In this document: positions 1 to 64,000 of the stretch, in pieces
Position numbering within the stretch: the stretch's first letter is position 1
Layout: the number at the start of each line of letters is the position of its first letter
NCBI RefSeq assembly: GCF_007197735.1
Contig: NZ_CP041637.1
Span: 434,001 to 498,000 of the forward strand
Length of the DNA stretch: 64,000 nt
From: Formosa sediminum
Lineage (GTDB): Bacteria > Bacteroidota > Bacteroidia > Flavobacteriales > Flavobacteriaceae
Reading direction: 5' to 3'
Notes under the pieces: generated by a model
The model's input: only the letters and a program-made list of their open reading frames with translations
Told to the model about the DNA's origin: nothing
Databases searched by the model: none
Program-made: the position numbers and the translations under genes

Positions 1-478
1 GTTCTAATGTTTTATTTAAGGTTGTCTCAACTCCAAATTCGAGTGCTATATAATGTGTTTTAGATAGTTGAGACAAATAATTAATTATAACATCGCTAAT
101 GCAGTCTGGCCGCGTTCCTATAACCAAACCTACAACTCCAGAAACGCTAAGCGCCTCTTCATACATGGCTTTTAAACTATTAAAATCCGAATATGTGTTC
201 GTGTAAGCCTGAAAATAGGCTAGATATTTTTGCGTTTTATATCGACTATGAAATCGAGAAATACCTTCTTTTAATTGTGAAGTAATACTTCGACTAGGCT
301 GACAATAATCTGGATTAAAAGAATCGTTATTGCAATAAGTACAACCCCCATAACCTTTAGTTCCATCCCTATTGGGACACGAGAAACCAATATCTATTGA
401 TATCTTTTGTACACGTGTTCCAAACCTAGATTTTATGTAAGATGAATAATCTAAATACCGTTTTCCTGTAATTTGCAT
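1..478 (-). CDS. Radical SAM protein, YhcC/TIGR01212 type (partial)
   Basis: Only the N-terminal 159 residues are in the window; the gene runs off the left edge. The start is the ATG at 478, giving a protein beginning MQITGKRYLDYSSYIK. The cluster CPNRDGTKGYGGCTYC (about residues 34-49) has the long first spacing (C-x11-C-x2-C) typical of the YhcC-like radical SAM family rather than the usual C-x3-C-x2-C. It should bind a [4Fe-4S] cluster and S-adenosylmethionine. The substrate of the family is not firmly established. No partner is evident; the next gene lies about 110 bases upstream on the same strand. The family call is made from the cysteine pattern and is fairly secure. Confidence 0.8.
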   Translation of the reverse strand, partial: MQITGKRYLDYSSYIKSRFGTRVQKISIDIGFSCPNRDGTKGYGGCTYCNNDSFNPDYCQPSRSITSQLKEGISRFHSRYKTQKYLAYFQAYTNTYSDFNSLKAMYEEALSVSGVVGLVIGTRPDCISDVIINYLSQLSKTHYIALEFGVETTLNKTLE

Positions 479-590
479 AATCTTAAAATAAAGACAAAAC
501 TATCGGAAAATTAGGTATTAGAATATGACAAAAGTTAGACTTGGAGAAAATAAGAATCTCACTAAACAACTCTATTTTACACCTATAAAT

Positions 591-1103
591 TTAAATTGTA
601 TAGCGTTTATTTAACAAATCAATATCTATTGGTGTAATCAAAGACACAAAATAATTTAACTGCCAAGATTGTGTTTGTTTTGCTTGGTTATTAGTTGGTA
701 CAACCCAAGACGGATATACTCTAAATCCTCGTTTTCCAGGTTTTATAGCAGAATGAACCAACCCTTGCTCTAAACCAACAGCTTTAGGAATTATAAATTG
801 CCCAAAGCGCTCCCTATCATGCACATTAATCACATAGAAATCGAAAGCATCATCTTCACTAAAAGGGACTGTAACACCCTCTGCATTTCGTTTCCAAAAC
901 GTTACAAATTGCCCTTCTTTTTTAGGAGTTGCTTTTGCTGTTCTACAAATAACACGTGTATTGTTTAACTTAAAAGTACACGCCTTATATGCACGGCCTT
1001 CTTCTTCTAATTCAAAATTAGTAAGCTTAAAATTACCTTTCTCTAAAATAGCTTGTGGTAAGAATTCTTGATTCAATGTATCTAATTTAAAATGATATAA
1101 CAT
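591..1103 (-). CDS. MepB family protein
   Basis: A 170-residue protein resembling MepB, the third product of the Staphylococcus mepRAB multidrug-resistance operon, whose biochemical role is unknown. Features matching the family are the YKACTFKLNN and CRTAKATPKKEGQFVTFWKR segments in the first half and KRGFRVYPSWV near the C-terminus. No signal peptide or membrane segment is visible, so it is probably cytoplasmic. An in-frame TTG lies one codon upstream, but the ATG at 1103 is the better start. The start lies directly below the gldBC terminator, so it either has a promoter within that region or is expressed by readthrough. There is no mepA or mepR neighbour. Confidence 0.75.
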   Translation of the reverse strand: MLYHFKLDTLNQEFLPQAILEKGNFKLTNFELEEEGRAYKACTFKLNNTRVICRTAKATPKKEGQFVTFWKRNAEGVTVPFSEDDAFDFYVINVHDRERFGQFIIPKAVGLEQGLVHSAIKPGKRGFRVYPSWVVPTNNQAKQTQSWQLNYFVSLITPIDIDLLNKRYTI

Positions 1104-1108
1104 CAAAT

Positions 1109-1139
1109 AAAAAAAGCTTCACGATATACATCACGAAGC
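1109..1139 (-). terminator. Intrinsic terminator after gldC
   Basis: On the minus strand a 10-bp stem (GCTTCGTGAT with ATCGTGAAGC, two G-T wobbles, 4-base loop) is followed by a run of seven T residues. It lies about 20 bases past the gldC stop codon and ends the gldB-gldC transcript. Confidence 0.8.
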
Positions 1140-1160
1140 TTTTACAGTAATTATAAATTG

Positions 1161-1496
1161 TTATTTTTTATTCAATTCAAGTTTTTCAGCAAAATAATCA
1201 CAAAAATCTTTCATTGTAGCAGTCATTTTTTCATCTTGAGTTGCCCGTTTAAAGGTGTCACTCATTGCCACAAGTGTTTGGTGAAAAAACACTTTCATTT
1301 CATCTACTGGCATGTCTTTGGTCCACAAATCTATTCTAAGCGATTCTTGTGCTTTACTATCCCATACAGAGAGCATCATGGCTTTAGCTTCTTCGTTTGT
1401 AATACCACCGTCTTCGGCTGTCCAGTGTAGATTTTCAGGAACACGATTTTCATCTAATTCTACCGTTAATTGTATTGTTGATTTATGATTTGCCAT
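1161..1496 (-). CDS. gldC: Gliding motility protein GldC
   Basis: This 111-residue protein matches GldC of the Bacteroidota gliding system: it opens with MANHKSTIQLTVELDENRVP and carries the family segment LHWTAEDGGI. GldC is small and has no signal peptide or membrane segment here, so it is probably cytoplasmic. Its exact role is unclear; in Flavobacterium its loss impairs rather than abolishes gliding. It follows gldB with a one-base overlap (stop of gldB and start of gldC share position 1496), so the two are translationally coupled. A strong terminator closes the pair. Confidence 0.93.
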   Translation of the reverse strand: MANHKSTIQLTVELDENRVPENLHWTAEDGGITNEEAKAMMLSVWDSKAQESLRIDLWTKDMPVDEMKVFFHQTLVAMSDTFKRATQDEKMTATMKDFCDYFAEKLELNKK

Positions 1497-2461
1497 TATT
1501 TTTTAGGTTTAAATTTTGAATGATTAAAAATATCTTCAGCACTACTATTAAACAGCTCTTTAAAAGATACTTCTGGATTATTTTCCATATAGGCCTTTAC
1601 AATTTGCCATCCCATATATTCCCCAATTCTACCCGGAGATTCGTTATCTATTTCTGCTAAATAAAATTTAGAAAATGGTGCAGCGTTTATAAAACGAGAT
1701 GGTAATTTAGAGTCTGTACTAAACAATAATTCGCGTTCTACAAAATATTGCCAAATGTATGCTTCATTGGCTTCTGCCCATTGTAATTGTTCAGGCGTAT
1801 ATTCAATTTTTTCAGCATCTGTTTTAAAAGGTATCATTAAATCTTTAAAATACAACCGCTTACCTGCCGCTATCATTTCATCTAAAAGTGTTTTGTTTTT
1901 TGTGGGTAAAATATATCGTTCTGCATAAGCATTGGCCAAATCTACCACGATCTGTGATTTTTTAAACCCACTTCTTATATACTCTTGTACACCAAGATAA
2001 AATTCATGATCTGGACCTAAATAAGTGTCTAACGCAATTATATCTATAGAGTCTGTAACAATAACTTTATTGCGGTAATCTACATAAGATGTACTTGTAA
2101 TTACACGCGGAGATTTAAATTCTGGATAATAATATTTAATATGCTTAAATAAGTTAGAAATTTCTGTCTCTATATCTTGAGTTTGAGAAAAAACTTTAGC
2201 AACTTCAGATGATAATTCTTGCTGAATAGTATCATTAATTTTAGTAATCCAAAATTCGTCTGGATACGATTTTGAAAACATAAACGGATAGTTGGCTTGC
2301 AACGTTTTTAAATCTTCTGCCTTTGCAGATGCAAACTCCTTATCGAATCGTTCTATTTGTACTGGCATTTCAATTTTTGAAATTTCATCAGTAATTTTAC
2401 TATCATTTTTACAAGAAACTATGGTAATTATTATTAAAAGGAAAAAACTTAGATATTTCAT
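1496..2461 (-). CDS. gldB: Gliding motility lipoprotein GldB
   Basis: A 321-residue lipoprotein. The N-terminus has a hydrophobic signal with lipobox ending TIVSC (Cys at about residue 17), so the mature protein is lipid-anchored in the envelope. GldB is required for gliding in Flavobacterium johnsoniae, where gld proteins overlap with the type IX secretion machinery. Length, order (gldB then gldC) and the divergent nadE upstream match the usual flavobacterial arrangement. A consensus -7 element (TACCTTTG, minus strand, 2519-2526) lies about 58 bases upstream of the ATG. Confidence 0.93.
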   Translation of the reverse strand: MKYLSFFLLIIITIVSCKNDSKITDEISKIEMPVQIERFDKEFASAKAEDLKTLQANYPFMFSKSYPDEFWITKINDTIQQELSSEVAKVFSQTQDIETEISNLFKHIKYYYPEFKSPRVITSTSYVDYRNKVIVTDSIDIIALDTYLGPDHEFYLGVQEYIRSGFKKSQIVVDLANAYAERYILPTKNKTLLDEMIAAGKRLYFKDLMIPFKTDAEKIEYTPEQLQWAEANEAYIWQYFVERELLFSTDSKLPSRFINAAPFSKFYLAEIDNESPGRIGEYMGWQIVKAYMENNPEVSFKELFNSSAEDIFNHSKFKPKK

Positions 2462-2553
2462 AGAAAACTAAATGCCGTTAATTTTTATTACTTAAACGAT
2501 TCTTTTATTTTTGTTAGGCAAAGGTAAGATTCTTTGTATTAAATCCTTCAAAA
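2462..2553. promoter_or_regulatory. Divergent promoter region gldB / nadE
   Basis: The 92-base gap between divergent genes holds a Bacteroidota -7 box for each direction. TACCTTTG reads toward gldB (2519-2526), with a TTG 22 bases upstream that slightly overlaps nadE's start region. TATTTTTG reads toward nadE (2506-2513), without an obvious TTG at the right distance. The two boxes are only 5 bases apart, so the polymerases should compete. Confidence 0.5.
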
Positions 2554-3342
2554 ATGCAAACAGAAAAAATTATAGATCACATTGTAAATTGGTTAAAAGA
2601 TTATGCAACGCAAGCACATGTTAATGGGTTTGTTATTGGAATTTCTGGCGGTATAGATTCTGCTGTAACGTCTACACTTTGCGCTTTAACAGGTTTAGAT
2701 GTATTGTGTGTAGAAATGCCTATTCATCAAGCACCAAGCCATGTTTCTAGAGCGGTAGAACATATTGAGCAACTTCGTGATAGATTTTCTAATGTTAGAG
2801 ATACCCGAGTAGACTTAACACCTGTTTTTGAAGAATTTAAAACAGAAGTTTCATTAGATGGCAAAGATGCTACTGTGGCTATGGCTTTAGCAAATACGAG
2901 AGCGCGATTACGCATGTCTACTTTATACTATTATGCTGGGCTTCAAGAGCTTTTAGTTGCAGGAACAGGAAACAAAGTTGAAGATTTTGGTGTTGGTTTT
3001 TATACTAAATATGGTGACGGTGGAGTAGATTTGAGTCCAATTGCAGATTTAATGAAATCTGAAGTTTATGCTTTAGCTAAAGTTTTAAAAATCCCAACTT
3101 CTATTATTGAAGCAACACCAAGCGATGGTTTATTTGGAGATGCAAGAAGTGACGAAGACCAAATTGGTGCATCTTACCCAGAATTAGAATGGGCTATGAA
3201 AATGGCTGATGAAGGTAAAACCATTGATGATTTCTCTGGCAGGGAAAAAGAAGTATTCACTATTTATAAGCAATACAATACATCTAATAAGCATAAGATG
3301 GAACCTATCCCTGTGTGCAACATACCTGACAATTTGATGTAA
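2554..3342 (+). CDS. nadE: NAD(+) synthase, ammonia-type
   Basis: A 262-residue NadE that amidates nicotinic acid adenine dinucleotide to NAD+ with ATP, the last step of NAD synthesis. The ATP-pyrophosphatase P-loop GISGGIDSAV is at residues 29-38. GTGNKVEDFGVGFYTKYGDGGVDLSPI further on matches the substrate-binding region of the family. There is no N-terminal glutaminase (nitrilase) domain, so ammonia is expected to be the direct nitrogen donor. Its divergent position next to gldB is common in flavobacteria and does not imply a role in gliding. Confidence 0.95.
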   Translation: MQTEKIIDHIVNWLKDYATQAHVNGFVIGISGGIDSAVTSTLCALTGLDVLCVEMPIHQAPSHVSRAVEHIEQLRDRFSNVRDTRVDLTPVFEEFKTEVSLDGKDATVAMALANTRARLRMSTLYYYAGLQELLVAGTGNKVEDFGVGFYTKYGDGGVDLSPIADLMKSEVYALAKVLKIPTSIIEATPSDGLFGDARSDEDQIGASYPELEWAMKMADEGKTIDDFSGREKEVFTIYKQYNTSNKHKMEPIPVCNIPDNLM

Positions 3343-3421
3343 ACACTAGCTTATAATATACTTTTTTTCTATATTTACATAGACTGGTTTCTTTATTTAG
3401 ACTACACCTACAGTCGTTTAT

Positions 3422-3429
3422 TACTTTTG
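3422..3429 (+). promoter_or_regulatory. -7 promoter element upstream of the response regulator
   Basis: TACTTTTG fits the Bacteroidota -7 consensus TAnnTTTG and lies 32 bases before the ATG at 3462. No clean TTG is present 18-21 bases upstream, so the -33 element is weak. Confidence 0.45.
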
Positions 3430-3461
3430 CATGCAAACAAACAAACCAAACTATATAAATT

Positions 3462-4088
3462 ATGATAAAACTGTTGGTAGCGGATCACCACCCTATTATT
3501 CGGAAAGGACTTGAATTATTGTTCTTAACATCGCCTGTTATTAAGGTAGAAGGCGGTGTAGACGACGGAGAATCTATTTTTGATTTTTTAAAATCAAATA
3601 CTGTAGATATATTAATTTCAGAAATTGATTTACCAAAATTAAACGGCATTACCGCTCTAAGACGCTTAAAAAAAGAATATCCAAATATTAAAGTTTTAAT
3701 GTTTAGCACACACCCAGAAGAAGTCTACGCTATGAGTTCTATTAAGGCAGGTGCTTCTGGATATATTTCTAAAACGGCAAACATTTTAACTCTTAGAGAA
3801 GCCATATTAAAAATTGATCAAGGCGGAATTTACTTAAGTAACGACTTAACCCATCGTTTAGCTTTTGGAGAGCGCATACAAAGAACAGGATCGTTTTATA
3901 AAAAACTATCTACTCGAGAGGTTGAGGTTCTTAAATTACTTTCCATAGGAAAGAAAAATAAGGAAATTGCCAAAGAATTAAATATAAATGAAAAAACCGT
4001 GAGTACTTACAAAGCGCGTTTAATGAAAAAATTAAAAGCCTCTAACTTAGTCGAGTTACTTAATCAAGCAAAATTATTAGAATCATAA
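3462..4088 (+). CDS. NarL/LuxR-type response regulator with atypical receiver
   Basis: A 208-residue two-domain regulator: receiver (about 1-120) and LuxR-type helix-turn-helix (about 143-200, containing LSTREVEVLKLLSIGKKNKE and EKTVSTYKARLMKKL). The receiver is unusual. The normal phospho-acceptor Asp is Glu54 (motif LISEIDLP where LLD is expected), and one of the two acidic metal ligands is His9 (VADHHP). Ser82 and Lys104 are kept. Glu can mimic phospho-Asp, so the protein may act without phosphorylation. No histidine kinase is adjacent. Its stop codon overlaps the end of convergent dnaG by six bases. Target genes are unknown. Confidence 0.85.
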   Translation: MIKLLVADHHPIIRKGLELLFLTSPVIKVEGGVDDGESIFDFLKSNTVDILISEIDLPKLNGITALRRLKKEYPNIKVLMFSTHPEEVYAMSSIKAGASGYISKTANILTLREAILKIDQGGIYLSNDLTHRLAFGERIQRTGSFYKKLSTREVEVLKLLSIGKKNKEIAKELNINEKTVSTYKARLMKKLKASNLVELLNQAKLLES

Positions 4089-6083
4089 CACGCGTGTTAA
4101 TTTTCTTGACAACAACATCTTTAGACCATAGTAATCTTTAATTTCTTCTAGAATATTTCTATTAGTTTCGTTTCTATGTTCTAAAGTTGTTTGTTGAAAT
4201 TCAATTACCTTTTGATCGATTAAAAAACAACGTAAACTTAAAATAGTTTCACTAACCAATTGCGCAATACTGTCTGTTTTAGCTTTAGGAAAAATGTTGT
4301 TACGTTCCCAATCATGCAGCGTATGTCGTTCATCATCCATTAAAATACTTGTAATTTCCTGAGATAACTGAATATCTACTGTATTTACAAATTGTTCTAA
4401 CACAAAATTTGGATCTTGATTAAGCTTATCTATTATAGTGTAATATAATGTTTTAAACGTTTCGTTTCCAAACTGCATCTCATCTTCCTGCAAGTCTAAA
4501 AATATTTTCTCAAACACTTTTGCGTGCTGTATTACGGGCTCTAATTCTAGTTCGCCTTTATCATTTTCTTTTAAAATTAAATCCTCGAAATCTTCTTCTC
4601 TATTACCATACAGTAATAAAATCTCAATAATTTTACGTTCCAAAAGATATTGAACATCAACTTTTTTATTGGGTTGCTCTTCGTTTCTTATAACTTCAAA
4701 AAAATCTGGTGGTGGCTCTTGACTACTTCCAAAACTACTACCATTACTGCTTTTACCAGTATTTGCAGATTTAGTATTATTACCTTTATTACTTATTTGT
4801 GCTAACGAACTAAACAGTACTGCTTCACTAATATCCATAATTCTGGCACATTCTTGCAAATACACTTCTTGCTTTATACGGTCTGGAATTTTAGAAATAC
4901 TTTGTATAATATCGCGAATAGTATCGGCTTTCTTTATCGGATCGTTTTTTGCATCTTCAACCAATAGCCCTGCTTTAAACTGAATAAAATCTTTAGAGTG
5001 AGATTCTAAATAAGCACGTAGTTCTTCTTCTGTATTTTGTTTTGCAAAACTATCCGGATCTTCGCCTTGCGGAAATGTACACACACGCACATTCATCCCT
5101 TGCTCTAGAATTAAATCAATTCCTCTAATAGATGCTCGCATTCCAGCAGCATCACCATCAAATAATACTGTAATGTTTTTTGTAAGCCTGTTAATTAAAC
5201 GGATTTGTTCTGGTGTTAAGGCGGTTCCGGATGACGATACCACATTCGTAATCCCTGTCTGATGAAACTGAATGACATCGGTATACCCTTCTACCAAAAA
5301 ACAATTGTCTTCTTTGGCAATACTTTGCTTAGCGTGATAAATACCATAGAGCACTTTACTTTTATAATATATCTCACTTTCTGGAGAGTTCATGTATTTT
5401 GCAGCCTTCTTATCATTGGTAAGTATACGTCCACCAAATCCTAAAACACGACCACTCATACTTTGTATGGGAAACATTACTCTACCTTTAAACCTATCAA
5501 AATACTTCTCTCCCTTAACTATAGTTAAACCCGTTTTTTCAAGAAATTCTAACTTGTAACCTTGCTTTAATGCTTCATCTGAAAATCCTTGCCATTCATC
5601 TAAAGCATATCCTAAACCAAAAGTTTTAATGGTTTCTGGAGTAAAACCCCGTTCCTTAAAATAGCTCAAACCAATAGCTTGTCCCGCATCGGTTTTATGC
5701 ATGATTTTCTGAAAATACGTATTGGCAAACTCACTCACTAAGTATAAACTTTCTCGAGTGTCTTGCTTTGCTTTTTCTTCGTTAGTTTGCTCGGTTTCTT
5801 CTATTTCAATATTATATTTCTTGGCTAAATATTTTATTGCTTCTGGATATGTAAAATGTTCGTGCTCCATTAAAAAAGCCACGACATTCCCACCTTTCCC
5901 ACTTGAAAAATCTTTCCAAATTTGCTTTACAGGAGACACAACAAAACTAGGAGAACGCTCGTCACTAAACGGACTAAGCCCTTTATAATTGCTCCCTGCT
6001 TTTTTAAGCTGAACAAAATCGCCAATAACTTCTTCTAATCGTGAAGCTTCAAATACTGTATCTATAGAAGATTTTGAAATCAA
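4083..6083 (-). CDS. dnaG: DNA primase lacking the zinc-finger ligands
   Basis: A 666-residue DnaG that makes RNA primers at the replication fork. The N-terminal domain has the expected fold sequence (KGLSPFSDERSPSF, KQIWKDFSSGKGGNVVAFLM), but all four zinc ligands of the CHC2 finger are replaced: Ser37, Ser40, Asp58 and Ser61 stand where Cys, His, Cys and Cys are expected. The catalytic Toprim core is intact (LVEGYTDVIQFHQ and VLFDGDAAGMRA). A Ser/Gly/Asn-rich linker leads to a C-terminal helicase-interaction-like region. The apparent start is TTG at 6083; no in-frame ATG lies between it and the upstream stop. A TATATTTG -7 box is at 6117-6124. Confidence 0.95.
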   Translation of the reverse strand: MISKSSIDTVFEASRLEEVIGDFVQLKKAGSNYKGLSPFSDERSPSFVVSPVKQIWKDFSSGKGGNVVAFLMEHEHFTYPEAIKYLAKKYNIEIEETEQTNEEKAKQDTRESLYLVSEFANTYFQKIMHKTDAGQAIGLSYFKERGFTPETIKTFGLGYALDEWQGFSDEALKQGYKLEFLEKTGLTIVKGEKYFDRFKGRVMFPIQSMSGRVLGFGGRILTNDKKAAKYMNSPESEIYYKSKVLYGIYHAKQSIAKEDNCFLVEGYTDVIQFHQTGITNVVSSSGTALTPEQIRLINRLTKNITVLFDGDAAGMRASIRGIDLILEQGMNVRVCTFPQGEDPDSFAKQNTEEELRAYLESHSKDFIQFKAGLLVEDAKNDPIKKADTIRDIIQSISKIPDRIKQEVYLQECARIMDISEAVLFSSLAQISNKGNNTKSANTGKSSNGSSFGSSQEPPPDFFEVIRNEEQPNKKVDVQYLLERKIIEILLLYGNREEDFEDLILKENDKGELELEPVIQHAKVFEKIFLDLQEDEMQFGNETFKTLYYTIIDKLNQDPNFVLEQFVNTVDIQLSQEITSILMDDERHTLHDWERNNIFPKAKTDSIAQLVSETILSLRCFLIDQKVIEFQQTTLEHRNETNRNILEEIKDYYGLKMLLSRKLTRVL

Positions 6084-6264
6084 TGAAATCGAGTTTTAAA
6101 AGGTTTAATTTTAATACAAATATACTTTAAAGATTTGCTCTTAATGACCAAAAACTAAGTCATTTTTTCTTAAAAAGCTTCAAGTGTAATTAAAAATTTC
6201 TCATCACAGTAATTTCCAAATGCTTAACTTAGCTTCTTATCAATTCCTATTTTAATTTTATAAA

Positions 6265-8100
6265 ATGAAAAAAAGCACAGTAATTTTCTTAATAATAACA
6301 TGTATTTGTGCTCTTAATAATGTAAGTGTTGCACAACAAAAAACTATACCCATTTTTAAAAATGGTGAGGCTCAAATTGTACCTGCTTTTAATAATCCTC
6401 AAGATTGGATTAGACACGATTTATGGGTAGAAACAGAATTTGACACAGACGGAGATGGCTTATTAGACCGTATGCATGTAGATGTAACCAGACCTAAACA
6501 AACAGAAACCGAAGGTCTAAAACTACCTATTATTTATGAGTCTAGTCCGTATTATGCAGGCATTGCACCAGATGTTCCAGGTATGTTTTGGGATGTTAAT
6601 CATGAGCTTGGTACACCTGCTAAACAAGAACGTGCACATCCAGAAGTGGTTCGTGTTGGCAAACGTCCTGTAATTTCAAATTCTCAAATTAGTAAGTGGG
6701 TCCCTCGCGGCTATGTCGTTGTACATTCTTCATCACCTGGAACTGGATTATCTCAAGGTTCTCCAACAGTTGGTGGAGATAATGAATCTCTAGCTCCAAA
6801 AGCTGTTATTGATTGGCTAAACGGCAGAGCAAAAGGGTATACATCTCCTTATGGCAATGAAACGGTAAATGCATTTTGGTCTACAGGAAAAGTGGGCATG
6901 ACAGGAACTTCTTATAACGGAACCATTCCTTTAGCTGCTGCAACAACTGGAGTAGAGGGCTTAGAAGCAATTATACCCGTTGCCCCTAATACATCCTACT
7001 ATCATTATTACAGATCTAATGGTTTAGTTAGATCTCCTGGTGGCTATTTAGGCGAAGATATAGATGTTTTATACGATTATATCCATAGTGGAGACGAAAG
7101 TAAACGCGCCTATAGTAACACAACCATTCGTGATACAGAAATGAAAAATGGTATGGATAGAATTACTGGTGATTATAATGAGTTTTGGGCTGGAAGAGAT
7201 TATCTTAATGATATTAAACCCATGAAAGCCGCTTTATTAATGTCTCATGGTTTTAACGATTGGAACGTTATGCCAGAACACAGCTACCGTATATATAAAG
7301 CTGCGGAAGAGAAAGGCTTAGACGTACAGATTTATTACCATCAAGATGGGCATGGCGGACCTCCACCATTATCTATGATGAATAGATGGTTTACGCACTA
7401 TTTACACGGTATAGAAAACGGTGTAGAAAACGATAAGAAAGCCTGGATTGTAAGAGAAGAAGACACACATAATACCCCAACACCTTATGATAATTTTCCT
7501 AATCCGGAAGCAAAACTAGTGCGTTTAAAATTACAAGCGGGAGGGCATAAAAGCGGCCAGCTTATATTAACAAAAACAACATTAAAACACCAAGAAACCC
7601 TTATAGATGATGCCTCGTTTTCTGGAGATTCCTTAGCTAATTTACCAGAATCTAAACATCGCTTATTATATGTAACACCCACACTAAAAAAAGATGTACA
7701 TATCTCTGGATTAGCAAAAATTAATATCAAACTCGCAAGTAATAAACCTGCAGCAAACTTATCTGTTTGGTTAGTTTCTTTACCTTGGAACACAGAAGAG
7801 GATGCGCCTATAACAGATAATATTATCACACGTGGTTGGGCAGATCCGCAAAATTATAAATCTATTAAAAGTAGCGAACCTTTAGTTCCTGGACAGTTTT
7901 ACAATATGTCTTTTTATCTACAACCAGACGATCAGATTATAAAAAAAGGGCAGCAAATTGGACTCATGATTTTTTCTAGTGATAATAAATTTACCTTATT
8001 ACCTAAACCTGGCACCACGTTAACTGTAGATTTAGACGGCACAACATTAGAGCTGCCTATTGTTGGCGGCGAAAATTATTTTAAAACAGCAACGCATTAA
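6265..8100 (+). CDS. Secreted Xaa-Pro dipeptidyl-peptidase (S15 / CocE-NonD family)
   Basis: A 611-residue serine peptidase with a cleavable signal peptide (about residues 1-23, ending SVAQQ). It should remove X-Pro dipeptides from peptides outside the cytoplasm. The alpha/beta-hydrolase core shows the nucleophile in GMTGTSYNGT (about residues 211-220), the acid in SHGFNDWNVMP and the histidine in YYHQDGHGGPP. The jelly-roll C-terminal domain (about 400-611) is typical of the S15/CocE clan. It stands alone between divergent dnaG and a bidirectional terminator. X-prolyl peptidase is more likely than cocaine-esterase-like activity because of overall length and the N-terminal layout. Confidence 0.85.
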   Translation: MKKSTVIFLIITCICALNNVSVAQQKTIPIFKNGEAQIVPAFNNPQDWIRHDLWVETEFDTDGDGLLDRMHVDVTRPKQTETEGLKLPIIYESSPYYAGIAPDVPGMFWDVNHELGTPAKQERAHPEVVRVGKRPVISNSQISKWVPRGYVVVHSSSPGTGLSQGSPTVGGDNESLAPKAVIDWLNGRAKGYTSPYGNETVNAFWSTGKVGMTGTSYNGTIPLAAATTGVEGLEAIIPVAPNTSYYHYYRSNGLVRSPGGYLGEDIDVLYDYIHSGDESKRAYSNTTIRDTEMKNGMDRITGDYNEFWAGRDYLNDIKPMKAALLMSHGFNDWNVMPEHSYRIYKAAEEKGLDVQIYYHQDGHGGPPPLSMMNRWFTHYLHGIENGVENDKKAWIVREEDTHNTPTPYDNFPNPEAKLVRLKLQAGGHKSGQLILTKTTLKHQETLIDDASFSGDSLANLPESKHRLLYVTPTLKKDVHISGLAKINIKLASNKPAANLSVWLVSLPWNTEEDAPITDNIITRGWADPQNYKSIKSSEPLVPGQFYNMSFYLQPDDQIIKKGQQIGLMIFSSDNKFTLLPKPGTTLTVDLDGTTLELPIVGGENYFKTATH

Positions 8101-8101
8101 T

Positions 8102-8136
8102 AAAAAAGGCTTCCAATTTATTTTGAAGCCTTTTTT
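8102..8136. terminator. Bidirectional intrinsic terminator
   Basis: GGCTTC at 8108-8113 pairs with GAAGCC at 8125-8130, flanked by A6 on one side and T6 on the other. It can therefore stop the S15 peptidase transcript on the plus strand and the sigma-factor operon on the minus strand. Confidence 0.85.
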
Positions 8137-8140
8137 ATTT

Positions 8141-9235
8141 TTAATCCATATCGAAACGTAAACCTAACGATATGTTATTCTGATCTAGATTTTGGTGTTT
8201 AAATATGGTAGACAAATCATACTTAACATACAAGCCAACACTACCTAAAGACACATAACTACTTACACCATATACAAAGTTATTTACAGCATCGTAATCT
8301 TTATATTTCTTTTTCTGATTATTCCCATCTTCTTTATATTTTACTTTTTGAAGTGACGAAATATTAAATCCACCATATCCTCCAATTCCTAATTTAAATT
8401 TTTTACGCGTAGAGTATCTAAAGTAATTTTCATGCTCGATTTTCTTAGAGGGGCCAAATTCAAAATGCACTGGAAAAACTAAATTGGTTGTTCTAAATTT
8501 AGATTTTCTTACGTCATAAGGAAACGTTTCAAACACGACCTGATTACCGTCTTCTCGATAATACATATTATTCTTAATATCTAATTTATTCCATTGTAAA
8601 GAAAACCCATATTTTAATCGTAATGCATTAGAGTTTTCAAACACTCTAGTTTTCCAAGCCCAACCCAATTCTACAAATCCAGAGCCTCCTAATTTATAAG
8701 GTGAATCGTTTAAACTTTCTCCTTCAATTATGGCATTATTAAACCCTATAGCAAAAACAAGATCACTTGTTGTTCGCTTATCAAATACTGGAATATGTTT
8801 AGAATCTTTACCAATGTAAAAAATAGTGGTTTTATCTGCAGATACATCACTATCGTAATCCTTACCTATTCTAATAACAATTTGGCCATCTTCACCAAAC
8901 GTATATGCATAAGTATTACGCTCCAATAAATCTATTTTACTATCAATAATGGCAACACGACTTTCTATATTTAAAGCGCGTTTTTTTGCTGCGTCTTTTT
9001 TTAAAACTTCACCTTCTTCAGTGGTAATATATCCGGCATCTACTTTATCGTTAATTGCTTCAACCTCTTGTTTTAGTAAAGCCTTTTCTTCTTGCCGGAT
9101 GTTTTCTTTTTGAGTTTTTAATTCCTGAATTTCATTAAGGTTAAGCGAGTCCACGACTTTTACATCTTGGGCTACAACAACTTGTGAAACCAAAATTAAA
9201 ATTAATGCAATAGTAAATTTAGTAATAATGTTCAT
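8141..9235 (-). CDS. Predicted outer-membrane beta-barrel protein with N-terminal coiled coil
   Basis: A 364-residue protein with a signal peptide (about 1-22, ending VVVAQ). A charged helical region rich in Lys, Glu and Asp (about 30-95, e.g. ENIRQEEKALLKQEVEAI) is probably a periplasmic coiled coil. The second half is rich in alternating hydrophobic and aromatic strands (GFVELGWAWKTRVF, YVSLGSVGLYVKYDL) and ends in FDMD, consistent with a small outer-membrane barrel. I do not recognise a named family. It is the last gene of the ECF-sigma operon, so it is probably a membrane component or target of that regulatory unit. Confidence 0.6.
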   Translation of the reverse strand: MNIITKFTIALILILVSQVVVAQDVKVVDSLNLNEIQELKTQKENIRQEEKALLKQEVEAINDKVDAGYITTEEGEVLKKDAAKKRALNIESRVAIIDSKIDLLERNTYAYTFGEDGQIVIRIGKDYDSDVSADKTTIFYIGKDSKHIPVFDKRTTSDLVFAIGFNNAIIEGESLNDSPYKLGGSGFVELGWAWKTRVFENSNALRLKYGFSLQWNKLDIKNNMYYREDGNQVVFETFPYDVRKSKFRTTNLVFPVHFEFGPSKKIEHENYFRYSTRKKFKLGIGGYGGFNISSLQKVKYKEDGNNQKKKYKDYDAVNNFVYGVSSYVSLGSVGLYVKYDLSTIFKHQNLDQNNISLGLRFDMD

Positions 9236-9283
9236 GCTATTCGTTTTTTGATTAATAATGATGATTGATTTTGATGAAATATT

Positions 9284-9985
9284 TTAGTCGTTGCGTTCTA
9301 CAACAGCTGTTTTAACTTTTTTAAATCCAGATTTTACAGCATCGAAAACTTTTTCTCTAAAACTGTGTTCTATCTCGTTCTCTACCCCTTCTAAAAGTGC
9401 TTCAGAATCTACAGTGTGCTGTTTATCATTTAACGCCTGATCTAAAGTAATTTGAGCTTCTGCTTCCTTCAGTAAATCTTCAATATAATCTTCTGTACTC
9501 ACCGTTATGTTTTGAGGGATAACCTCTGAATTGGATGCGAGTTCTTCAACAATTAAATCCTCCGTTTTCTGTGTTTTGTTGGATATTGGAGTATGCTGTT
9601 TTAAAAAATATGCAGTTCCCTTTTTGGTTTTAGGAGCGGGTTGATGGTTTTTAGTAACACCTTTTTCTTCTATCTTAGAAATTACAACATCGTCTTTAAA
9701 TGAATTTGAGCTGTCATTTACGGGATTATTTTCTTTTAAAGGAAGCTCCACTTCTACCACAGGTAATTCTGATTTCGTATTCTTTGTGGTAAACACCCAG
9801 GTACTTAGTAAAGCCACTCCAACAAAACTAGCAGCTATTGCTACAAACCAATAAGGTTTAAATGCACGCTTATGTTCTTGAGTTTTTAATTTAGAGTCTA
9901 ATTGTTGCCAAGCCTGAACAGAAGGTTGTATTCTGCGCTTTTCCAAACTTTCTTTTATATTATTTTCAAAATTATTTGATACCAT
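9284..9985 (-). CDS. Single-pass membrane protein, putative anti-sigma factor
   Basis: A 233-residue protein with a cytoplasmic N-terminal segment (1-43), one membrane helix (about 44-66, YWFVAIAASFVGVALLSTWV) and a polar, acidic periplasmic part. This topology and its position directly after an ECF sigma gene, overlapping it by 14 bases, suggest an anti-sigma factor. It lacks the zinc-binding HxxxCxxC anti-sigma motif, and I see no recognised domain, so the role is inferred from context. Residues 200-230 form an amphipathic Lys-rich tail. Confidence 0.55.
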   Translation of the reverse strand: MVSNNFENNIKESLEKRRIQPSVQAWQQLDSKLKTQEHKRAFKPYWFVAIAASFVGVALLSTWVFTTKNTKSELPVVEVELPLKENNPVNDSSNSFKDDVVISKIEEKGVTKNHQPAPKTKKGTAYFLKQHTPISNKTQKTEDLIVEELASNSEVIPQNITVSTEDYIEDLLKEAEAQITLDQALNDKQHTVDSEALLEGVENEIEHSFREKVFDAVKSGFKKVKTAVVERND

Positions 9986-10547
9986 AACGATCGGAATGAA
10001 GTGTGTTTAATTGCTGTTGAAGCATTTGTCTTGCTTTAAATAATTGCGATTTAGAAGTCCCTTCAGAAATTTTAAGAATTTGGGCAATTTCATGGTGCTT
10101 ATAACCTTCTATTGCCGACATTATAAATACCATTTTATATCCTTCAGGCAATTGGTCTATAAGATTTTGAATATCATCTACCTCTAAATTTTCTTCACTA
10201 GAAAGTGGTGTAATCTCAATAATATCTTCGCTCACTTCTGCAAATACAAATTGTTTTTTTTGTCTTAAAAAAGAGATAGATTCTCGCACCATAATCCGTC
10301 TTACCCAACCTTCAAAAGATCCCTTATTTTCAAAAGATTTTAATTGTGTAAATACTTTTAAAAATCCATTTAACATGGCTTCTTCTGCATGATGTATATC
10401 TTTAATATAGTATCGACATACACTAAGCATTTTAGGCGCATGCCAATCATACAATGCTTGCTGTGCTTCGCGATTGTTTTGGCTAGCCTTTTTAATGAGC
10501 TCATTTTGGTTTTTATGCAACTGTATTACTTTCAAAAAAGGTTTCAT
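9972..10547 (-). CDS. ECF-type RNA polymerase sigma factor
   Basis: A 191-residue sigma-70 family protein with region 2 (about 20-90, including CRYYIKDIHHAEEAMLNGFL and FEGWVRRIMVRESISFLR) and region 4 (about 125-180, including LPEGYKMVFIMSAIEGYKHH and EISEGTSKSQL-like helix-turn-helix). Regions 1.1 and 3 are missing, as in ECF sigma factors. It heads a three-gene unit with a membrane protein and an outer-membrane barrel, a common layout in Bacteroidota for envelope-responsive regulation. The signal it responds to cannot be told from the sequence. Confidence 0.9.
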   Translation of the reverse strand: MKPFLKVIQLHKNQNELIKKASQNNREAQQALYDWHAPKMLSVCRYYIKDIHHAEEAMLNGFLKVFTQLKSFENKGSFEGWVRRIMVRESISFLRQKKQFVFAEVSEDIIEITPLSSEENLEVDDIQNLIDQLPEGYKMVFIMSAIEGYKHHEIAQILKISEGTSKSQLFKARQMLQQQLNTLHSDRYGIK

Positions 10548-10601
10548 TTGGTCTTCTATTTATAAAGACGCAAAAAAAATTAGAAAGGTTGCCTGAAGAT
10601 T

Positions 10602-11579
10602 TTATTTTTTTCTATCGATGACATAATTCACCATTAAAATTAATGATGATTTATATGCAGATTCTGGATAAGGCTCCAACATTTTTAAAGCTTCTTCTTG
10701 AAATGCTTTCATTTTAGTCACGGCATAATCTAGTCCGCCGTATTGTTTTACAAAAGCAATAACCTCTTTAACGCGCTTGGCATCTTTGTTATGGTTTTTT
10801 ATAGAATTAATTAACCATTTATTATCTTTTTTTGACACCGTATTTAGCACATAAATTAGTGGAAGTGTCATTTTTTGTTCCTTAATATCTATTCCTGTAG
10901 GTTTACCAATTTTTTCTTGACCATAGTCGAACAAATCGTCTTTAATTTGAAAAGCCATACCAATAAGCTCTCCAAATTTTCGCATGGTTTCTACATGAGT
11001 AGATTCTGGTTTTACAGAAGCTGCCCCTAAACTACAACAGGCGGCAATTAATGTTGCTGTTTTTTGACGGATGATTTCGTAATACACTTCTTCGGTAATA
11101 TCTAACTGACGGGCTTTTTCAATTTGAAGTAATTCGCCTTCACTCATCTCGCGAACAGCGATAGATATAATTTTAAGTAAGTCGAAATCGTTATTGTCTA
11201 TAGACAATAAAAGCCCTTTAGACAGTAGATAATCGCCCACTAATACTGCAATTTTATTTTTCCAAAGTGCATTTATAGAGAAAAAACCCCGACGTCTATT
11301 ACTATCGTCTACCACATCGTCGTGCACCAAGGTTGCGGTATGTATTAATTCTATAACAGAAGCTCCGCGATATGTACGCTCACTGACTTCACCATTAGAC
11401 ACCATTTTAGAAACTAAAAAAACGAACATTGGTCGCATTTGTTTTCCTTTTCTATTTACAATATAATGGGTTATCCTATTAAGCAAGGCTACTTTAGAAG
11501 ACATAGAAAGTAAGAACTTTTGTTCAAAAAGTTCCATTTCATAAGCTATAGGTTGCTTTATTTGTTCTACAATTTTCAA
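10602..11579 (-). CDS. Polyprenyl (trans-isoprenyl) diphosphate synthase
   Basis: A 325-residue all-helical prenyltransferase that adds isopentenyl diphosphate units to an allylic diphosphate. Both Asp-rich magnesium sites are present: DDVVDD (about residues 90-95, in HTATLVHDDVVDDSNRRRG) and KDDLFDYG (about 215). The GKQMRPMFVF segment matches the substrate-binding start of the family. Long-chain synthesis for menaquinone side chains (octaprenyl/solanesyl type) is the usual role of this group in Bacteroidota, but chain length is not readable here. It stands alone between the sigma operon and rlmN. Confidence 0.9.
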   Translation of the reverse strand: MKIVEQIKQPIAYEMELFEQKFLLSMSSKVALLNRITHYIVNRKGKQMRPMFVFLVSKMVSNGEVSERTYRGASVIELIHTATLVHDDVVDDSNRRRGFFSINALWKNKIAVLVGDYLLSKGLLLSIDNNDFDLLKIISIAVREMSEGELLQIEKARQLDITEEVYYEIIRQKTATLIAACCSLGAASVKPESTHVETMRKFGELIGMAFQIKDDLFDYGQEKIGKPTGIDIKEQKMTLPLIYVLNTVSKKDNKWLINSIKNHNKDAKRVKEVIAFVKQYGGLDYAVTKMKAFQEEALKMLEPYPESAYKSSLILMVNYVIDRKK

Positions 11580-11677
11580 CTAGAAGAAAGTGATATTTAT
11601 AATCTATACAAACCTAATAAAAATGCACGTTATAAACTATTTAATAGTTCTGAATACTATTTAAAAAACGGACATAT

Positions 11678-12718
11678 TTAACTTTTATTGGCTAATTGCC
11701 CGCACGCAGCATCAATATCCTTACCTCTAGAGCGTCTAATAGTAACTGTAATATTATTTGCTTCTAATACTTTTACGTACATATTTAAGGCCTCGTCTTG
11801 CGCTTGCTGAAATTCGCCATCGTCTATAGGGTTATATTCTATTAAATTAACTTTACTTGGAGCGAATTTACAGAATTGCACTAAAGCATCTACATCTTTA
11901 CGTTTATCGTTAATACCTTTCCAGACTACATATTCGTAAGTAATTCTACTTTTAGTTTTACTATACCAATATTCTAATGCAGATCTTAAATCGGATAAAG
12001 GGAAGGTTTCATTAAATGGCATTATTGATGTTCTAACCTCATCTATTGCAGAATGTAAAGATACGGCAAGTTTAAACTTTACCTCATCGTCTGCCATTTT
12101 TCTAATCATTTTTGGCACACCAGACGTTGAGACTGTAATACGTTTTGGAGACATGGCTAAACCTTCTATATCTGTAATTTTGTCTATGGCTTTAATTACA
12201 TTATTATAATTCATTAGGGGCTCTCCCATTCCCATAAATACAATATTACTTAATGGCCTGTCATGATATAACCTACTTTCGTTATCTATGGCAACCACTT
12301 GATCGTAAATTTCGTCTGGATTTAAATTTCGCATACGTTTTAAGCGAGAGGTAGCACAAAAACGACAATCTAAACTACAGCCTACTTGACTAGACACACA
12401 AGCGGTGGTTCTAGTTTTTGTTGGTATTAACACAGACTCGACAACCAAACCGTCATGTAATTGAACAGCATTTTTAACAGTACCATCGCTACTACGTTGC
12501 ATAGTATCGACTTTAATGTGATTAATCACAAAGTTATCTTCTAACATTTGTCTGGTTTCTTTTGAGATATTTGTCATATCTTCAAAATTATGAGCACCTT
12601 TACTCCACAACCATTCATAGACTTGGTTACCACGAAATGCTTTATCGCCTTGAGATACAAAAAAATCTCGCAATTGTTCTTTAGTTAATGCCCTAACGTC
12701 TTTCTTTTTATTTGCCAT
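11678..12718 (-). CDS. rlmN: Dual-specificity RNA methyltransferase RlmN
   Basis: A 346-residue radical SAM enzyme that methylates C2 of A2503 in 23S rRNA and of A37 in some tRNAs. The cluster motif is CSLDCRFC (about residues 114-121). The second catalytic cysteine that carries the methyl group is in DIDAACGQLA at the C-terminus. GMGEPLMNY and ITVSTSGVPKMI are also diagnostic. A TACTTTTG -7 box (12726-12733, minus strand) lies only 7 bases from the ATG, so the 5' leader must be very short. Confidence 0.96.
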   Translation of the reverse strand: MANKKKDVRALTKEQLRDFFVSQGDKAFRGNQVYEWLWSKGAHNFEDMTNISKETRQMLEDNFVINHIKVDTMQRSSDGTVKNAVQLHDGLVVESVLIPTKTRTTACVSSQVGCSLDCRFCATSRLKRMRNLNPDEIYDQVVAIDNESRLYHDRPLSNIVFMGMGEPLMNYNNVIKAIDKITDIEGLAMSPKRITVSTSGVPKMIRKMADDEVKFKLAVSLHSAIDEVRTSIMPFNETFPLSDLRSALEYWYSKTKSRITYEYVVWKGINDKRKDVDALVQFCKFAPSKVNLIEYNPIDDGEFQQAQDEALNMYVKVLEANNITVTIRRSRGKDIDAACGQLANKS

Positions 12719-12786
12719 AATACTGCAAAAGTAATTAAATTAAGATTAGTACTTTATACTAATATTAGCTAATTAAAGCTATAAAA

Positions 12787-12809
12787 AAAGCCTTGATAAA
12801 CAAGGCTTT
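12787..12809 (-). terminator. Intrinsic terminator after queA
   Basis: On the minus strand AAAGCCTTG pairs with CAAGGCTTT around a 5-base loop and is followed by T residues. It lies 25 bases past the queA stop and separates queA from rlmN. Confidence 0.85.
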
Positions 12810-12833
12810 AATGTATGTTGTATGGTATTAAAC

Positions 12834-13883
12834 TTATATAATTAACATGGCATCGCCATAGCTATAAAATTTATAACCTTCTTTTACTGCTTCATCATAA
12901 GCACGCTTAATAAAATCATGACCTGCAAAAGCAGATACCATCATTAAGAGTGTAGATTTTGGTGTATGAAAGTTTGTAATCATACAATTAGCAATACTAA
13001 AATCATAAGGCGGAAAGATAAACTTATTGGTCCACCCATTAAATTCATTTAAAGTTCCGTGAGAAGATACAGAGCTTTCAATGGCACGCATAGAAGTTGT
13101 TCCTACTGCGCAAACACGTCTTTTTTCTTTAATACCTTTATTAATTGTATTGACAGCTTTTTCATCAATTATAACTTCTTCGCTGTCCATTTTATGCTTA
13201 GATAAATCTTCTACCTCTACAGGATTAAACGTACCTAAACCAACATGTAATGTAACATCTGCAAAATTTACACCTTTAATTTCTAAACGCTTAAGTAAGT
13301 GTTTAGAAAAGTGTAATCCTGCTGTTGGAGCTGCTACAGCACCTTCATGCTTAGCATAAATGGTTTGGTAACGCTCTTCATCTTCTGGTTTTACCTCTCG
13401 TTTAATATACTTTGGTAGTGGAGTTTCTCCTAACAATTTAAGTTTGTTTCTAAACTCTGTATAAGATCCATCATACAAGAAACGTAAAGTACGCCCTCTA
13501 GATGTTGTATTATCAATAACCTCTGCGACTAAAGTATCATCGTCTCCAAAATATAATTTGTTACCAATTCTTATTTTACGAGCAGGATCTACCAAAACAT
13601 CCCAAAGACGTTGTTCTTCATTTAATTCTCTTAATAAAAACACTTCTATACGTGCTCCTGTTTTCTCTTTATTACCAAATAAACGTGCAGGAAACACTTT
13701 GGTGTTATTAAGAATCATCACATCATCTTCATCAAAATAATCAATAATGTCTTTAAACTGTTTGTGTTCAATAGTTTGATTTTTTCTATCCAAAACCATT
13801 AGGCGTGACTCATCTCTATTTTCTGAAGGGTCTTCTGCTAATAATTCTTCTGGTAGTTTAAAATTAAAATGCGATAATTTCAT
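12834..13883 (-). CDS. queA: S-adenosylmethionine:tRNA ribosyltransferase-isomerase
   Basis: A 349-residue QueA, which transfers and isomerises the ribosyl group of SAM onto 7-aminomethyl-7-deazaguanine in tRNA to make epoxyqueuosine. Family signatures include the N-terminal [38 protein letters not shown] and [16 protein letters not shown]. Length is normal for the family. It is a single-gene transcript with its own promoter and terminator; no other queuosine genes are in the window. Confidence 0.97.
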
Positions 13884-13903
13884 GTGCTATATTTATATTT
13901 TGA

Positions 13904-13979
13904 AATATTGAAAAAAAAAATTTGTTCAATATTATTAAAAGGAAGCGCAAATATACAATCTCAATATAGGCCTTGTCAA
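13904..13979 (-). promoter_or_regulatory. queA promoter and hairpin-forming 5' leader
   Basis: A consensus promoter reads toward queA: -7 TATATTTG (13948-13955) and TTG (13977-13979), 21 bases apart. Between the expected start of transcription and the ATG lies a perfect 9-bp inverted repeat, AATATTGAA / TTCAATATT (13904-13912 and 13925-13933), whose loop is U-rich in the RNA. It is AT-only and does not resemble the conserved core of a preQ1 riboswitch. Confidence 0.5.
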
Positions 13980-14048
13980 GTAAATTGCTATTTATTATTG
14001 ATTTAATTGACATTTACGGGCTGAAAATCGCTTTTTAGAGTATAAAAA

Positions 14049-15284
14049 TTAGTGCTTGTTAATTTTGAATCCGATTTTTTCTAAATCACTCCAAAATTCT
14101 GGGTAGGATTTAGACACTACTTCTGCATCGTTTACACGCATTTTTACACGCAATGCTAAAGGAGCAAATGCCATAGCCATTCTATGATCGTTATAGGTGT
14201 TAATCGCAACATCTTCATTTATACGATCTGACGGTTCTAAATCTAATGTTTTATCTGTGATGTGTACGTTGCCGCCAAGTTTTTCTAGCTCTATCTTTAA
14301 AGCCTCTAAACGGTCTGTTTCTTTAATTTTTAAAGTATGTAAACCAGATAAACTACAAGCTATACCTAAACCAAAACATGTTACAGCTATGGTTTGAGCT
14401 ATGTCTGGAGCATTTACTAAATCTAATGTAATATTGGTATCTTTTAAAACGTCTTCTACTTTTTTTAACGTTATAGAATGATCACTAAATGTAGTAGTTA
14501 CTCCAAATTGTTTATAAATTGTAGTTAAAACCGAATCGCCTTGTAAAGAACTCGCTTTATATGCAGATAATGTAATGGTTGTCCCTATTGGACTTAATGC
14601 AACTATACTAAAAAAATATGATGCCGAAGACCAATCGCTCTCTACGGTTAAAGTTTGTTTAGCAACTGCTTCGGTTTTAGGTTTAACTGTTATGGTTTGT
14701 CTTTTAAATTGAGCATCGATATTTAATTGATGTAATAAATTTAAGGTCATTTTAATATAAGGCACAGAAGTAATTGCGCCATCTAAAGTAAGTTTTAGAC
14801 CATTTTCTAAAGACGAACCTATTAGCATTAATGCAGAAATATATTGACTACTTACGTTGGCCTTAAGTGTAACTTCGCTTTGAGTAATATTTTTACCTAT
14901 AATTTTTATTGGTGGGTAGCCATCGTTTTCTACATATGTTATGTCTGCTCCCAAATCTCGTAGCGCGTCTACTAGTATTTTAATTGGGCGCTCTTTCATA
15001 CGTTTAGACCCAGTTAGAGTTACTATTTTACCTTCACAACTTGAAAAATAGGCTGTAAGAAAACGCATAGTAGTCCCTGCATGATGAATATCTACAAGTG
15101 ATTCTTTAGAGTTTAATGCCATTTGCATAACATCTGAGTCATCTGAATTTGATACATTTTCTAAAGCAATGTTAGGATACAAAGCCTGCAAAACTAACAA
15201 TCTATTAGATTCGCTTTTAGAACCTGTAATAGTAACATGTAATGGTTGTTGTATAATTTCTGACTGTTCTAAAATGATATTCAT
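14049..15284 (-). CDS. aroA: 3-phosphoshikimate 1-carboxyvinyltransferase (EPSP synthase)
   Basis: A 411-residue AroA, the sixth step of the shikimate pathway (shikimate-3-phosphate plus phosphoenolpyruvate gives EPSP). It keeps GSKSESNRLLVLQAL near the N-terminus, HAGTTMRFLTAYFSS, the arginine-containing GSKRMKERPI, and IKETDRLEALKIELEKLGG plus NTYNDHRMAMAFAPLAL in the C-terminal half. It is slightly short compared with the enterobacterial enzyme. It follows the MazG-like gene with a six-base gap and is not linked to the aromatic operon at 22-26 kb. Confidence 0.95.
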   Translation of the reverse strand: MNIILEQSEIIQQPLHVTITGSKSESNRLLVLQALYPNIALENVSNSDDSDVMQMALNSKESLVDIHHAGTTMRFLTAYFSSCEGKIVTLTGSKRMKERPIKILVDALRDLGADITYVENDGYPPIKIIGKNITQSEVTLKANVSSQYISALMLIGSSLENGLKLTLDGAITSVPYIKMTLNLLHQLNIDAQFKRQTITVKPKTEAVAKQTLTVESDWSSASYFFSIVALSPIGTTITLSAYKASSLQGDSVLTTIYKQFGVTTTFSDHSITLKKVEDVLKDTNITLDLVNAPDIAQTIAVTCFGLGIACSLSGLHTLKIKETDRLEALKIELEKLGGNVHITDKTLDLEPSDRINEDVAINTYNDHRMAMAFAPLALRVKMRVNDAEVVSKSYPEFWSDLEKIGFKINKH

Positions 15285-15290
15285 GATGTC

Positions 15291-15617
15291 CTATTTTAAT
15301 TTTTTATTATTGTGATGCCTATCGTGATCGCGTTTTGTTTTTAGATCCATTTTCTTATCGAACGCTTCTTGTAAATTTATTCCAGTTTGATTTGCCAAAC
15401 ATAAAACAACAAAAACAACATCGGCTAATTCTTCACCTAAATCTTTATTTTTATCACTTTCTTTTTCACTTTGCTCGCCATAACGTCTAGCTATAATTCT
15501 TGCCACTTCCCCTACTTCTTCTGTAAGTTGTGCCAAATTAGTAAGCTCGTTAAAATAACGAACACCATGCTCTTTAATCCAAGAATCTACTGCTAGTTGT
15601 GCATCTTCAATATTCAT
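15291..15617 (-). CDS. MazG-like nucleotide pyrophosphohydrolase
   Basis: A 108-residue all-helical pyrophosphohydrolase of the MazG/dCTPase superfamily. The metal-binding pairs are visible as LTEEVGEVARII (EExxE) and LGEELADVVFVVLCLA (ExxxD). Such enzymes hydrolyse nucleoside triphosphates to monophosphates as housecleaning; the preferred nucleotide is unknown here. It starts the short unit with aroA. The 147 bases upstream (15618-15764) show no gene. Confidence 0.85.
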   Translation of the reverse strand: MNIEDAQLAVDSWIKEHGVRYFNELTNLAQLTEEVGEVARIIARRYGEQSEKESDKNKDLGEELADVVFVVLCLANQTGINLQEAFDKKMDLKTKRDHDRHHNNKKLK

Positions 15618-15764
15618 GTGTAATGACTTTATATAAAATCGCCAAGTATTTAAGCTTTATAAAAAAGCACAAAGACTTGACGACTTGTTGACTTTATAAT
15701 GTAAAACTACTATTTTATTTTTTTTTTAACTTAAAAAAACAAATAGTTATTGCGTTTTTTTGTG

Positions 15765-17786
15765 TTAGCTTTTTACCAGAACCATTTTTTCTGTTTCCTT
15801 TTCTACTATCATTGCAAAATATTGTTTAAACTGGTCGTAATCATTAGGTAATACAAAAGTGTTATTAATTTCAAAAACACTTTTTATAACCACCATATTA
15901 CCAGAGTGAGAACTTATAAAAGTAAACACACCTTCGTTACCATTAAACTGGACTTTAGTACTTTCTGGTAAAGACTCTACAGTATATCCTTCTGGCAATA
16001 TTATAGAGACATTGTAGTTATATGTATTTGGATAGGTAAACTCTAAAGGATAATTTCGTTTTTCTTGTTTAAATGTATTTTCGGTAGTCGCATAAAATAG
16101 CATAGGCGAAATATAAAGTTTATCCCCAATAGCCTCTACGGCATTATTTAAAGTATAAGAAAAAGAGTATTGAATAGTGGGGTTATTTATTTCTTCTTCA
16201 TGTCTTACTTGTAAATTAGAAATTTCTATTTCGCCTTTACCTTCTTCTAAATCCCTAAGGCGCTCATCCTCTCCTATATTATTGTATTTAGATCTAAATT
16301 TCATAGCAGACGAGTTTTGTTTTTTAACAAAAACACGACCTTCGGCACTTAAGTCTGGATTTATTTTACACTGTAACGTATAGTTTTCTAATCCGGATGC
16401 TGGATGCATTAAATCTACCCATGCAGAACTGCCTTGTTCACGTATAATACGTCCTTGCCAATTTATTGCGCGAGAAGGTAACACATTAGGTAAGGCAAAA
16501 CGATCTGTGGCATCTAAAAGAATAAGATTATCTGTAACCTTTATAGCACATATAATATAATTAAACCCATTACGTGTTGGATATATTGGAATTCCGTTAC
16601 TTTTTGTACTAATAAGCACAGGATTTGCGTTAAAACCTGCATAACGTAAAATGGCTGTTAACATTAAATTAATATCACCTACATTACCGGTTCCTTCTTT
16701 ATATGCTTTTTTTACTCCATTTTCTGCATAGTTTCCTAGATATTCATTCCAAGCCACTTTAGACTTTACAAAATTAAAAATTAAAGACATACGCTTTTCA
16801 CTATTTGTAACATTAGCTAATAGTGCATCTATGTCTTTTTCAAAATAACCTGTTTTAGATAATTGACCTCCAAAACTACTATGATCGTAAATTGTTTTAG
16901 TTACGCTTTCCCAGTCTGTAGAATAATTTTTAATAGAATTATCTGGACCTTTATACATTGCATATTCCCATTTTACTGTAGCACGATATACATCCATATT
17001 GTCTACAAATGGCTCTTCTACTAGCGCAGGTATATTTTCTAAATCTGCTATATATTCATGTTCTCTAAATTCCCATTTAGAACTATCAAAACTTGTTTGC
17101 GAATTAGTAAAACCGGAACCTCCAGAGCGTTGTTTAGAATTAATTTGTTCGACTCTGTTTCTGCTGCTTTCCGAAATTTTTACAACATATTTTGCTTTAG
17201 GATTAAAATACTTATTAAAATAAAAATATTCTGGAATACGCGCATTAAACTCTAACTTCTTTACTGGAATATCGTACTGAAAATCAACATCATCCAAAGC
17301 AATGTAAGGAGACTCTTTACGGTATTTAAACTCTACAATACAGCCATCTGTAATGTTTGGCATAGTAAATTTAAGTTGCCCCCAGTATTGATTTGTTTCT
17401 TCTTTAAACACATTGTCTTTATCTAGTTTGTCTTTTTCGATTTTTCCATCTTTAAGATAATACGTGTATCCTTTTAATTCAGACAATTCTTCAATAGTTG
17501 AAGACCCATTATCATAGAAAGGTACAATTTCTGTAGCCCAATCTACCCCTTCTTTATCATAGATTTTTATTCGTTTTTGTACTTCCTTCACTACAATAAA
17601 GCCTTCGTTAGGGCTGTATTGAAAATAAACATTTTCATTTAAATACAAGATTGTAGCATGAGCATTTGGATCTTCAGGATTTACCGTTTCTTTTAATTCT
17701 TCTTTAGAAATTTTTCCAAATTTATAGTCTTGCGCATAGGTATAAGAGACTATAAGTATACATAGTAGGCTGAATACTTTTTTCAT
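15765..17786 (-). CDS. Secreted DUF3857/transglutaminase-like protein, catalytically dead
   Basis: A 673-residue protein with a signal peptide (1-18, ending TYAQ), an N-terminal DUF3857 domain (about 50-250) and a transglutaminase-like domain (about 310-440). The catalytic Cys is Ile372 (GNVGDINLML where GDC is expected) and the catalytic His is Tyr410 (FNYII). Only the Asp position (Asp425, LLDATD) remains, so hydrolase or crosslinking activity is not expected. The C-terminal part is probably beta-rich. It lies directly after a paralogue with a candidate Cys-His pair (18-base gap), suggesting a co-expressed active/inactive pair. Function of the family is unknown. Confidence 0.8.
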   Translation of the reverse strand: MKKVFSLLCILIVSYTYAQDYKFGKISKEELKETVNPEDPNAHATILYLNENVYFQYSPNEGFIVVKEVQKRIKIYDKEGVDWATEIVPFYDNGSSTIEELSELKGYTYYLKDGKIEKDKLDKDNVFKEETNQYWGQLKFTMPNITDGCIVEFKYRKESPYIALDDVDFQYDIPVKKLEFNARIPEYFYFNKYFNPKAKYVVKISESSRNRVEQINSKQRSGGSGFTNSQTSFDSSKWEFREHEYIADLENIPALVEEPFVDNMDVYRATVKWEYAMYKGPDNSIKNYSTDWESVTKTIYDHSSFGGQLSKTGYFEKDIDALLANVTNSEKRMSLIFNFVKSKVAWNEYLGNYAENGVKKAYKEGTGNVGDINLMLTAILRYAGFNANPVLISTKSNGIPIYPTRNGFNYIICAIKVTDNLILLDATDRFALPNVLPSRAINWQGRIIREQGSSAWVDLMHPASGLENYTLQCKINPDLSAEGRVFVKKQNSSAMKFRSKYNNIGEDERLRDLEEGKGEIEISNLQVRHEEEINNPTIQYSFSYTLNNAVEAIGDKLYISPMLFYATTENTFKQEKRNYPLEFTYPNTYNYNVSIILPEGYTVESLPESTKVQFNGNEGVFTFISSHSGNMVVIKSVFEINNTFVLPNDYDQFKQYFAMIVEKETEKMVLVKS

Positions 17787-17803
17787 AGGTTAAGGTGATT
17801 GGG

Positions 17804-19702
17804 TTATTGATTTAGTAATACCATTTTAGAGTTATCATATTTTGAAATATTAATCCAAAAGTCTCGATAGGCTTCATAATCTTCCTTTGGATATATGCCT
17901 TTATCTATTTGTAAACGGCGTTTGTAGCGTAATGTGCCATTATTTAAATCTTCAATAGACATGGTATAAGTACCAAATTTAGTTTCTAATTTTATGGGAG
18001 CTTGCAAAGCCTCTACTTTTAAACCGTCTTCTAAATGAAACACATATTCATCTTCGTCTAAAAACCCTCTATCTATTTCTAATGGCATAGTTCGCTTAGC
18101 ATAACGTGGTGGTATGTGTGTTAATTTATTAAAGACATTAGGTACGACAAGCAATCGCGTTCCTGTTTTGGACGCATACGTATTTGCAGAGACCTTTACT
18201 TGCTCTGTAAAAACAACATCGTTTTTATTGTTTGTAAACTGAAAGGATTCTACAACCAAATCATTTACATTATCCCAAATATCTTTAAATCTTAATTTCT
18301 GATCTTTCTCTAATTCGTTTTCTAATCCTTCATCTCCTCGATACTGAGATCCGTACGATTTAATAACCACTTCACTTGTAAATCCTCCGTTTGAATTTAA
18401 ATTAATATCTGCAGTTGTTTTTAACAGACTTTCTGTAGCATCATATACTCTTGTGTGAACAATTTTTCCTCCATCTGGAGTTATTACAAGTGCATCTCTA
18501 TCGTCTGTAAAATTGGCCACATGCCCAAACGGAGCTTTCTGGCTTGTACATTCTAACCAAATATAATCGTCACCATCTGGAATTGTTAATACGGCATGAT
18601 TCCCTTCTGTGGCCGAAAACTCACTATCAAAATTTCTTATATTTTTTCCGCCATAAATTACAGCATAGTAAGAGGGCACACCTACTACATCTAACAATGC
18701 TTTGGTATAATTAGAAAGCCCTTTACAATCGCCATAACTTAAACGATCTACATCTTCTGCTAGCATTGGTTTCCAGCCACCAATACCAACTTGCACACTT
18801 ATATATCTGGTTTTATTTTGAAGGTAATTATAAACAATTTTAGCTTTTTCAATAGTTGTAGTTGCATCCTTAGTAAGCTCTATAATTTCATTTTTAACCG
18901 ATTCTGGAAGTGCTCTAGTATCTATTAACAAATTATCGTACATCCATTTTCCAAAATCTTCCCAATTTGTATTTATGCCTTTAACACCCATCATATCAAA
19001 AGTTTGCATGGCAACTTTTACACGTGGTGCGTAAGTATAAAATTCGGGACTTAAGGCTTCAGGTTTTATTGCCAATAAATTTTCTGCTACATAATGATAA
19101 TCACCAACTTTAGTAATACCGTATTCTTCTAAATGCTCTTCTTTTACTGTTAAAGAAACATCTGTTTCATTAAAAATCTGATAAGAAGATTTTAAAACAC
19201 CTGTATAATGCTCTTCTAAAGGTGACCATGTAGGAATGAATGCTGTCATTTTATGTTCAACTTCTGAAATATAATCTATTGTATACGGATAATTTACTGC
19301 GGCATATTTTAAATATTTTATCCGATTATCGTTATAAATAGATATGCCATCTACAGCAGCGACATCATTAAAGTCTTTTTCTTTAAAACGTTTAATTTTT
19401 TCGCCTTTTGCATTGTAAATTGTAGCTTCTAATGATTTGATTTTAGTGGTCTCATCGTAATATTCGTAAGCCTGACCTTTATAATCTCCAGAATCGTTAT
19501 AAATGGTAACTGTACGATGAGATTTTACAAGCATTTTATTGTAAGCCTGAATGTAAATTTTTATGTCATTAGTTTTCACTAAAGCATTCGCATTCTTGCC
19601 AATAGTAGCCTTTTCGAGTATATTTGAACTAAAATCTGTTTGGGCAGATAGGTTCAAAGTTAGACATATAACAAATACGCCTAAAAAATATTTTAAACAC
19701 AT
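17804..19702 (-). CDS. Secreted DUF3857/transglutaminase-like protein
   Basis: A 632-residue protein with a signal peptide (about 1-20, ending LSAQT), a DUF3857 domain (about 50-240) and a transglutaminase-like domain (about 270-400). A probable catalytic pair is Cys326 (YGDCKGLSNYTKALLD) and His369 (EGNHAVLTIPD); the third position appears as Glu384 (IWLECTS) rather than Asp. It may act on peptides or proteins in the periplasm or at the surface, but substrate and reaction are not known. It is the first gene of the pair with the degenerate paralogue. Confidence 0.8.
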   Translation of the reverse strand: MCLKYFLGVFVICLTLNLSAQTDFSSNILEKATIGKNANALVKTNDIKIYIQAYNKMLVKSHRTVTIYNDSGDYKGQAYEYYDETTKIKSLEATIYNAKGEKIKRFKEKDFNDVAAVDGISIYNDNRIKYLKYAAVNYPYTIDYISEVEHKMTAFIPTWSPLEEHYTGVLKSSYQIFNETDVSLTVKEEHLEEYGITKVGDYHYVAENLLAIKPEALSPEFYTYAPRVKVAMQTFDMMGVKGINTNWEDFGKWMYDNLLIDTRALPESVKNEIIELTKDATTTIEKAKIVYNYLQNKTRYISVQVGIGGWKPMLAEDVDRLSYGDCKGLSNYTKALLDVVGVPSYYAVIYGGKNIRNFDSEFSATEGNHAVLTIPDGDDYIWLECTSQKAPFGHVANFTDDRDALVITPDGGKIVHTRVYDATESLLKTTADINLNSNGGFTSEVVIKSYGSQYRGDEGLENELEKDQKLRFKDIWDNVNDLVVESFQFTNNKNDVVFTEQVKVSANTYASKTGTRLLVVPNVFNKLTHIPPRYAKRTMPLEIDRGFLDEDEYVFHLEDGLKVEALQAPIKLETKFGTYTMSIEDLNNGTLRYKRRLQIDKGIYPKEDYEAYRDFWINISKYDNSKMVLLNQ

Positions 19703-19768
19703 AGTAGGTTAGGTTTGCGCTTTAAATTTAACATTATTTTATGTTAAAAAAAACAAAACCCGTAACTA

Positions 19769-20221
19769 TTACTCTTTACTTTTTGTGTCAATAATTATGG
19801 TTACAGGGCCATCATTTAAGAGCTCTACTTTCATGTCTGCACCAAACTCCCCTGTTTGCACGTTTCGTCCTAAATCGCCTTCTAATTGCCCCACAAACGC
19901 TTTGTATAAAGGGATAGCAATGTCCGGTTTAGCTGCTTTAATATAACTGGGTCTATTGCCTTTTTTTGTGGCAGCATAAAGTGTAAATTGACTTACTACT
20001 ATTGCTTCCCCATTAATGTCTAATAGTGAAGTATTCATAACACCGTGTTCATCTTCAAAAATACGAAGATTGGCTATTTTTCTTGATAACCATTCTACAT
20101 CTTCCTGACTATCGGAGTCGGTTACACCTAATAAAATTAATAACCCTTGATTAATATTTGCCACTATTTTATTTTCAATAGTAACACTGGCTTTAGAAAC
20201 ACGCTGAATTACTGCTTTCAT
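19769..20221 (-). CDS. dtd: D-aminoacyl-tRNA deacylase
   Basis: A 150-residue Dtd that removes D-amino acids mischarged on tRNA. Diagnostic segments are [16 protein letters not shown] at the start, [17 protein letters not shown] (active-site loop) and the C-terminal [10 protein letters not shown] with the Gly-Pro chirality filter. It starts two bases after the rsgA stop codon and is therefore co-transcribed with rsgA. Confidence 0.96.
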
Positions 20222-20223
20222 TA

Positions 20224-21186
20224 TTATATGCCGTCTTGTTCTTTATTCCAAATATCTGTACGATAGTGTTCGTCTTCGCCTTCTAAAATCTGTAAATAAC
20301 TTCTATAACGAGAAAATGCTATTTCGTCTCGGTCTAAAGCATCTTTTACTGCACATTTAGGTTCCTCTACATGTAAACAGTTATTAAATTTACAGTCTTG
20401 TTTTAAAGCAAAAAATTCCGGAAAATAATCTCCCACTTCTTCCTTTTCCATATCGACCACACCAAATCCTTTTATACCTGGAGTGTCTATAATTCTAGCA
20501 TCGAAAGTTAAATCGAACATTTCTGCAAAAGTTGTAGTATGTTGTCCTTGCATATGCTGACTAGAAATAGCCTTTGTTTTTAAATCTAAAGTAGGCTCTA
20601 ACGCATTAACCAGAGTAGATTTTCCAACTCCCGAATGCCCTGCAAACATACTTACCTTTCCAAGCATAAGTGCTTTAACTTTATCTATATTTTTTCCAGT
20701 TTCTGCAGAAATTCCTATACATTCATAACCAATAGCTCTATATATAGAGGCCAAATAACGTACTTCTAAAATGGTTTCGTCGTCATACACGTCTATCTTA
20801 TTAAATAATAAAACTGTTTTTACAGAATAAGCTTCTGCAGTGACTAAAAAACGATCTATAAAACTTGTAAGTGTAGGCGGATTGTTTATGGTAACCAATA
20901 AAAAAACCTGATCTATATTAGATGCAATGATATGCGTTTGCTTAGATAAATTTACAGATTTACGAACAATATAATTCTTACGGTCGTGAATGTGATGTAT
21001 GATACCGGTAGTGACATTATCTAATGTTTCTATTTTAAAATCTACCTCGTCTCCAACAGCAATTGGATTGGTACTTTTAATACCTTTTAGTCTAAACTTA
21101 CCTTTAATACGGCAGTCGTACGTCTCACCATTTGGTGTTTTTACGGTGTACCAGCTTCCTGTTGATTTATATACTATTCCTGTCAT
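20224..21186 (-). CDS. rsgA: Ribosome small-subunit-dependent GTPase A
   Basis: A 320-residue circularly permuted GTPase acting in late 30S maturation. An OB domain at the N-terminus is followed by the G4 motif [10 protein letters not shown], then the P-loop [14 protein letters not shown] and the G3 motif DTPGIKGFG. The C-terminal zinc site is [14 protein letters not shown]. The start chosen is ATG at 21186 ([10 protein letters not shown]), which fits homologues; a TTG four codons upstream is possible but less likely. It is followed two bases later by dtd. Confidence 0.96.
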
Positions 21187-21275
21187 AATTATCATCAAAA
21201 GTAAAGTAAAAAAAATAAATTTAGCTTAAAGCAAAATATTTATATTATCTTTTTTTCATATTAAAACGCATTAAA

Positions 21276-21730
21276 ATGATTAAAAAATTACTTCTTTTCT
21301 CACTTTTTTTTACTGGCTTAAATGAAATAAATGCGCAAGTAGAATACAAAATAATTACCTCTATAGAATCTATAGTCCCTAACGGATTAGGCAGTTCGTT
21401 CTAGATTAATTTCTTCTGATGAAGAACGAGACTTTGAAAATTACACTACAGCTCAGACAGAAGACGAAAACAACAGAAACAAATCCAAAAGAAGCGACTT
21501 AAGAGTTAAAAACTATAAAGAAACTAAAACTTTTAAATTTTTATAATATAGGTGGAATTCGTTTTCAAAACATCGCATCAAACGATGTTTTAGTAAGTTC
21601 TAAAATAAACACTATGACCGAAGCCGGCTGGGAACTCGCTTTTGTAACTAGTGCTGTAGAAAGTGATTCAGGAACGGAAGATGGACAAGGCATATTTATA
21701 ACGCGCTACATCTTTAAACGTACTAAATAA
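21276..21730 (+). pseudogene. Frameshifted gene for a small secreted protein
   Basis: The ATG at 21276 opens a signal-peptide-like sequence (MIKKLLLFSLFFTG, cleavage near INAQ) that stops after 42 codons at 21402-21404. The downstream reading continues in a second frame (ISSDEERDFENYTT) and then a third (ASNDVLVSSKINTMTEAGWE, GIFITRYIFKRTK), ending with TAA at 21728-21730. The first break coincides with a 4-base tandem duplication, GTTCGTTC at 21394-21401. The second is explained by one extra A in the run at 21526-21529. Removing both gives one open frame of about 149 codons. The intact version looks like a small exported flavobacterial protein of unknown function. A sequencing error cannot be excluded for the A run. 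Confidence 0.75.
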
Positions 21731-21734
21731 AATA

Positions 21735-21763
21735 AGAAAGGCCCATATATTATGGACCTTTCT
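21735..21763 (-). terminator. Intrinsic terminator of the aromatic operon
   Basis: AGAAAGG pairs with CCTTTCT and, inside it, CCATA with TATGG, with one C-A mismatch between the two helices. On the minus strand it is followed by a T-rich stretch, 17 bases beyond the stop codon of the DAHP synthase gene. Confidence 0.7.
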
Positions 21764-21779
21764 GATATCTAGAGTAAAA

Positions 21780-22862
21780 TTACTTTTTTAATATTTTCTC
21801 TTGGTGATTTATAGATTCTTGGTGAATGGCTTTAAACATTTTCAAGATAAACTCTTCACTTAAACCATGATCCTGACCTTCTAAAACCATTTTTCCTAAA
21901 ATTTCGTTCCAACGTTTACTTTGTAATACAGATACGTTTTTCTGACGTTTTAAAGTTCCAATACTATCGGCAACAACCATACGTTTACCTAAAAGCTCGA
22001 TAATTTGATTATCAATAACATCTATCTTAGCTCTTAAATTATTTAATGCATCGTTATAATCTGCTTCAGAATCTGATTCTTTTCTAATTTTAAGATCTTT
22101 CATAATTTGCACTAAAGTTTCTGGTGTAACTTGCTGTGCAGCATCACTCCATGCATTTTCTGGATCGTAATGCGTTTCAATCATCAATCCATCAAAATTT
22201 AAATCTAAAGCTGTTTGAGATACATCAAAAATCATATCACGCTTACCTGTTATATGTGATGGATCGTTTATGATTGGTAAATCTGGGAATTTAGATTGCA
22301 ACTCAATAGCCAATTGCCATTCTGGAGTGTTTCTATATTTTGTTTTTTCGTATGTTGAAAACCCTCTGTGTATAACACCTAAATTTTTAATATTAGCCGA
22401 TGCTAAACGTTCTACAGCTCCTAACCATAAAGCTAAATCTGGGTTTACTGGGTTTTTAACCAATACAATTTTATCTGTACCTTCTAAAGCATCTGCAATT
22501 TCTTGAACAATAAACGGACTTACAGTAGAGCGCGCACCAATCCATAATAAATCTACATCGTGCTCTAAAGCTAATTTTACGTGAGCTGCATTTGCGACTT
22601 CTGTAGCTATTTTCATTCCTGTTTCAGCCTTAACGCGTTGTAACCATTTTAAACCTAATGCACCTACACCTTCAAACATTCCAGGTCTAGTTCTAGGTTT
22701 CCAGATTCCTGCTCTAAAATAACTTACATCTGTATCTTTTAACTCGTGAGCTATTTTTAATACTTGTTCTTCCGTTTCTGCACTACAAGGACCTGCAACA
22801 ACTAAAGGGTGATTTAATTTTAAATCGTCTAACCAGGTTCTTAATTCTTTCTTGTTTTCCAT
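21780..22862 (-). CDS. Bifunctional DAHP synthase / chorismate mutase
   Basis: A 360-residue fusion. Residues 1 to about 260 are a DAHP synthase of the KDO8P-synthase-like (type I beta) group, condensing phosphoenolpyruvate and erythrose-4-phosphate; visible motifs are VVAGPCSAETEEQ, FRAGIWKPRTRPGMFEG and NDPSHITGKRD. Residues about 270-360 are an AroQ-type chorismate mutase (LRAKIDVIDNQIIELLGKRM). The protein therefore catalyses the first shikimate step and the branch step to prephenate. It is the last gene of the Phe/Tyr operon, so control at the leader would limit both entry and branch flux. Confidence 0.95.
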   Translation of the reverse strand: MENKKELRTWLDDLKLNHPLVVAGPCSAETEEQVLKIAHELKDTDVSYFRAGIWKPRTRPGMFEGVGALGLKWLQRVKAETGMKIATEVANAAHVKLALEHDVDLLWIGARSTVSPFIVQEIADALEGTDKIVLVKNPVNPDLALWLGAVERLASANIKNLGVIHRGFSTYEKTKYRNTPEWQLAIELQSKFPDLPIINDPSHITGKRDMIFDVSQTALDLNFDGLMIETHYDPENAWSDAAQQVTPETLVQIMKDLKIRKESDSEADYNDALNNLRAKIDVIDNQIIELLGKRMVVADSIGTLKRQKNVSVLQSKRWNEILGKMVLEGQDHGLSEEFILKMFKAIHQESINHQEKILKK

Positions 22863-22877
22863 AATGTTACTAACTGT

Positions 22878-23729
22878 TTAAGCAATTCCTTTTAAAATAT
22901 CTTTAATTCGATTTGTATTTTTCATCTCATCAAAAATAGCTTCAAAGTCATCCTGTTCTAATAAAATTTTAAATTGATTTAGGTTGTTTATATATTCATC
23001 TAAAGTCTCAATGACGTTAGTTTTGTTTTGTTTAAAAATGGGTGTCCACATATTTGGTGAACTTTTAGCCAAACGTACCGTAGATGCAAATCCACTGCCT
23101 GCCATATCAAAAATATCACGCTCGTTACGTTCTTTATCTATTACGGTTTTACCCAACATAAAAGAGCTAATATGTGATAAGTGCGATACATATGCAATAT
23201 GCTTATCGTGAGACTCCGGATTCATGTAACGAATACGCATGCCTAAGTCTGAAAACACTTGTAAAGCTCGTTCTTGTAACTTAAACGCTGTTTTTTCTAC
23301 TTCGCATATGATGTTTGTTTTGTTTTTAAACAAATCATTTATAGCGGCTTGTGGCCCAGAGAATTCTGTTCCTGCTATAGGATGACACGATAAATAATTC
23401 CTTCTCTTTTCATGATGCTCTACTTTTTGGCAAACATCTAGTTTAGTAGATCCCACATCGATTACCAAAGTATCATCAGATACTAAATCTAGAATCTCTG
23501 GAAGTAAATCTACTGACGCATCTACGGGAATTGATAAAATAACAAGATCTGCATTTTCAACAGCATTCAATGTCCCTTTTTGATCTATTAAACCGCTTAC
23601 TAACGCCTGATTAACATGATCTGGATTTTTATCGACACCTATTATTTTAGTTTCTGGATGAACCCTCTTGAGATCCTTAACCATACTCCCTCCAATTAAA
23701 CCAATACCTATAACTACAATATTTTTCAT
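22878..23729 (-). CDS. tyrA: Prephenate dehydrogenase
   Basis: A 283-residue TyrA converting prephenate to 4-hydroxyphenylpyruvate with NAD(P)+. The N-terminal Rossmann motif is VIGIGLIGGSMVKDL. SCHPIAGTEFSGPQAA carries the catalytic His. There is no fused chorismate mutase (that domain sits on the next gene) and no obvious C-terminal ACT domain, so allosteric control may be absent. It lies 4 bases after the aminotransferase gene in the operon. Confidence 0.95.
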   Translation of the reverse strand: MKNIVVIGIGLIGGSMVKDLKRVHPETKIIGVDKNPDHVNQALVSGLIDQKGTLNAVENADLVILSIPVDASVDLLPEILDLVSDDTLVIDVGSTKLDVCQKVEHHEKRRNYLSCHPIAGTEFSGPQAAINDLFKNKTNIICEVEKTAFKLQERALQVFSDLGMRIRYMNPESHDKHIAYVSHLSHISSFMLGKTVIDKERNERDIFDMAGSGFASTVRLAKSSPNMWTPIFKQNKTNVIETLDEYINNLNQFKILLEQDDFEAIFDEMKNTNRIKDILKGIA

Positions 23730-23733
23730 ACGT

Positions 23734-24888
23734 TTAGTTTTTAGATTTAATTCGGTTTATTGAGGTTTCTAAATCTGTTTCTGAAGCACAAAGTGAAAAC
23801 CTAATATAGCCTTTGCCTTGAGTTCCAAAAATAATTCCAGGTGTAATAAAAATAGACTTTTCATATAAAATTTTATCTATAAACACCTCTGCATCTGTCC
23901 CTTCAGGTAATTTAGACCAAACAAACAATCCAGATGTAGTTGTATCGTAAGTACACCCTAATAAATCGGCTAGTTTCCAAACCAATTCACGACGTTTTTG
24001 ATAGGCGCTATTTAAATTTTTAAACCATGTATCGGTACTGTTTAATGCTTCAATAGCTCCTTTTTGTATGCCATAAAACATTCCAGAATCCATGTTACTT
24101 TTCACCTTTAAAATCGCACTTATATGTGTAGCATTTCCGAGCACCATACCAACACGCCATCCGGCCATATTAAATGTTTTGCTTAAGGAATTTAATTCTA
24201 CACAAACATCTTTTGCACCCGCAACACTTAAGATACTTTTTGGATTGTTGTTTAAAACAAAACTATACGGATTGTCGTTAACAATTAATATATCATTCCG
24301 TTTTGCAAAAGCCACTAAGTCTTCATACAAGGCATCGGTTGCATTTGTTCCCGTTGGCATATGCGGATAGTTTACCCACATTAATTTCACTTTACTTAAA
24401 TCGGTTTGTGCTAAAGCTTTTAAATCGGGTAACCATCCATGTGCTTCATCCAAATCATAAGTTACAGCTTTAGCTTCAACTAATTTAGTTACTGAGGCGT
24501 AGGTTGGGTATCCTGGATTAGGTATTAAGACTTCGTCTCCTGGATTTAAAAACGCCATGGAGATATGAAGAATACCTTCTTTACTTCCCATTAATGGTAA
24601 AATTTCTGAAGTAGGATCTACGGTGACATCAAACTGTGCTTTATAAAAATTAGCCATTGCTTCACGTAATTCTGGCAATCCTTGATAACTCTGATACTGG
24701 TGCACATTTGGATGTTTAAGACTTTCGGTAATAGCATTTACTACCGTTTGTGGTGGCATTAAATCTGGACTTCCAATCCCTAAATTAATTATAGATTTAC
24801 CACTCGCTTTTAGAGCGTTTACTTCTCTTAATTTTTTAGAAAAGTAATATTCTTCTACGGTTTGTAACCTGTTTGCAACAGTAATCAT
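23734..24888 (-). CDS. PLP-dependent class I/II aminotransferase (aromatic pathway)
   Basis: A 384-residue fold-type I aminotransferase. The PLP lysine is in LNSLSKTFNMAGWRVG; INLGIGSPDLMPP near the start and VNYPHMPTGTNAT are typical of the aspartate/aromatic group. Its place between pheA and tyrA suggests it transaminates phenylpyruvate and 4-hydroxyphenylpyruvate in the last step of Phe and Tyr synthesis. Use of prephenate (arogenate route) or of other keto acids cannot be ruled out. Its ATG overlaps the pheA stop by four bases. Confidence 0.9.
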   Translation of the reverse strand: MITVANRLQTVEEYYFSKKLREVNALKASGKSIINLGIGSPDLMPPQTVVNAITESLKHPNVHQYQSYQGLPELREAMANFYKAQFDVTVDPTSEILPLMGSKEGILHISMAFLNPGDEVLIPNPGYPTYASVTKLVEAKAVTYDLDEAHGWLPDLKALAQTDLSKVKLMWVNYPHMPTGTNATDALYEDLVAFAKRNDILIVNDNPYSFVLNNNPKSILSVAGAKDVCVELNSLSKTFNMAGWRVGMVLGNATHISAILKVKSNMDSGMFYGIQKGAIEALNSTDTWFKNLNSAYQKRRELVWKLADLLGCTYDTTTSGLFVWSKLPEGTDAEVFIDKILYEKSIFITPGIIFGTQGKGYIRFSLCASETDLETSINRIKSKN

Positions 24889-25712
24889 AATTTTGCGTTT
24901 TTATATTCGCCAAGTATTTTAAATTCTTTGACCATTATATTTAAAATGGATTTTGCTTTCTCGAAATGACTATATTTTGAAAATGTTACATCTACAAAAA
25001 AAGCATATTTCCAAGGCGTTTCTATCTTTGGTAACGACTGTATTTTAGTTAAACTCATTCTGCAATCACTCAACACATTTAAAACACTAGCCAAACTACC
25101 GCGTTTATGTTCTACTACAAACCTTAAAGAGGCTTTATTAATTTCGCTTTCTTCTAGAACAGAATTTTTTGTTTTCACAATAACAAAGCGCGTTTCATTT
25201 TCCTTTATTGTTTGTATACTTTCTGCTAAAATTTCTAAATTAAAAATTTCGGCAGCAACTTTACTTGCTACAGCAGCAACACCTTTTAAATTATTTTTGC
25301 TAATACGGTCTGCGGTTTCTGCTGTATCCTTATCTTCAATAAGTTTTATATGTGGATATGCTTTAAAAAAAGCTTTACATTGTAGTAAAGCCATGGGGTG
25401 AGAATACACCTCTTCAATATCTGCAATAGTCTGTCCTGGTAAAGCCATTAAATTATGCTGAATATCTAAATAATACTCTCCTATAATATGAAGATTAAAC
25501 TTATCAATTAACGCATAATTAGGTAAAATAGAACCCGCTATAGAATTCTCTAATGCCATAATGGCTACATCACTTTTTTTAGTAATGAGATTATCAACTA
25601 ACTTATCAAAAGACATACACTCATCAATTTCAATATTGTCATCAAAATATGTCTTTGCAACAATGTGATGGAATGACCCTTTTATACCTTGGATTGAAAC
25701 TATTTTTTTCAT
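24885..25712 (-). CDS. pheA: Prephenate dehydratase
   Basis: A 275-residue PheA that converts prephenate to phenylpyruvate. The catalytic domain (1 to about 180) has IQGIKGSFHHIVAKTYF, MALENSIAGSILPNY and the TR motif region ENETRFVIV. An ACT domain follows (about 195-270, with HKRGSLASVLNVLSDCRMSL), the usual site of feedback inhibition by phenylalanine. It is the first gene of the operon. The ATG lies only a few bases past the T-tract of the leader terminator, so readthrough of that terminator decides its expression. Confidence 0.95.
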   Translation of the reverse strand: MKKIVSIQGIKGSFHHIVAKTYFDDNIEIDECMSFDKLVDNLITKKSDVAIMALENSIAGSILPNYALIDKFNLHIIGEYYLDIQHNLMALPGQTIADIEEVYSHPMALLQCKAFFKAYPHIKLIEDKDTAETADRISKNNLKGVAAVASKVAAEIFNLEILAESIQTIKENETRFVIVKTKNSVLEESEINKASLRFVVEHKRGSLASVLNVLSDCRMSLTKIQSLPKIETPWKYAFFVDVTFSKYSHFEKAKSILNIMVKEFKILGEYKNAKL

Positions 25713-25746
25713 ATAAAAAAAAAGTCTCGATTTACATCGAGACTTT
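25713..25746 (-). terminator. Attenuator terminator in the pheA leader
   Basis: On the minus strand AAAGTCTCGA (25746-25737) pairs perfectly with TCGAGACTTT (25730-25721) over a 6-base loop and runs straight into a T-tract that ends next to the pheA ATG. It lies between the Phe/Tyr-rich leader peptide and pheA, the place of a conditional terminator. The leader segment GAGAC (around 25788-25792) can pair with GTCTC of the 5' arm and is a short candidate antiterminator. Confidence 0.85.
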
Positions 25747-25767
25747 ATATTAAATTTATCTTATAAA

Positions 25768-25845
25768 TTACACATACAATGCCTCGTCTCTTCTGTTAAA
25801 AAAGAAATAGAAAAAGTTAAAATATGTGAAATTTGTATTCTGCAT
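25768..25845 (-). CDS. Phe/Tyr-rich leader peptide of the pheA operon
   Basis: A 25-codon ORF between a consensus promoter and the attenuator hairpin. Seven Phe and three Tyr codons occur among 25; residues 6-16 read FTYFNFFYFFF. The stop codon is 22 bases before the 5' arm of the terminator hairpin. By analogy with pheA and trp leaders, a ribosome stalled on uncharged Phe- or Tyr-tRNA would change which hairpin forms and allow transcription into pheA. The presence of both codons suits an operon that makes both amino acids. No Shine-Dalgarno is seen, as usual in this phylum. Confidence 0.85.
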   Translation of the reverse strand: MQNTNFTYFNFFYFFFNRRDEALYV

Positions 25846-25864
25846 GTCTTGTTTTTCGTTAGTG

Positions 25865-25893
25865 CTAAAGTAATTAATAATTTGATATTACAA
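25865..25893 (-). promoter_or_regulatory. Promoter of the pheA leader transcript
   Basis: TTG (25891-25893) and TACTTTAG (25865-25872), separated by 18 bases, match the Bacteroidota -33/-7 pattern except for one base. Transcription should begin about 15 bases before the leader-peptide ATG. Confidence 0.6.
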
Positions 25894-25975
25894 AACTAAA
25901 ACTATATTTTTTTTATTTTCGAATTTTCGTTTTAAAGATATTAACGTATTTCGCAAAATAAATTATAGTAATGTT

Positions 25976-25983
25976 TACTTTTG
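25976..25983 (+). promoter_or_regulatory. -7 promoter element of gldA
   Basis: TACTTTTG fits the TAnnTTTG consensus and ends 16 bases before the gldA ATG. A clear TTG at the usual distance is missing. It is divergent from the pheA leader promoter, about 85 bases away. Confidence 0.5.
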
Positions 25984-25999
25984 AATAAATTATTTCACG

Positions 26000-26896
26000 A
26001 TGTCAATAAAAGTAGAGCAGCTCAGTAAAGTCTATGGTACACAAAAAGCACTAGATGGTGTTTCATTTTCAGTAGGAAAACCAGAAATTGTTGGATTTTT
26101 AGGTCCAAATGGCGCTGGAAAATCTACAATGATGAAAATCTTAACCACTTTTATTGATGCCTCTTCTGGCAAAGCTGAAGTAAATGGTTTTAATGTTTTA
26201 GAACAATCTAATCAAGTACAACAAAGTGTAGGGTATCTTCCCGAACACAATCCGTTGTACTTAGATATGTATATTAAAGAATACTTATCGTTTAATGCAA
26301 ACATTTACGACGTCTCCAAACAACGTATTTCTGAAGTTATTGAACTCACGGGATTAACTCCAGAATCTCATAAAAAAATTGGTCAGCTTTCAAAAGGCTA
26401 TCGTCAACGTGTTGGTTTAGCAAATGCGTTGCTGCACGATCCAGAGGTTTTAATCTTAGATGAACCTACAACAGGACTTGATCCAAACCAATTGGTATCT
26501 ATTCGCGAGCTGATTAAAACTATTGGTAAAACAAAGACGGTGTTTCTATCTACGCATATTATGCAAGAGGTTGAAGCCATGTGCGACCGTGTAATAATTA
26601 TAAATAAAGGTCAAATTGTTGCCGATAAAAAATTAAAAGATTTACATGCCGGCAAGGCTCAAGTTGTGGTTGTAGAATTTGATTTTCGGGTTGAAGATGC
26701 CTTTTTATTACGTTTACCTCATGTTAGCGAGGTAAAAAATATTTATGATTTTGTATACGAAATCACATTTGCAACTTCTGAAGATATGCGCCCAAAAGTG
26801 TTTGATTTTGCTCATGATAATGAATTAAAAATCCTTCAACTGAATCAGAAAAATGAAAGTTTAGAAGAATTATTCAGAACCTTAACGCAAGATTAA
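26000..26896 (+). CDS. gldA: Gliding motility ABC transporter ATP-binding protein GldA
   Basis: A 298-residue ABC ATPase. Walker A is GPNGAGKST (about 35-43), the signature LSKGYRQRVGLANAL (about 132), Walker B VLILDEPTTGLDP, and the switch His is in LSTHIMQEVEAMCDR. Residues 220-298 form the extra C-terminal domain common to drug/export ATPases. Sequence and length match GldA, which works with GldF and GldG in flavobacterial gliding; those permease genes are not in this window. It is a single-gene unit whose stop codon abuts the convergent GIN-domain gene. Confidence 0.9.
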   Translation: MSIKVEQLSKVYGTQKALDGVSFSVGKPEIVGFLGPNGAGKSTMMKILTTFIDASSGKAEVNGFNVLEQSNQVQQSVGYLPEHNPLYLDMYIKEYLSFNANIYDVSKQRISEVIELTGLTPESHKKIGQLSKGYRQRVGLANALLHDPEVLILDEPTTGLDPNQLVSIRELIKTIGKTKTVFLSTHIMQEVEAMCDRVIIINKGQIVADKKLKDLHAGKAQVVVVEFDFRVEDAFLLRLPHVSEVKNIYDFVYEITFATSEDMRPKVFDFAHDNELKILQLNQKNESLEELFRTLTQD

Positions 26897-27646
26897 TTAA
26901 TCTTGGAAATAGAGTTGTCCTTTGTACAACGCTTCAACCTCAACCGTTTCAGGTCTGTGTTTAGCAATTAAATCGCCTGTGCTTACAAGCTCACCGGTTA
27001 AAGATTTTTGCGGATTAACTATAATATCGTTAGTGCCTCGGTGGTACACATTAACGGTATCAGATATTAAGTTGGCTCCTTCAAAGCGTCCACCCCCAGC
27101 ATAGAACCCTACATTTAAATTAGTTGCGACGCCAGACATATAAAACACAGATATATTATTTGAAACCACATTTAAGTCTGTAACGTCTACTGCCAATCTA
27201 AAATCGCCTACATTAAAACTTTCTGAATCATTAAAATCTTCTGAAACTAATTCTAAATTCTCTAAAGCCAGAACACCTTCCGACTTTACTTCAAATTGTG
27301 TAGAGCTTCTAATTTGAGTCACGCTTGGTGTAGTAATTGTAATTTTAGTGGGATTGTAATCTCTAACCAAATTACAAGTATTATGGTCGGTAAGTTCTAA
27401 AACACCATTTACAACCTCAACACTTACGTCGTTCATGAGATTTTCTCCTGTTTCTATATAGGCTTTCAAATCGTCTGCCTGAATGATAGTTAACTCTATA
27501 TTTCTATTGACAAGTATATCGTCAAACGCATCAATATCTATGGTTTTAGATATAGTTTCTCCTGATGTTTGAAAACAATCGTTAGCGTTTTCACTATCGC
27601 AAGCGTAAAGAGAACAGACAACAAGTATGGTTATTAATTTTTTCAT
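26897..27646 (-). CDS. Head GIN domain (DUF2807) lipoprotein
   Basis: A 249-residue lipoprotein: hydrophobic signal and lipobox CSLYAC with the lipidated Cys near residue 16. Residues about 30-245 are a right-handed beta-type domain with repeated VEVVNGVLELTDHN-like strands, matching the putative auto-transporter adhesin head GIN domain, which is common and of unknown function in Bacteroidota. It follows the PagL-like gene by three bases and is probably co-transcribed. It is convergent with gldA with no space between stop codons. Confidence 0.8.
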   Translation of the reverse strand: MKKLITILVVCSLYACDSENANDCFQTSGETISKTIDIDAFDDILVNRNIELTIIQADDLKAYIETGENLMNDVSVEVVNGVLELTDHNTCNLVRDYNPTKITITTPSVTQIRSSTQFEVKSEGVLALENLELVSEDFNDSESFNVGDFRLAVDVTDLNVVSNNISVFYMSGVATNLNVGFYAGGGRFEGANLISDTVNVYHRGTNDIIVNPQKSLTGELVSTGDLIAKHRPETVEVEALYKGQLYFQD

Positions 27647-27649
27647 CTT

Positions 27650-28741
27650 TTACAATCGTATTCCTACTCCAAATTCAACACATTCGGCTTTTGCTCCATG
27701 AGACTTTAATGTTACAGCTCCAAACCATCGTTCTCCAAAATAACGTTTCAATCCGATACGTAAATAGGTTCTCCCTTCAAAATCGTATGGATAATACACA
27801 TAATACCCGACTTGAGTTTCTACAGACAATTTATTTATAAACAACTCATGCCCTGCAAATAGGCCCACACGTTTATAATCTGTATCGGGATCTATGTGCT
27901 CTTCGGGAAATGCAACTGCATTATATTCAATTAAATCTTTTAGAAAATTTGAAAAAAACACGTCGGTACCAAATTGTACAGCACTTTTTCTTGATAGGCG
28001 TTTATCTGCATAAGCAGAAAGCACATAGAATACCGATTGCCCCATGCCAATAATATCACTTTCGTTAACACCACCACGAAGCGCAATATTATACTTTATG
28101 GGTTCGGTATATTTTTCTTCTATATCTGCATGGCTATACTCTGGATCTTCTTCATCTATATTATAAGTAACTCCTACATTTAATGCCACTGTGTTAATAC
28201 TTGAATTGGGTGCCACAACATTAGCATTAGAATAGTGCAATAATGATAATCCGGCCTGAATGCCAAAACGATTAAAAACACGCTCACGTTTGTAGTTTAT
28301 CATCACATAAGTTGCACTTAAAATACTAGACCCAAATGCAATGTTTTTATAATTATCGTATTTATCATATGGGTTGGTGTTGTAAGCCAAACCTTGACCA
28401 ATACGCAACATTAAATGTCGCTTTAGGAAATAAAAATTATAATGTGCATATAAAGCGTAATTGTTACCAAGCGTTTCATTTTTTAAATCCTGATACGAAA
28501 AAGATACTCCATAATCTGGATAATTATAACGCTCCTGCCAATCTTTATCTCCAAATGTTTTTTTATTCCAACTTATAATAGCTCCTTCTGGATGGCCTTG
28601 TATTAGATGTAAAATATAGTTATTGTGCAGTGCAATATTGCCACTAAAGTAATTCACATCAATATAAGACGTTTCTTTTTTTTCTTGTGAAAACAAGCTA
28701 GTAGCAATCACAATTAAAAATACACTAAAATAAAGTTTCAT
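27650..28741 (-). CDS. PagL-like lipid A deacylase (acyloxyacyl hydrolase family)
   Basis: A 363-residue outer-membrane barrel protein with a signal peptide (about 1-18, ending LFSQ). The segment LSLLHYSNANVVAPNSSINT (about 165-184) holds the His-Ser-Asn pattern of PagL-type lipid A 3-O-deacylases, with His and Ser as expected catalytic residues. The protein ends in aromatic and Gly-rich strands and a C-terminal Leu (EFGVGIRL), as in barrels. It is longer than proteobacterial PagL, as usual for the flavobacterial branch. It may remodel lipid A. A TACTTTTG -7 box at 28758-28765 suggests a promoter separate from metF. Confidence 0.75.
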   Translation of the reverse strand: MKLYFSVFLIVIATSLFSQEKKETSYIDVNYFSGNIALHNNYILHLIQGHPEGAIISWNKKTFGDKDWQERYNYPDYGVSFSYQDLKNETLGNNYALYAHYNFYFLKRHLMLRIGQGLAYNTNPYDKYDNYKNIAFGSSILSATYVMINYKRERVFNRFGIQAGLSLLHYSNANVVAPNSSINTVALNVGVTYNIDEEDPEYSHADIEEKYTEPIKYNIALRGGVNESDIIGMGQSVFYVLSAYADKRLSRKSAVQFGTDVFFSNFLKDLIEYNAVAFPEEHIDPDTDYKRVGLFAGHELFINKLSVETQVGYYVYYPYDFEGRTYLRIGLKRYFGERWFGAVTLKSHGAKAECVEFGVGIRL

Positions 28742-28774
28742 AGATGGGTTTAAGCCGCAAAAGTAACGGAATTC

Positions 28775-29731
28775 TTAAAATATAGCTGAAGCAATGGCTT
28801 TAATATTATCACTTTTACCCATAGAATAATAGTGTAAAAATGGAACACCTGCTGCTTTTAGTTCTTTAGATTGCTGAATGGCAAACTCAATACCAACTTC
28901 TCTCACAGCCTTATTATCTTTACAACCCTCAACAGCATCAATTAAATCTTCAGGCAAATCTATTTTAAACACTTGTGGCAAAATTTGTAAATGACGTTTT
29001 ACAGCCAAAGGTTTAATCCCAGGAATAATAGGTACTGTAATACCAATAGCACGAGCTTTATCTACAAAATCGAAATATTTTTTATTGTCGAAAAACATTT
29101 GCGTCACCACATAATCTGCTCCAGCATCTACCTTAGCCTTTAAACGTTTTAAATCTGTGTTTAAAGAAGGAGATTCCATATGCTTTTCTGGATAGCCAGC
29201 AACCCCAATACAAAAATCGTAGTTATGCTCAACTTTAATATCGTCGTGCAGGTATTTTCCTTTATTTAAATTTGAAATTTGAGTTACCAATTCGCTAGCG
29301 TAATGATTACCGCCTTCGGTAGGTTTAAAATATGGTTCATCCTTACGGGCATCGCCACGAAGCGCCACCACATTATCGAGGCCTAAATAATGGCAATCGA
29401 CTAAAACATATTCGGTTTCTTCTTTAGTAAAACCACCACACAGCAAATGCGGAATAGCATCTACTTGATATTTATGCATAATTGAAGCACAAATACCAAC
29501 AGTTCCAGGACGCATTCTAGTAATGCGCTTATCTAAAAGTCCGTTACCTTTATCGACGTATACATACTCTTCTCTTGAGGTTGTAACGTCTATAAATGGC
29601 GGATTAAACTCCATTAACGGATCTATATTATTATATAAATCTTGAATATTTTTACCTTTTTGAGGCGGAATAACTTCAAAAGAGAATAATGTTTTTCCGT
29701 TGGCTTGTTTTATGTGATCTGTAACTTTCAT
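28775..29731 (-). CDS. metF: Methylenetetrahydrofolate reductase
   Basis: A 318-residue FAD-dependent MetF that reduces 5,10-methylene-THF to 5-methyl-THF, the methyl donor for MetH. Visible family motifs are FSFEVIPPQKG at the N-terminus, DVTTSREEYVYVDKG, ALRGDARKDEPYF and GADYVVTQMFFDN. It is the last gene of the riboswitch-controlled metH unit; its ATG shares one base with the stop of the small upstream gene, indicating translational coupling. Confidence 0.96.
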   Translation of the reverse strand: MKVTDHIKQANGKTLFSFEVIPPQKGKNIQDLYNNIDPLMEFNPPFIDVTTSREEYVYVDKGNGLLDKRITRMRPGTVGICASIMHKYQVDAIPHLLCGGFTKEETEYVLVDCHYLGLDNVVALRGDARKDEPYFKPTEGGNHYASELVTQISNLNKGKYLHDDIKVEHNYDFCIGVAGYPEKHMESPSLNTDLKRLKAKVDAGADYVVTQMFFDNKKYFDFVDKARAIGITVPIIPGIKPLAVKRHLQILPQVFKIDLPEDLIDAVEGCKDNKAVREVGIEFAIQQSKELKAAGVPFLHYYSMGKSDNIKAIASAIF

Positions 29732-29973
29732 TATGTAGTTAATGCCTTTTTAATCGTATTATAATCGCCTTTATATTCCCAATAAATTAAACGATCATTT
29801 GTATAATCTGTTAAAATAAAATTTTCGCTTACCGATTTTATTCTTGAAAGCGCGACAAGTTTTTTAGTAAATTCCTGAACCTCTACACGCTCGCTTATTT
29901 CTTTGTTATGAGTGTCGAATCCGTGAATAATAACATGGCTTCCCAAATGTAATTCAATAAACTTTTGACTCAT
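29731..29973 (-). CDS. Small protein of unknown function in the metH-metF operon
   Basis: An 80-residue protein (begins MSQKFIELHLGSHVIIHGFD) without signal peptide, membrane segment or a domain I recognise. It has two predicted strands at each end and a helix around VEVQEFTKKLVALSRI. It sits 9 bases after metH part 2 and overlaps metF by one base, so it is co-expressed under the SAM riboswitch. It might assist metH reactivation or folate/methyl transfer, but that is only guilt by association. Confidence 0.7.
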   Translation of the reverse strand: MSQKFIELHLGSHVIIHGFDTHNKEISERVEVQEFTKKLVALSRIKSVSENFILTDYTNDRLIYWEYKGDYNTIKKALTT

Positions 29974-29982
29974 AATCTTTTT

Positions 29983-32694
29983 TTAATCGGCTAGGGTTGG
30001 ACTCAACCATTTTTCTGCTTCTTCATTACTAATACCGCGACGTTTAGCGTAATCTACCAACTGGTCTTGTGTAATTTTACCTAGACCAAAATATTTGGCT
30101 TCTTTGTTCGCAAAATAATAACCACTCACACTTGCCGCTGGCCACATGGCTAAACTATCGGTAATTTCTACACCTATTTCTTCTTTAACTTTTAAAAGTT
30201 TCCAAATGGTTTTCTTCTCTAAGTGATCTGGACAAGCTGGATAACCTGGTGCTGGACGAATACCGTTATAGCTTTCTTTAATTAATTCTTCATTAGGAAG
30301 TTGCTCGTTTGTAGCGTATCCCCAATGATTTGTTCTAATTTCTTTATGCAAGTATTCGGCAAAAGCTTCAGCTAAACGATCGGCTATTGCTTTAATCATG
30401 ATTGAATTGTAATCGTCATGATTTGCTTCAAACTGCTTGGCCAATTCGGCTGTACCAAAACCTGTACTCACACAAAAACATCCCATATAATCTTGAACTC
30501 CGGAATCTTTAGGAGCAACAAAATCTGACAGTGCAAAATTAGGCACACCTTCGCGTTTATCTAACTGCTGGCGTAAGGTTAAAAACGTGACTTTTACTTT
30601 ACCATCTTCATCATAAATTTCAATATCGTCATCGTTTATAGTATTGGCAGGAAACAATCCAAAAATTGCTTTAGCGCCTAATAATTTTTCATCGAGAACA
30701 CGTTTTAATAAAATTTTTGCGTCTGCAAATAATTCTTTTGCTTGTGGCCCAACCACGTCATCTTCTAGAATATCTGGATATCTACCGTGTAAATCCCAAC
30801 TTCTAAAAAACGGACTCCAATCTATAAAATCTTCTAGTTTTTTAAGGTCGAAATCTTGAATAACTTGAATTCCTAATTCTTTTGGTTTTGTAATTTCGGA
30901 TGTACTCCAATCAATCTTAAACTTACGTTTACGCGCATCTTCTATAGTTACAAAATTCTTTTTCTTCCCGCGTTTTAAGAATTGTTCACGGAACTTTTCG
31001 TATTCTTCGCGAATTTGTTCTTTATAAACTTTACTATCTTCTTGAAGTAAATTCCCTACCACGGTTACAGCTCTAGAAGCATCGTTTACATGTACAACAG
31101 CATGCGTATAGTTTGGTGCAATTTTAACCGCTGAATGCGCTCGAGAAGTTGTAGCTCCTCCGATAAGTAACGGAATGGTAAATTTTTGTTTTTCCATTTC
31201 CTTAGACAAATATACCATCTCGTCTAACGACGGTGTAATTAATCCGCTTAAGCCAATGGCATCTACATTTTCTGCTTTAGCCGTTTCTATAATTTTTTCT
31301 GGCGGCACCATAACACCTAAATCTACAATTTCATAATTGTTACATCCAAGTACAACGCTTACTATATTTTTTCCAATATCGTGCACATCGCCTTTTACAG
31401 TGGCCATTAATATTTTTCCAGCAAATTCTTGCTTTCCATCTTTTTCGGCTTCAATAAAAGGTTGTAAGTAAGCGACAGCTTTTTTCATTACCCGTGCCGA
31501 CTTTACAACCTGCGGTAAGAACATTTTTCCGCTTCCAAATAAATCTCCTACCACATTCATCCCTATCATTAAGTGGCCTTCTATAACCTCAATAGGTTTT
31601 TTAGAAGCTAAACGAGCTTCTTCTACATCTTCAATAATAAAAGCATCAATTCCCTTTACCAAAGCGTGTGTAATTCTATCTTGTAATGCATGACTACGCC
31701 ATTCTAAAACTTTGGCCTCATCTACTTTTTTATCGCCTTTTACTGTTTCTGCAAAATCTAATAACCGTTCTGTAGCATCATCTCTTCTATCAAATAATAC
31801 ATCTTCAACATGTTCTAAAAGGTCTTTAGGAATTTCGTCGTAAACCTCCAACATGGTTGGGTTTACAATCCCGATATTCATACCATGTTTAATGGCATGA
31901 TATAAAAATGCCGAGTTTATAGCTTCACGAACTACTGTATTTCCTCTAAACGAAAACGACACATTACTTACGCCTCCAGACACATTTGCATAGGGTAAAT
32001 TTTCTCGAATCCACTTTGTTGCGTTAAAGAAATCTAAGGCGTTTAAGCGGTGCTCTTCCATACCTGTGGCTACAGGAAATATATTAGGGTCGAAAATAAT
32101 ATCTTGTGGTGGAAAACCAACTTTATCGACCAAGATATCGTAAGACCGCTTACAAATATCGATACGACGCTGGTAGGTATCGGCCTGACCATCTTCATCG
32201 AACGCCATAACTACCATTGCAGCACCATAACGTTTTACCAATTTAGCATGATGAATAAAAGCGGCTTCACCTTCTTTTAAACTGATAGAATTTACTACCG
32301 ACTTCCCTTGAACAACTTGCAAACCTGCTTCAATAATATCCCATTTAGAACTATCTATCATAATAGGAACACGAGCAATGTCTGGTTCTGAAGCAATTAA
32401 ATTCAGGAATTTCACCATGGCTTCTGCACCATCTAACATGCCTTCGTCCATATTAACATCGATAATTTGAGCACCGCCTTCTACTTGGTCTCTGGCTACA
32501 TCCAAGGCTTCGTCGTACTTTTCTTCCTTAATTAATCTTAAGAATTTTCTAGACCCCGTAACATTGGTACGTTCTCCTACATTTATAAAATTACTTTCTG
32601 GAGTAACCACTAAAGGTTCCAACCCAGAAAGACTTAAATATTTGGGTTTGTTATTCGTTGTATGTTGTTCGTTATTGGCTTCGTTATCCATCAT
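29983..32694 (-). CDS. metH: Methionine synthase, folate/cobalamin/activation part (split MetH)
   Basis: A 903-residue protein carrying three of the four MetH modules. First is the pterin-binding domain (about 20-310, starting [19 protein letters not shown]). Next come the cobalamin cap and binding domains (about 340-570) with the lower-ligand motif [19 protein letters not shown]. Last is the C-terminal SAM-dependent reactivation domain (about 600-895, with [15 protein letters not shown]). The homocysteine-binding zinc domain is missing and is encoded by the separate gene at 33-34 kb. Together the two should convert homocysteine and 5-methyl-THF to methionine. Its ATG overlaps the stop of the IVP-like gene by four bases. 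Confidence 0.95.
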
Positions 32695-33044
32695 AACTTT
32701 TTATAATAATTAATAAAACCGTTAAGCAGTTTTTTATTAATAATCAATTTATCAATATTGTGTTTTAAATCGTCTTCTGAAATATATCCTAAATCAAAAG
32801 ATAAATATAATTGGGTTTCAACCTCATTAATAGACCCTTTTGCAATGTATAAAAAATGAATCGTTTCTTTTTGCGATTGTCTTCCTACACCTTCTGCTAT
32901 ATTTGAAGGGACCGAAATTACACATCTCCTTAGCTGATTTGTCAAACCGTAAAGTTCTTCTGGCGGAAATGATTTCGTTAATTCATAAACCATTTTCACT
33001 ATAACTCTAGCTTGTTTCCATACATCTAATTCTGTATAATTCAT
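32691..33044 (-). CDS. Four-helix bundle protein (23S rRNA IVP / S23 family)
   Basis: A 117-residue protein of the family first found in intervening sequences of 23S rRNA genes. Motifs are [38 protein letters not shown] and [20 protein letters not shown], which form an up-down helical bundle that assembles as pentamers in known structures. The molecular role is unknown. Here it lies between the two halves of split metH, with 27 bases after part 1 and a 4-base overlap with part 2, so it is made with methionine synthase. In many Bacteroidota the two metH genes are directly adjacent, so this looks like an insertion. Confidence 0.9.
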
Positions 33045-33071
33045 TTTGTTCTATTAACTAACAACTAGAAA

Positions 33072-34073
33072 CTAAATACTAACGGCAGCTTGTCTTGGTT
33101 TGTATTTTGCAGCAACTTCTGCTATTAATTTAATGTGCTCTGGAGTTGTACCACAACAACCTCCAATAATATTAATGATGTTTTCTTTTAAATAATTTTC
33201 TATAAGTACTTGCATTTGCTCTGCCGTTTGGTCGTATTCTCCAAAAGCATTTGGCAGTCCTGCATTAGGATGCGCAGAGGTATAAAATTCTGTTTCGTTG
33301 GCTAGTCGACTTAAATAGGGTTGTAACTGATCGGCTCCTAAAGCACAATTAAACCCTACACTTAAAAGTGGAATATGAGAAATAGACAATAAAAAAGCTT
33401 CTACGGTTTGCCCAGATAGTGTTCTACCAGACGCATCTGTAATTGTTCCAGATACCATAATTGGAATTTTAATACCGCGTTCTTCCTGAACTTGGTCTAT
33501 AGCAAATAATGCTGCTTTGGCATTAAGTGTATCAAAAATTGTTTCTACTAAAAGTAAATCTACGCCACCATCTAACAACGCTTCTGTTTGCTGATGATAG
33601 GCTTTTCTTAATTCTTCAAAAGTCACGGCACGATATTCTGGACGGTTAACATCTGGCGATAAACTTGCGGTACGGTTTGTAGGCCCAATACTTCCTGCAA
33701 CAAATCTAGGTTTTTCTGGATTTGCTTTAGTCATTTCCTCTGCTACTTGCTTAGCAATTCTAGCCGATTCAAAATTAAGTTCGTACACTAAATCCTCCAT
33801 GTCGTAATCTGCCATAGCAATTGTAGTTCCCGAAAAGGTATTGGTTTCTACAATATCTGCTCCAGCTTCAAAATACTTTCGGTGTACATCTGCAATTGCT
33901 TTAGGCTGTGTTAAAGACAACAAATCGTTATTCCCTTTTAAAGGCGACGGATAATCTTTAAAGCGCTCACCTCTAAAATCTTCTTCAGAAAAATTATAAC
34001 GTTGCAACATGGTACCCATAGCACCGTCTAGTACTAAAATACGTTGTTGAATGGCTTGATAAATGTTTGACAT
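33072..34073 (-). CDS. metH: Methionine synthase, homocysteine-binding part (split MetH)
   Basis: A 333-residue protein equal to the N-terminal homocysteine S-methyltransferase domain of MetH. It opens with ILVLDGAMGTMLQRY, keeps the zinc ligands in VGFNCALGADQLQPY and the paired cysteines in NIIGGCCGTTPEHIK. It needs the partner protein (903 residues) for methyl-cobalamin. First gene of the unit; the SAM-I riboswitch ends 53 bases upstream of its ATG. Confidence 0.95.
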   Translation of the reverse strand: MSNIYQAIQQRILVLDGAMGTMLQRYNFSEEDFRGERFKDYPSPLKGNNDLLSLTQPKAIADVHRKYFEAGADIVETNTFSGTTIAMADYDMEDLVYELNFESARIAKQVAEEMTKANPEKPRFVAGSIGPTNRTASLSPDVNRPEYRAVTFEELRKAYHQQTEALLDGGVDLLLVETIFDTLNAKAALFAIDQVQEERGIKIPIMVSGTITDASGRTLSGQTVEAFLLSISHIPLLSVGFNCALGADQLQPYLSRLANETEFYTSAHPNAGLPNAFGEYDQTAEQMQVLIENYLKENIINIIGGCCGTTPEHIKLIAEVAAKYKPRQAAVSI

Positions 34074-34125
34074 GTTTGATGTTTTATATCAGTATGTCAT
34101 CAGGAAAGAAAGGAAATTCTCTTGG

Positions 34126-34240
34126 GTTATCTGCCCCTTTGAAAATAGGTTTCATCGAGTAGAATGTAGCACCTTCTTTAAGTGTGGTAAAGGGTTGCTA
34201 AGGCTTCACCGGGTCTATCCCCTCTGCCTTTCGTGATAAC
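34126..34240 (-). promoter_or_regulatory. SAM-I (S-box) riboswitch upstream of metH
   Basis: The minus strand shows the S-box core: P1 GTTATC (34240-34235) pairs with GATAAC (34131-34126). Internal conserved segments include AGAGGGGATAGACCCGGTGA, AGCCTTAGCAACCC and AAGGTGCTACATTCTAC. Binding of SAM should switch off the metH-metF unit. I find no strong hairpin with T-tract between P1 and the ATG 53 bases away, so control may be at translation or by a weak terminator. Confidence 0.92.
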
Positions 34241-34319
34241 GAATTAATATGATTATGAACTATGCTGCAAATAAAGGTAATATATATTTATTTTCCTCAT
34301 ATTTACAGCATTTATTATG

Positions 34320-35213
34320 CTAATTATCGAATAATGGCGACGATAAATAACGATCTCCTCGGTCGCAAATTATAGCAACGACAACACCGGATTCTAAATT
34401 TTCTATGATTTTTAAGGCACTTGCCACAGATCCTCCACTACTCATACCTGCAAACACACCTTCTTCTTTGGCCAAACGCTGTGTTGTTGCCTTAGCATCT
34501 TCTTCACTAACATCTACGACTTGGTCGACTTTAGTTTTATCGAAAATTTCTGGCAAATACGCTTCTGGCCATTTACGAATGCCCGGAATTTTAGCACCGT
34601 CTTTAGGCTGTGCCCCAACAATGGTAATATCCTTATTTTTTTCTTTTAAAAATGTAGACACACCCATTATGGTTCCTGTTGTTCCCATGGCCGATACAAA
34701 ATGAGTGATTTTACCTTCAGTAGCTTCCCAAATTTCGGGTCCGGTAGTTTTATAATGTGCTTTCCAATTATCGGGATTAGAGAATTGATTGAGCATAAAA
34801 TACCCTTTTTCGTCACGCAATTTAATAGCATAATCTCGAGCACCTTCTATACCAACATCACTGGATGTTAAAATTAACTCTGCACCATAAGCCCGCATGG
34901 TTTTTATACGCTCTTCAGTAGAGTTTTCTGGCATTATAAGCACCATATTTACACCTAATAAAGGTGCGATAAAAGCTAAAGCAATACCCGTATTTCCACT
35001 AGTTGCTTCAACCAAAGTATCTCCTTTTTTTATGTCTCCACGTTTTAAGGCTTCGTTAATCATATTAAAAGCAGCTCTATCTTTTACACTTCCGCCAGGA
35101 TTATTTCCTTCTAATTTTAGAAGTAAAGTAACATTAGGATTTTGGTGTAAATGTGAGGCTTCAACTAATGGCGTATTTCCAATTTGGTTTATAATACTTC
35201 TTGGTTTAATCAT
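34320..35213 (-). CDS. cysM: Cysteine synthase (O-acetylserine sulfhydrylase, CysM type)
   Basis: A 297-residue PLP enzyme that replaces the acetyl group of O-acetylserine with sulfide. The PLP lysine is in PGGSVKDRAAFNM, the Asn loop is EATSGNTGIAL, and the phosphate loop is SAMGTTGTIMG. The length and NQFSNPDNWKAHYKTTGPEIW favour the CysM-like branch over CysK, which matters because CysM enzymes may also take thiosulfate. It overlaps cysE by eight bases and ends the sulfur-assimilation run. Confidence 0.93.
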   Translation of the reverse strand: MIKPRSIINQIGNTPLVEASHLHQNPNVTLLLKLEGNNPGGSVKDRAAFNMINEALKRGDIKKGDTLVEATSGNTGIALAFIAPLLGVNMVLIMPENSTEERIKTMRAYGAELILTSSDVGIEGARDYAIKLRDEKGYFMLNQFSNPDNWKAHYKTTGPEIWEATEGKITHFVSAMGTTGTIMGVSTFLKEKNKDITIVGAQPKDGAKIPGIRKWPEAYLPEIFDKTKVDQVVDVSEEDAKATTQRLAKEEGVFAGMSSGGSVASALKIIENLESGVVVAIICDRGDRYLSSPLFDN

Positions 35214-35973
35214 GGTTTCGAGATCTAATATTAAACTCTTTTTGATAAGTTAGAATGGAGCCTTCTGGAATAGAAACTGTAACGCAAACATTGGCACCAA
35301 TTATAGAGTTTGCTCCAATAACCACATCGCCTCCTAAAATGGTAGCGTTGGCATAAATAATAACATTATCTTCTATGGTAGGATGACGTTTAGTAGCAGA
35401 CAAGCTTTTTTTAACCTGAACACCTCCCAAGGTTACCCCTTGATAAATCTTCACATTGTTTTTAATTATTGACGTTTCGCCTATAACAATTCCTGTGGCA
35501 TGATCTATAAAAAAAGAGTCCCCAATTTGAGCACCAGGATGTATATCTGTACCGGTTACCCCATGTGCATATTCACTCATCATACGCGGAATAATAGGCA
35601 CATTTAACTCGAACAACTCATGACTTAATCTATAAATAGCAATAGCATAAAATCCCGGATAGGCTAAATATACCTCGCCTAAGCTTTTAGCTGCGGGATC
35701 GTGTTGTTCAATAGCTACAGCATCTAAATCTAGGCGACGTCTTATGCTTGGTAAGTTAAACTTGAAGGTTTCCCATATGTTAAAAGCATCTTCAATCTCT
35801 AATTTACTACTCATATCTACGAATAGATTTTCTAGATGCTGCAGTTCTGTAGCAGGCTCATCATCGAACATTACATAAAATAAATTTTTAGTAAATGTTG
35901 CTATCGATTCTTTAAGTCTGACATTATATATTTTTGAAACTAATTTATTTTGCAATTTTGTGTCTTCAACCAT
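35206..35973 (-). CDS. cysE: Serine O-acetyltransferase
   Basis: A 255-residue acetyltransferase that makes O-acetylserine from serine and acetyl-CoA. The C-terminal left-handed beta-helix hexapeptide repeats are visible from GTDIHPGAQIGDSFFIDHAT through IYANATILGGDVVIGANSII. The N-terminal 110 residues are a helical domain. The last residues (FNIRSRNHD) lack the terminal Ile through which many CysE proteins bind CysK, so a tight cysteine-synthase complex is less likely. Translationally coupled to cysM. Confidence 0.93.
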   Translation of the reverse strand: MVEDTKLQNKLVSKIYNVRLKESIATFTKNLFYVMFDDEPATELQHLENLFVDMSSKLEIEDAFNIWETFKFNLPSIRRRLDLDAVAIEQHDPAAKSLGEVYLAYPGFYAIAIYRLSHELFELNVPIIPRMMSEYAHGVTGTDIHPGAQIGDSFFIDHATGIVIGETSIIKNNVKIYQGVTLGGVQVKKSLSATKRHPTIEDNVIIYANATILGGDVVIGANSIIGANVCVTVSIPEGSILTYQKEFNIRSRNHD

Positions 35974-36063
35974 AAAAAACGTCTTATTATTTTAATAACA
36001 GTCGGTAAAATTTCAACTAATTTACAGTCTATTTTACAAAACGACTAATAAGAAATAAGATAT

Positions 36064-37116
36064 TTATACAATTGCTTGCACAACTGCTTTAGGTGCCTCT
36101 TTTCGAGAACCATCAAAACCATCAATTCCGCTTACAGTTGTGTACTTAAGCACATACTTTTTACCTGGATTAATAATTTTATAGGCAGATTGGCACATTA
36201 AAGTGGCTTCATGGAATCCACAAAGAATTAACTTTAATTTCCCTGGATATGTATTTACATCTCCAATTGCATAAATTCCAGGAATATTAGTCTGATAATC
36301 TAATGCATTATCTACTTTAATGGCATTCTTTTCAATTTCTAAGCCCCAGTTCCCGATAGGTCCTAATTTAGGAGATAATCCGAATAAAGGAATGAAAAAA
36401 TCTGTATCTATAGAAAATTCTTCTTCACCTTTCTTAACCGTTACACCTTCGATATGATTTTCTCCAGAAACCCCAACAACTTCTGCAGGTGTTACTAAAT
36501 TAATTTTTCCTAGAAGTTTTAATTCTTGAACTTTTTCTACTGAATCTAAAGCGCCACGGAATTCGTTACGTCTGTGTATAAGGGTAACTTCTGAAGCTAC
36601 ATCGGCTAAAAAGATACTCCAATCTAAAGCAGAATCTCCTCCACCAGAAATAACAACACGTTTACCTCTATACTTTTCTGGGTCTTTAATAAAGTAATCT
36701 ACACCATGGTCTTCATACTTTGCAATATTGTCTATTAATGGCTTTCTAGGTTCGAAAGAACCTAAACCTCCCGCAATAGCAACTACTGGTGCTTGATGTT
36801 TTGTACCTTTATTAGTGGTTACAATAAACGACCCGTCTTCTTGTTTATCAATCGTTTCGGCACGTTCTCCTAATGTAAAACCTGGCTCAAATTGCTTTCC
36901 TTGTTCTAATAAGTTTTTAGTTAAATCTCCTGCTAGTACTTCTGGAAATCCTGGAATATCGTAAATCGGTTTTTTAGGATATAGTTCTGAACATTGTCCT
37001 CCTGGCTGTGGCAATGCATCAATTAAATGACATTTTAATTTTAATAATCCTGCTTCAAACACAGTGAATAATCCTGTTGGCCCTGCTCCTATTATTAGTA
37101 TATCTGTTTGTATCAT
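36064..37116 (-). CDS. Ferredoxin/flavodoxin-NADP+ reductase, thioredoxin-reductase-like
   Basis: A 350-residue FAD/NAD(P)H flavoprotein with FAD motif IIGAGPTGLFTVFEAG, NADPH motif VVISGGGDSALDWSIFL and IYAIGDVNTYPGKLKLI near the end. It lacks the CxxC redox pair of thioredoxin reductase. This and the extra C-terminal tail match type-2 ferredoxin-NADP+ reductases. Its place after cobA in the sulfate-reduction cluster suggests it supplies electrons to the sulfite reductase through ferredoxin. Confidence 0.85.
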   Translation of the reverse strand: MIQTDILIIGAGPTGLFTVFEAGLLKLKCHLIDALPQPGGQCSELYPKKPIYDIPGFPEVLAGDLTKNLLEQGKQFEPGFTLGERAETIDKQEDGSFIVTTNKGTKHQAPVVAIAGGLGSFEPRKPLIDNIAKYEDHGVDYFIKDPEKYRGKRVVISGGGDSALDWSIFLADVASEVTLIHRRNEFRGALDSVEKVQELKLLGKINLVTPAEVVGVSGENHIEGVTVKKGEEEFSIDTDFFIPLFGLSPKLGPIGNWGLEIEKNAIKVDNALDYQTNIPGIYAIGDVNTYPGKLKLILCGFHEATLMCQSAYKIINPGKKYVLKYTTVSGIDGFDGSRKEAPKAVVQAIV

Positions 37117-37156
37117 TTTAAATAATTTTACTGAAATGTGTATTTTGATTATATTT

Positions 37157-37936
37157 CTAAAACGCCGATTTTAATTCGTGTAATTCGGTTTTTATTCTAT
37201 TTAAACTTGTGCGCTCTTTAACGACTTCTCCAATTACAATAATGGCAGGCGCACTTAATTGTTTTGCTTTAACTATACCTCGAATAGTACTTATAGTACC
37301 AACACCTATGTTTTCGTTAGCATAAGTTCCATTCTGAATAATAGCTACAGGCAAGTCTTGCTTATTTTCTTGTGAAAACAACGTTACAATTTCCGCCAGC
37401 TTACTCATCCCCATAAGGATAACAACTGTAGCAGAAGATTTTGCTGCTAAAGCAATATCGCTAGAAACCTCGTGCTTTTTAGTTGTTCCTGTAATGACCC
37501 AAAAACTTTCTGAAACCCCGCGTTTTGTTAGCGGAATACCTTGGTTAGTAGGAACTGCTAAGGCAGAAGACATACCCGGAATAACATTTACTTTAAGATT
37601 GTTAGCCTTGGCATAATCTATTTCCTCTGCGCCTCTTCCAAAAACAAATGGATCGCCGCCTTTTAATCGAACCACATGACCAAAGCGCTTTGCACGTTGT
37701 ACAATAAGCTCATTAATTTGTTCCTGTTGATAGGCATAACACCCTTTGCGTTTCCCTACAAAAATTACTTCTTTAGCTGCAGAAGCATACTTAAGCAAGT
37801 CTACATTTATAAGTGCGTCGTACAGGATAATATCTGCAGATTCTATAGCTTTAATTGCTTTCAGCGAAATTAAATCTGGATCTCCTGGACCGGCACCTAC
37901 TACCGTTAATTTTGGTATGTTGTTAGTTGTTTGCAT
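37157..37936 (-). CDS. cobA: Uroporphyrinogen-III C-methyltransferase
   Basis: A 259-residue SAM-dependent methyltransferase (SUMT) that makes precorrin-2, precursor of siroheme. Signatures are VVGAGPGDPDLISLKA, VRLKGGDPFVFGRGAEE and IPGMSSALAVPTNQGIPLTKR. There is no fused CysG dehydrogenase/ferrochelatase part. It overlaps the sulfite reductase gene by 14 bases, fitting its role in providing siroheme for that enzyme. Confidence 0.95.
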   Translation of the reverse strand: MQTTNNIPKLTVVGAGPGDPDLISLKAIKAIESADIILYDALINVDLLKYASAAKEVIFVGKRKGCYAYQQEQINELIVQRAKRFGHVVRLKGGDPFVFGRGAEEIDYAKANNLKVNVIPGMSSALAVPTNQGIPLTKRGVSESFWVITGTTKKHEVSSDIALAAKSSATVVILMGMSKLAEIVTLFSQENKQDLPVAIIQNGTYANENIGVGTISTIRGIVKAKQLSAPAIIVIGEVVKERTSLNRIKTELHELKSAF

Positions 37937-40031
37937 TGACTAATTCACGTGATCTAAAAACATCTATGATATTAAAGAAAGCTTTGGTTTGGTTAATATA
38001 TGTGGTTGCAAATTCTTGTGTTGGTTCGTTTTTATTGATTTGATAAACAAAATCAGAAAAAGTAGTACCTGCTTCTAAACTTATTTTATTACTCTCAATA
38101 AATGTATCGTCAAACAAGCTTATAATGTTTGCTTGCGAATTTGTCTTAACATCTTCAGATAATAATAACGCTTTTGCTGCATTAACATTAGCAGTATATG
38201 CTAAATAAATAGCGTCTGCCCACTTATCTGTAGTCTCAAAAACATCTATAGCTTTGTCTAATTTTTCTTTCGCCTCAAATAATAAAGTAGCCACTAAATC
38301 GATAACAACACCTGCACATTCTCCTACTCCAACTTCTTGTTTGTATTCTTCATTATTTCCCCAATCAATAAAATCGCTAGGCTGTAAATTTTCGGTATCG
38401 GACAAAGTCACTAAAAAATTATAAAAATATTTTTGTCCTTCTTGTCTGTCGTAATACTCTAAAAACGATTCGCCTGGATTTGCATTTGCTTCGAAATCGT
38501 CTAAGATTAAACGCAATGCTTGAGGCCCTCTTTTAGATGGCAATTTAATTACCTTATCTGCAAAACGTCCTTCTCCATGTCCTAAAACACCTCCTCCTAA
38601 TAACACTTGCACTGCAGGAGCAACTAGTTTATCTTTAGTACGAATAGACATCCCTTGAAAACCAATGTGTGCCATGTTGTGTTGTCCACAAGCATTCATA
38701 CACCCACTAATTTTAATAGTGACATCCTGATTGTTTATATATTGCGGATATTCTGAGTATAATACTCTCTCTAGCTCGTCTGCCATTCCCGTACTACTTG
38801 CAATACCTAAATTACAGGTATCTGTTCCTGGACAAGCTGTAATATCTGTTGTCGCGTTGTAGCCAGTTTCAACAAAATCTAATGCTTTTAATTCTTGATA
38901 AAAGAATGGTAACAAGTCTTCTTTAACATGACGAATTAAAATGTTTTGTCTTAATGAAAAACGTAATTCATCTGCTGCATAATTTTTAATTAATGCGGCT
39001 AATTTTCTTGCTCTATCTGTATAAAAATCTCCTAATTTAACTTTAATTCCAATAGCAAATAATCCATCTTGTTTTTGTGGAATTACATTTAAAGCTCTCC
39101 AACTGTTGTAGGCATTTTCATCTTCAATTTGCACTTCAGGGATAGCTACGTTAGCTAATTTTACAGTTTCATCACTAACATCAATATGTACTTCTTGATG
39201 AGATAAAGCTTTTTGTTCTGCATCCACCAACTCTAAAAATTTCTCTATCCCGTATTCTTTAATTAAAAATTTCATACGAGCTTTCATACGTCTAGCACGT
39301 TCACCATGACGATCGAAAATACGTAATACACTTTCAATTAAAGGGATGATTTTATAGGTTGGTAAAAACTCATAAATAACATCGGCATGCCTTGGTTGAG
39401 ACCCTAATCCGCCACCAAGAAGCACTTTAAATCCGCGTTCACCATCTTTTATTTTAGGAATAAATCCTAAATCGTGAATATAACTTAAGGCCGTATCTGC
39501 GTCTGATGATGAAAACGATATTTTAAATTTACGCCCCATTTCTTGACAAATTGGATTACGTAAGAAAAACTGAAATGTAGCATGTGCATATGGTGTAACA
39601 TCAAAAGGCTCGTTAACGTCTATACCAGCCGTTTCGCTAGCAGTTACGTTTCTAACCGTATTACCACAAGCTTCACGCAAGGTTATATCGTCTTGTTCTA
39701 ATTGCGACCATAATTCTGGAGTATCATCAATACTCACGTAATGAATTTGAATATCCTGACGTGTTGTAATATGAAGTCTTCCTGTTGAAAAACGATCGGA
39801 AACATCAGATATTCTCAATAACTGATTAGAGGTTACTTTTCCATACGGTAATTTAATACGAATCATTTGTACACCTGGCTGACGCTGACCGTAAATTCCT
39901 CGTGCTAAACGTAAACTTCTAAAACTTTCGTCCGTTATACTACCTTCATTAAATAATCGAATTTTCTTCTCTAATTCAATGATGTCTTGTTCTACAACTG
40001 GATTTTCTATTTCTGATCTAAAACTTTGCAT
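37923..40031 (-). CDS. Siroheme sulfite reductase with C-terminal HEPN-like domain
   Basis: A 702-residue protein. Residues 1 to about 545 form a sulfite/nitrite reductase hemoprotein with duplicated ferredoxin-like and siroheme domains. The [4Fe-4S]-siroheme ligands are Cys400, Cys406, Cys444 and Cys448 (ACPGTDTCN and SGCMNACGQHN). Arg- and Lys-rich siroheme contacts include TRQDIQIHYV. Residues about 565-695 are an extra helical domain resembling HEPN, seen in flavobacterial homologues. Neighbours cysH and cobA indicate sulfite rather than nitrite as substrate, giving sulfide. It overlaps cobA by 14 bases. Confidence 0.9.
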   Translation of the reverse strand: MQSFRSEIENPVVEQDIIELEKKIRLFNEGSITDESFRSLRLARGIYGQRQPGVQMIRIKLPYGKVTSNQLLRISDVSDRFSTGRLHITTRQDIQIHYVSIDDTPELWSQLEQDDITLREACGNTVRNVTASETAGIDVNEPFDVTPYAHATFQFFLRNPICQEMGRKFKISFSSSDADTALSYIHDLGFIPKIKDGERGFKVLLGGGLGSQPRHADVIYEFLPTYKIIPLIESVLRIFDRHGERARRMKARMKFLIKEYGIEKFLELVDAEQKALSHQEVHIDVSDETVKLANVAIPEVQIEDENAYNSWRALNVIPQKQDGLFAIGIKVKLGDFYTDRARKLAALIKNYAADELRFSLRQNILIRHVKEDLLPFFYQELKALDFVETGYNATTDITACPGTDTCNLGIASSTGMADELERVLYSEYPQYINNQDVTIKISGCMNACGQHNMAHIGFQGMSIRTKDKLVAPAVQVLLGGGVLGHGEGRFADKVIKLPSKRGPQALRLILDDFEANANPGESFLEYYDRQEGQKYFYNFLVTLSDTENLQPSDFIDWGNNEEYKQEVGVGECAGVVIDLVATLLFEAKEKLDKAIDVFETTDKWADAIYLAYTANVNAAKALLLSEDVKTNSQANIISLFDDTFIESNKISLEAGTTFSDFVYQINKNEPTQEFATTYINQTKAFFNIIDVFRSRELVNANN

Positions 40032-40044
40032 GCTTCTTTTTCAT

Positions 40045-40671
40045 TTATTGAAAGTGAATTCCACACTCTCTGTTTTGTAAGGCTTTTGTTGGGTCGAAAT
40101 AAAATTGGTTTTTCGGAAGATTTTGCTCTACAATATAGGCATCTAAATCTTCGTCTGTCCAATAGTAAAACGGACTCACTTTAAGGACATCGTCCTTACT
40201 CCAACTTAAAATATCTTTAGATTTTCGGTATTCTGTTTGTCTAACACGAATGTTAGTAAACCAAAGTTCTGGAGATTGCTCCGCTAGAGCTCTTCTAAAA
40301 GGCTCTAGCTTTACAACTTCTGTAAATTCGGCATGTTTTGGACTGGTTACTTCAGGGATTCCTATAGTTGTATCAATTACCGATTTGCTCAACAAAGGCT
40401 CATATTTTTCAACGTTTAAATTGAATGTACTGATTAAATTTTTTGCGTGTTCGTAAGTTTCTGGAGTATTATACAAGGTATCACACCATACAACTTTTAT
40501 AGCATTATCTTGTTTTGAAATGGTACTTAAAAGTACTGCTGAATACACACCAAAACTTGTTGTTACTATTTTTTTATCTGTTAAGGCCAATGCCCAAGTA
40601 ATGATTTCTTGTGGCGTTTTGTGTCTTAATTTTTTATTCCAATATGAAATATCTATTGTGTTATCCAACAT
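40045..40671 (-). CDS. cysH: Phosphoadenylyl-sulfate reductase family protein
   Basis: A 208-residue PP-loop enzyme that reduces (phospho)adenylyl sulfate to sulfite. It keeps the nucleotide loop VTTSFGVYSAVLL, WCDTLYNTPETYEHA, and the C-terminal ECGIH with the catalytic Cys. It lacks the CC and CxxC cysteines that bind the 4Fe-4S cluster in APS reductases, which favours the PAPS/thioredoxin type. It has its own promoter. ATP-sulfurylase genes cysD and cysN, usually next to it, are absent: the sulfite reductase starts 13 bases after its stop. Confidence 0.9.
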   Translation of the reverse strand: MLDNTIDISYWNKKLRHKTPQEIITWALALTDKKIVTTSFGVYSAVLLSTISKQDNAIKVVWCDTLYNTPETYEHAKNLISTFNLNVEKYEPLLSKSVIDTTIGIPEVTSPKHAEFTEVVKLEPFRRALAEQSPELWFTNIRVRQTEYRKSKDILSWSKDDVLKVSPFYYWTDEDLDAYIVEQNLPKNQFYFDPTKALQNRECGIHFQ

Positions 40672-40701
40672 AATTCATCCTTTTCTTCTACTTCTATTAC
40701 C

Positions 40702-40756
40702 CTATCGGGATAGTAGGTTATTTAACAAATGTATAGGATGTATTTAATATATGCAA
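40702..40756 (-). promoter_or_regulatory. cysH promoter with downstream palindrome
   Basis: Consensus elements read toward cysH: TTG (40754-40756), 20-base spacer, TACATTTG (40726-40733). About 12 bases past the -7 box is the inverted repeat CTATC-GG-GATAG (40702-40713), positioned where a repressor would block early transcription. The Rrf2 regulator encoded immediately upstream is the natural candidate to bind it. Confidence 0.65.
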
Positions 40757-40777
40757 ACTTTAAATCAAAAAAATAAG

Positions 40778-41185
40778 TTAAACTAGATCTGCTAACGACT
40801 TGTGATTGAAGATATCAAGCGTTTGATCGCGGACTTCAGCCATTAAAGTATGTACGCCACAAAGTGCTTCATCTGGGCAATCGTCACATTTTTCATAAAA
40901 ATTCAGACTTACACATGGCACCATTGCAATAGGTCCTTCTAGGGTACGCATGACTAAAGACATTTTAATATCTTGAGGATCTTTTAGTAAATAGTACCCT
41001 CCATTTTTACCTTTTTTAGAACCTAACACTCCAATTTTTCTGAGTGTTAGCAAAATACTTTCTAAAAATTTTTGAGAAATATTTTCACTCTTAGAAATCA
41101 CACTGATCTGAACTGGAGTATTATTTTCTTGACGTGCTAAAAATATAAGGGCCTTTAAGCCGTATTTGGTTTTCTTTGAAAGCAT
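40778..41185 (-). CDS. Rrf2 family transcriptional regulator
   Basis: A 135-residue winged-helix regulator. The N-terminus KKTKYGLKALIFLARQE and SQKFLESILLTLRKIGVLGSKKGKNGGYYL form the DNA-binding part. Residues about 91-112 carry four cysteines (PCVSLNFYEKCDDCPDEALC), a pattern like the IscR iron-sulfur site. It may sense Fe-S status, or cysteine/sulfur supply like CymR; its place between the methionine genes and cysH favours sulfur control. A promoter with a TATATTTG box ends only four bases before the ATG. Confidence 0.9.
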   Translation of the reverse strand: MLSKKTKYGLKALIFLARQENNTPVQISVISKSENISQKFLESILLTLRKIGVLGSKKGKNGGYYLLKDPQDIKMSLVMRTLEGPIAMVPCVSLNFYEKCDDCPDEALCGVHTLMAEVRDQTLDIFNHKSLADLV

Positions 41186-41189
41186 GGCG

Positions 41190-41221
41190 CAAATATAAGC
41201 CTTTTTTGAAATTTAATTCAA
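41190..41221 (-). promoter_or_regulatory. Promoter of the Rrf2 gene, apparently leaderless
   Basis: TTG (41219-41221) and TATATTTG (41190-41197) are 21 bases apart, a full match to the Bacteroidota consensus. Only four bases separate the -7 box from the ATG at 41185, so the transcript should begin at or very near the start codon. The elements overlap the 3' end of the metZ-like gene. Confidence 0.55.
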
Positions 41222-42379
41222 AGCCTGATCTAAATCACTTATAATATCGTCTGTATGCTCTAAACCAACAGAAATACGTACCAATCCATCTGTAATTCCT
41301 GTTTCCATTCTGTCTTCTCTACTTAACTTACTATGTGTTGTAGATGCAGGATGCGTTACAATTGTACGTGTATCTCCAAGATTTGCTGATAGCGAAAGTA
41401 ATTTAATCTTATTCAAAAAAGCGCGACCACCTTCTACTCCGCCTTTAACTTCAAATGCGATAATATTACCACCAAGCTTCATCTGTTTTTTAGCAATGTC
41501 GTATTGTGGGTGCGATTTTAAAAATGGATATTTCACTAAAGACACATTATCATGTCCTTCTAAAAACTCGGCAACTTTTAAAGCGTTTTCACAATGTTTA
41601 TCTACACGTACAGCTAAAGTCTCTAAACTTTTAGATAACACCCAAGCATTAAACGGCGATAACGCAGGACCTGTATTTCTTGAAAACAAGTAAATTTCTC
41701 GTATTAAATCGGCACGACCAACAGCAACTCCCCCAAGTACACGCCCTTGACCATCTATTAATTTCGTTGCAGAATGAATCACGATATCCGCTCCAAATTT
41801 AATTGGATTTTGTAAATATGGTGTGGCAAAACAATTATCAATCACCAATAAAAGGTTATGTTTTTTAGCAATTGTACCTAATAATTCCAAGTCTATAATA
41901 TCTACCGCAGGATTTGTAGGACTTTCGGCATATAAAATTTTAGTGTTTGGTTGGATTAAACTTTCAATCTTATCTACGTCATTTACATTAAAATATGAGG
42001 TTTCAATATTCCATTTCGGAAGAAACTTTGTAAACAAGGCATGTGTAGAACCAAAAACAGAACTTGCAGACACGATATGGTCGCCGCTACTTAATAATCC
42101 TGCAAAAGTTGAGAATACTGCAGACATTCCTGTAGCAAAAGCATAACCACTTTCTGCACCCTCCATTTTACAAACTTTATCTATAAATTCTGAAGTATTT
42201 GGATTTGTAAAACGACTATATATATTACGTTCTTTTTCCTCTGTGAATGATGCACGCATATCTTCAGCATCTTCAAAAACAAAACTTGAACTTAAATATA
42301 AAGGTGTAGAATGTTCTAAAAATTGAGAACGTTCTGTTTGTGTACGAATGGCTTCGGTTTCGAAGTGATTATCTTTCAT
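41213..42379 (-). CDS. Trans-sulfuration PLP enzyme, O-succinyl/acetylhomoserine sulfhydrylase-like
   Basis: A 388-residue Cys/Met-metabolism PLP enzyme of the MetZ/MetB/MetC family. IHSATKLIDGQGRVLGG contains the PLP lysine; YSRFTNPNTSEFIDKVCKME and TRTIVTHPASTTHSKLS are typical. It resembles O-succinylhomoserine sulfhydrylase (MetZ), which makes homocysteine from an activated homoserine and sulfide. With the fused MetX the activated form should be acetylhomoserine. Cystathionine synthase activity is also possible. It follows the metX-thrA fusion by five bases in the same operon as metY. Confidence 0.8.
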   Translation of the reverse strand: MKDNHFETEAIRTQTERSQFLEHSTPLYLSSSFVFEDAEDMRASFTEEKERNIYSRFTNPNTSEFIDKVCKMEGAESGYAFATGMSAVFSTFAGLLSSGDHIVSASSVFGSTHALFTKFLPKWNIETSYFNVNDVDKIESLIQPNTKILYAESPTNPAVDIIDLELLGTIAKKHNLLLVIDNCFATPYLQNPIKFGADIVIHSATKLIDGQGRVLGGVAVGRADLIREIYLFSRNTGPALSPFNAWVLSKSLETLAVRVDKHCENALKVAEFLEGHDNVSLVKYPFLKSHPQYDIAKKQMKLGGNIIAFEVKGGVEGGRAFLNKIKLLSLSANLGDTRTIVTHPASTTHSKLSREDRMETGITDGLVRISVGLEHTDDIISDLDQALN

Positions 42380-42384
42380 CTTTT

Positions 42385-45300
42385 TTAATAAGTATTTTTC
42401 TCTGTTAATCTTAAAATATCTCCAAATACACCACGAGCGGTAACTGCTGCTCCTGCGCCTGCGCCCTGAATCACTACGGGCTGATCGCCATAAGATTCGG
42501 TGTAAATTTCGAAAATTGAATCGGATCCTTTTAAAGACCCTAAAGGAGAACTCTCTGGTACAGACACGAGTTTCACCTCTAGTTTAGCGCCTTTCTCATC
42601 GGCTAAATCGCCATGCAAATCACCAATATATCTTAAAACATGACCCGGTTGTTGTGCCTCTTTTTTATGCTGATACAGCTCATCCATCTCTGTAAATGAT
42701 TTTAAAAAAGCTGCTTTATCTATAGTTTGTAAATGCTCAGGGATTAAATTCTGAATATCTACATCTTCAATTTCATTATGCAAATCGAGTTCTCTTGCCA
42801 AAATTAACAATTTTCTCGCAACATCGTTGCCACATAAATCTTCTCTTGGGTCGGGTTCTGTAAATCCTTTATCTACTGCTTCCTGTAACACCTTAGAAAA
42901 CGGTTCGTCTTTAAGCGAATAATTATTAAATAAATAACTTAAAGAACCAGAGAATACTCCTCTAATTTTAGTAATATTTTCTCCAGACAAATGAAAAAGC
43001 TTAATGGTATCAATTAAAGGCAACCCTGCTCCTACATTGGTTTCGTATAAATAGTTTTTCTGATTTTTTGCTAGTACTTGTCGTAATTCACTATAAAATT
43101 TAAAATCTATTGTATTTGCTATTTTGTTTGAAGACACCAAGTCGAAACCATGTTCTACTAAAGGAATATAATTAGACACAAACTCGGCACTTGCCGTGTT
43201 ATCTATTGCAATTAAGTTTTCTAAATGATGTTTTTTAGTATAGGCTATTAAACTCTCAAAAGTATATGGTTTTCCGTGTTCTTGTAAATCGGCTTTCCAA
43301 TGGCTATCTATTCCTTTTCTGTTTAACAAGATTTGTCTTGAGTTTGCAATGGCAAAAATATTCAACTTTATGCCTTTACGTTTTTCTATATCTTTTGCAG
43401 AAGCAATAATTTGGTCGATTAATGTACCGCCAACTAACCCATGACCAAAAATGGCCAAGTTTATTTTTTTAGATATCCCAAAAATCTCGCCATGAATAAC
43501 ATTTAAGGCTTTATGTAATTGCGATTTTCTAACCACCAAACTTACATTTTCGCCCGTAATGGTATTGTTAAAAAGCAACGGAACAATCTGATTTTTTATT
43601 AACGCATTAAACGGTTTATGGAAAGTACTTAAATCTTGACCAACGATAGAAATTACAGCCACATCGTCTATAATACCAATTCTATTTACATCTTGAACAT
43701 AAAAATCGGTTTCAAATTCGCGTTCTAAAGCAATAACGGCTTGCGATGCTTTATTGGCATCGACCACCAACCCTAATCCGCGTTCAGACGAACCTTGAGA
43801 AATAATACTTACACTAATATTATTGGCACTTAATGTTTTAAACACACGGGCATCTACACCAACTTTTCCTAATAATCCGCGGCCTTCTAGATTAATTAAC
43901 GCCACATTATCTAAAACGGATAACGAACGAATACCTTTAGACGCAGTTTTTGCTGTAATTAAAGTCCCTTGGTCGCCGCTATTAAAGGTATTTAAAATAC
44001 GTAGCGAAATATTTTTTTCTAATAACGGAATAATGGTCTTGGCATGTAAAACCGTTGCGCCAAAATTGGCTAATTCGTTAGCTTCGGCAAACGACAATTC
44101 TTCAATCTTTTTAGCATCTGGTACCAAATCTGGATTTGCCGTGTAAATACCGTTTACATGCGTATAATTTTGTAATTCTTCAGCATCTAAGAAATTTGCT
44201 AATAATGCTGCAGAATAATTACTGCCGTTTCGTCCTAAAGTTGTTGTTTTATTATCTTGATTAGAAGCGATAAATCCTGTAACTATATGTACAGTATTCC
44301 CATTATATGCTTTAAAATGCTTTAATACATTTTCTTTAGACACTTTGGTGTTAGGCTGTGCATTACCAAACGTATCATCTGTTTTAATAAGTAATCTAGA
44401 ATCTGTAGCATGTGCTTTTACACCGCGCTCATTTAGTAATTTGGATACGAGTTTAACCGACAATAATTCGCCTTGAGCTAAAACCTCATCTTTAATTTTT
44501 TCACTGTAATCACCTAACAAAGCGACACCTCCAAATACTTTATCTAATACAGAAAACTCTTCAGCACAATCTAAGTCGGGACAAGGTTCTGTTTGATACG
44601 CTTTAAAAGCTTCTAATTCTTTTTTATAAGATTGACCACTTTTAGCTTTTTTTAAAATATGCTCTAATTGGTCTGTAGACGACCCTCTTGCGGAAAGTAC
44701 AACCGTAATTTTTTCGTCGTTTTTAACTTTATTTTCAATAATGTTAAGCACCGTTTCTAAACCCAATCCGTTAGCTAAAGATTTACCTCCAAACTTAAGG
44801 ACTTTAAAACGTTTGTGCTTTAATTCTGGCTTAAAAATACCTTCTACAATGCGCTCTAATTGTTCGAATTCAATTAGAAACGCATCGTGACCGTGGTCTG
44901 AATGTATTTCGTTATATGTAACATTTGGATGTGTAAGTGCTAATTTCTTTTGGGTTTCGCGGTTTTCTTCAGCTGTAAAAAACAAGTCAGAATCTACCCC
45001 TATTATTGAAATATTTGATTCAATAATATCCAATACATTTACATCTTCAGACCGTCCTTTAGTCACATCAATAGTACGCAATAATTGATTCATTAATCGA
45101 TACGCAGACAATTGAAAACGTTCCTGCAACTTATTTCCATGATGCAACAACCAACTTTCGACATTAAAGATTTCTAAATCTTCGTTTTTACTTCTATGAA
45201 AACGTTCTTTAAACGATTTTGGTGTTCTATAACACAACATGGCATGCATGCGTGCATCGTGTACAGGATTATTAGAATTGGTTAAAAACTGTTCTTGAAT

Positions 45301-45786
45301 CTGACAATTTGCAATTAACCAATCTGTAGATTTCCAATCTGTTGCCACAACAATTAAATGCTCTGCTAAAGTAGGATGCATAACTGCCATTTCCCAAGCT
45401 ATTCCGCCACCAAGAGACCCGCCAATCATAGCAAAAACAGAATCTATATTTAATAACTTAAGCCCTTTTAAAAAGATATTTGCCATATCGCGGGCAACGA
45501 AATCTTTATAATTTTCTATAATAAAGCCATCATACCCATTCCCTGGAATATTAAAAGATAAGACAGTAAACTTTTTAGTATCTATAACTTTATCATCGCC
45601 TATTAGGTCGCTCCACCAACCTCCTTCTCCAGCAACATTACTGTTTCCTGTTAAGGCATGGTTTACCAAAACTATTGGTGCTTCATGTAAGGGTTGTCCA
45701 AACACTTCGTAGGATAATTGTATTGGCAATACAGCTCCATTAATCGTTTGGTAAGCATCTAAAGTAATAAATTGTAAATTTTTCAT
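42385..45786 (-). CDS. Trifunctional MetX - aspartate kinase - homoserine dehydrogenase fusion
   Basis: A single 1133-residue ORF with three enzymes in order. Residues 1 to about 322 are a MetX-type homoserine O-acetyltransferase (nucleophile Ser124 in MIGGSLGGG, acid Asp267, base His300 in SDHGHDAF). Residues about 326-610 are an aspartate kinase (KVLKFGGKSLANG, TLGRNGSNYSAALL, TNPDLVP-like loop), followed by ACT domains at about 620-770. Residues about 775-1133 are a homoserine dehydrogenase (NLAIFGHGLVGGTL, YETNVGAGLPLID, FSGSLSYLFN). It supplies the first, third and fourth steps from aspartate to acetylhomoserine; only the semialdehyde dehydrogenase is missing. No stop or frameshift breaks the frame. 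Confidence 0.93.
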   Translation of the reverse strand: MKNLQFITLDAYQTINGAVLPIQLSYEVFGQPLHEAPIVLVNHALTGNSNVAGEGGWWSDLIGDDKVIDTKKFTVLSFNIPGNGYDGFIIENYKDFVARDMANIFLKGLKLLNIDSVFAMIGGSLGGGIAWEMAVMHPTLAEHLIVVATDWKSTDWLIANCQIQEQFLTNSNNPVHDARMHAMLCYRTPKSFKERFHRSKNEDLEIFNVESWLLHHGNKLQERFQLSAYRLMNQLLRTIDVTKGRSEDVNVLDIIESNISIIGVDSDLFFTAEENRETQKKLALTHPNVTYNEIHSDHGHDAFLIEFEQLERIVEGIFKPELKHKRFKVLKFGGKSLANGLGLETVLNIIENKVKNDEKITVVLSARGSSTDQLEHILKKAKSGQSYKKELEAFKAYQTEPCPDLDCAEEFSVLDKVFGGVALLGDYSEKIKDEVLAQGELLSVKLVSKLLNERGVKAHATDSRLLIKTDDTFGNAQPNTKVSKENVLKHFKAYNGNTVHIVTGFIASNQDNKTTTLGRNGSNYSAALLANFLDAEELQNYTHVNGIYTANPDLVPDAKKIEELSFAEANELANFGATVLHAKTIIPLLEKNISLRILNTFNSGDQGTLITAKTASKGIRSLSVLDNVALINLEGRGLLGKVGVDARVFKTLSANNISVSIISQGSSERGLGLVVDANKASQAVIALEREFETDFYVQDVNRIGIIDDVAVISIVGQDLSTFHKPFNALIKNQIVPLLFNNTITGENVSLVVRKSQLHKALNVIHGEIFGISKKINLAIFGHGLVGGTLIDQIIASAKDIEKRKGIKLNIFAIANSRQILLNRKGIDSHWKADLQEHGKPYTFESLIAYTKKHHLENLIAIDNTASAEFVSNYIPLVEHGFDLVSSNKIANTIDFKFYSELRQVLAKNQKNYLYETNVGAGLPLIDTIKLFHLSGENITKIRGVFSGSLSYLFNNYSLKDEPFSKVLQEAVDKGFTEPDPREDLCGNDVARKLLILARELDLHNEIEDVDIQNLIPEHLQTIDKAAFLKSFTEMDELYQHKKEAQQPGHVLRYIGDLHGDLADEKGAKLEVKLVSVPESSPLGSLKGSDSIFEIYTESYGDQPVVIQGAGAGAAVTARGVFGDILRLTEKNTY

Positions 45787-45838
45787 ATCGCAATATATAC
45801 AAGCTTCAAGTTAAAGAGGCTTTATTTAAAAGTATCGG

Positions 45839-47122
45839 TTAGGCATTCTTTACAGCTTCGAAAGCTTGTTTTAAATCGGCTTTTAAATCTTCTACATCTT
45901 CAATTCCAACAGATAAACGCACCAAATCTTTAGTAACTCCAGAAGCTTCTTGAGCAGCTTCGTCTAGTTGCTGATGTGTTGTACTTGAAGGATGAATAAT
46001 TAATGATTTAGTATCTCCAATATTTGCTAACAGTGAAAATATTTGAGTTTTATCGGCTATAATTTTGGCAGCATCAAAACCTCCTTTATGGCCAAACGTT
46101 ACCATCCCGCTTTGTCCTTTTGGCAGATATTTATCGGCTAAAGTCTTGTATTTACTACTCGCTAAACCTGGATAATTTACCCAAGCAATGTCGTCTTGTG
46201 CTTCTAACCATTGTGCTAGTGCCAAGGCATTTTCACTATGTTTTTTAATACGTAATTCTAAGGTTTCTAAGCCTTGAATAATTTGAAAGGCGTTAAACGG
46301 ACTTAAAGCACTACCATAATCACGTAAACCTTCAATTCTAACTTTAGCGATAAATGCCGCTTCTTTTAAAACGTCGCTATACACCAAACCGTGATATCCA
46401 GCAGAAGGTTCTGTAAATTCTGGAAATTTTCCGTTGGCCCAATTAAAGGTTCCCGCATCTACGATTACACCACCTAAACTTGTACCGTTACCGTTAATGT
46501 ATTTTGTTAAGGAGTGAATTACGAGATTTGCACCGTATTGAATTGGATTTAACAATGCTGGAGAAGCCACGGTATTGTCTACAATTAAAGGAATATCGTT
46601 TGCTTTTGATACACCTGCAATCGCTTCAATATCTAAAACATCTAATTTTGGATTACCTAAAGATTCAATAAATACAGCACGAGTGTTATCCTGAATAGCC
46701 GCTTGAAAATTTTCGGCATCTGTTGGGTCTACAAACGTTGTTGTAATACCGTGCCTTGGTAAGGTAACAGCTAGTAAATTATAAGTTCCGCCATACAAAC
46801 TATTAGAAGCGACTATATGGTCTCCTGCCTTTAGTAATGTTAATAATGCTGTAGAAATTGCCGCCGTTCCTGAAGCCGTAACAACTGCTGCAATACCACC
46901 TTCGATAGTTGCTAGACGTTGCTCTAAAATATCGTTTGTAGGGTTGTTTAGTCGGGTATAAATGTAACCAGGTTCTGCTAAAGCAAATAGGTTAGCCGCG
47001 TGGTCTGAATCGTTAAACACATAAGATGATGTTTGATAAATTGGCACGGCACGAGTTCCTCCGTTTTTTGTAACATCGTGTCCGGCATGCAACGCTTGAG
47101 TTGCGAATTTTTGTGTACTCAT
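45839..47122 (-). CDS. metY: O-acetylhomoserine sulfhydrylase
   Basis: A 427-residue PLP enzyme forming homocysteine (or methionine from methanethiol) from O-acetylhomoserine and sulfide. Features are ATQALHAGHDVTKNGGTRAV at the start, IHSLTKYINGNGTSLGGVIV with the PLP lysine, and TKSLIIHPSSTTHQQL. The insertion around WANGKFPEFTEPSAGYHGL marks the MetY branch and makes it longer than MetZ/MetB. First gene of the methionine operon, directly under a SAM-I riboswitch with a terminator. Confidence 0.94.
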   Translation of the reverse strand: MSTQKFATQALHAGHDVTKNGGTRAVPIYQTSSYVFNDSDHAANLFALAEPGYIYTRLNNPTNDILEQRLATIEGGIAAVVTASGTAAISTALLTLLKAGDHIVASNSLYGGTYNLLAVTLPRHGITTTFVDPTDAENFQAAIQDNTRAVFIESLGNPKLDVLDIEAIAGVSKANDIPLIVDNTVASPALLNPIQYGANLVIHSLTKYINGNGTSLGGVIVDAGTFNWANGKFPEFTEPSAGYHGLVYSDVLKEAAFIAKVRIEGLRDYGSALSPFNAFQIIQGLETLELRIKKHSENALALAQWLEAQDDIAWVNYPGLASSKYKTLADKYLPKGQSGMVTFGHKGGFDAAKIIADKTQIFSLLANIGDTKSLIIHPSSTTHQQLDEAAQEASGVTKDLVRLSVGIEDVEDLKADLKQAFEAVKNA

Positions 47123-47210
47123 TTTTCTTTCTTTTTGAGTTAAATAAATTAAAACTAAAAGCCAAATGCACCTTATATTTAGGGTGTACTTATTAGAAAA
47201 ATGTTAAAAA

Positions 47211-47239
47211 GAAAAAAATAAAATTACAGATAGTAATTT
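47211..47239 (-). terminator. Riboswitch-controlled terminator before metY
   Basis: On the minus strand AAATTAC pairs with GTAATTT around a 5-base loop and is followed by TATTTTTTTC. It lies 7 bases after the P1 helix of the SAM riboswitch. The loop sequence CTATCT can pair with AGATAG just inside P1, a possible antiterminator that SAM binding would prevent. Confidence 0.7.
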
Positions 47240-47245
47240 CGTTGA

Positions 47246-47365
47246 GTTATCTATCTAAATCCCCGATAAATGAATCGGTTTTTAAGTAGAATTTAGCACC
47301 TTCTTTATAAATTAAAGGGTTGCTAAGGTTTCAGCGGGTCTAATCCCTCCACCTTTCTTGATAAC
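47246..47365 (-). promoter_or_regulatory. SAM-I (S-box) riboswitch upstream of metY
   Basis: Minus-strand P1 GTTATC (47365-47360) pairs with GATAAC (47251-47246). Between them are the conserved S-box segments GGTGGAGGGATTAGACCCGC, GAAACCTTAGCAACCC and AAGGTGCTAAATTCTAC plus a GC-containing hairpin (AACCGATT with the region ATCGGGGATT). It precedes metY and the metX-thrA fusion, with a terminator directly downstream. Confidence 0.94.
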
Positions 47366-47395
47366 ATTTCAATAAAATATTGAACTTTGTGAGTA

Positions 47396-47427
47396 CAAAT
47401 ATTCAGTTAGAAAAATTGATTTTCCAA
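47396..47427 (-). promoter_or_regulatory. Probable promoter of the metY riboswitch transcript
   Basis: TTG (47425-47427), a 21-base spacer and AATATTTG (47396-47403) differ from the consensus by one base. Transcription would start about 25 bases before P1 of the riboswitch. Confidence 0.45.
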
Positions 47428-47461
47428 ATTATTTATAACATTTTTTATAAAGTTATATTTA

Positions 47462-49009
47462 CTACACTTTCGTTTTTTCTAAATATTTATCCTTAATAAC
47501 CTGTCCTACAGGTCTATTCTCAATTTTACTTTCTAACCAAGAAATAATATCTAGATATAAAAATGCTCGTTTTTCATATGGGTGGTCCTCATACATTTTT
47601 AATGTATCTCTTAACCTTATAAATGCTTTTTTAATGTCTTGAGGATACACATCTTGTAATCCTTTTATAAATTTTATCATCTCTTTTTGCACCTCATGCA
47701 AATCGTTCATTTTTATTAAAAACTTATAAGTGCTACGCAGCAACGTTTCTATATGATAATCCATACCAGCCTCGTAATGAGCTACTAAATTTAAGACTCT
47801 CGAGAAACACAACAAATCTTCTCGCATGGATAAACTTTTATTTGAAATGATTTTATCTAAATAGAAAATGCATTGCTTATTATCTCCTGCACCAAAATAC
47901 AAACTAGCAAATTTATAATAAAAAATCATGGTGTGATGCTCGTCTATTCTATTTGAATATTTTTTTAAATCTGTTTCTATTTTAGGAACCAATTGCAAAC
48001 CTGCCTCAAACGAGCCATCTATAAAATGTAAATTAACTTTGTTTAAATTAAGGTACAAAAAAGCTAAAGCTTCAACGTTTTCATCTCTTAAGAAAGTTTT
48101 ATCTTTTACGGTTTGCTCTAAACGGACTAAAGCCTCTTCAAATTTATCTCTACTCCTTACAAAAAATAAAGCTTCTAATAAATAATTTTTACCTTTTAAG
48201 AAGAATACAGGGTTTAAATTAATCATAGCAGGATTCTCATAAAATAAGTCGACCCATTTTGATGCATATTTATAACAATTTTTAAAGTCTTGAGTTAAAA
48301 AACTATACCACAAATAGGCATTATACAACCATAACTTTTCTCTAAACCCGAGATTTTTAATATAATATTTGGGTAAACGTTTATAGAAATATGATGCCAC
48401 TTGCTCCCCTTCTTCTTCATTCTTTACATACCCCTGTTTTAAGAACAAACCATATAACTGTAATGACAAATTAGACAATTTACTAGCCACCACATTTAAA
48501 GCACTTAACTCTTTAGCCTGTATCGTAAGTTCATCTGCTCGACCTCCAATACTTCTTGTTATATATTGTGACTCTATTAATTTTTCAAATTCTACAATCT
48601 CATAAGCCAAATTTTTCTCTTCATTCTGTATAGCTAATTCTTTAGATTTATCTAAAATTTTTAAACTCTGTTTATAAAGCCCTTTATGGTATAAAATAGA
48701 AGCAAAATCTAATTGTTCTCGAATTTGCGACCTTATGTTTTGATGTGAAGGATTTAATTTTAAACTAATTAAAATTTGTTTGTACAAATGTGCTTTAACA
48801 TTTGCCAACTGTTGTTTTTTTACATCTCCATTTTTTAAAATAAAATCTTCGTCATAACTTGTTAATTTGTCTAAAATATTAAATAAGTTAAGAAATTTAG
48901 AGTCGTTATTAACACCTAACCGTCCAACATACAGTTTAAACTGTCGTTTTTCAGACTTGGTTAGCGACTTCACTAATAAAAACAAATTATCTTTTTGGTC
49001 TTTTATCAT
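47462..49009 (-). CDS. Hypothetical helical-repeat protein
   Basis: A 515-residue cytoplasmic protein without signal peptide. It opens with MIKDQKDNLFLLVKSLTKSE and is almost entirely helical, with repeat-like segments (FASILYHKGLYKQSLKILDK, YKFASLYFGAGDNKQCIFYL) that resemble TPR units, suggesting a protein-binding scaffold. The ATG at 49009 is preferred over a TTG one codon upstream. It is divergent from leuA. I do not recognise a function; similar proteins are widespread in flavobacteria next to amino-acid genes. Confidence 0.7.
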   Translation of the reverse strand: MIKDQKDNLFLLVKSLTKSEKRQFKLYVGRLGVNNDSKFLNLFNILDKLTSYDEDFILKNGDVKKQQLANVKAHLYKQILISLKLNPSHQNIRSQIREQLDFASILYHKGLYKQSLKILDKSKELAIQNEEKNLAYEIVEFEKLIESQYITRSIGGRADELTIQAKELSALNVVASKLSNLSLQLYGLFLKQGYVKNEEEGEQVASYFYKRLPKYYIKNLGFREKLWLYNAYLWYSFLTQDFKNCYKYASKWVDLFYENPAMINLNPVFFLKGKNYLLEALFFVRSRDKFEEALVRLEQTVKDKTFLRDENVEALAFLYLNLNKVNLHFIDGSFEAGLQLVPKIETDLKKYSNRIDEHHTMIFYYKFASLYFGAGDNKQCIFYLDKIISNKSLSMREDLLCFSRVLNLVAHYEAGMDYHIETLLRSTYKFLIKMNDLHEVQKEMIKFIKGLQDVYPQDIKKAFIRLRDTLKMYEDHPYEKRAFLYLDIISWLESKIENRPVGQVIKDKYLEKTKV

Positions 49010-49024
49010 CAAATAAAAAATATT

Positions 49025-49055
49025 GTAATTAACTGATATAAAAATAGTTAATTAC
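49025..49055. repeat. Perfect 10-bp inverted repeat in the divergent gap
   Basis: GTAATTAACT (49025-49034) and AGTTAATTAC (49046-49055) are separated by 11 bases. The repeat lies 15 bases upstream of the hypothetical gene and 44 bases before the leuA -33 element. It has no T-tract suitable for termination, so an operator or 5'-leader hairpin is more likely. Confidence 0.6.
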
Positions 49056-49098
49056 ACTTAAACACTTTTAAACATCGTAAAAATACAACATTGAGGTA

Positions 49099-49128
49099 TT
49101 GCTTTCACAAAAGCAAAATATAAATTCG
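49099..49128 (+). promoter_or_regulatory. leuA promoter overlapped by a palindrome
   Basis: TTG (49099-49101), a 19-base spacer and TAAATTCG (49121-49128, one mismatch) form a promoter 29 bases before the leuA ATG. The -33 element and spacer are part of the inverted repeat TTGCTTT-CACA-AAAGCAA (49099-49116), a candidate repressor site. No Leu-rich leader peptide is present here. Confidence 0.55.
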
Positions 49129-49157
49129 TAGCACAATAAGAAAATAAAATCATATAA

Positions 49158-50333
49158 ATGTCACATTCTAACATTCAAATATTTGACACAACGTTACGCG
49201 ATGGCGAACAAGTCCCTGGTTGCAAGTTAAACAAAGAGCAAAAAATAATTATTGCCGAAAAACTTGACACACTGGGAGTTGACGTTATTGAAGCAGGATT
49301 TCCAGTGTCAAGTCCTGGAGATTTCGCATCGGTTGAAGCCATTTCAAAAATCGTAAAGAATGCAACAGTTTGTGGTCTGACTAGATCTGTAGAAAACGAT
49401 ATTAAAGTTGCTGGTGAAGCATTGCGTTATGCAAAAAAATCTAGAATTCATACAGGAATTGGGACATCTGACTCTCATATAAAATTTAAATTTAATTCTA
49501 ATCGCGATGCGATTATTGAACGTGCTGTAAGAGCAGTACGTTATGCCAAAACCTTTACCGAAGATGTAGAGTTTTATGCAGAAGATGCTGGACGAACAGA
49601 TAACGATTACTTGGCACGTGTTTGCGAAGCTGTCATTGCTGCAGGTGCAACAGTTTTAAATATTCCAGACACAACAGGCTACTGTTTACCAAACGAATAT
49701 GGCGCTAAAATTAAGTATTTAATGGAAAACGTTAAAGGTATAGAAAATGCCATTTTATCTTGTCATTGCCATAATGATTTAGGTTTAGCTACTGCAAATT
49801 CTATAGAAGGTGTGATAAACGGTGCAAGACAAATTGAGTGCACTATAAACGGCATTGGAGAACGTGCAGGTAACACAGCTTTAGAAGAAGTTGTTATGAT
49901 CCTTAAACAACATCCAACATTAAATTTAGACACCAACATAAATACATCTTTATTATACAGTACAAGCCAAATGGTTTCTGAACATATGGGAATATACACG
50001 CAACCAAACAAAGCTATTGTAGGTGCTAATGCTTTTGCCCACAGTTCTGGAATTCACCAAGATGGTGTGATTAAAAATCGTGAAACATACGAAATAATAG
50101 ACCCTAAAGATGTAGGTGTTACTGAATCTGCTATTGTTTTAACAGCAAGAAGTGGTAGAGCAGCTTTAGCATATCGTGCTAAAAACGTAGGTTATGAATT
50201 AACAAAATTGCAATTGGATGAAGTGTATGCTAATTTTTTAAATTTTGCAGATGTAAAGAAAGAAATAGATGATGCAGACATACATAAAATTATAGAATCT
50301 AGTAGCGTATATAAACAAATTATTTCAGCTTAA
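49158..50333 (+). CDS. leuA: 2-isopropylmalate synthase, short form
   Basis: A 391-residue LeuA condensing acetyl-CoA and 2-ketoisovalerate. The catalytic [16 protein letters not shown] is present (Val instead of the common Ser in RDGEQSPG). [13 protein letters not shown] gives the metal-binding His pair, and [19 protein letters not shown] is typical. The protein ends about 120 residues before the usual length, so the C-terminal allosteric leucine-binding domain is missing and feedback inhibition is not expected by that route. First gene of leuACDB. Confidence 0.93.
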
Positions 50334-50389
50334 AACAAGCTAAAAGTCTATGTCTTAAATTATTTTAGAGGTAGCAAAAATAACATGAA

Positions 50390-51772
50390 ATGAAAAAAAC
50401 ATTATTTGATAAAGTTTGGGATGCACACGTTGTTGACGCCATTGAAAATGGGCCACAAATACTATACATCGACAAACATTTAATTCACGAAGTTACAAGC
50501 CCACAGGCTTTTAAAGAATTAAAAGATAGAAATATTCCGCTGTTTAGACCAAATCAAATTGTGGCAACAGCAGACCATAATACACCAACAACAAATCAAC
50601 ATTTACCAATACAAGACAAACTATCAAGACATCAGCTTGAGCAACTATCAAGAAACTGTGCCGACAACGGAATCACACTTTTTGAATTAGGTCACAAATA
50701 TAATGGAATAGTGCACGTAATGTCACCCGAATTAGGTATCACACAACCTGGAATGACAATAGTATGTGGGGACAGTCATACTTCCACACATGGTGCATTT
50801 GGAACCATTGCTTTTGGAATCGGTACCAGTCAGGTTGCTCAAGTTTTTGCTAGCCAATGTTTACTTTTAACAAAACCTAAAAGTTTACGTGTTAGTGTAA
50901 ATGGTAAATTAAAAAAAGGAGTCCTTCCTAAAGATGTTATTTTGTATATTATCTCAAAATTAGGTACCAATGCTGGAACAGGTTATTTCTGTGAATATGC
51001 TGGAGATGTTTTTGAAAACATGAGTATGGAAGGCCGTATGACAGTTTGTAATATGAGTATTGAAATGGGCGCACGAGGCGGAATGATTGCTCCAGACCAA
51101 ACTACTTTTGACTATGTTGAAGGTCGTGAATTTGCACCTAAAGGTGAAGATTTTGAAAAGAAAGTAGCCTATTGGAAAACATTACCGACAGATGAAGGTG
51201 CCAAATTCGATAAAGAATATTTTTTCGATGCAGCAGATATCGAACCTATGGTAACCTATGGAACCAACCCAGGTATGGGGATTAAAGTAACAGACAATAT
51301 TCCTACCCTTGACGATGCCTCTTTTGAAAAATCATTGAAATATATGGATTTTAAGAAAGGAGAATCTCTTATAAACAAACCAATTAATTTTGTCTTTATT
51401 GGTAGCTGTACCAACTCAAGAATTGAAGATTTTAGAGTGGCTGCCGAGTTTATTAAAGGCAAACAAAAAGCACCTAACGTTACTGCCTGGCTAGTACCAG
51501 GTAGTAAGTTGGTAGAAACACAAATTATTGAAGAAGGCCTTAAAGACATTTTTACAGCTGCAGGTTTTGAACTTCGCCAACCAGGATGTTCTGCCTGTTT
51601 AGCAATGAATGAAGACAAGATTCCGCAAAATGAATATTGTGTATCTACTTCAAACAGAAATTTTGAAGGTAGACAAGGGCAAGGCGCTAGAACTATTTTA
51701 GCAAGTCCGTTAGTTGCAGCAGCAACTGCTGTTGAAGGAAAAATTATTGACATTACTAAACATTTAAACTAA
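50390..51772 (+). CDS. leuC: 3-isopropylmalate dehydratase large subunit
   Basis: A 460-residue aconitase-family subunit. The [4Fe-4S] ligands are in [13 protein letters not shown] and [26 protein letters not shown] and [15 protein letters not shown] are typical of LeuC. With LeuD it isomerises 2- to 3-isopropylmalate. leuD begins at the base after its stop codon, so the two subunits are made together. Confidence 0.97.
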
Positions 51773-52372
51773 ATGGAAAAGTTTACAACATTACAGTCTA
51801 GAGCCATTCCATTAGACATAGAAAATATAGATACAGACCAAATTATCCCTGCTCGATTCTTAAAAGCTACAGACAGAGAAGGTTTTGGAGACAATGTATT
51901 TAGAGATTGGAGATATCATAAAAATGGAGATATTAATGAAGAATTCCCACTAAATGATATCACTTATGCCGGTAGCATTCTAGTTGCTGGAGACAATTTT
52001 GGTTGTGGTTCTAGTCGCGAGCATGCCGCTTGGGCTATTGCAGATTATGGATTTAAGGTTGTGGTTTCTAGTTTCTTTGCAGATATTTTTAAAGGAAATG
52101 CTCTTAATAATGGAATATTACCCGTACAAGTATCTCCAGAATTCTTAAAAGTGTTATTTAATCACATAACAAGTGACCCAGAAACAATAATTAATGTAAA
52201 TTTAGAGGCTCAAATCATTTCTATTCAAGACACTGATTTTCAAGAATCTTTTGAGATCGATCCATACAAAAAAACGTGTCTAATTAATGGATATGATGAT
52301 ATTGATTATTTGTTAAGTAAAAAAGAAGATATTTTAGCCTTTGAAGCTAAAAACGAAACCATAGCCCTATAA
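51773..52372 (+). CDS. leuD: 3-isopropylmalate dehydratase small subunit
   Basis: A 199-residue swivel-domain subunit with [29 protein letters not shown] and [16 protein letters not shown], all typical of LeuD. Its length fits the proteobacterial-type LeuD. It begins directly at the leuC stop codon and is followed by leuB after 52 bases. Confidence 0.97.
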
Positions 52373-52424
52373 CCTTTATAAATTAGAAACGCTAATTTTT
52401 AAGGGCGACTAAAACATAATTCTT

Positions 52425-53543
52425 ATGAAACTAAATATAGCAGTATTAGCAGGAGACGGGATTGGACCAGAAGTCACTGCACAATCTATAAAAGTTCTTA
52501 AAGCTATAGCTTTAGAATTTAATCACACCTTTAATTTTAAGTACGCACCTGTTGGAGCAATCGCAATAGACGAAACTGGAAATCCGTTGCCAGAAGCCAC
52601 TTTAGAATTGTGTAAAAATAGCGACGCGCTATTATTTGGTGCTATTGGCGACCCTAAATACGACAACGATCCTAGTGCAAAAGTACGTCCTGAACAAGGC
52701 TTACTAGCATTAAGAAAAGCTTTAGGTTTATATGCCAATATTAGACCTGTTAAAGCCTATGATACCTTATTAAGTAAATCCCCTTTAAAAAAGGATATTA
52801 TTAAAGGAACAGATATTAGCATTTACAGAGAACTTACTGGAGGTATTTACTTCGGAAAAAAAGAAACAAGTGAAGATGGTAATACGGCTTCAGATCTATG
52901 CGAATATTCTCGTGAAGAAATTGAACGTTTAGCACATTTAGCATTTAAAGCAGCTCAAACAAGAAAGAAAAAATTAACTTTAATAGATAAAGCAAACGTA
53001 TTAGAAACATCACGTTTATGGCGTAGAGTTGTTACCGAAGTTGCTAAAAGCTACAAAGACGTAGAATTAGATTTCTTATTTATAGATAATGCGGCCATGC
53101 AAATGATATTAAATCCAAAACAGTTTGATGTTATTTTAACAGAAAACATGTTTGGAGACATTATTAGCGACGAGGCTAGTGTAATTGGTGGCTCTATAGG
53201 ATTATTAGCATCAGCTTCTGTGGGAGATAAATATGCAATGTTTGAGCCTATTCACGGGTCTTATCCGCAAGCTACAAACAAAGGTATCGCAAATCCAATT
53301 GCTTCTATCTTATCTGCAGCCATGTTATTAGACCATTTTGATTTAAATGACGAAGCTGATTTAATACGAACTGCTATCGATAAATCTTTAGCACTACACA
53401 TTACAACGCCAGATTTAAACACCAAATACGACAATATTACAACCACAAAGGTTGGTGATTTTATTGCCGATTTTATTAGTAACCCTAAAGATTCTAATCA
53501 TAATTTTTCTAATATTCACTTAGGACAATCTACGATTATATAA
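52425..53543 (+). CDS. leuB: 3-isopropylmalate dehydrogenase
   Basis: A 372-residue NAD-dependent decarboxylating dehydrogenase. LAGDGIGPEVTAQSIKVL starts the protein. RELTGGIYFGKKE and the metal/substrate site NMFGDIISDEASVIGGSIGL are present, as is HGSYPQATNKGIANPIASIL. Last gene of the leucine operon; a strong bidirectional terminator follows 18 bases later. ilv genes are not in the window. Confidence 0.97.
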   Translation: MKLNIAVLAGDGIGPEVTAQSIKVLKAIALEFNHTFNFKYAPVGAIAIDETGNPLPEATLELCKNSDALLFGAIGDPKYDNDPSAKVRPEQGLLALRKALGLYANIRPVKAYDTLLSKSPLKKDIIKGTDISIYRELTGGIYFGKKETSEDGNTASDLCEYSREEIERLAHLAFKAAQTRKKKLTLIDKANVLETSRLWRRVVTEVAKSYKDVELDFLFIDNAAMQMILNPKQFDVILTENMFGDIISDEASVIGGSIGLLASASVGDKYAMFEPIHGSYPQATNKGIANPIASILSAAMLLDHFDLNDEADLIRTAIDKSLALHITTPDLNTKYDNITTTKVGDFIADFISNPKDSNHNFSNIHLGQSTII

Positions 53544-53560
53544 TATACATATTACAAATA

Positions 53561-53596
53561 AAAAAGCGTCTTAGTTAGTTTACTAAGACGCTTTTT
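53561..53596. terminator. Bidirectional terminator between leuB and argH
   Basis: AGCGTCTTAGT pairs with ACTAAGACGCT, extended by five A on the left and T on the right, around a short loop. It works for leuACDB on the plus strand and for the arginine operon on the minus strand. Confidence 0.92.
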
Positions 53597-53617
53597 TTAT
53601 GCATGAAATTACACCAC

Positions 53618-54895
53618 TTATAATTTCGGAAATTTTTCGCTAATGCTATCTAACCCTAGATTGTGAATACTTCCTAAATGCGTGTGTTTTTTAGAATCGT
53701 CTGGCACATAAGTTCCTGCTTCTACTTCGCCACCTATCTTCTTATAAGCATCTCTAAACGACATTCCTTCTACCACCAAAGTATTGATATTATCTACTGT
53801 AAATAAGAATTTATATTTCTCGTCGTGTAAATTAATTTCTTTAACCTTAACCTGAGCAATAGAGAAATTAAAAATATCTAAAATATCTTTCATATCTTCT
53901 AAAGCCTGAATCATGTTTTCCTTTAATAATTGGTAGTCACGGTGATATCCGCTAGGCAAATTATTAGTGATTAACACCATTTCTGTTTGTAGCGCCTGAA
54001 TCTTATTACATTTACCACGAATCAATTCAAATACATCTGGATTTTTCTTGTGTGGCATAATACTACTTCCTGTAGTTAATTCGTCTGGAAAGGCGATAAA
54101 ACCAAAATTCTGACTATTATACAAGCAAATATCCATAGCAAAACGCGATAAAGTGTTTGCTAAACTTCCTAAGGAAGCAGCAATGGTTCGTTCACTTTTA
54201 CCACGACTCATTTGCGCGGCCACTACATTATACTTTAAGGTTGAAAAGCCCATTTCTTTTGTCGTTAATTCACGATCTATCGGAAAAGAACTACCGTAAC
54301 CTGCAGCAGAACCTAACGGATTCTGATCGGCTACTCTTTGTGCCGCTTGTAGCATATACACATCATCAATCAATAACTCGGCATAGGCAGAGAACCAAAC
54401 ACCGAAAGACGACGGCATAGCCACTTGTAAATGCGTGTAGCCAGGTAATAAAGCATCTTTATGGGTTTCGGCTAAACCAATTAAGGTATCGAAAAACGTT
54501 TTGGTTTTGTCCTGTATGGTTTTTAATTCTTCTTTAAAATACAATTGAAGTGCCACTAAAACTTGGTCGTTTCTAGACCGTGCAGTATGTATTTTTTTTC
54601 CTACCTCACCTAAAGATTTTGTCAGTTCAAATTCTATTTTAGAATGCACATCTTCAAAACTCTCTTCTATTTGAAAAGTTCCCGCTTCAATCTGAGCGGC
54701 TAACTCATCTAAACCCCCAAGTAATTGTTCTAATTCTTCAGTAGTAATAATATTAATGCTTTGTAACATTTTAGCGTGAGCTTTAGACGCTATAACATCG
54801 TACTTCGCTATATGAATATCGATTTCTCTATCGTTACCAACAGTAAATTGTTCTATTTTTTTATCTATTGAAAGCCCTTTATCCCAAAGTTTCAT
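53618..54895 (-). CDS. argH: Argininosuccinate lyase
   Basis: A 425-residue fumarase-superfamily lyase that splits argininosuccinate into arginine and fumarate. The family signature GSSIMPHKKNPDVFELIRG and the HTARSRNDQVL segment are intact, along with DVHSKIEFELTK. It is a little shorter than most ArgH proteins. Last gene of the arginine operon, ending at the bidirectional terminator, 45 bases after the ArgE-like gene. Confidence 0.95.
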   Translation of the reverse strand: MKLWDKGLSIDKKIEQFTVGNDREIDIHIAKYDVIASKAHAKMLQSINIITTEELEQLLGGLDELAAQIEAGTFQIEESFEDVHSKIEFELTKSLGEVGKKIHTARSRNDQVLVALQLYFKEELKTIQDKTKTFFDTLIGLAETHKDALLPGYTHLQVAMPSSFGVWFSAYAELLIDDVYMLQAAQRVADQNPLGSAAGYGSSFPIDRELTTKEMGFSTLKYNVVAAQMSRGKSERTIAASLGSLANTLSRFAMDICLYNSQNFGFIAFPDELTTGSSIMPHKKNPDVFELIRGKCNKIQALQTEMVLITNNLPSGYHRDYQLLKENMIQALEDMKDILDIFNFSIAQVKVKEINLHDEKYKFLFTVDNINTLVVEGMSFRDAYKKIGGEVEAGTYVPDDSKKHTHLGSIHNLGLDSISEKFPKL

Positions 54896-54940
54896 AAGTT
54901 AAGATTTTTATAGTTTAAGCTGAACATGCAACTTAAATCA

Positions 54941-56005
54941 TTATAATATTTTTTCTAATAACTGAATGTAAATCGCAACACCTTCTTCAATTTCATTTAA
55001 ATAAATAAATTCGTCTGCAGAATGTGATCGTGTACTATCTCCTGGCCCTAATTTTAAAGACGAACAACTTAAAACAGATTGATCTGATAATGTTGGCGAA
55101 CCGTAGGTGCTACGACCTATTTCGATACCTGCTTTTACCAATTCGTGATCCTTAGGAATAGATGATGAATTTAAGCGTAAACTACGTGCTTTAATCTCTG
55201 TACAAGGCGCTTCTCTTACCAAAATATCGTTAATCTCTGCATTGGTATATTTATCGTTTACACGTACATCTATAACCAATTCTACTTCGGCAGGAATGGC
55301 ATTATGTTGTTTTCCAGCAGAAATCTGAGAGACCGTCATTTTTACATCGCCTAAAGTTTCTGAAGGCCTATCGAATTTATAATTTTTAAACCAATTTAAC
55401 ACCTCTATTGTATTGTAAATAGCGTTATCATCGTTAGGGTGAGCGGCATGACTAGGAGTTCCTTTTACTTTAGCATCAAAAACCACTAAGCCTTTTTCGG
55501 CTACAGCCAAATTCATTAATGTAGGTTCTCCAACTATAGCTACATCTACTTTTGGAATTATAGATAACATACTATTTAAACCATTTGGTCCGCTGCTTTC
55601 TTCTTCGGCAGAAGCCACAATAACCAAATTATATTTTAAGTTTGGCTTATCGTAAAAATAGGTAAATGTTGCAATTAAAGACACCAAGCAACCTCCAGCA
55701 TCATTACTTCCTAAACCATATAATTTGCCATCTTCTACTATAGCTTTAAACGGGTCTTTAGTGTATCCGTTATTGGGTTTAACCGTATCGTGATGCGAGT
55801 TTAAAAGCAGTGTAGGTTTTCCTTCTGTAAAATCTTTATTGGTAGCCCAAACATTATTTTTGGTGCGCGTATACGGAATGTTTTTTTCTTTAAACCAAGC
55901 TTCTATAAGCTCTGCTGTTTTATCTTCTTCTGAAGAAAAAGACTGCGTTTCAATTAAACGCTTTAATAAAGCAATGGCCTCCTCTGTTAATTGTTGCGTT
56001 GTCAT
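54941..56005 (-). CDS. argE: M20 deacylase, N-acylcitrulline/ornithine deacetylase (ArgE-like)
   Basis: A 354-residue zinc peptidase-family enzyme. Metal ligands are seen in LNSHHDTVKPN, GSNDAGGCLVSL, SAEEESSGPNG and RSHSADEFI. In this operon ornithine is carbamoylated while still acylated, so the expected substrate is N-acetyl- or N-succinyl-citrulline rather than N-acetylornithine. The ATG shares one base with the argB stop codon. Confidence 0.9.
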   Translation of the reverse strand: MTTQQLTEEAIALLKRLIETQSFSSEEDKTAELIEAWFKEKNIPYTRTKNNVWATNKDFTEGKPTLLLNSHHDTVKPNNGYTKDPFKAIVEDGKLYGLGSNDAGGCLVSLIATFTYFYDKPNLKYNLVIVASAEEESSGPNGLNSMLSIIPKVDVAIVGEPTLMNLAVAEKGLVVFDAKVKGTPSHAAHPNDDNAIYNTIEVLNWFKNYKFDRPSETLGDVKMTVSQISAGKQHNAIPAEVELVIDVRVNDKYTNAEINDILVREAPCTEIKARSLRLNSSSIPKDHELVKAGIEIGRSTYGSPTLSDQSVLSCSSLKLGPGDSTRSHSADEFIYLNEIEEGVAIYIQLLEKIL

Positions 56006-56781
56006 TAGGCTTGTATGGTTGTGTGTTTTGTATTCTGATTAAATAGCATGTCAGGTTTTCCTAAGCACACTTTACTCACTCGATTAGAAATGGCATAAAA
56101 ACAATTATCTAACTTAGGTAGCATCCCGTCTGTTATAATACCATCTGCTTTTAACGTCTCATAATTTTTTGTGTTAATATCTTCAATTACCGAATTTGCA
56201 TCATTTACATCTAACAATACACCATCTTTTTCAAAACAATAATACAACTCTACTTGATACAAATCTGCAAAAGCAATAGCCAATTCAGAAGTTACAGTAT
56301 CTGCATTGGTATTTAATAATTGTCCGTTTCCGTCATGTGTAATGGCACAAAACACGGGCGTAATATCGTTTTCTAGGAGTACTTTTGGCACTTTGGTGTT
56401 GACGTGTTTTACATCGCCTACAAATCCGTAATCTATAGTTTTTACCGGGCGTTTTTCAGAAACTATTGCATTTCCATCAGCTCCCGTAAACCCGACACTA
56501 TTACACCTATTCGCTTGTAATTGTGCAATAATGTTTTTATTGATTTTTCCGCCGTACACCATGGTAATAATATCTAAAGTATCGCCATCTGTAATGCGTC
56601 TTCCATCTACCATTTGCACTTCAATATTCATGGATTTCGCCATTTTAGTCGCTAATTTCCCACCGCCATGAACTAATATTTTAGGACCTTTAAGTGTAGC
56701 AAAACCTTTTAAGAATTCAGCTAAGGCAGCATCGTCATCAATAATATTACCACCTATTTTTACCACTTTTAATGTTTCCAT
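56005..56781 (-). CDS. argB: N-acylglutamate kinase
   Basis: A 258-residue amino-acid kinase phosphorylating N-acetyl(or succinyl)glutamate. VVKIGGNIIDDDAALAEFLK, KILVHGGGKLATKM and ITDGMLPKLDNCFYAI are the family landmarks. The start chosen is ATG 56781, just after the carbamoyltransferase stop; a TTG five codons upstream is less likely. An arginine-sensing N-terminal extension is absent. It overlaps argE by one base. Confidence 0.94.
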   Translation of the reverse strand: METLKVVKIGGNIIDDDAALAEFLKGFATLKGPKILVHGGGKLATKMAKSMNIEVQMVDGRRITDGDTLDIITMVYGGKINKNIIAQLQANRCNSVGFTGADGNAIVSEKRPVKTIDYGFVGDVKHVNTKVPKVLLENDITPVFCAITHDGNGQLLNTNADTVTSELAIAFADLYQVELYYCFEKDGVLLDVNDANSVIEDINTKNYETLKADGIITDGMLPKLDNCFYAISNRVSKVCLGKPDMLFNQNTKHTTIQA

Positions 56782-56782
56782 A

Positions 56783-57718
56783 TTATAGGTTTTCAAGTAT
56801 TTCTTTCATTACTATTTGTGCAGCGAATGTTCTATTATTAGCTTCTTGCATCACAACAGACTGGTCGCTATCTAAAACAGCATCCTCAACCACAACATTA
56901 CGTCTTACCGGTAAACAGTGCATAAATTTAGCATGACCTAATTTTTCTTTAGTCACCATCCAATTTCTGTCTCTATTTAAAATCTGACCGTAATCTGTAA
57001 AACTACTCCAGTTCTTTGCATACACAAAATCGGCATCTTTAAGTGCCTCATCTTGGTTATAAACTATTGGCGTATCTTTTGTGATTTTAGGGTCAAGTTC
57101 ATAGCCTTCGGGATGTGTAATGGTTAAATCGACCTCCATTTTTTGCATCATTTCTACAAACGAATTGGGTACTGCTTGCGGCAATGCCTTGGGGTGTGGC
57201 GCCCATGTCATTACAACTTTTGGTCGAGCTTTTTCCGATAATTCTGAAATGGTAATCGCATCTGCCAAGGCTTGTAAGGGATGTGCCGTTGCACTTTCCA
57301 TATTTACTATAGGCACAGTGGCATACTTTTCAAAACTTTTAATAACCAGCTCTGCATAATCTTTTTCTTTATCTACTAAAGTTGGGAAAGCACGCACCGC
57401 AATAATATCTGCATATTGCGAAATAACCGCTGCTGCTTCCTTGACATGCTCGGAAGTACTAGCATCCATGACCGTTCCATCTTCAAACTCTAAATTCCAC
57501 GCATCATTTACATTTAAACTCATCACCTCCATTCCTAGGTTTTTAGCAGCCTTTTCTGTGCTTAACCGCGTCCGTAAACTCGAGTTAAAAAACAACATCA
57601 CTAAGGTTTTATTTTTACCTAATTGCTGATGCTCAAAAGGATTCATCTTTAAAAGAATGGCTTCTTTTATAGTTTCTGAAAGGTTCGATATATCTGAAAT
57701 TTGCGTGTATTTTTTCAT
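56783..57718 (-). CDS. N-acylornithine carbamoyltransferase
   Basis: A 311-residue transcarbamylase of the AOTCase/SOTCase type rather than ordinary ArgF. It has FNSSLRTRLSTEKAAKNLGM for carbamoyl phosphate, MTWAPHPKALPQAVPNSF, and FMHCLPVRRNVVVEDAV with Arg-Arg-Asn. The specificity loop reads DASTSEHVKEAAAV; Ser89 appears to sit where B. fragilis SOTCase has Pro and Xanthomonas AOTCase has Glu, which would favour N-succinylornithine. It lies one base from argD and abuts argB. Confidence 0.92.
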   Translation of the reverse strand: MKKYTQISDISNLSETIKEAILLKMNPFEHQQLGKNKTLVMLFFNSSLRTRLSTEKAAKNLGMEVMSLNVNDAWNLEFEDGTVMDASTSEHVKEAAAVISQYADIIAVRAFPTLVDKEKDYAELVIKSFEKYATVPIVNMESATAHPLQALADAITISELSEKARPKVVMTWAPHPKALPQAVPNSFVEMMQKMEVDLTITHPEGYELDPKITKDTPIVYNQDEALKDADFVYAKNWSSFTDYGQILNRDRNWMVTKEKLGHAKFMHCLPVRRNVVVEDAVLDSDQSVVMQEANNRTFAAQIVMKEILENL

Positions 57719-57719
57719 G

Positions 57720-58847
57720 CTATGTTAATTCTGATTTTAAGGCTTCAAAAAAGACATCTAAGTGTTCTTTTTGAATTGTTAATGGCGGAAGTATTCTTAA
57801 TAAGTTAGGTTTTTTAGCACTTCCTGTGAAAATGTGATGGTCGAAAATAAGTTTTTTTCTAAGGTCGGAAATCGGAAAATCGAATTCTAATCCTAACATT
57901 AAACCACGACCTTTAATTGATTTTAATTGTGGTAATGCGTTCGCTTTTTCAATAAAATATGCTGAAATTGCTTTAGTGTGCGCTAGTAAATCTTCTGCTT
58001 TAAGTACATCTAAAACAGCAATTGAAGCTGCACAAGCTAAGTGATTTCCTCCAAAGGTTGTCCCTAACATTCCGAAAGCCCCTTTAATATCAGGATGAAT
58101 TAAAATACCTCCAATAGGAAACCCATTCCCCATACCTTTTGCCATAGAAATAATATCTGGCGTAATATTATGCTTTTGAAATGCGAAGAAATCGCCTGTT
58201 CTACCAAAGCCCGATTGTACCTCATCGGCTATAAAACATGTGTTATACGTTTTACATAATTTTTCAAGACCTTGATAAAATGCGGTTGTGCTTTCGTCTA
58301 AACCACCTACACCTTGAATAAACTCTATAATTACAGCACAAACATCGTTATTTTTTAATGCTTGTTCTACACCTTCTAAATCGCCTAGTTCAAAAAACGC
58401 TACATTTTGTTGGGCGTTTAATGGTGCTACAATTTTAGGATTATCGGTAGCTGCTACTGCAGCAGAAGTTCTTCCGTGGAATCCGTTTTTAAAGGCAATA
58501 ATTTTAGATTTTTCATTATGAAAGGATGCCAGTTTCAAGGCATTCTCATTCGCTTCTGCTCCTGAGTTACATAAAAACAACTGATAGTCTTTACATCCTG
58601 AAAAGTCGGCTAATTCTGCTGCCAATTGTTCTTGCAACGGGTTTTGAATGGCATTACTATAAAATGCAATTTCGTTTAACTGACGCGTTAAACGGTCTAC
58701 ATAGGTTGGGTGCGCATGACCAATTGAAATTACAGCATGGCCACCGTATAAATCTAAATATTCTACATTTTTGTCGTCGTAAACAAAAACGTCTTTCGCT
58801 TTTACAGGGGTAATATCGTAAAGCGGATATACTGGAAACAAACTCAT
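57720..58847 (-). CDS. argD: Acetyl/succinylornithine aminotransferase
   Basis: A 375-residue class III PLP aminotransferase converting N-acylglutamate semialdehyde to N-acylornithine. Motifs are LDLYGGHAVISIGHAHP, FLCNSGAEANENALKLA, IADEVQSGFGRTG and the PLP lysine in DIISMAKGMGNGFPIGG. Ornithine or lysine side activity is possible, as in other ArgD. Its start overlaps proC by four bases. Confidence 0.94.
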   Translation of the reverse strand: MSLFPVYPLYDITPVKAKDVFVYDDKNVEYLDLYGGHAVISIGHAHPTYVDRLTRQLNEIAFYSNAIQNPLQEQLAAELADFSGCKDYQLFLCNSGAEANENALKLASFHNEKSKIIAFKNGFHGRTSAAVAATDNPKIVAPLNAQQNVAFFELGDLEGVEQALKNNDVCAVIIEFIQGVGGLDESTTAFYQGLEKLCKTYNTCFIADEVQSGFGRTGDFFAFQKHNITPDIISMAKGMGNGFPIGGILIHPDIKGAFGMLGTTFGGNHLACAASIAVLDVLKAEDLLAHTKAISAYFIEKANALPQLKSIKGRGLMLGLEFDFPISDLRKKLIFDHHIFTGSAKKPNLLRILPPLTIQKEHLDVFFEALKSELT

Positions 58848-59644
58848 ATTTGTTCTTTTTTAATATTGCTAATTTTATTGTAAGATGCTACCATTCCCTG
58901 AATTAAAGACGAACTCAACCCTTTGTGTTCCATTTCGTTTAATCCTTCAATGGTACAGCCTTTTGGCGTGGTAACCTTATCGATTTCTTCCTCTGGATGA
59001 TTCCCAGTTTGAATAAGTAAACTAGCTGCTCCTTCGCAAGTATGCATCGATAATTCTTGAGCTTCTTCGGCATCGAAACCTAATTGTATTGCCGCTTGAG
59101 TTGTGGCACGAATTAATCGCATCCAAAAGGCAACACCACTGGCACAAACTACTGTTGCGGCTTGCATTTGACTTTCTGGAATAATTAAAGTATGTCCTAA
59201 CCGATTAAATATGGCTTCTGCAATTTTAACACGTTTAGTACCTTGAGTATTACTACAAATACATGTCATAGATTTACCTACAGCAATAGCTGTATTAGGC
59301 ATAGCACGAATTATAAATTGGTTCTCACCAACAATTGCTTCCATTCTAGGAATTAAAAAACCTGTAATGGTAGAAATTAAAACATGTTTCTCTGTTAAAA
59401 ACGGAGTGATTTCTTGCAAAACATTTTCAAAATGTGCAGGTTGCACTGCAAAAATTAAAATATCAGATTTCTGAACAGCTTCAACATTATCACTTGTAAG
59501 AGTTACATTTTTATAACCTTCAAATTCCTGTAACGTTTCAATATTTCTTTTGGTTAAATATAGCGTTGTAAATGCATTATCGATTATTAAACCTTTAGCG
59601 ATAGAATACCCTAAATTTCCAGTTCCAATTATAGCAATTTTCAT
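58844..59644 (-). CDS. proC: Pyrroline-5-carboxylate reductase
   Basis: A 266-residue NAD(P)H reductase making proline from pyrroline-5-carboxylate. IAIIGTGNLGYSIAKGLI is the Rossmann start. IRAMPNTAIAVGKSMT and TTPKGCTIEGLNEMEHKGL are family signatures. Its place inside the arginine operon links proline synthesis to arginine control; proA and proB are not in the window. Confidence 0.94.
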   Translation of the reverse strand: MKIAIIGTGNLGYSIAKGLIIDNAFTTLYLTKRNIETLQEFEGYKNVTLTSDNVEAVQKSDILIFAVQPAHFENVLQEITPFLTEKHVLISTITGFLIPRMEAIVGENQFIIRAMPNTAIAVGKSMTCICSNTQGTKRVKIAEAIFNRLGHTLIIPESQMQAATVVCASGVAFWMRLIRATTQAAIQLGFDAEEAQELSMHTCEGAASLLIQTGNHPEEEIDKVTTPKGCTIEGLNEMEHKGLSSSLIQGMVASYNKISNIKKEQI

Positions 59645-59656
59645 AAGTTAGTTGAT

Positions 59657-60634
59657 TTAGAAATAAGTAGCTTTTAGTTGTATACCTGCTGTCTCTTCAA
59701 ATCCAAACATCAAATTCATGTTTTGGACAGCCTGTCCTGAAGCGCCCTTTAATAAATTATCGATAATACTTGTTACCAATAATTTGTCGTTATGTTTATG
59801 TAAATGAAGGATACATTTATTAGTGTTTACCACTTGTTTTAAATGAATATCTTCATCTGAAACTACTGTAAATTTTGCATCCTTATAAAAAGATTTATAT
59901 AATGTTTTAGCATCTTCTAACGTGCCTTCAAATTTGGTGTAAGCTGTCGCAAAAATGCCGCGTGAAAAATCACCGCGATTTGGCATAAAAATGATTTCTG
60001 AATTAAAATCACTTTGTAATTGCTTTACCGACTGATTGATTTCTCCTAAATGCTGATGCGTAAAAGGCTTGTAGTACGAAAAATTATTATCTCTCCACGT
60101 AAAATGTGTGGTTGCAGATAGTGATGTTCCGGCTCCTGTTGCTCCTGTTACGGCATTTATATGCACATCGTCTTTAAATTTCCCATCTGATGCTAATGGT
60201 AATAAAGCCAACTGAATTGCCGTTGCAAAGCATCCTGGGTTTGCCAAATATTTAGCATTAACAATCGCTTCTTTATTTAGTTCTGGAAGTCCGTAAACGA
60301 ATTCCATACCGTTAAAATTAGCATCGGCTTCTAATCTAAAATCGTTACTTAAATCTATAATCTTAGTCGCATCAGAAAAGCTATTATTTTCTAAAAACGC
60401 TGTAGAATTTCCGTGTCCTAAGCATAAAAATAACACATCTACATCGGCATTAATGGTATCTGTAAATTGTAAATCTGTAGACCCAATTAAATCTTGATGC
60501 ACTTTACTAACAGGATTTCCGGCATTAGACGTACTGTAAATAAAATTGATATTTACCTGTGGATGATACATTAATATTCTAATCAGTTCTCCTGCAGTAT
60601 ATCCTGCGCCTCCTACAATTCCAGCTTGTATCAT
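59657..60634 (-). CDS. argC: N-acyl-gamma-glutamyl-phosphate reductase
   Basis: A 325-residue NADPH-dependent reductase producing N-acylglutamate semialdehyde. GIVGGAGYTAGELIRILMYH starts the protein, the catalytic Cys is in ANPGCFATAIQLALLP, and the His is in THFTWRDNNFSYYKPFTHQ. The ATG overlaps the argG stop by four bases. Confidence 0.95.
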   Translation of the reverse strand: MIQAGIVGGAGYTAGELIRILMYHPQVNINFIYSTSNAGNPVSKVHQDLIGSTDLQFTDTINADVDVLFLCLGHGNSTAFLENNSFSDATKIIDLSNDFRLEADANFNGMEFVYGLPELNKEAIVNAKYLANPGCFATAIQLALLPLASDGKFKDDVHINAVTGATGAGTSLSATTHFTWRDNNFSYYKPFTHQHLGEINQSVKQLQSDFNSEIIFMPNRGDFSRGIFATAYTKFEGTLEDAKTLYKSFYKDAKFTVVSDEDIHLKQVVNTNKCILHLHKHNDKLLVTSIIDNLLKGASGQAVQNMNLMFGFEETAGIQLKATYF

Positions 60635-61812
60635 GACTTTTTATTTACGAGTTGATATATTTTATTCTGGTTTCCAAGTATTTTAATAAATCCTTTAGCA
60701 TCGTCTGCAGTCCACCCTTTATTTTCTTCTCCATAACTAGCAAATGATGAATTCATTAAATCGTGTTTAGACGAAATTCCATCTAAAGAGAAATGATAAG
60801 GCTTCAGCGTAACTACAACATCACCAGAAACATTCTCCTGACTACTTTCTAAAAAGGCCTCCATATCGCGCATTACGGGGTCTAGAAACTGGCCTTCGTG
60901 TAAATGCATCCCGTAAAAACTAGATAGATAATCTTTATGTTGCATTTGCCATTTAGTAAGCGTGTGCTTTTCTAATAAATGGTGTGCTTTTACAGTGATT
61001 AAAGCAGCAGCAGCTTCAAAACCTACACGCCCTTTAATTCCAACAATAGTATCACCAACATGAATATCTCTTCCTATGGCGTACTTTGAAGCAATTTCAT
61101 TTAATGCTTCAATATTTTTTTCTGGTGCAGCTTCGGTTCCGTTAAAAGCAACAAACTCTCCTTTTTTAAAGGTTAATGTTACTTTTTGCTCGTCTGTTTT
61201 TTCTAATTGAGACGGATAAGCTTCGCTAGGTAAAGGTTTTTCTGAAGTTAAAGTCTCTTCTCCACCTACACTAGTGCCCCAAAGCCCTTTGTTTACAGAA
61301 TATTTCGCTTTTGCCCAATTCATATCTATACCATTGGCAACCAAATAATCGATTTCTGTTTGTCTGGCTAATTTCTGATCTCTAATAGGCGTGATAATTT
61401 CAATTTCAGGTGCCAAGATTTGAAAAATCATATCGAAACGCACTTGGTCGTTTCCTGCTCCCGTGCTACCGTGAGCAATATATTTTGCACCAATACTTTT
61501 TGCATATTCAACTATTTCTATAGCCTGAATAATACGTTCTGCACTTACCGATAATGGATAAGTATTATTTTTTAATACATTACCAAATATTAAATATTTT
61601 ACAACTTTGTTATAAAATGTAGCAACTGCATCTATATTTTTATAAGTAGTCACGCCCATTTTATAAGCGTTACTTTCTATATGACTAATCTCTTCTTTAG
61701 TAAAACCGCCGGTATTAACACTTACGGCATGAACATCGTACTCTTTTGATAAACTTACAGCACAATATGATGTATCTAAACCTCCACTGTATGCTATTAC
61801 TAATTTTTTCAT
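60631..61812 (-). CDS. argG: Argininosuccinate synthase
   Basis: A 393-residue PP-loop ligase joining citrulline and aspartate with ATP. The loop is LVIAYSGGLDTSYCAVSL. AHGSTGAGNDQVRFD and NKGLWGTSVGGEETLTSE are also family features, the last of these in a short-branch form common in Bacteroidota. It lies 13 bases after the GNAT gene. Confidence 0.95.
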   Translation of the reverse strand: MKKLVIAYSGGLDTSYCAVSLSKEYDVHAVSVNTGGFTKEEISHIESNAYKMGVTTYKNIDAVATFYNKVVKYLIFGNVLKNNTYPLSVSAERIIQAIEIVEYAKSIGAKYIAHGSTGAGNDQVRFDMIFQILAPEIEIITPIRDQKLARQTEIDYLVANGIDMNWAKAKYSVNKGLWGTSVGGEETLTSEKPLPSEAYPSQLEKTDEQKVTLTFKKGEFVAFNGTEAAPEKNIEALNEIASKYAIGRDIHVGDTIVGIKGRVGFEAAAALITVKAHHLLEKHTLTKWQMQHKDYLSSFYGMHLHEGQFLDPVMRDMEAFLESSQENVSGDVVVTLKPYHFSLDGISSKHDLMNSSFASYGEENKGWTADDAKGFIKILGNQNKIYQLVNKKS

Positions 61813-61825
61813 GTTGATATTTGTG

Positions 61826-62434
61826 TTATTTTTTTAAAAACAAATGTTCCTTAATGCTTTTTAATCGATTAAATACTTTAGACTTAACTGGTTTTTGGTC
61901 TTTTGGAGGCTGCTTATCTGGATCGTACAACATACCTGTACATAAACACATTTTTTGTTCTGTACGTTGTAAAACGTCATAATTCTTACACGTTTGGCAA
62001 CCTTTCCAAAAGGTCTGATCGTCTGTTAATTCTGAAAATGTAACGGGTTTATACCCTAGATCTGAATTCATTTTCATAACAGGCAATCCTGTAGTAATAC
62101 TAAAAACTTTAGCTTTAGGATATTTTGTTATAGAATGATTGAAAATTTTATGTTTAATTTCTTTAGCTAACCCTCTATTTCTAAAATCAGGATGTACAAT
62201 TAAACCTGAGTTTGCTACGAATTTCCCATGTCCCCAAGCTTCAATATAGCAGAAACCCGCAAACTTACCATCCTCTAAAGCGATAACGGCATTTCCATTA
62301 ATTATTCTTTGTATGATATACTCGGGCGTTCTTTTTGCAATCCCTGTACCTCTTACTCTAGCAGAATCTGCTATAGTTTCACAAATAATTTCAGCATAAA
62401 CTGTATGCGACTTGTCTGCAATAACAATTTCCAT
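61826..62434 (-). CDS. GNAT acyltransferase, probable N-acylglutamate synthase
   Basis: A 202-residue GNAT protein at the head of the arginine operon. The acetyl-CoA loop is VHPDFRNRGLAKEIKHKIF. Near the C-terminus a cysteine group (KGCQTCKNYDVLQRTEQKMC, then LC) suggests a metal site and is followed by a Lys-rich tail. No other argA or argJ is present, so it is the likely first enzyme, acylating glutamate with acetyl- or succinyl-CoA. Direct proof from sequence is lacking. Confidence 0.8.
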   Translation of the reverse strand: MEIVIADKSHTVYAEIICETIADSARVRGTGIAKRTPEYIIQRIINGNAVIALEDGKFAGFCYIEAWGHGKFVANSGLIVHPDFRNRGLAKEIKHKIFNHSITKYPKAKVFSITTGLPVMKMNSDLGYKPVTFSELTDDQTFWKGCQTCKNYDVLQRTEQKMCLCTGMLYDPDKQPPKDQKPVKSKVFNRLKSIKEHLFLKK

Positions 62435-62507
62435 TGTTTTGATTTTAAAATTAAAAAGTTAAAAAGTATTGATTTCTAGAAATAGAACTGGACACACCTA
62501 AAAGTTC

Positions 62508-62585
62508 CTAAAATATAAAGCACCCTAACGGGCGGCGCAATACAATAGGGCGTAACATAAAGCGATTATTATTTAAAATAACCAT
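62508..62585 (-). CDS. Arg-rich leader ORF 2 of the arginine operon
   Basis: A 25-codon ORF starting at the ATG at 62585, 74 bases before the GNAT gene. Arg codons are at positions 8, 12, 17 and 18, all CGC; the core reads LRPIVLRRPLG. The core resembles that of leader ORF 1 and its DNA shares the ATTGxATTGCGCCG block. CGCCCTA and TAGGGTG within it can form a 7-bp helix (one wobble) around the paired Arg codons. Likely an arginine sensor of the attenuation type, though translation is not shown. Confidence 0.6.
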   Translation of the reverse strand: MVILNNNRFMLRPIVLRRPLGCFIF

Positions 62586-62667
62586 ATGTTGTGTGTAAAA
62601 TGTATAAAGTGATGTAATCAAAATAAAAAAATAAATACGTGAAATTAGGTGAACAACTCTAGAAGAT

Positions 62668-62742
62668 TTAGTGTGCACTGCGGCGTCGGCGCAATGCAAT
62701 TGCGGGACTAGATGGACGTATTATATTTTTAATAAGAATCAT
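62668..62742 (-). CDS. Arg-rich leader ORF 1 of the arginine operon
   Basis: A 24-codon ORF starting four bases after a consensus -7 box. Residues 9-22 include RPSSPAIALRRRRS: four consecutive Arg codons CGC CGA CGC CGC at positions 18-21 plus one at 9. All are CGN codons that one tRNA-Arg should read. Its position, composition and operon fit a translated leader that senses charged Arg-tRNA. A T-rich stretch follows about 40 bases after the stop, but I see no strong GC-rich hairpin before it. Confidence 0.65.
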   Translation of the reverse strand: MILIKNIIRPSSPAIALRRRRSAH

Positions 62743-62746
62743 AAAC

Positions 62747-62775
62747 CAAATGTACAAATTAATTCAATATATCAA
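62747..62775 (-). promoter_or_regulatory. Promoter of the arginine operon
   Basis: TTG (62773-62775), 18-base spacer and TACATTTG (62747-62754) match the Bacteroidota consensus exactly. The ATG of leader ORF 1 is only four bases past the -7 box, so the transcript may begin at or near that ATG. Together with the two leader ORFs it accounts for the 361-base gap 62435-62795. Confidence 0.7.
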
Positions 62776-62795
62776 TTAACTTTTTATCAATTATT

Positions 62796-64000
62796 TTATA
62801 AAATATAATCTGTGCTAATAAAATTAGAAGCCTTGGTATCAAGGAGTTCATTTAATATCGCATTATTATAGTCATTATCTTTAGAAGCGACAAAGGTTCG
62901 TATTGAAAAAGAACGTAATGCATCATGCACACTTAAAGTTCCGACGGCAGAATCTTTACGACCGGTAAAAGGATACACATCTGGTCCACGTTGGCACGAA
63001 CTATTAAGGTTTACACGACAAACTAAATTAACCAAAGTATCTATTAGCGGTGCTAAGGTTTTTACATTTTTACCAAATATGCTTACTTGCTGACCATAAT
63101 TGGACTCGGCCATATCATGAAGCGGCTCTTGTATATCTTTAAAAGACAACACCGGAATTACTGGTCCGAATTGTTCTTCTTTAAAAACACGCATATTTTT
63201 ACTCACAGGATATAAAACAGCAGGAAATATATAATTATCTGTAGTATCTCCACCTTTAGCATTTAAAATTGAAGCTCCTTGCTCTAGAGCATCGTCTATT
63301 AATTCTTGAATATATGCCGGCTTGCCAGGCTCAGGTAAAGGCGTTAATTTAACACCTTGATCCCAGGGATTTCCGAATGCTAGTGCATCTACTCGTGCAG
63401 AGAAACGCTTATTAAATTCTTCTATTATATTTTCATGAACATATAATACTTTTAATGCCGTACAGCGTTGCCCATTAAAAGACAAAGTTCCAGCAATACA
63501 TTCATCTATCGCTAAATCTAAATCTGCATCTGGCAAGACAATTGCTGGGTTTTTAGCTTCTAACCCTAAAACTAATCGCAATCTATTTTGTCTTGGATGA
63601 CTATCTTGAAGTGCATTTGCCGATGTACTATTGCCTATAAGTGCTAACACATCTACACGTCCATTTTCCATAATTGGAGTTGCGACAACTCGGCCTCGAC
63701 CGTAAATGATATTTACCACACCTTTAGGAAAACTAGTTTGAAACGCTTCTAATAAAGGAGTCATTAATAAAACCCCATGTTTAGCCGGTTTAAAAATCAC
63801 CGTATTTCCCATAATAATAGCAGGAATTAACAATGCAAAGGTTTCGTTTAAAGGATAATTATAAGGGCCTAAGCACAATACTACTCCTAAAGCTCCTCTT
63901 CTAATATGAGCATTGACCCCTCCATGTTTTTCAAACTTTGCACTATCACGATCTAACTGTTTATATTCTTCAATAGTATCGTAAATATAATCTACCGTTC
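62796..64000 (-). CDS. NADP-dependent glyceraldehyde-3-phosphate dehydrogenase-like aldehyde dehydrogenase (partial)
   Basis: The C-terminal 400 residues are present; the frame stays open to the right edge (earlier residues read [15 protein letters not shown]), so the N-terminus is outside. It is an aldehyde dehydrogenase with [19 protein letters not shown], the Glu-containing [14 protein letters not shown] and the catalytic Cys in [13 protein letters not shown]. The sequence [19 protein letters not shown] resembles non-phosphorylating GapN, which makes 3-phosphoglycerate and NADPH. Substrate assignment is from resemblance. Confidence 0.8.

Follow-up and report, generated by a model that had tools for sequence, protein, structure and literature searches.

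Why two short arginine-rich reading frames should stand in tandem ahead of the arginine biosynthetic genes of Formosa sediminum, and what they might do there, is the question raised by this locus. In the 64,000 nucleotides of DNA analyzed here (the window), the pair had been read as a double leader, seemingly duplicated, that senses arginine-tRNA upstream of an argG-first operon. The operon proved to begin with the gene of a GNAT acetyltransferase, followed by argG and further arginine genes (Table 1; argG, argD and argE score under the curated cut-offs of their best models), and its upstream neighbour is an aldehyde dehydrogenase gene. Both Arg leaders thus precede an arg biosynthetic operon, the position expected of cognate leaders. 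On the comparisons described below, we propose that the 5' leader of this GNAT-arg operon may be a two-step, ribosome-operated arginine sensor, and give this reading a probability of about 0.48, just short of even odds.

Table 1. Coordinates of the leader region, its elements and the downstream genes (positions in the window)
Feature	Position	Strand	Basis
Leader region	between aldehyde dehydrogenase gene end (62796) and GNAT gene start (62434)	-	gene coordinates
Promoter -7 box, TACATTTG	62747..62754	-	sequence; spacing kept in relatives
Leader ORF A, 24 codons	62668..62742	-	ATG 62742, stop ending 62668
Helix L, 5' strand (start of leader A)	62716..62730	-	fold and partner-swap test
Arg codon 9 of leader A, within helix L 5' strand	62716..62718	-	comparison
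RRRR, codons 18-21 of leader A	62680..62691	-	sequence
Helix L, 3' strand (U-rich; -19 to -6 of leader B start)	62627..62640	-	fold and partner-swap test
Leader ORF B, TTG start, 37 codons, end ..LRRPLGCFIF	62508..62621	-	conserved start; frame
Hairpin P0, within leader B	62563..62584	-	fold; covariation
Hairpin P1, over last Arg and Pro codons of leader B	62521..62534	-	fold; RNA model
Hairpin P2, loop AGGUGUGUCC	62484..62508	-	fold; RNA model; held-out loci
GNAT acetyltransferase, operon gene 1	61826..62434	-	Pfam PF00583 above cut-off
argG, argC, proC-like, argD, N-acetylornithine-type carbamoyltransferase, argB, argE-like, argH	53618..61812	-	profile matches

Of 298 genomes from the family, 196 encode the operon's GNAT protein; the copy in F. 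algae KMM 3553 is 98% identical to that of the window. For the main set, 100 upstream regions from these 196 genomes were taken among the best matches listed, some being skipped without a rule; argG lies downstream of the GNAT gene on the same strand in all 100 and in the window. A held-out set of 80 named loci was reduced to 66 by dropping previously used loci and duplicates. The loci come from related species, so that counts are not numbers of independent events. Alignment A1 comprised 95 of 101 loci, and alignment A2 contained one spurious row (a second L081 match, E 0.71). The consensus fold and covariation analysis of leaders with A and B was performed on 41 of the 54 loci with an ATG-started leader A, omitting 13 outliers or loci with long spacers as well as the false L072; the consensus fold of leaders without A was based on 23 loci.

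Leader A (ORF 1; MILIKNIIRPSSPAIALRRRRSAH) was found as predicted, with its 24 codons and the run of four Arg, and is the only one of 356 ATG-started ORFs of 15-40 codons in the window with at least 4 Arg in 6 codons. Its start at a promoter was likewise borne out: the Bacteroidetes -7 box ends 4 nt ahead of the ATG. An ATG-started, Arg-rich leader of 18-24 codons near -300 was detected in 54 of 101 upstream regions (55 were initially listed, of which L072 was judged false and removed) and a GTG-started one in 6 further regions (L095 weak), giving 60 of 101; in the held-out set, leader A is present in 47 of 66 loci, and 44 of these keep the 4-nt box spacing in a search that permitted 2-8 nt. 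The pattern TAnnTTTn stands exactly 4 nt before leader A in 40 of 54 loci and 4-6 nt before it in 48, at a background rate of 46 in 701 windows; no TAnnTTTn was found within 20 nt upstream of leader A in 4 of the 54. For F. psychrophilum, a -7 box consensus of TAnnTTTG and a leaderless share of 5.5% of the mRNAs examined are given (PMC9723704). As the box lies only 4 nt before the start, the leader A mRNA is probably leaderless, with transcription from or beside its AUG. Leaderless attenuator leaders occur in other phyla.

Over the final eight residues of leader A in the 54 loci, Arg accounts for 199 of 432 positions and is written with all of six codons, 146 times with CGC, a codon that makes up 10.8% of Arg codons in the long ORFs of the window. 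Codon 9 encodes a further Arg in 40 of the 54, and one of codons 8-10 does so in 46. The Arg codons of leader A are conserved in relatives with synonymous variation, which excludes one of the conditions that would have refuted the original reading, a lack of such conservation. By eye, the leaders of family f37 (L149-L152, L172, L173, L176, L177, L179, L186) and many of genus g127 often use CGG, the rarest Arg codon in the long ORFs of the window (2.9%), where leaders of the window's own family use CGY instead.

ORF 2 had been taken to run over 25 codons from ATG 62585 to the stop ending at 62508 (MVILNNNRFMLRPIVLRRPLGCFIF), with RR at 17-18 plus R8 and R12. This frame and these residues are present, and the frame is longer. 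In 54 of the 60 leader A loci the P1 frame could be placed, and in 52 of them a TTG (29), GTG (19) or ATG (4) lies 27-29 codons before the last Arg with the frame open in between (29 codons in 34 loci, 28 in 16, 27 in 2). In the window, this conserved start is TTG 62621. The corresponding held-out count covered 75 loci, without removal of previously used or duplicate ones. A second peak of the distance distribution, 24 loci at 7 codons, represents an internal ATG. ATG 62585 was dropped as the start of leader B, given the conserved start and the same-genus locus L003, which has no ATG in frame; ATG 62558 was dropped after the conserved TTG/GTG/ATG position had been found. A TTG-N16-TA pattern between A and B, considered by eye as a second promoter, holds the B start codon; a promoter may also lie there.

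The penultimate Arg position of leader B is Arg in 92 of 96 frames (CGT 69, CGC 20, CGA 3); the last Arg is CGC in all 96, as the search was built to require. Taken alone, ORF 2 is not exceptional: RR together with at least 4 Arg is found in 9 of 356 short ORFs of the window, a frequency that would suit an Arg richness arisen by chance, with conservation owed to, for example, promoter or spacer sequence. Against this, Arg runs, start positions and pairing all recur in the held-out loci, which makes a chance origin very improbable; judged by comparison between loci, ORF 2 is real. Leader A is missing from 41 loci. In 27 of these, an in-frame ATG for B follows a promoter box at a distance of at most 12 nt (exactly 7 nt in 19 of them); a further 12 have the ATG with no box, and the remaining 2 lack an ATG.

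Beyond two Arg-rich ORFs, to which the original prediction was confined, the leader contains the RNA parts P0, P1, P2 and helix L. Hairpin P0 covaries (39 double-changed cells vs 13.2, 0/500; 41 loci). The last Arg codons of leader B sit in the 5' arm of hairpin P1, usually CGCCC-GUAA-GGGUG. Its pairing is supported by CGCAC combined with GUGCG in four loci (L085, L087, L095, L098) and by one UA pair, and otherwise largely by invariance; covariation of P1 was not seen in the 41-locus set, where it is too invariant. In short folds of the window, the register GCGCC:GGUGC outcompetes P1, and the fold of domain B is hardly better than shuffles (z -1.19, 23/200). The stem of P2, which carries the loop consensus AGGUGNGUCC, covaries, with a mean longest run of 6.23 vs 4.85 for arm swaps (maximum 5.15 of 200; 97 loci). 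RNAalifold on A2 failed to show this stem due to shifted columns, and P2 was then tested anchored on the loop. Together, P1 and P2 have 64 double-changed cells vs 19.0 (0/500) in a model-fitted alignment, which is biased to its own structure. The linker from P1 to the loop is U-rich and measures 17-25 nt in 92 loci. Pairing of the P2 loop with Arg codons, and its likeness to the complement of the 16S 3' end, were noticed by eye and given no weight.

With a covariance model of P1 and P2 (R1), 99 of 100 sources were matched at E values of at most 0.0056, most of them having also been used to build the model; the single miss is L026, L021 and L030 are weak, and L100, tested separately, was matched. 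P1/P2 were found in 62 of 66 held-out loci. A general element was ruled out for the genome of F. sediminum itself, where the motif has one convincing match, the second scoring only E 6.45, and the two remaining AGGTGNGTCC sites fall within open reading frames. In an order-wide sample, R1 was found in 16 of 246 genomes, once each, with strict filters by which weak matches may be lost; 53 loci from g127 and other families gave no match. No Rfam family reached its gathering score in the leader of the window, which gave one chance-level CRISPR match (E 1.3) and no match to T-box, Flavo-1 or any other Rfam covariance model; in five other loci, nothing was found at E 1. Elsewhere in the window, the minus strand carries two SAM riboswitches (47244-47367 and 34124-34242; Rfam RF00162).

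Several loci depart from this arrangement. In L013, L037, L039 and L045, short palindromic insertions (e.g. TTCCTG...CAGGAATC) were noticed by eye between P2 and the GNAT gene, with P1/P2 intact; as they lengthen the spacer, a fixed distance from P1/P2 to GNAT appears unnecessary. Twelve g127 loci (L136, L138-L143, L145-L147, L157, L158) have a TTG-started ORF of 61-63 codons that extends from a point behind helix L to the GNAT start, ending at -1 or +4; this suggests that translational coupling takes the place of a P1/P2 leader there. In L160, L162 and L166 of the same genus, where R1 has no match, a P1-like CCGTAAGGTC and a diverged P2-like hairpin were seen by eye, and L160 and L166 have a TTG-started frame of 29-31 codons ending in ..IRP-stop; these are possibly diverged B modules.

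The near invariance of P1 and the P2 loop, the single match in the genome and the absence of a strong terminator could also be expected of an RNA that binds a ligand or a protein and controls the operon by itself, with the leader ORFs secondary. We regard this as improbable: the Arg codons are kept with synonymous change both in A and before P1, and the leaders of g127 and f37 retain Arg without a match to the P1/P2 model. Equally small is the likelihood we assign to an arrest peptide, in which the terminal RRP-stop of B, or the Arg run of A, would sense free arginine within the ribosome and block release. Stop-codon arrest peptides are known in TnaC and SpeFL, and 85 of 96 B frames have Pro-stop directly after the last Arg. 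The other 11, that of the window included, end otherwise, so that a conserved C-terminal residue with stop is not found throughout; P1 accounts for the same letters, and the end of leader A is different.

The first codons of leader A are complementary to a U-rich segment past its own stop (helix L). Fold predictions contain the helix both for the complete leader (-56 kcal/mol, z -2.76, 0/100 shuffles) and for domain A (z -2.43, 2/200 shuffles). Its mean pairing score in leader A loci is 26.07, and none of 200 partner swaps equals it (mean 24.12, maximum 25.66); helix L being AU-rich, the score is partly compositional, as the swap mean shows. For the held-out loci, the score is 25.24 vs a swap mean of 21.69 (maximum 23.05; 0/200 equal). 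In the 41-locus alignment, 17 double-changed cells were counted where 7.6 are expected (0/500), and pair types were not above shuffles (175/500). Outliers such as L055, L087 and L008 form the same pairing with different letters. The leaders of g127 contain a similar helix (24.12 vs 22.48, 0/200 swaps equal); for f37, a score of 19.67 vs a swap mean of 17.65 (maximum 19.73 of 300) is suggestive only.

Over 48 loci, the 3' strand of helix L lies at a median of -24 to -4 relative to the start of leader B, with 78% of its bases in the footprint -20..+15, and an Arg codon contacts the 5' strand in 35 of the 48 leaders and in none of the other 13. Helix L is absent from loci without leader A, both from 27 chosen by rule (37/200 swaps equal) and from 23 picked by hand (40/200 swaps equal), as expected if it couples A to B. 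Pairing of the start of A with the initiation region of B is supported by comparison; stalling on A that frees this region, as in erm-type two-leader attenuators, would be its proposed function.

These data bear on whether A and B might be two independent Arg-tRNA attenuators in series, helix L being merely a terminator-like structure of A with low GC and a U-tract. U-runs in its 3' strand, a similar helix in g127 leaders and the occurrence of each module alone elsewhere would accord with that arrangement. We consider it rather unlikely, since the 3' strand keeps a constant position ahead of the conserved start of B, and B-type leaders that lack A also lack this strand.

Whether A and B are copies of one leader can be judged from the same parts. 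The block ATTGxATTGCGCCG occurs in both ORFs, as claimed, and in the same frame. The claimed motif P-x-I-x-L-R-R does not hold exactly, the two stretches being one residue out of step (PAIALRR vs PIVLRR), and reduces to I-x-L-R-R; three positions of the block are changed in the B copy of the same-genus locus L003. A-like leaders without a match to P1/P2 exist in g127 and f37 (e.g. MQNTLAHRIDFIPVRPIPRRR), and at class level there are other leaders ending in Arg. On a GNAT tree, P1/P2 leaders without A make up one clade of 23 with support (100/96) and are otherwise scattered, and 47 of 51 rows with A and B fall in a single clade of 61 (99/94); the tree is rough, with labels for ATG-started leaders only and unsettled bootstrap, and some "B-only" rows have a GTG-started leader A. 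L026 retains leader A with P1/P2 absent, a natural A-only variant inside the A+B clade. As their RNA parts differ and the modules occur apart, A and B are not duplicates. The observation behind the original prediction is thereby partly confirmed and its interpretation partly supported, as far as sequences can tell: Arg codons are conserved synonymously ahead of an arg operon, in keeping with sensing of Arg-tRNA by a double leader, whereas the two modules are unlike and the second starts from TTG.

The first reading of the locus had noted no obvious strong terminator, and none was found ahead of the GNAT gene. Only P1, with 5 pairs, is terminator-like here, and a weak or Rho-dependent terminator may exist; nor did the consensus folds contain a GC-rich terminator past P2 or a conserved strong one anywhere in the arg leader. 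The P1 piece amounts to -7.5 kcal/mol vs -16.5 kcal/mol for the terminator of the ilv leader of the same genome. The latter was observed upstream of ilvD (G000:C1:503533-505152, minus strand; L193), where an Ile/Val-rich leader, MHMKKYLVNIISISVVVIRS, is followed by the strong intrinsic terminator AAGCCTTCCATTTTTATGGAAGGCTTTTTTT. Upstream of hisG (G000:C1:3134206-3134745, minus strand; L192), the His leader MNFIQFHHHHFHTCT is followed by a CCCC..GGGG hairpin and T-run resembling an intrinsic terminator (AACCCC...GGGGTTTTT). Since these two leaders appear to be of the usual type, ordinary-looking attenuators exist in the organism, and the arg leader is built differently.

In the two-step sensor, four features are inferred from the arrangement of the parts: initiation on a leaderless mRNA, ribosome stalling, a gating of B through A, and the sign of the response. 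When charged Arg-tRNA is low, a ribosome would stall on leader A, either at Arg codon 9 or in a queue behind the Arg run near its C-terminus; queueing is assumed since a ribosome on RRRR alone would not cover the 5' strand of helix L. Covered by the stalled ribosome, this strand would leave the U-rich initiation region of B open. B would then be translated, and its ribosome, held up at the last Arg codons, which belong to the 5' arm of P1, would block P1 and keep the operon on. With ample arginine, the ribosome would leave A, helix L would shut the initiation region of B, P1 and P2 would form, and expression would fall. The masking of both structures would follow from the location of Arg codons, which in helix L and in P1 lie within the 5' strand or close to it, where a ribosome awaiting Arg-tRNA would sit. 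For F. johnsoniae, tuning of initiation by mRNA structure close to the start has been described (PMC6847099); with such tuning, a helix over the initiation region of B would let A gate B. A biosynthetic operon is expected to be on when arginine is scarce, so P1 open would mean on and P1 closed off. Candidates for the output of P1/P2 are weak intrinsic termination, which the U-rich linker behind P1 would allow, Rho, mRNA decay, or a binding factor. More tentatively, we picture a switch of two unlike modules, in which the leaderless 5' end of A gates B and the last codons of B set the new P1/P2 motif, operating with no strong terminator and perhaps with a factor that reads the P2 loop.

The leader can be compared with several known systems. 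With the trp, his and ilv attenuators, those of this genome included, it shares a short cognate-rich ORF before a biosynthetic operon and hairpins within or after the ORF, and it has a conserved leader ORF enriched in cognate codons and overlapped by RNA pairing with compensatory change, weak for P1. It differs from them in having no strong intrinsic terminator that we could find, two ORFs, a long-range helix between A and B, and a conserved P2 loop. Among erm translational attenuators, ermA has two leader peptides. Two leader ORFs, ermBL and ermBL2, likewise stand upstream of ermB and are both required for induction, the function of ermBL2 being left open in that report (PMC8274638); in that system a macrolide acts as signal and a single resistance gene is controlled, here the codons are cognate and the target is a biosynthetic operon. 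In orf34 of Salmonella speF, consecutive Arg codons sense arginine by ribosome pausing and alter mRNA structure, with Rho involved and an intrinsic terminator absent, as the arg leader lacks a strong one (PMC6386406). The likeness to orf34 is one of description, and orf34 differs as a single ORF with a Shine-Dalgarno sequence before an ornithine decarboxylase gene. Arg codons in the uORF rbfL of S. aureus pause ribosomes at low arginine and affect a nearby initiation site (PMC13009471); in that single leader of 8 residues, pausing covers the downstream site and represses, whereas the arg leader is proposed to open a site.

Closest in lineage, F. psychrophilum belongs to the same family, and leader-peptide attenuation has been proposed for its amino-acid operons, along with structured 5' elements without Rfam match (PMC9723704); the main text of that paper does not mention argG, and overlap with its supplementary tables may exist. 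In B. thetaiotaomicron, mapping has revealed sORFs that resemble leader peptides (PMC7366714). Among the open-access papers searched, none on an arginine leader in Flavobacteria was listed. Given the Arg-codon leaders of speF and rbfL and the two leader peptides of ermB, the kind of control is already known; as far as the literature search goes, what is new are unlike arginine leaders in series with a coupling helix, and the P1/P2 motif.

If the proposal holds, the arg leader would be a serial circuit in which one amino-acid leader gates the translation of the next, set in a phylum in which ribosomes work without Shine-Dalgarno sequences and mRNA structure tunes initiation. For the Flavobacteriaceae, P1/P2 add an RNA motif without Rfam match, and relatives with a single module are natural variants in which the two halves can be tested separately. 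The circuit would, if true, explain how arginine operons of Bacteroidota can sense arginine at the RNA level.
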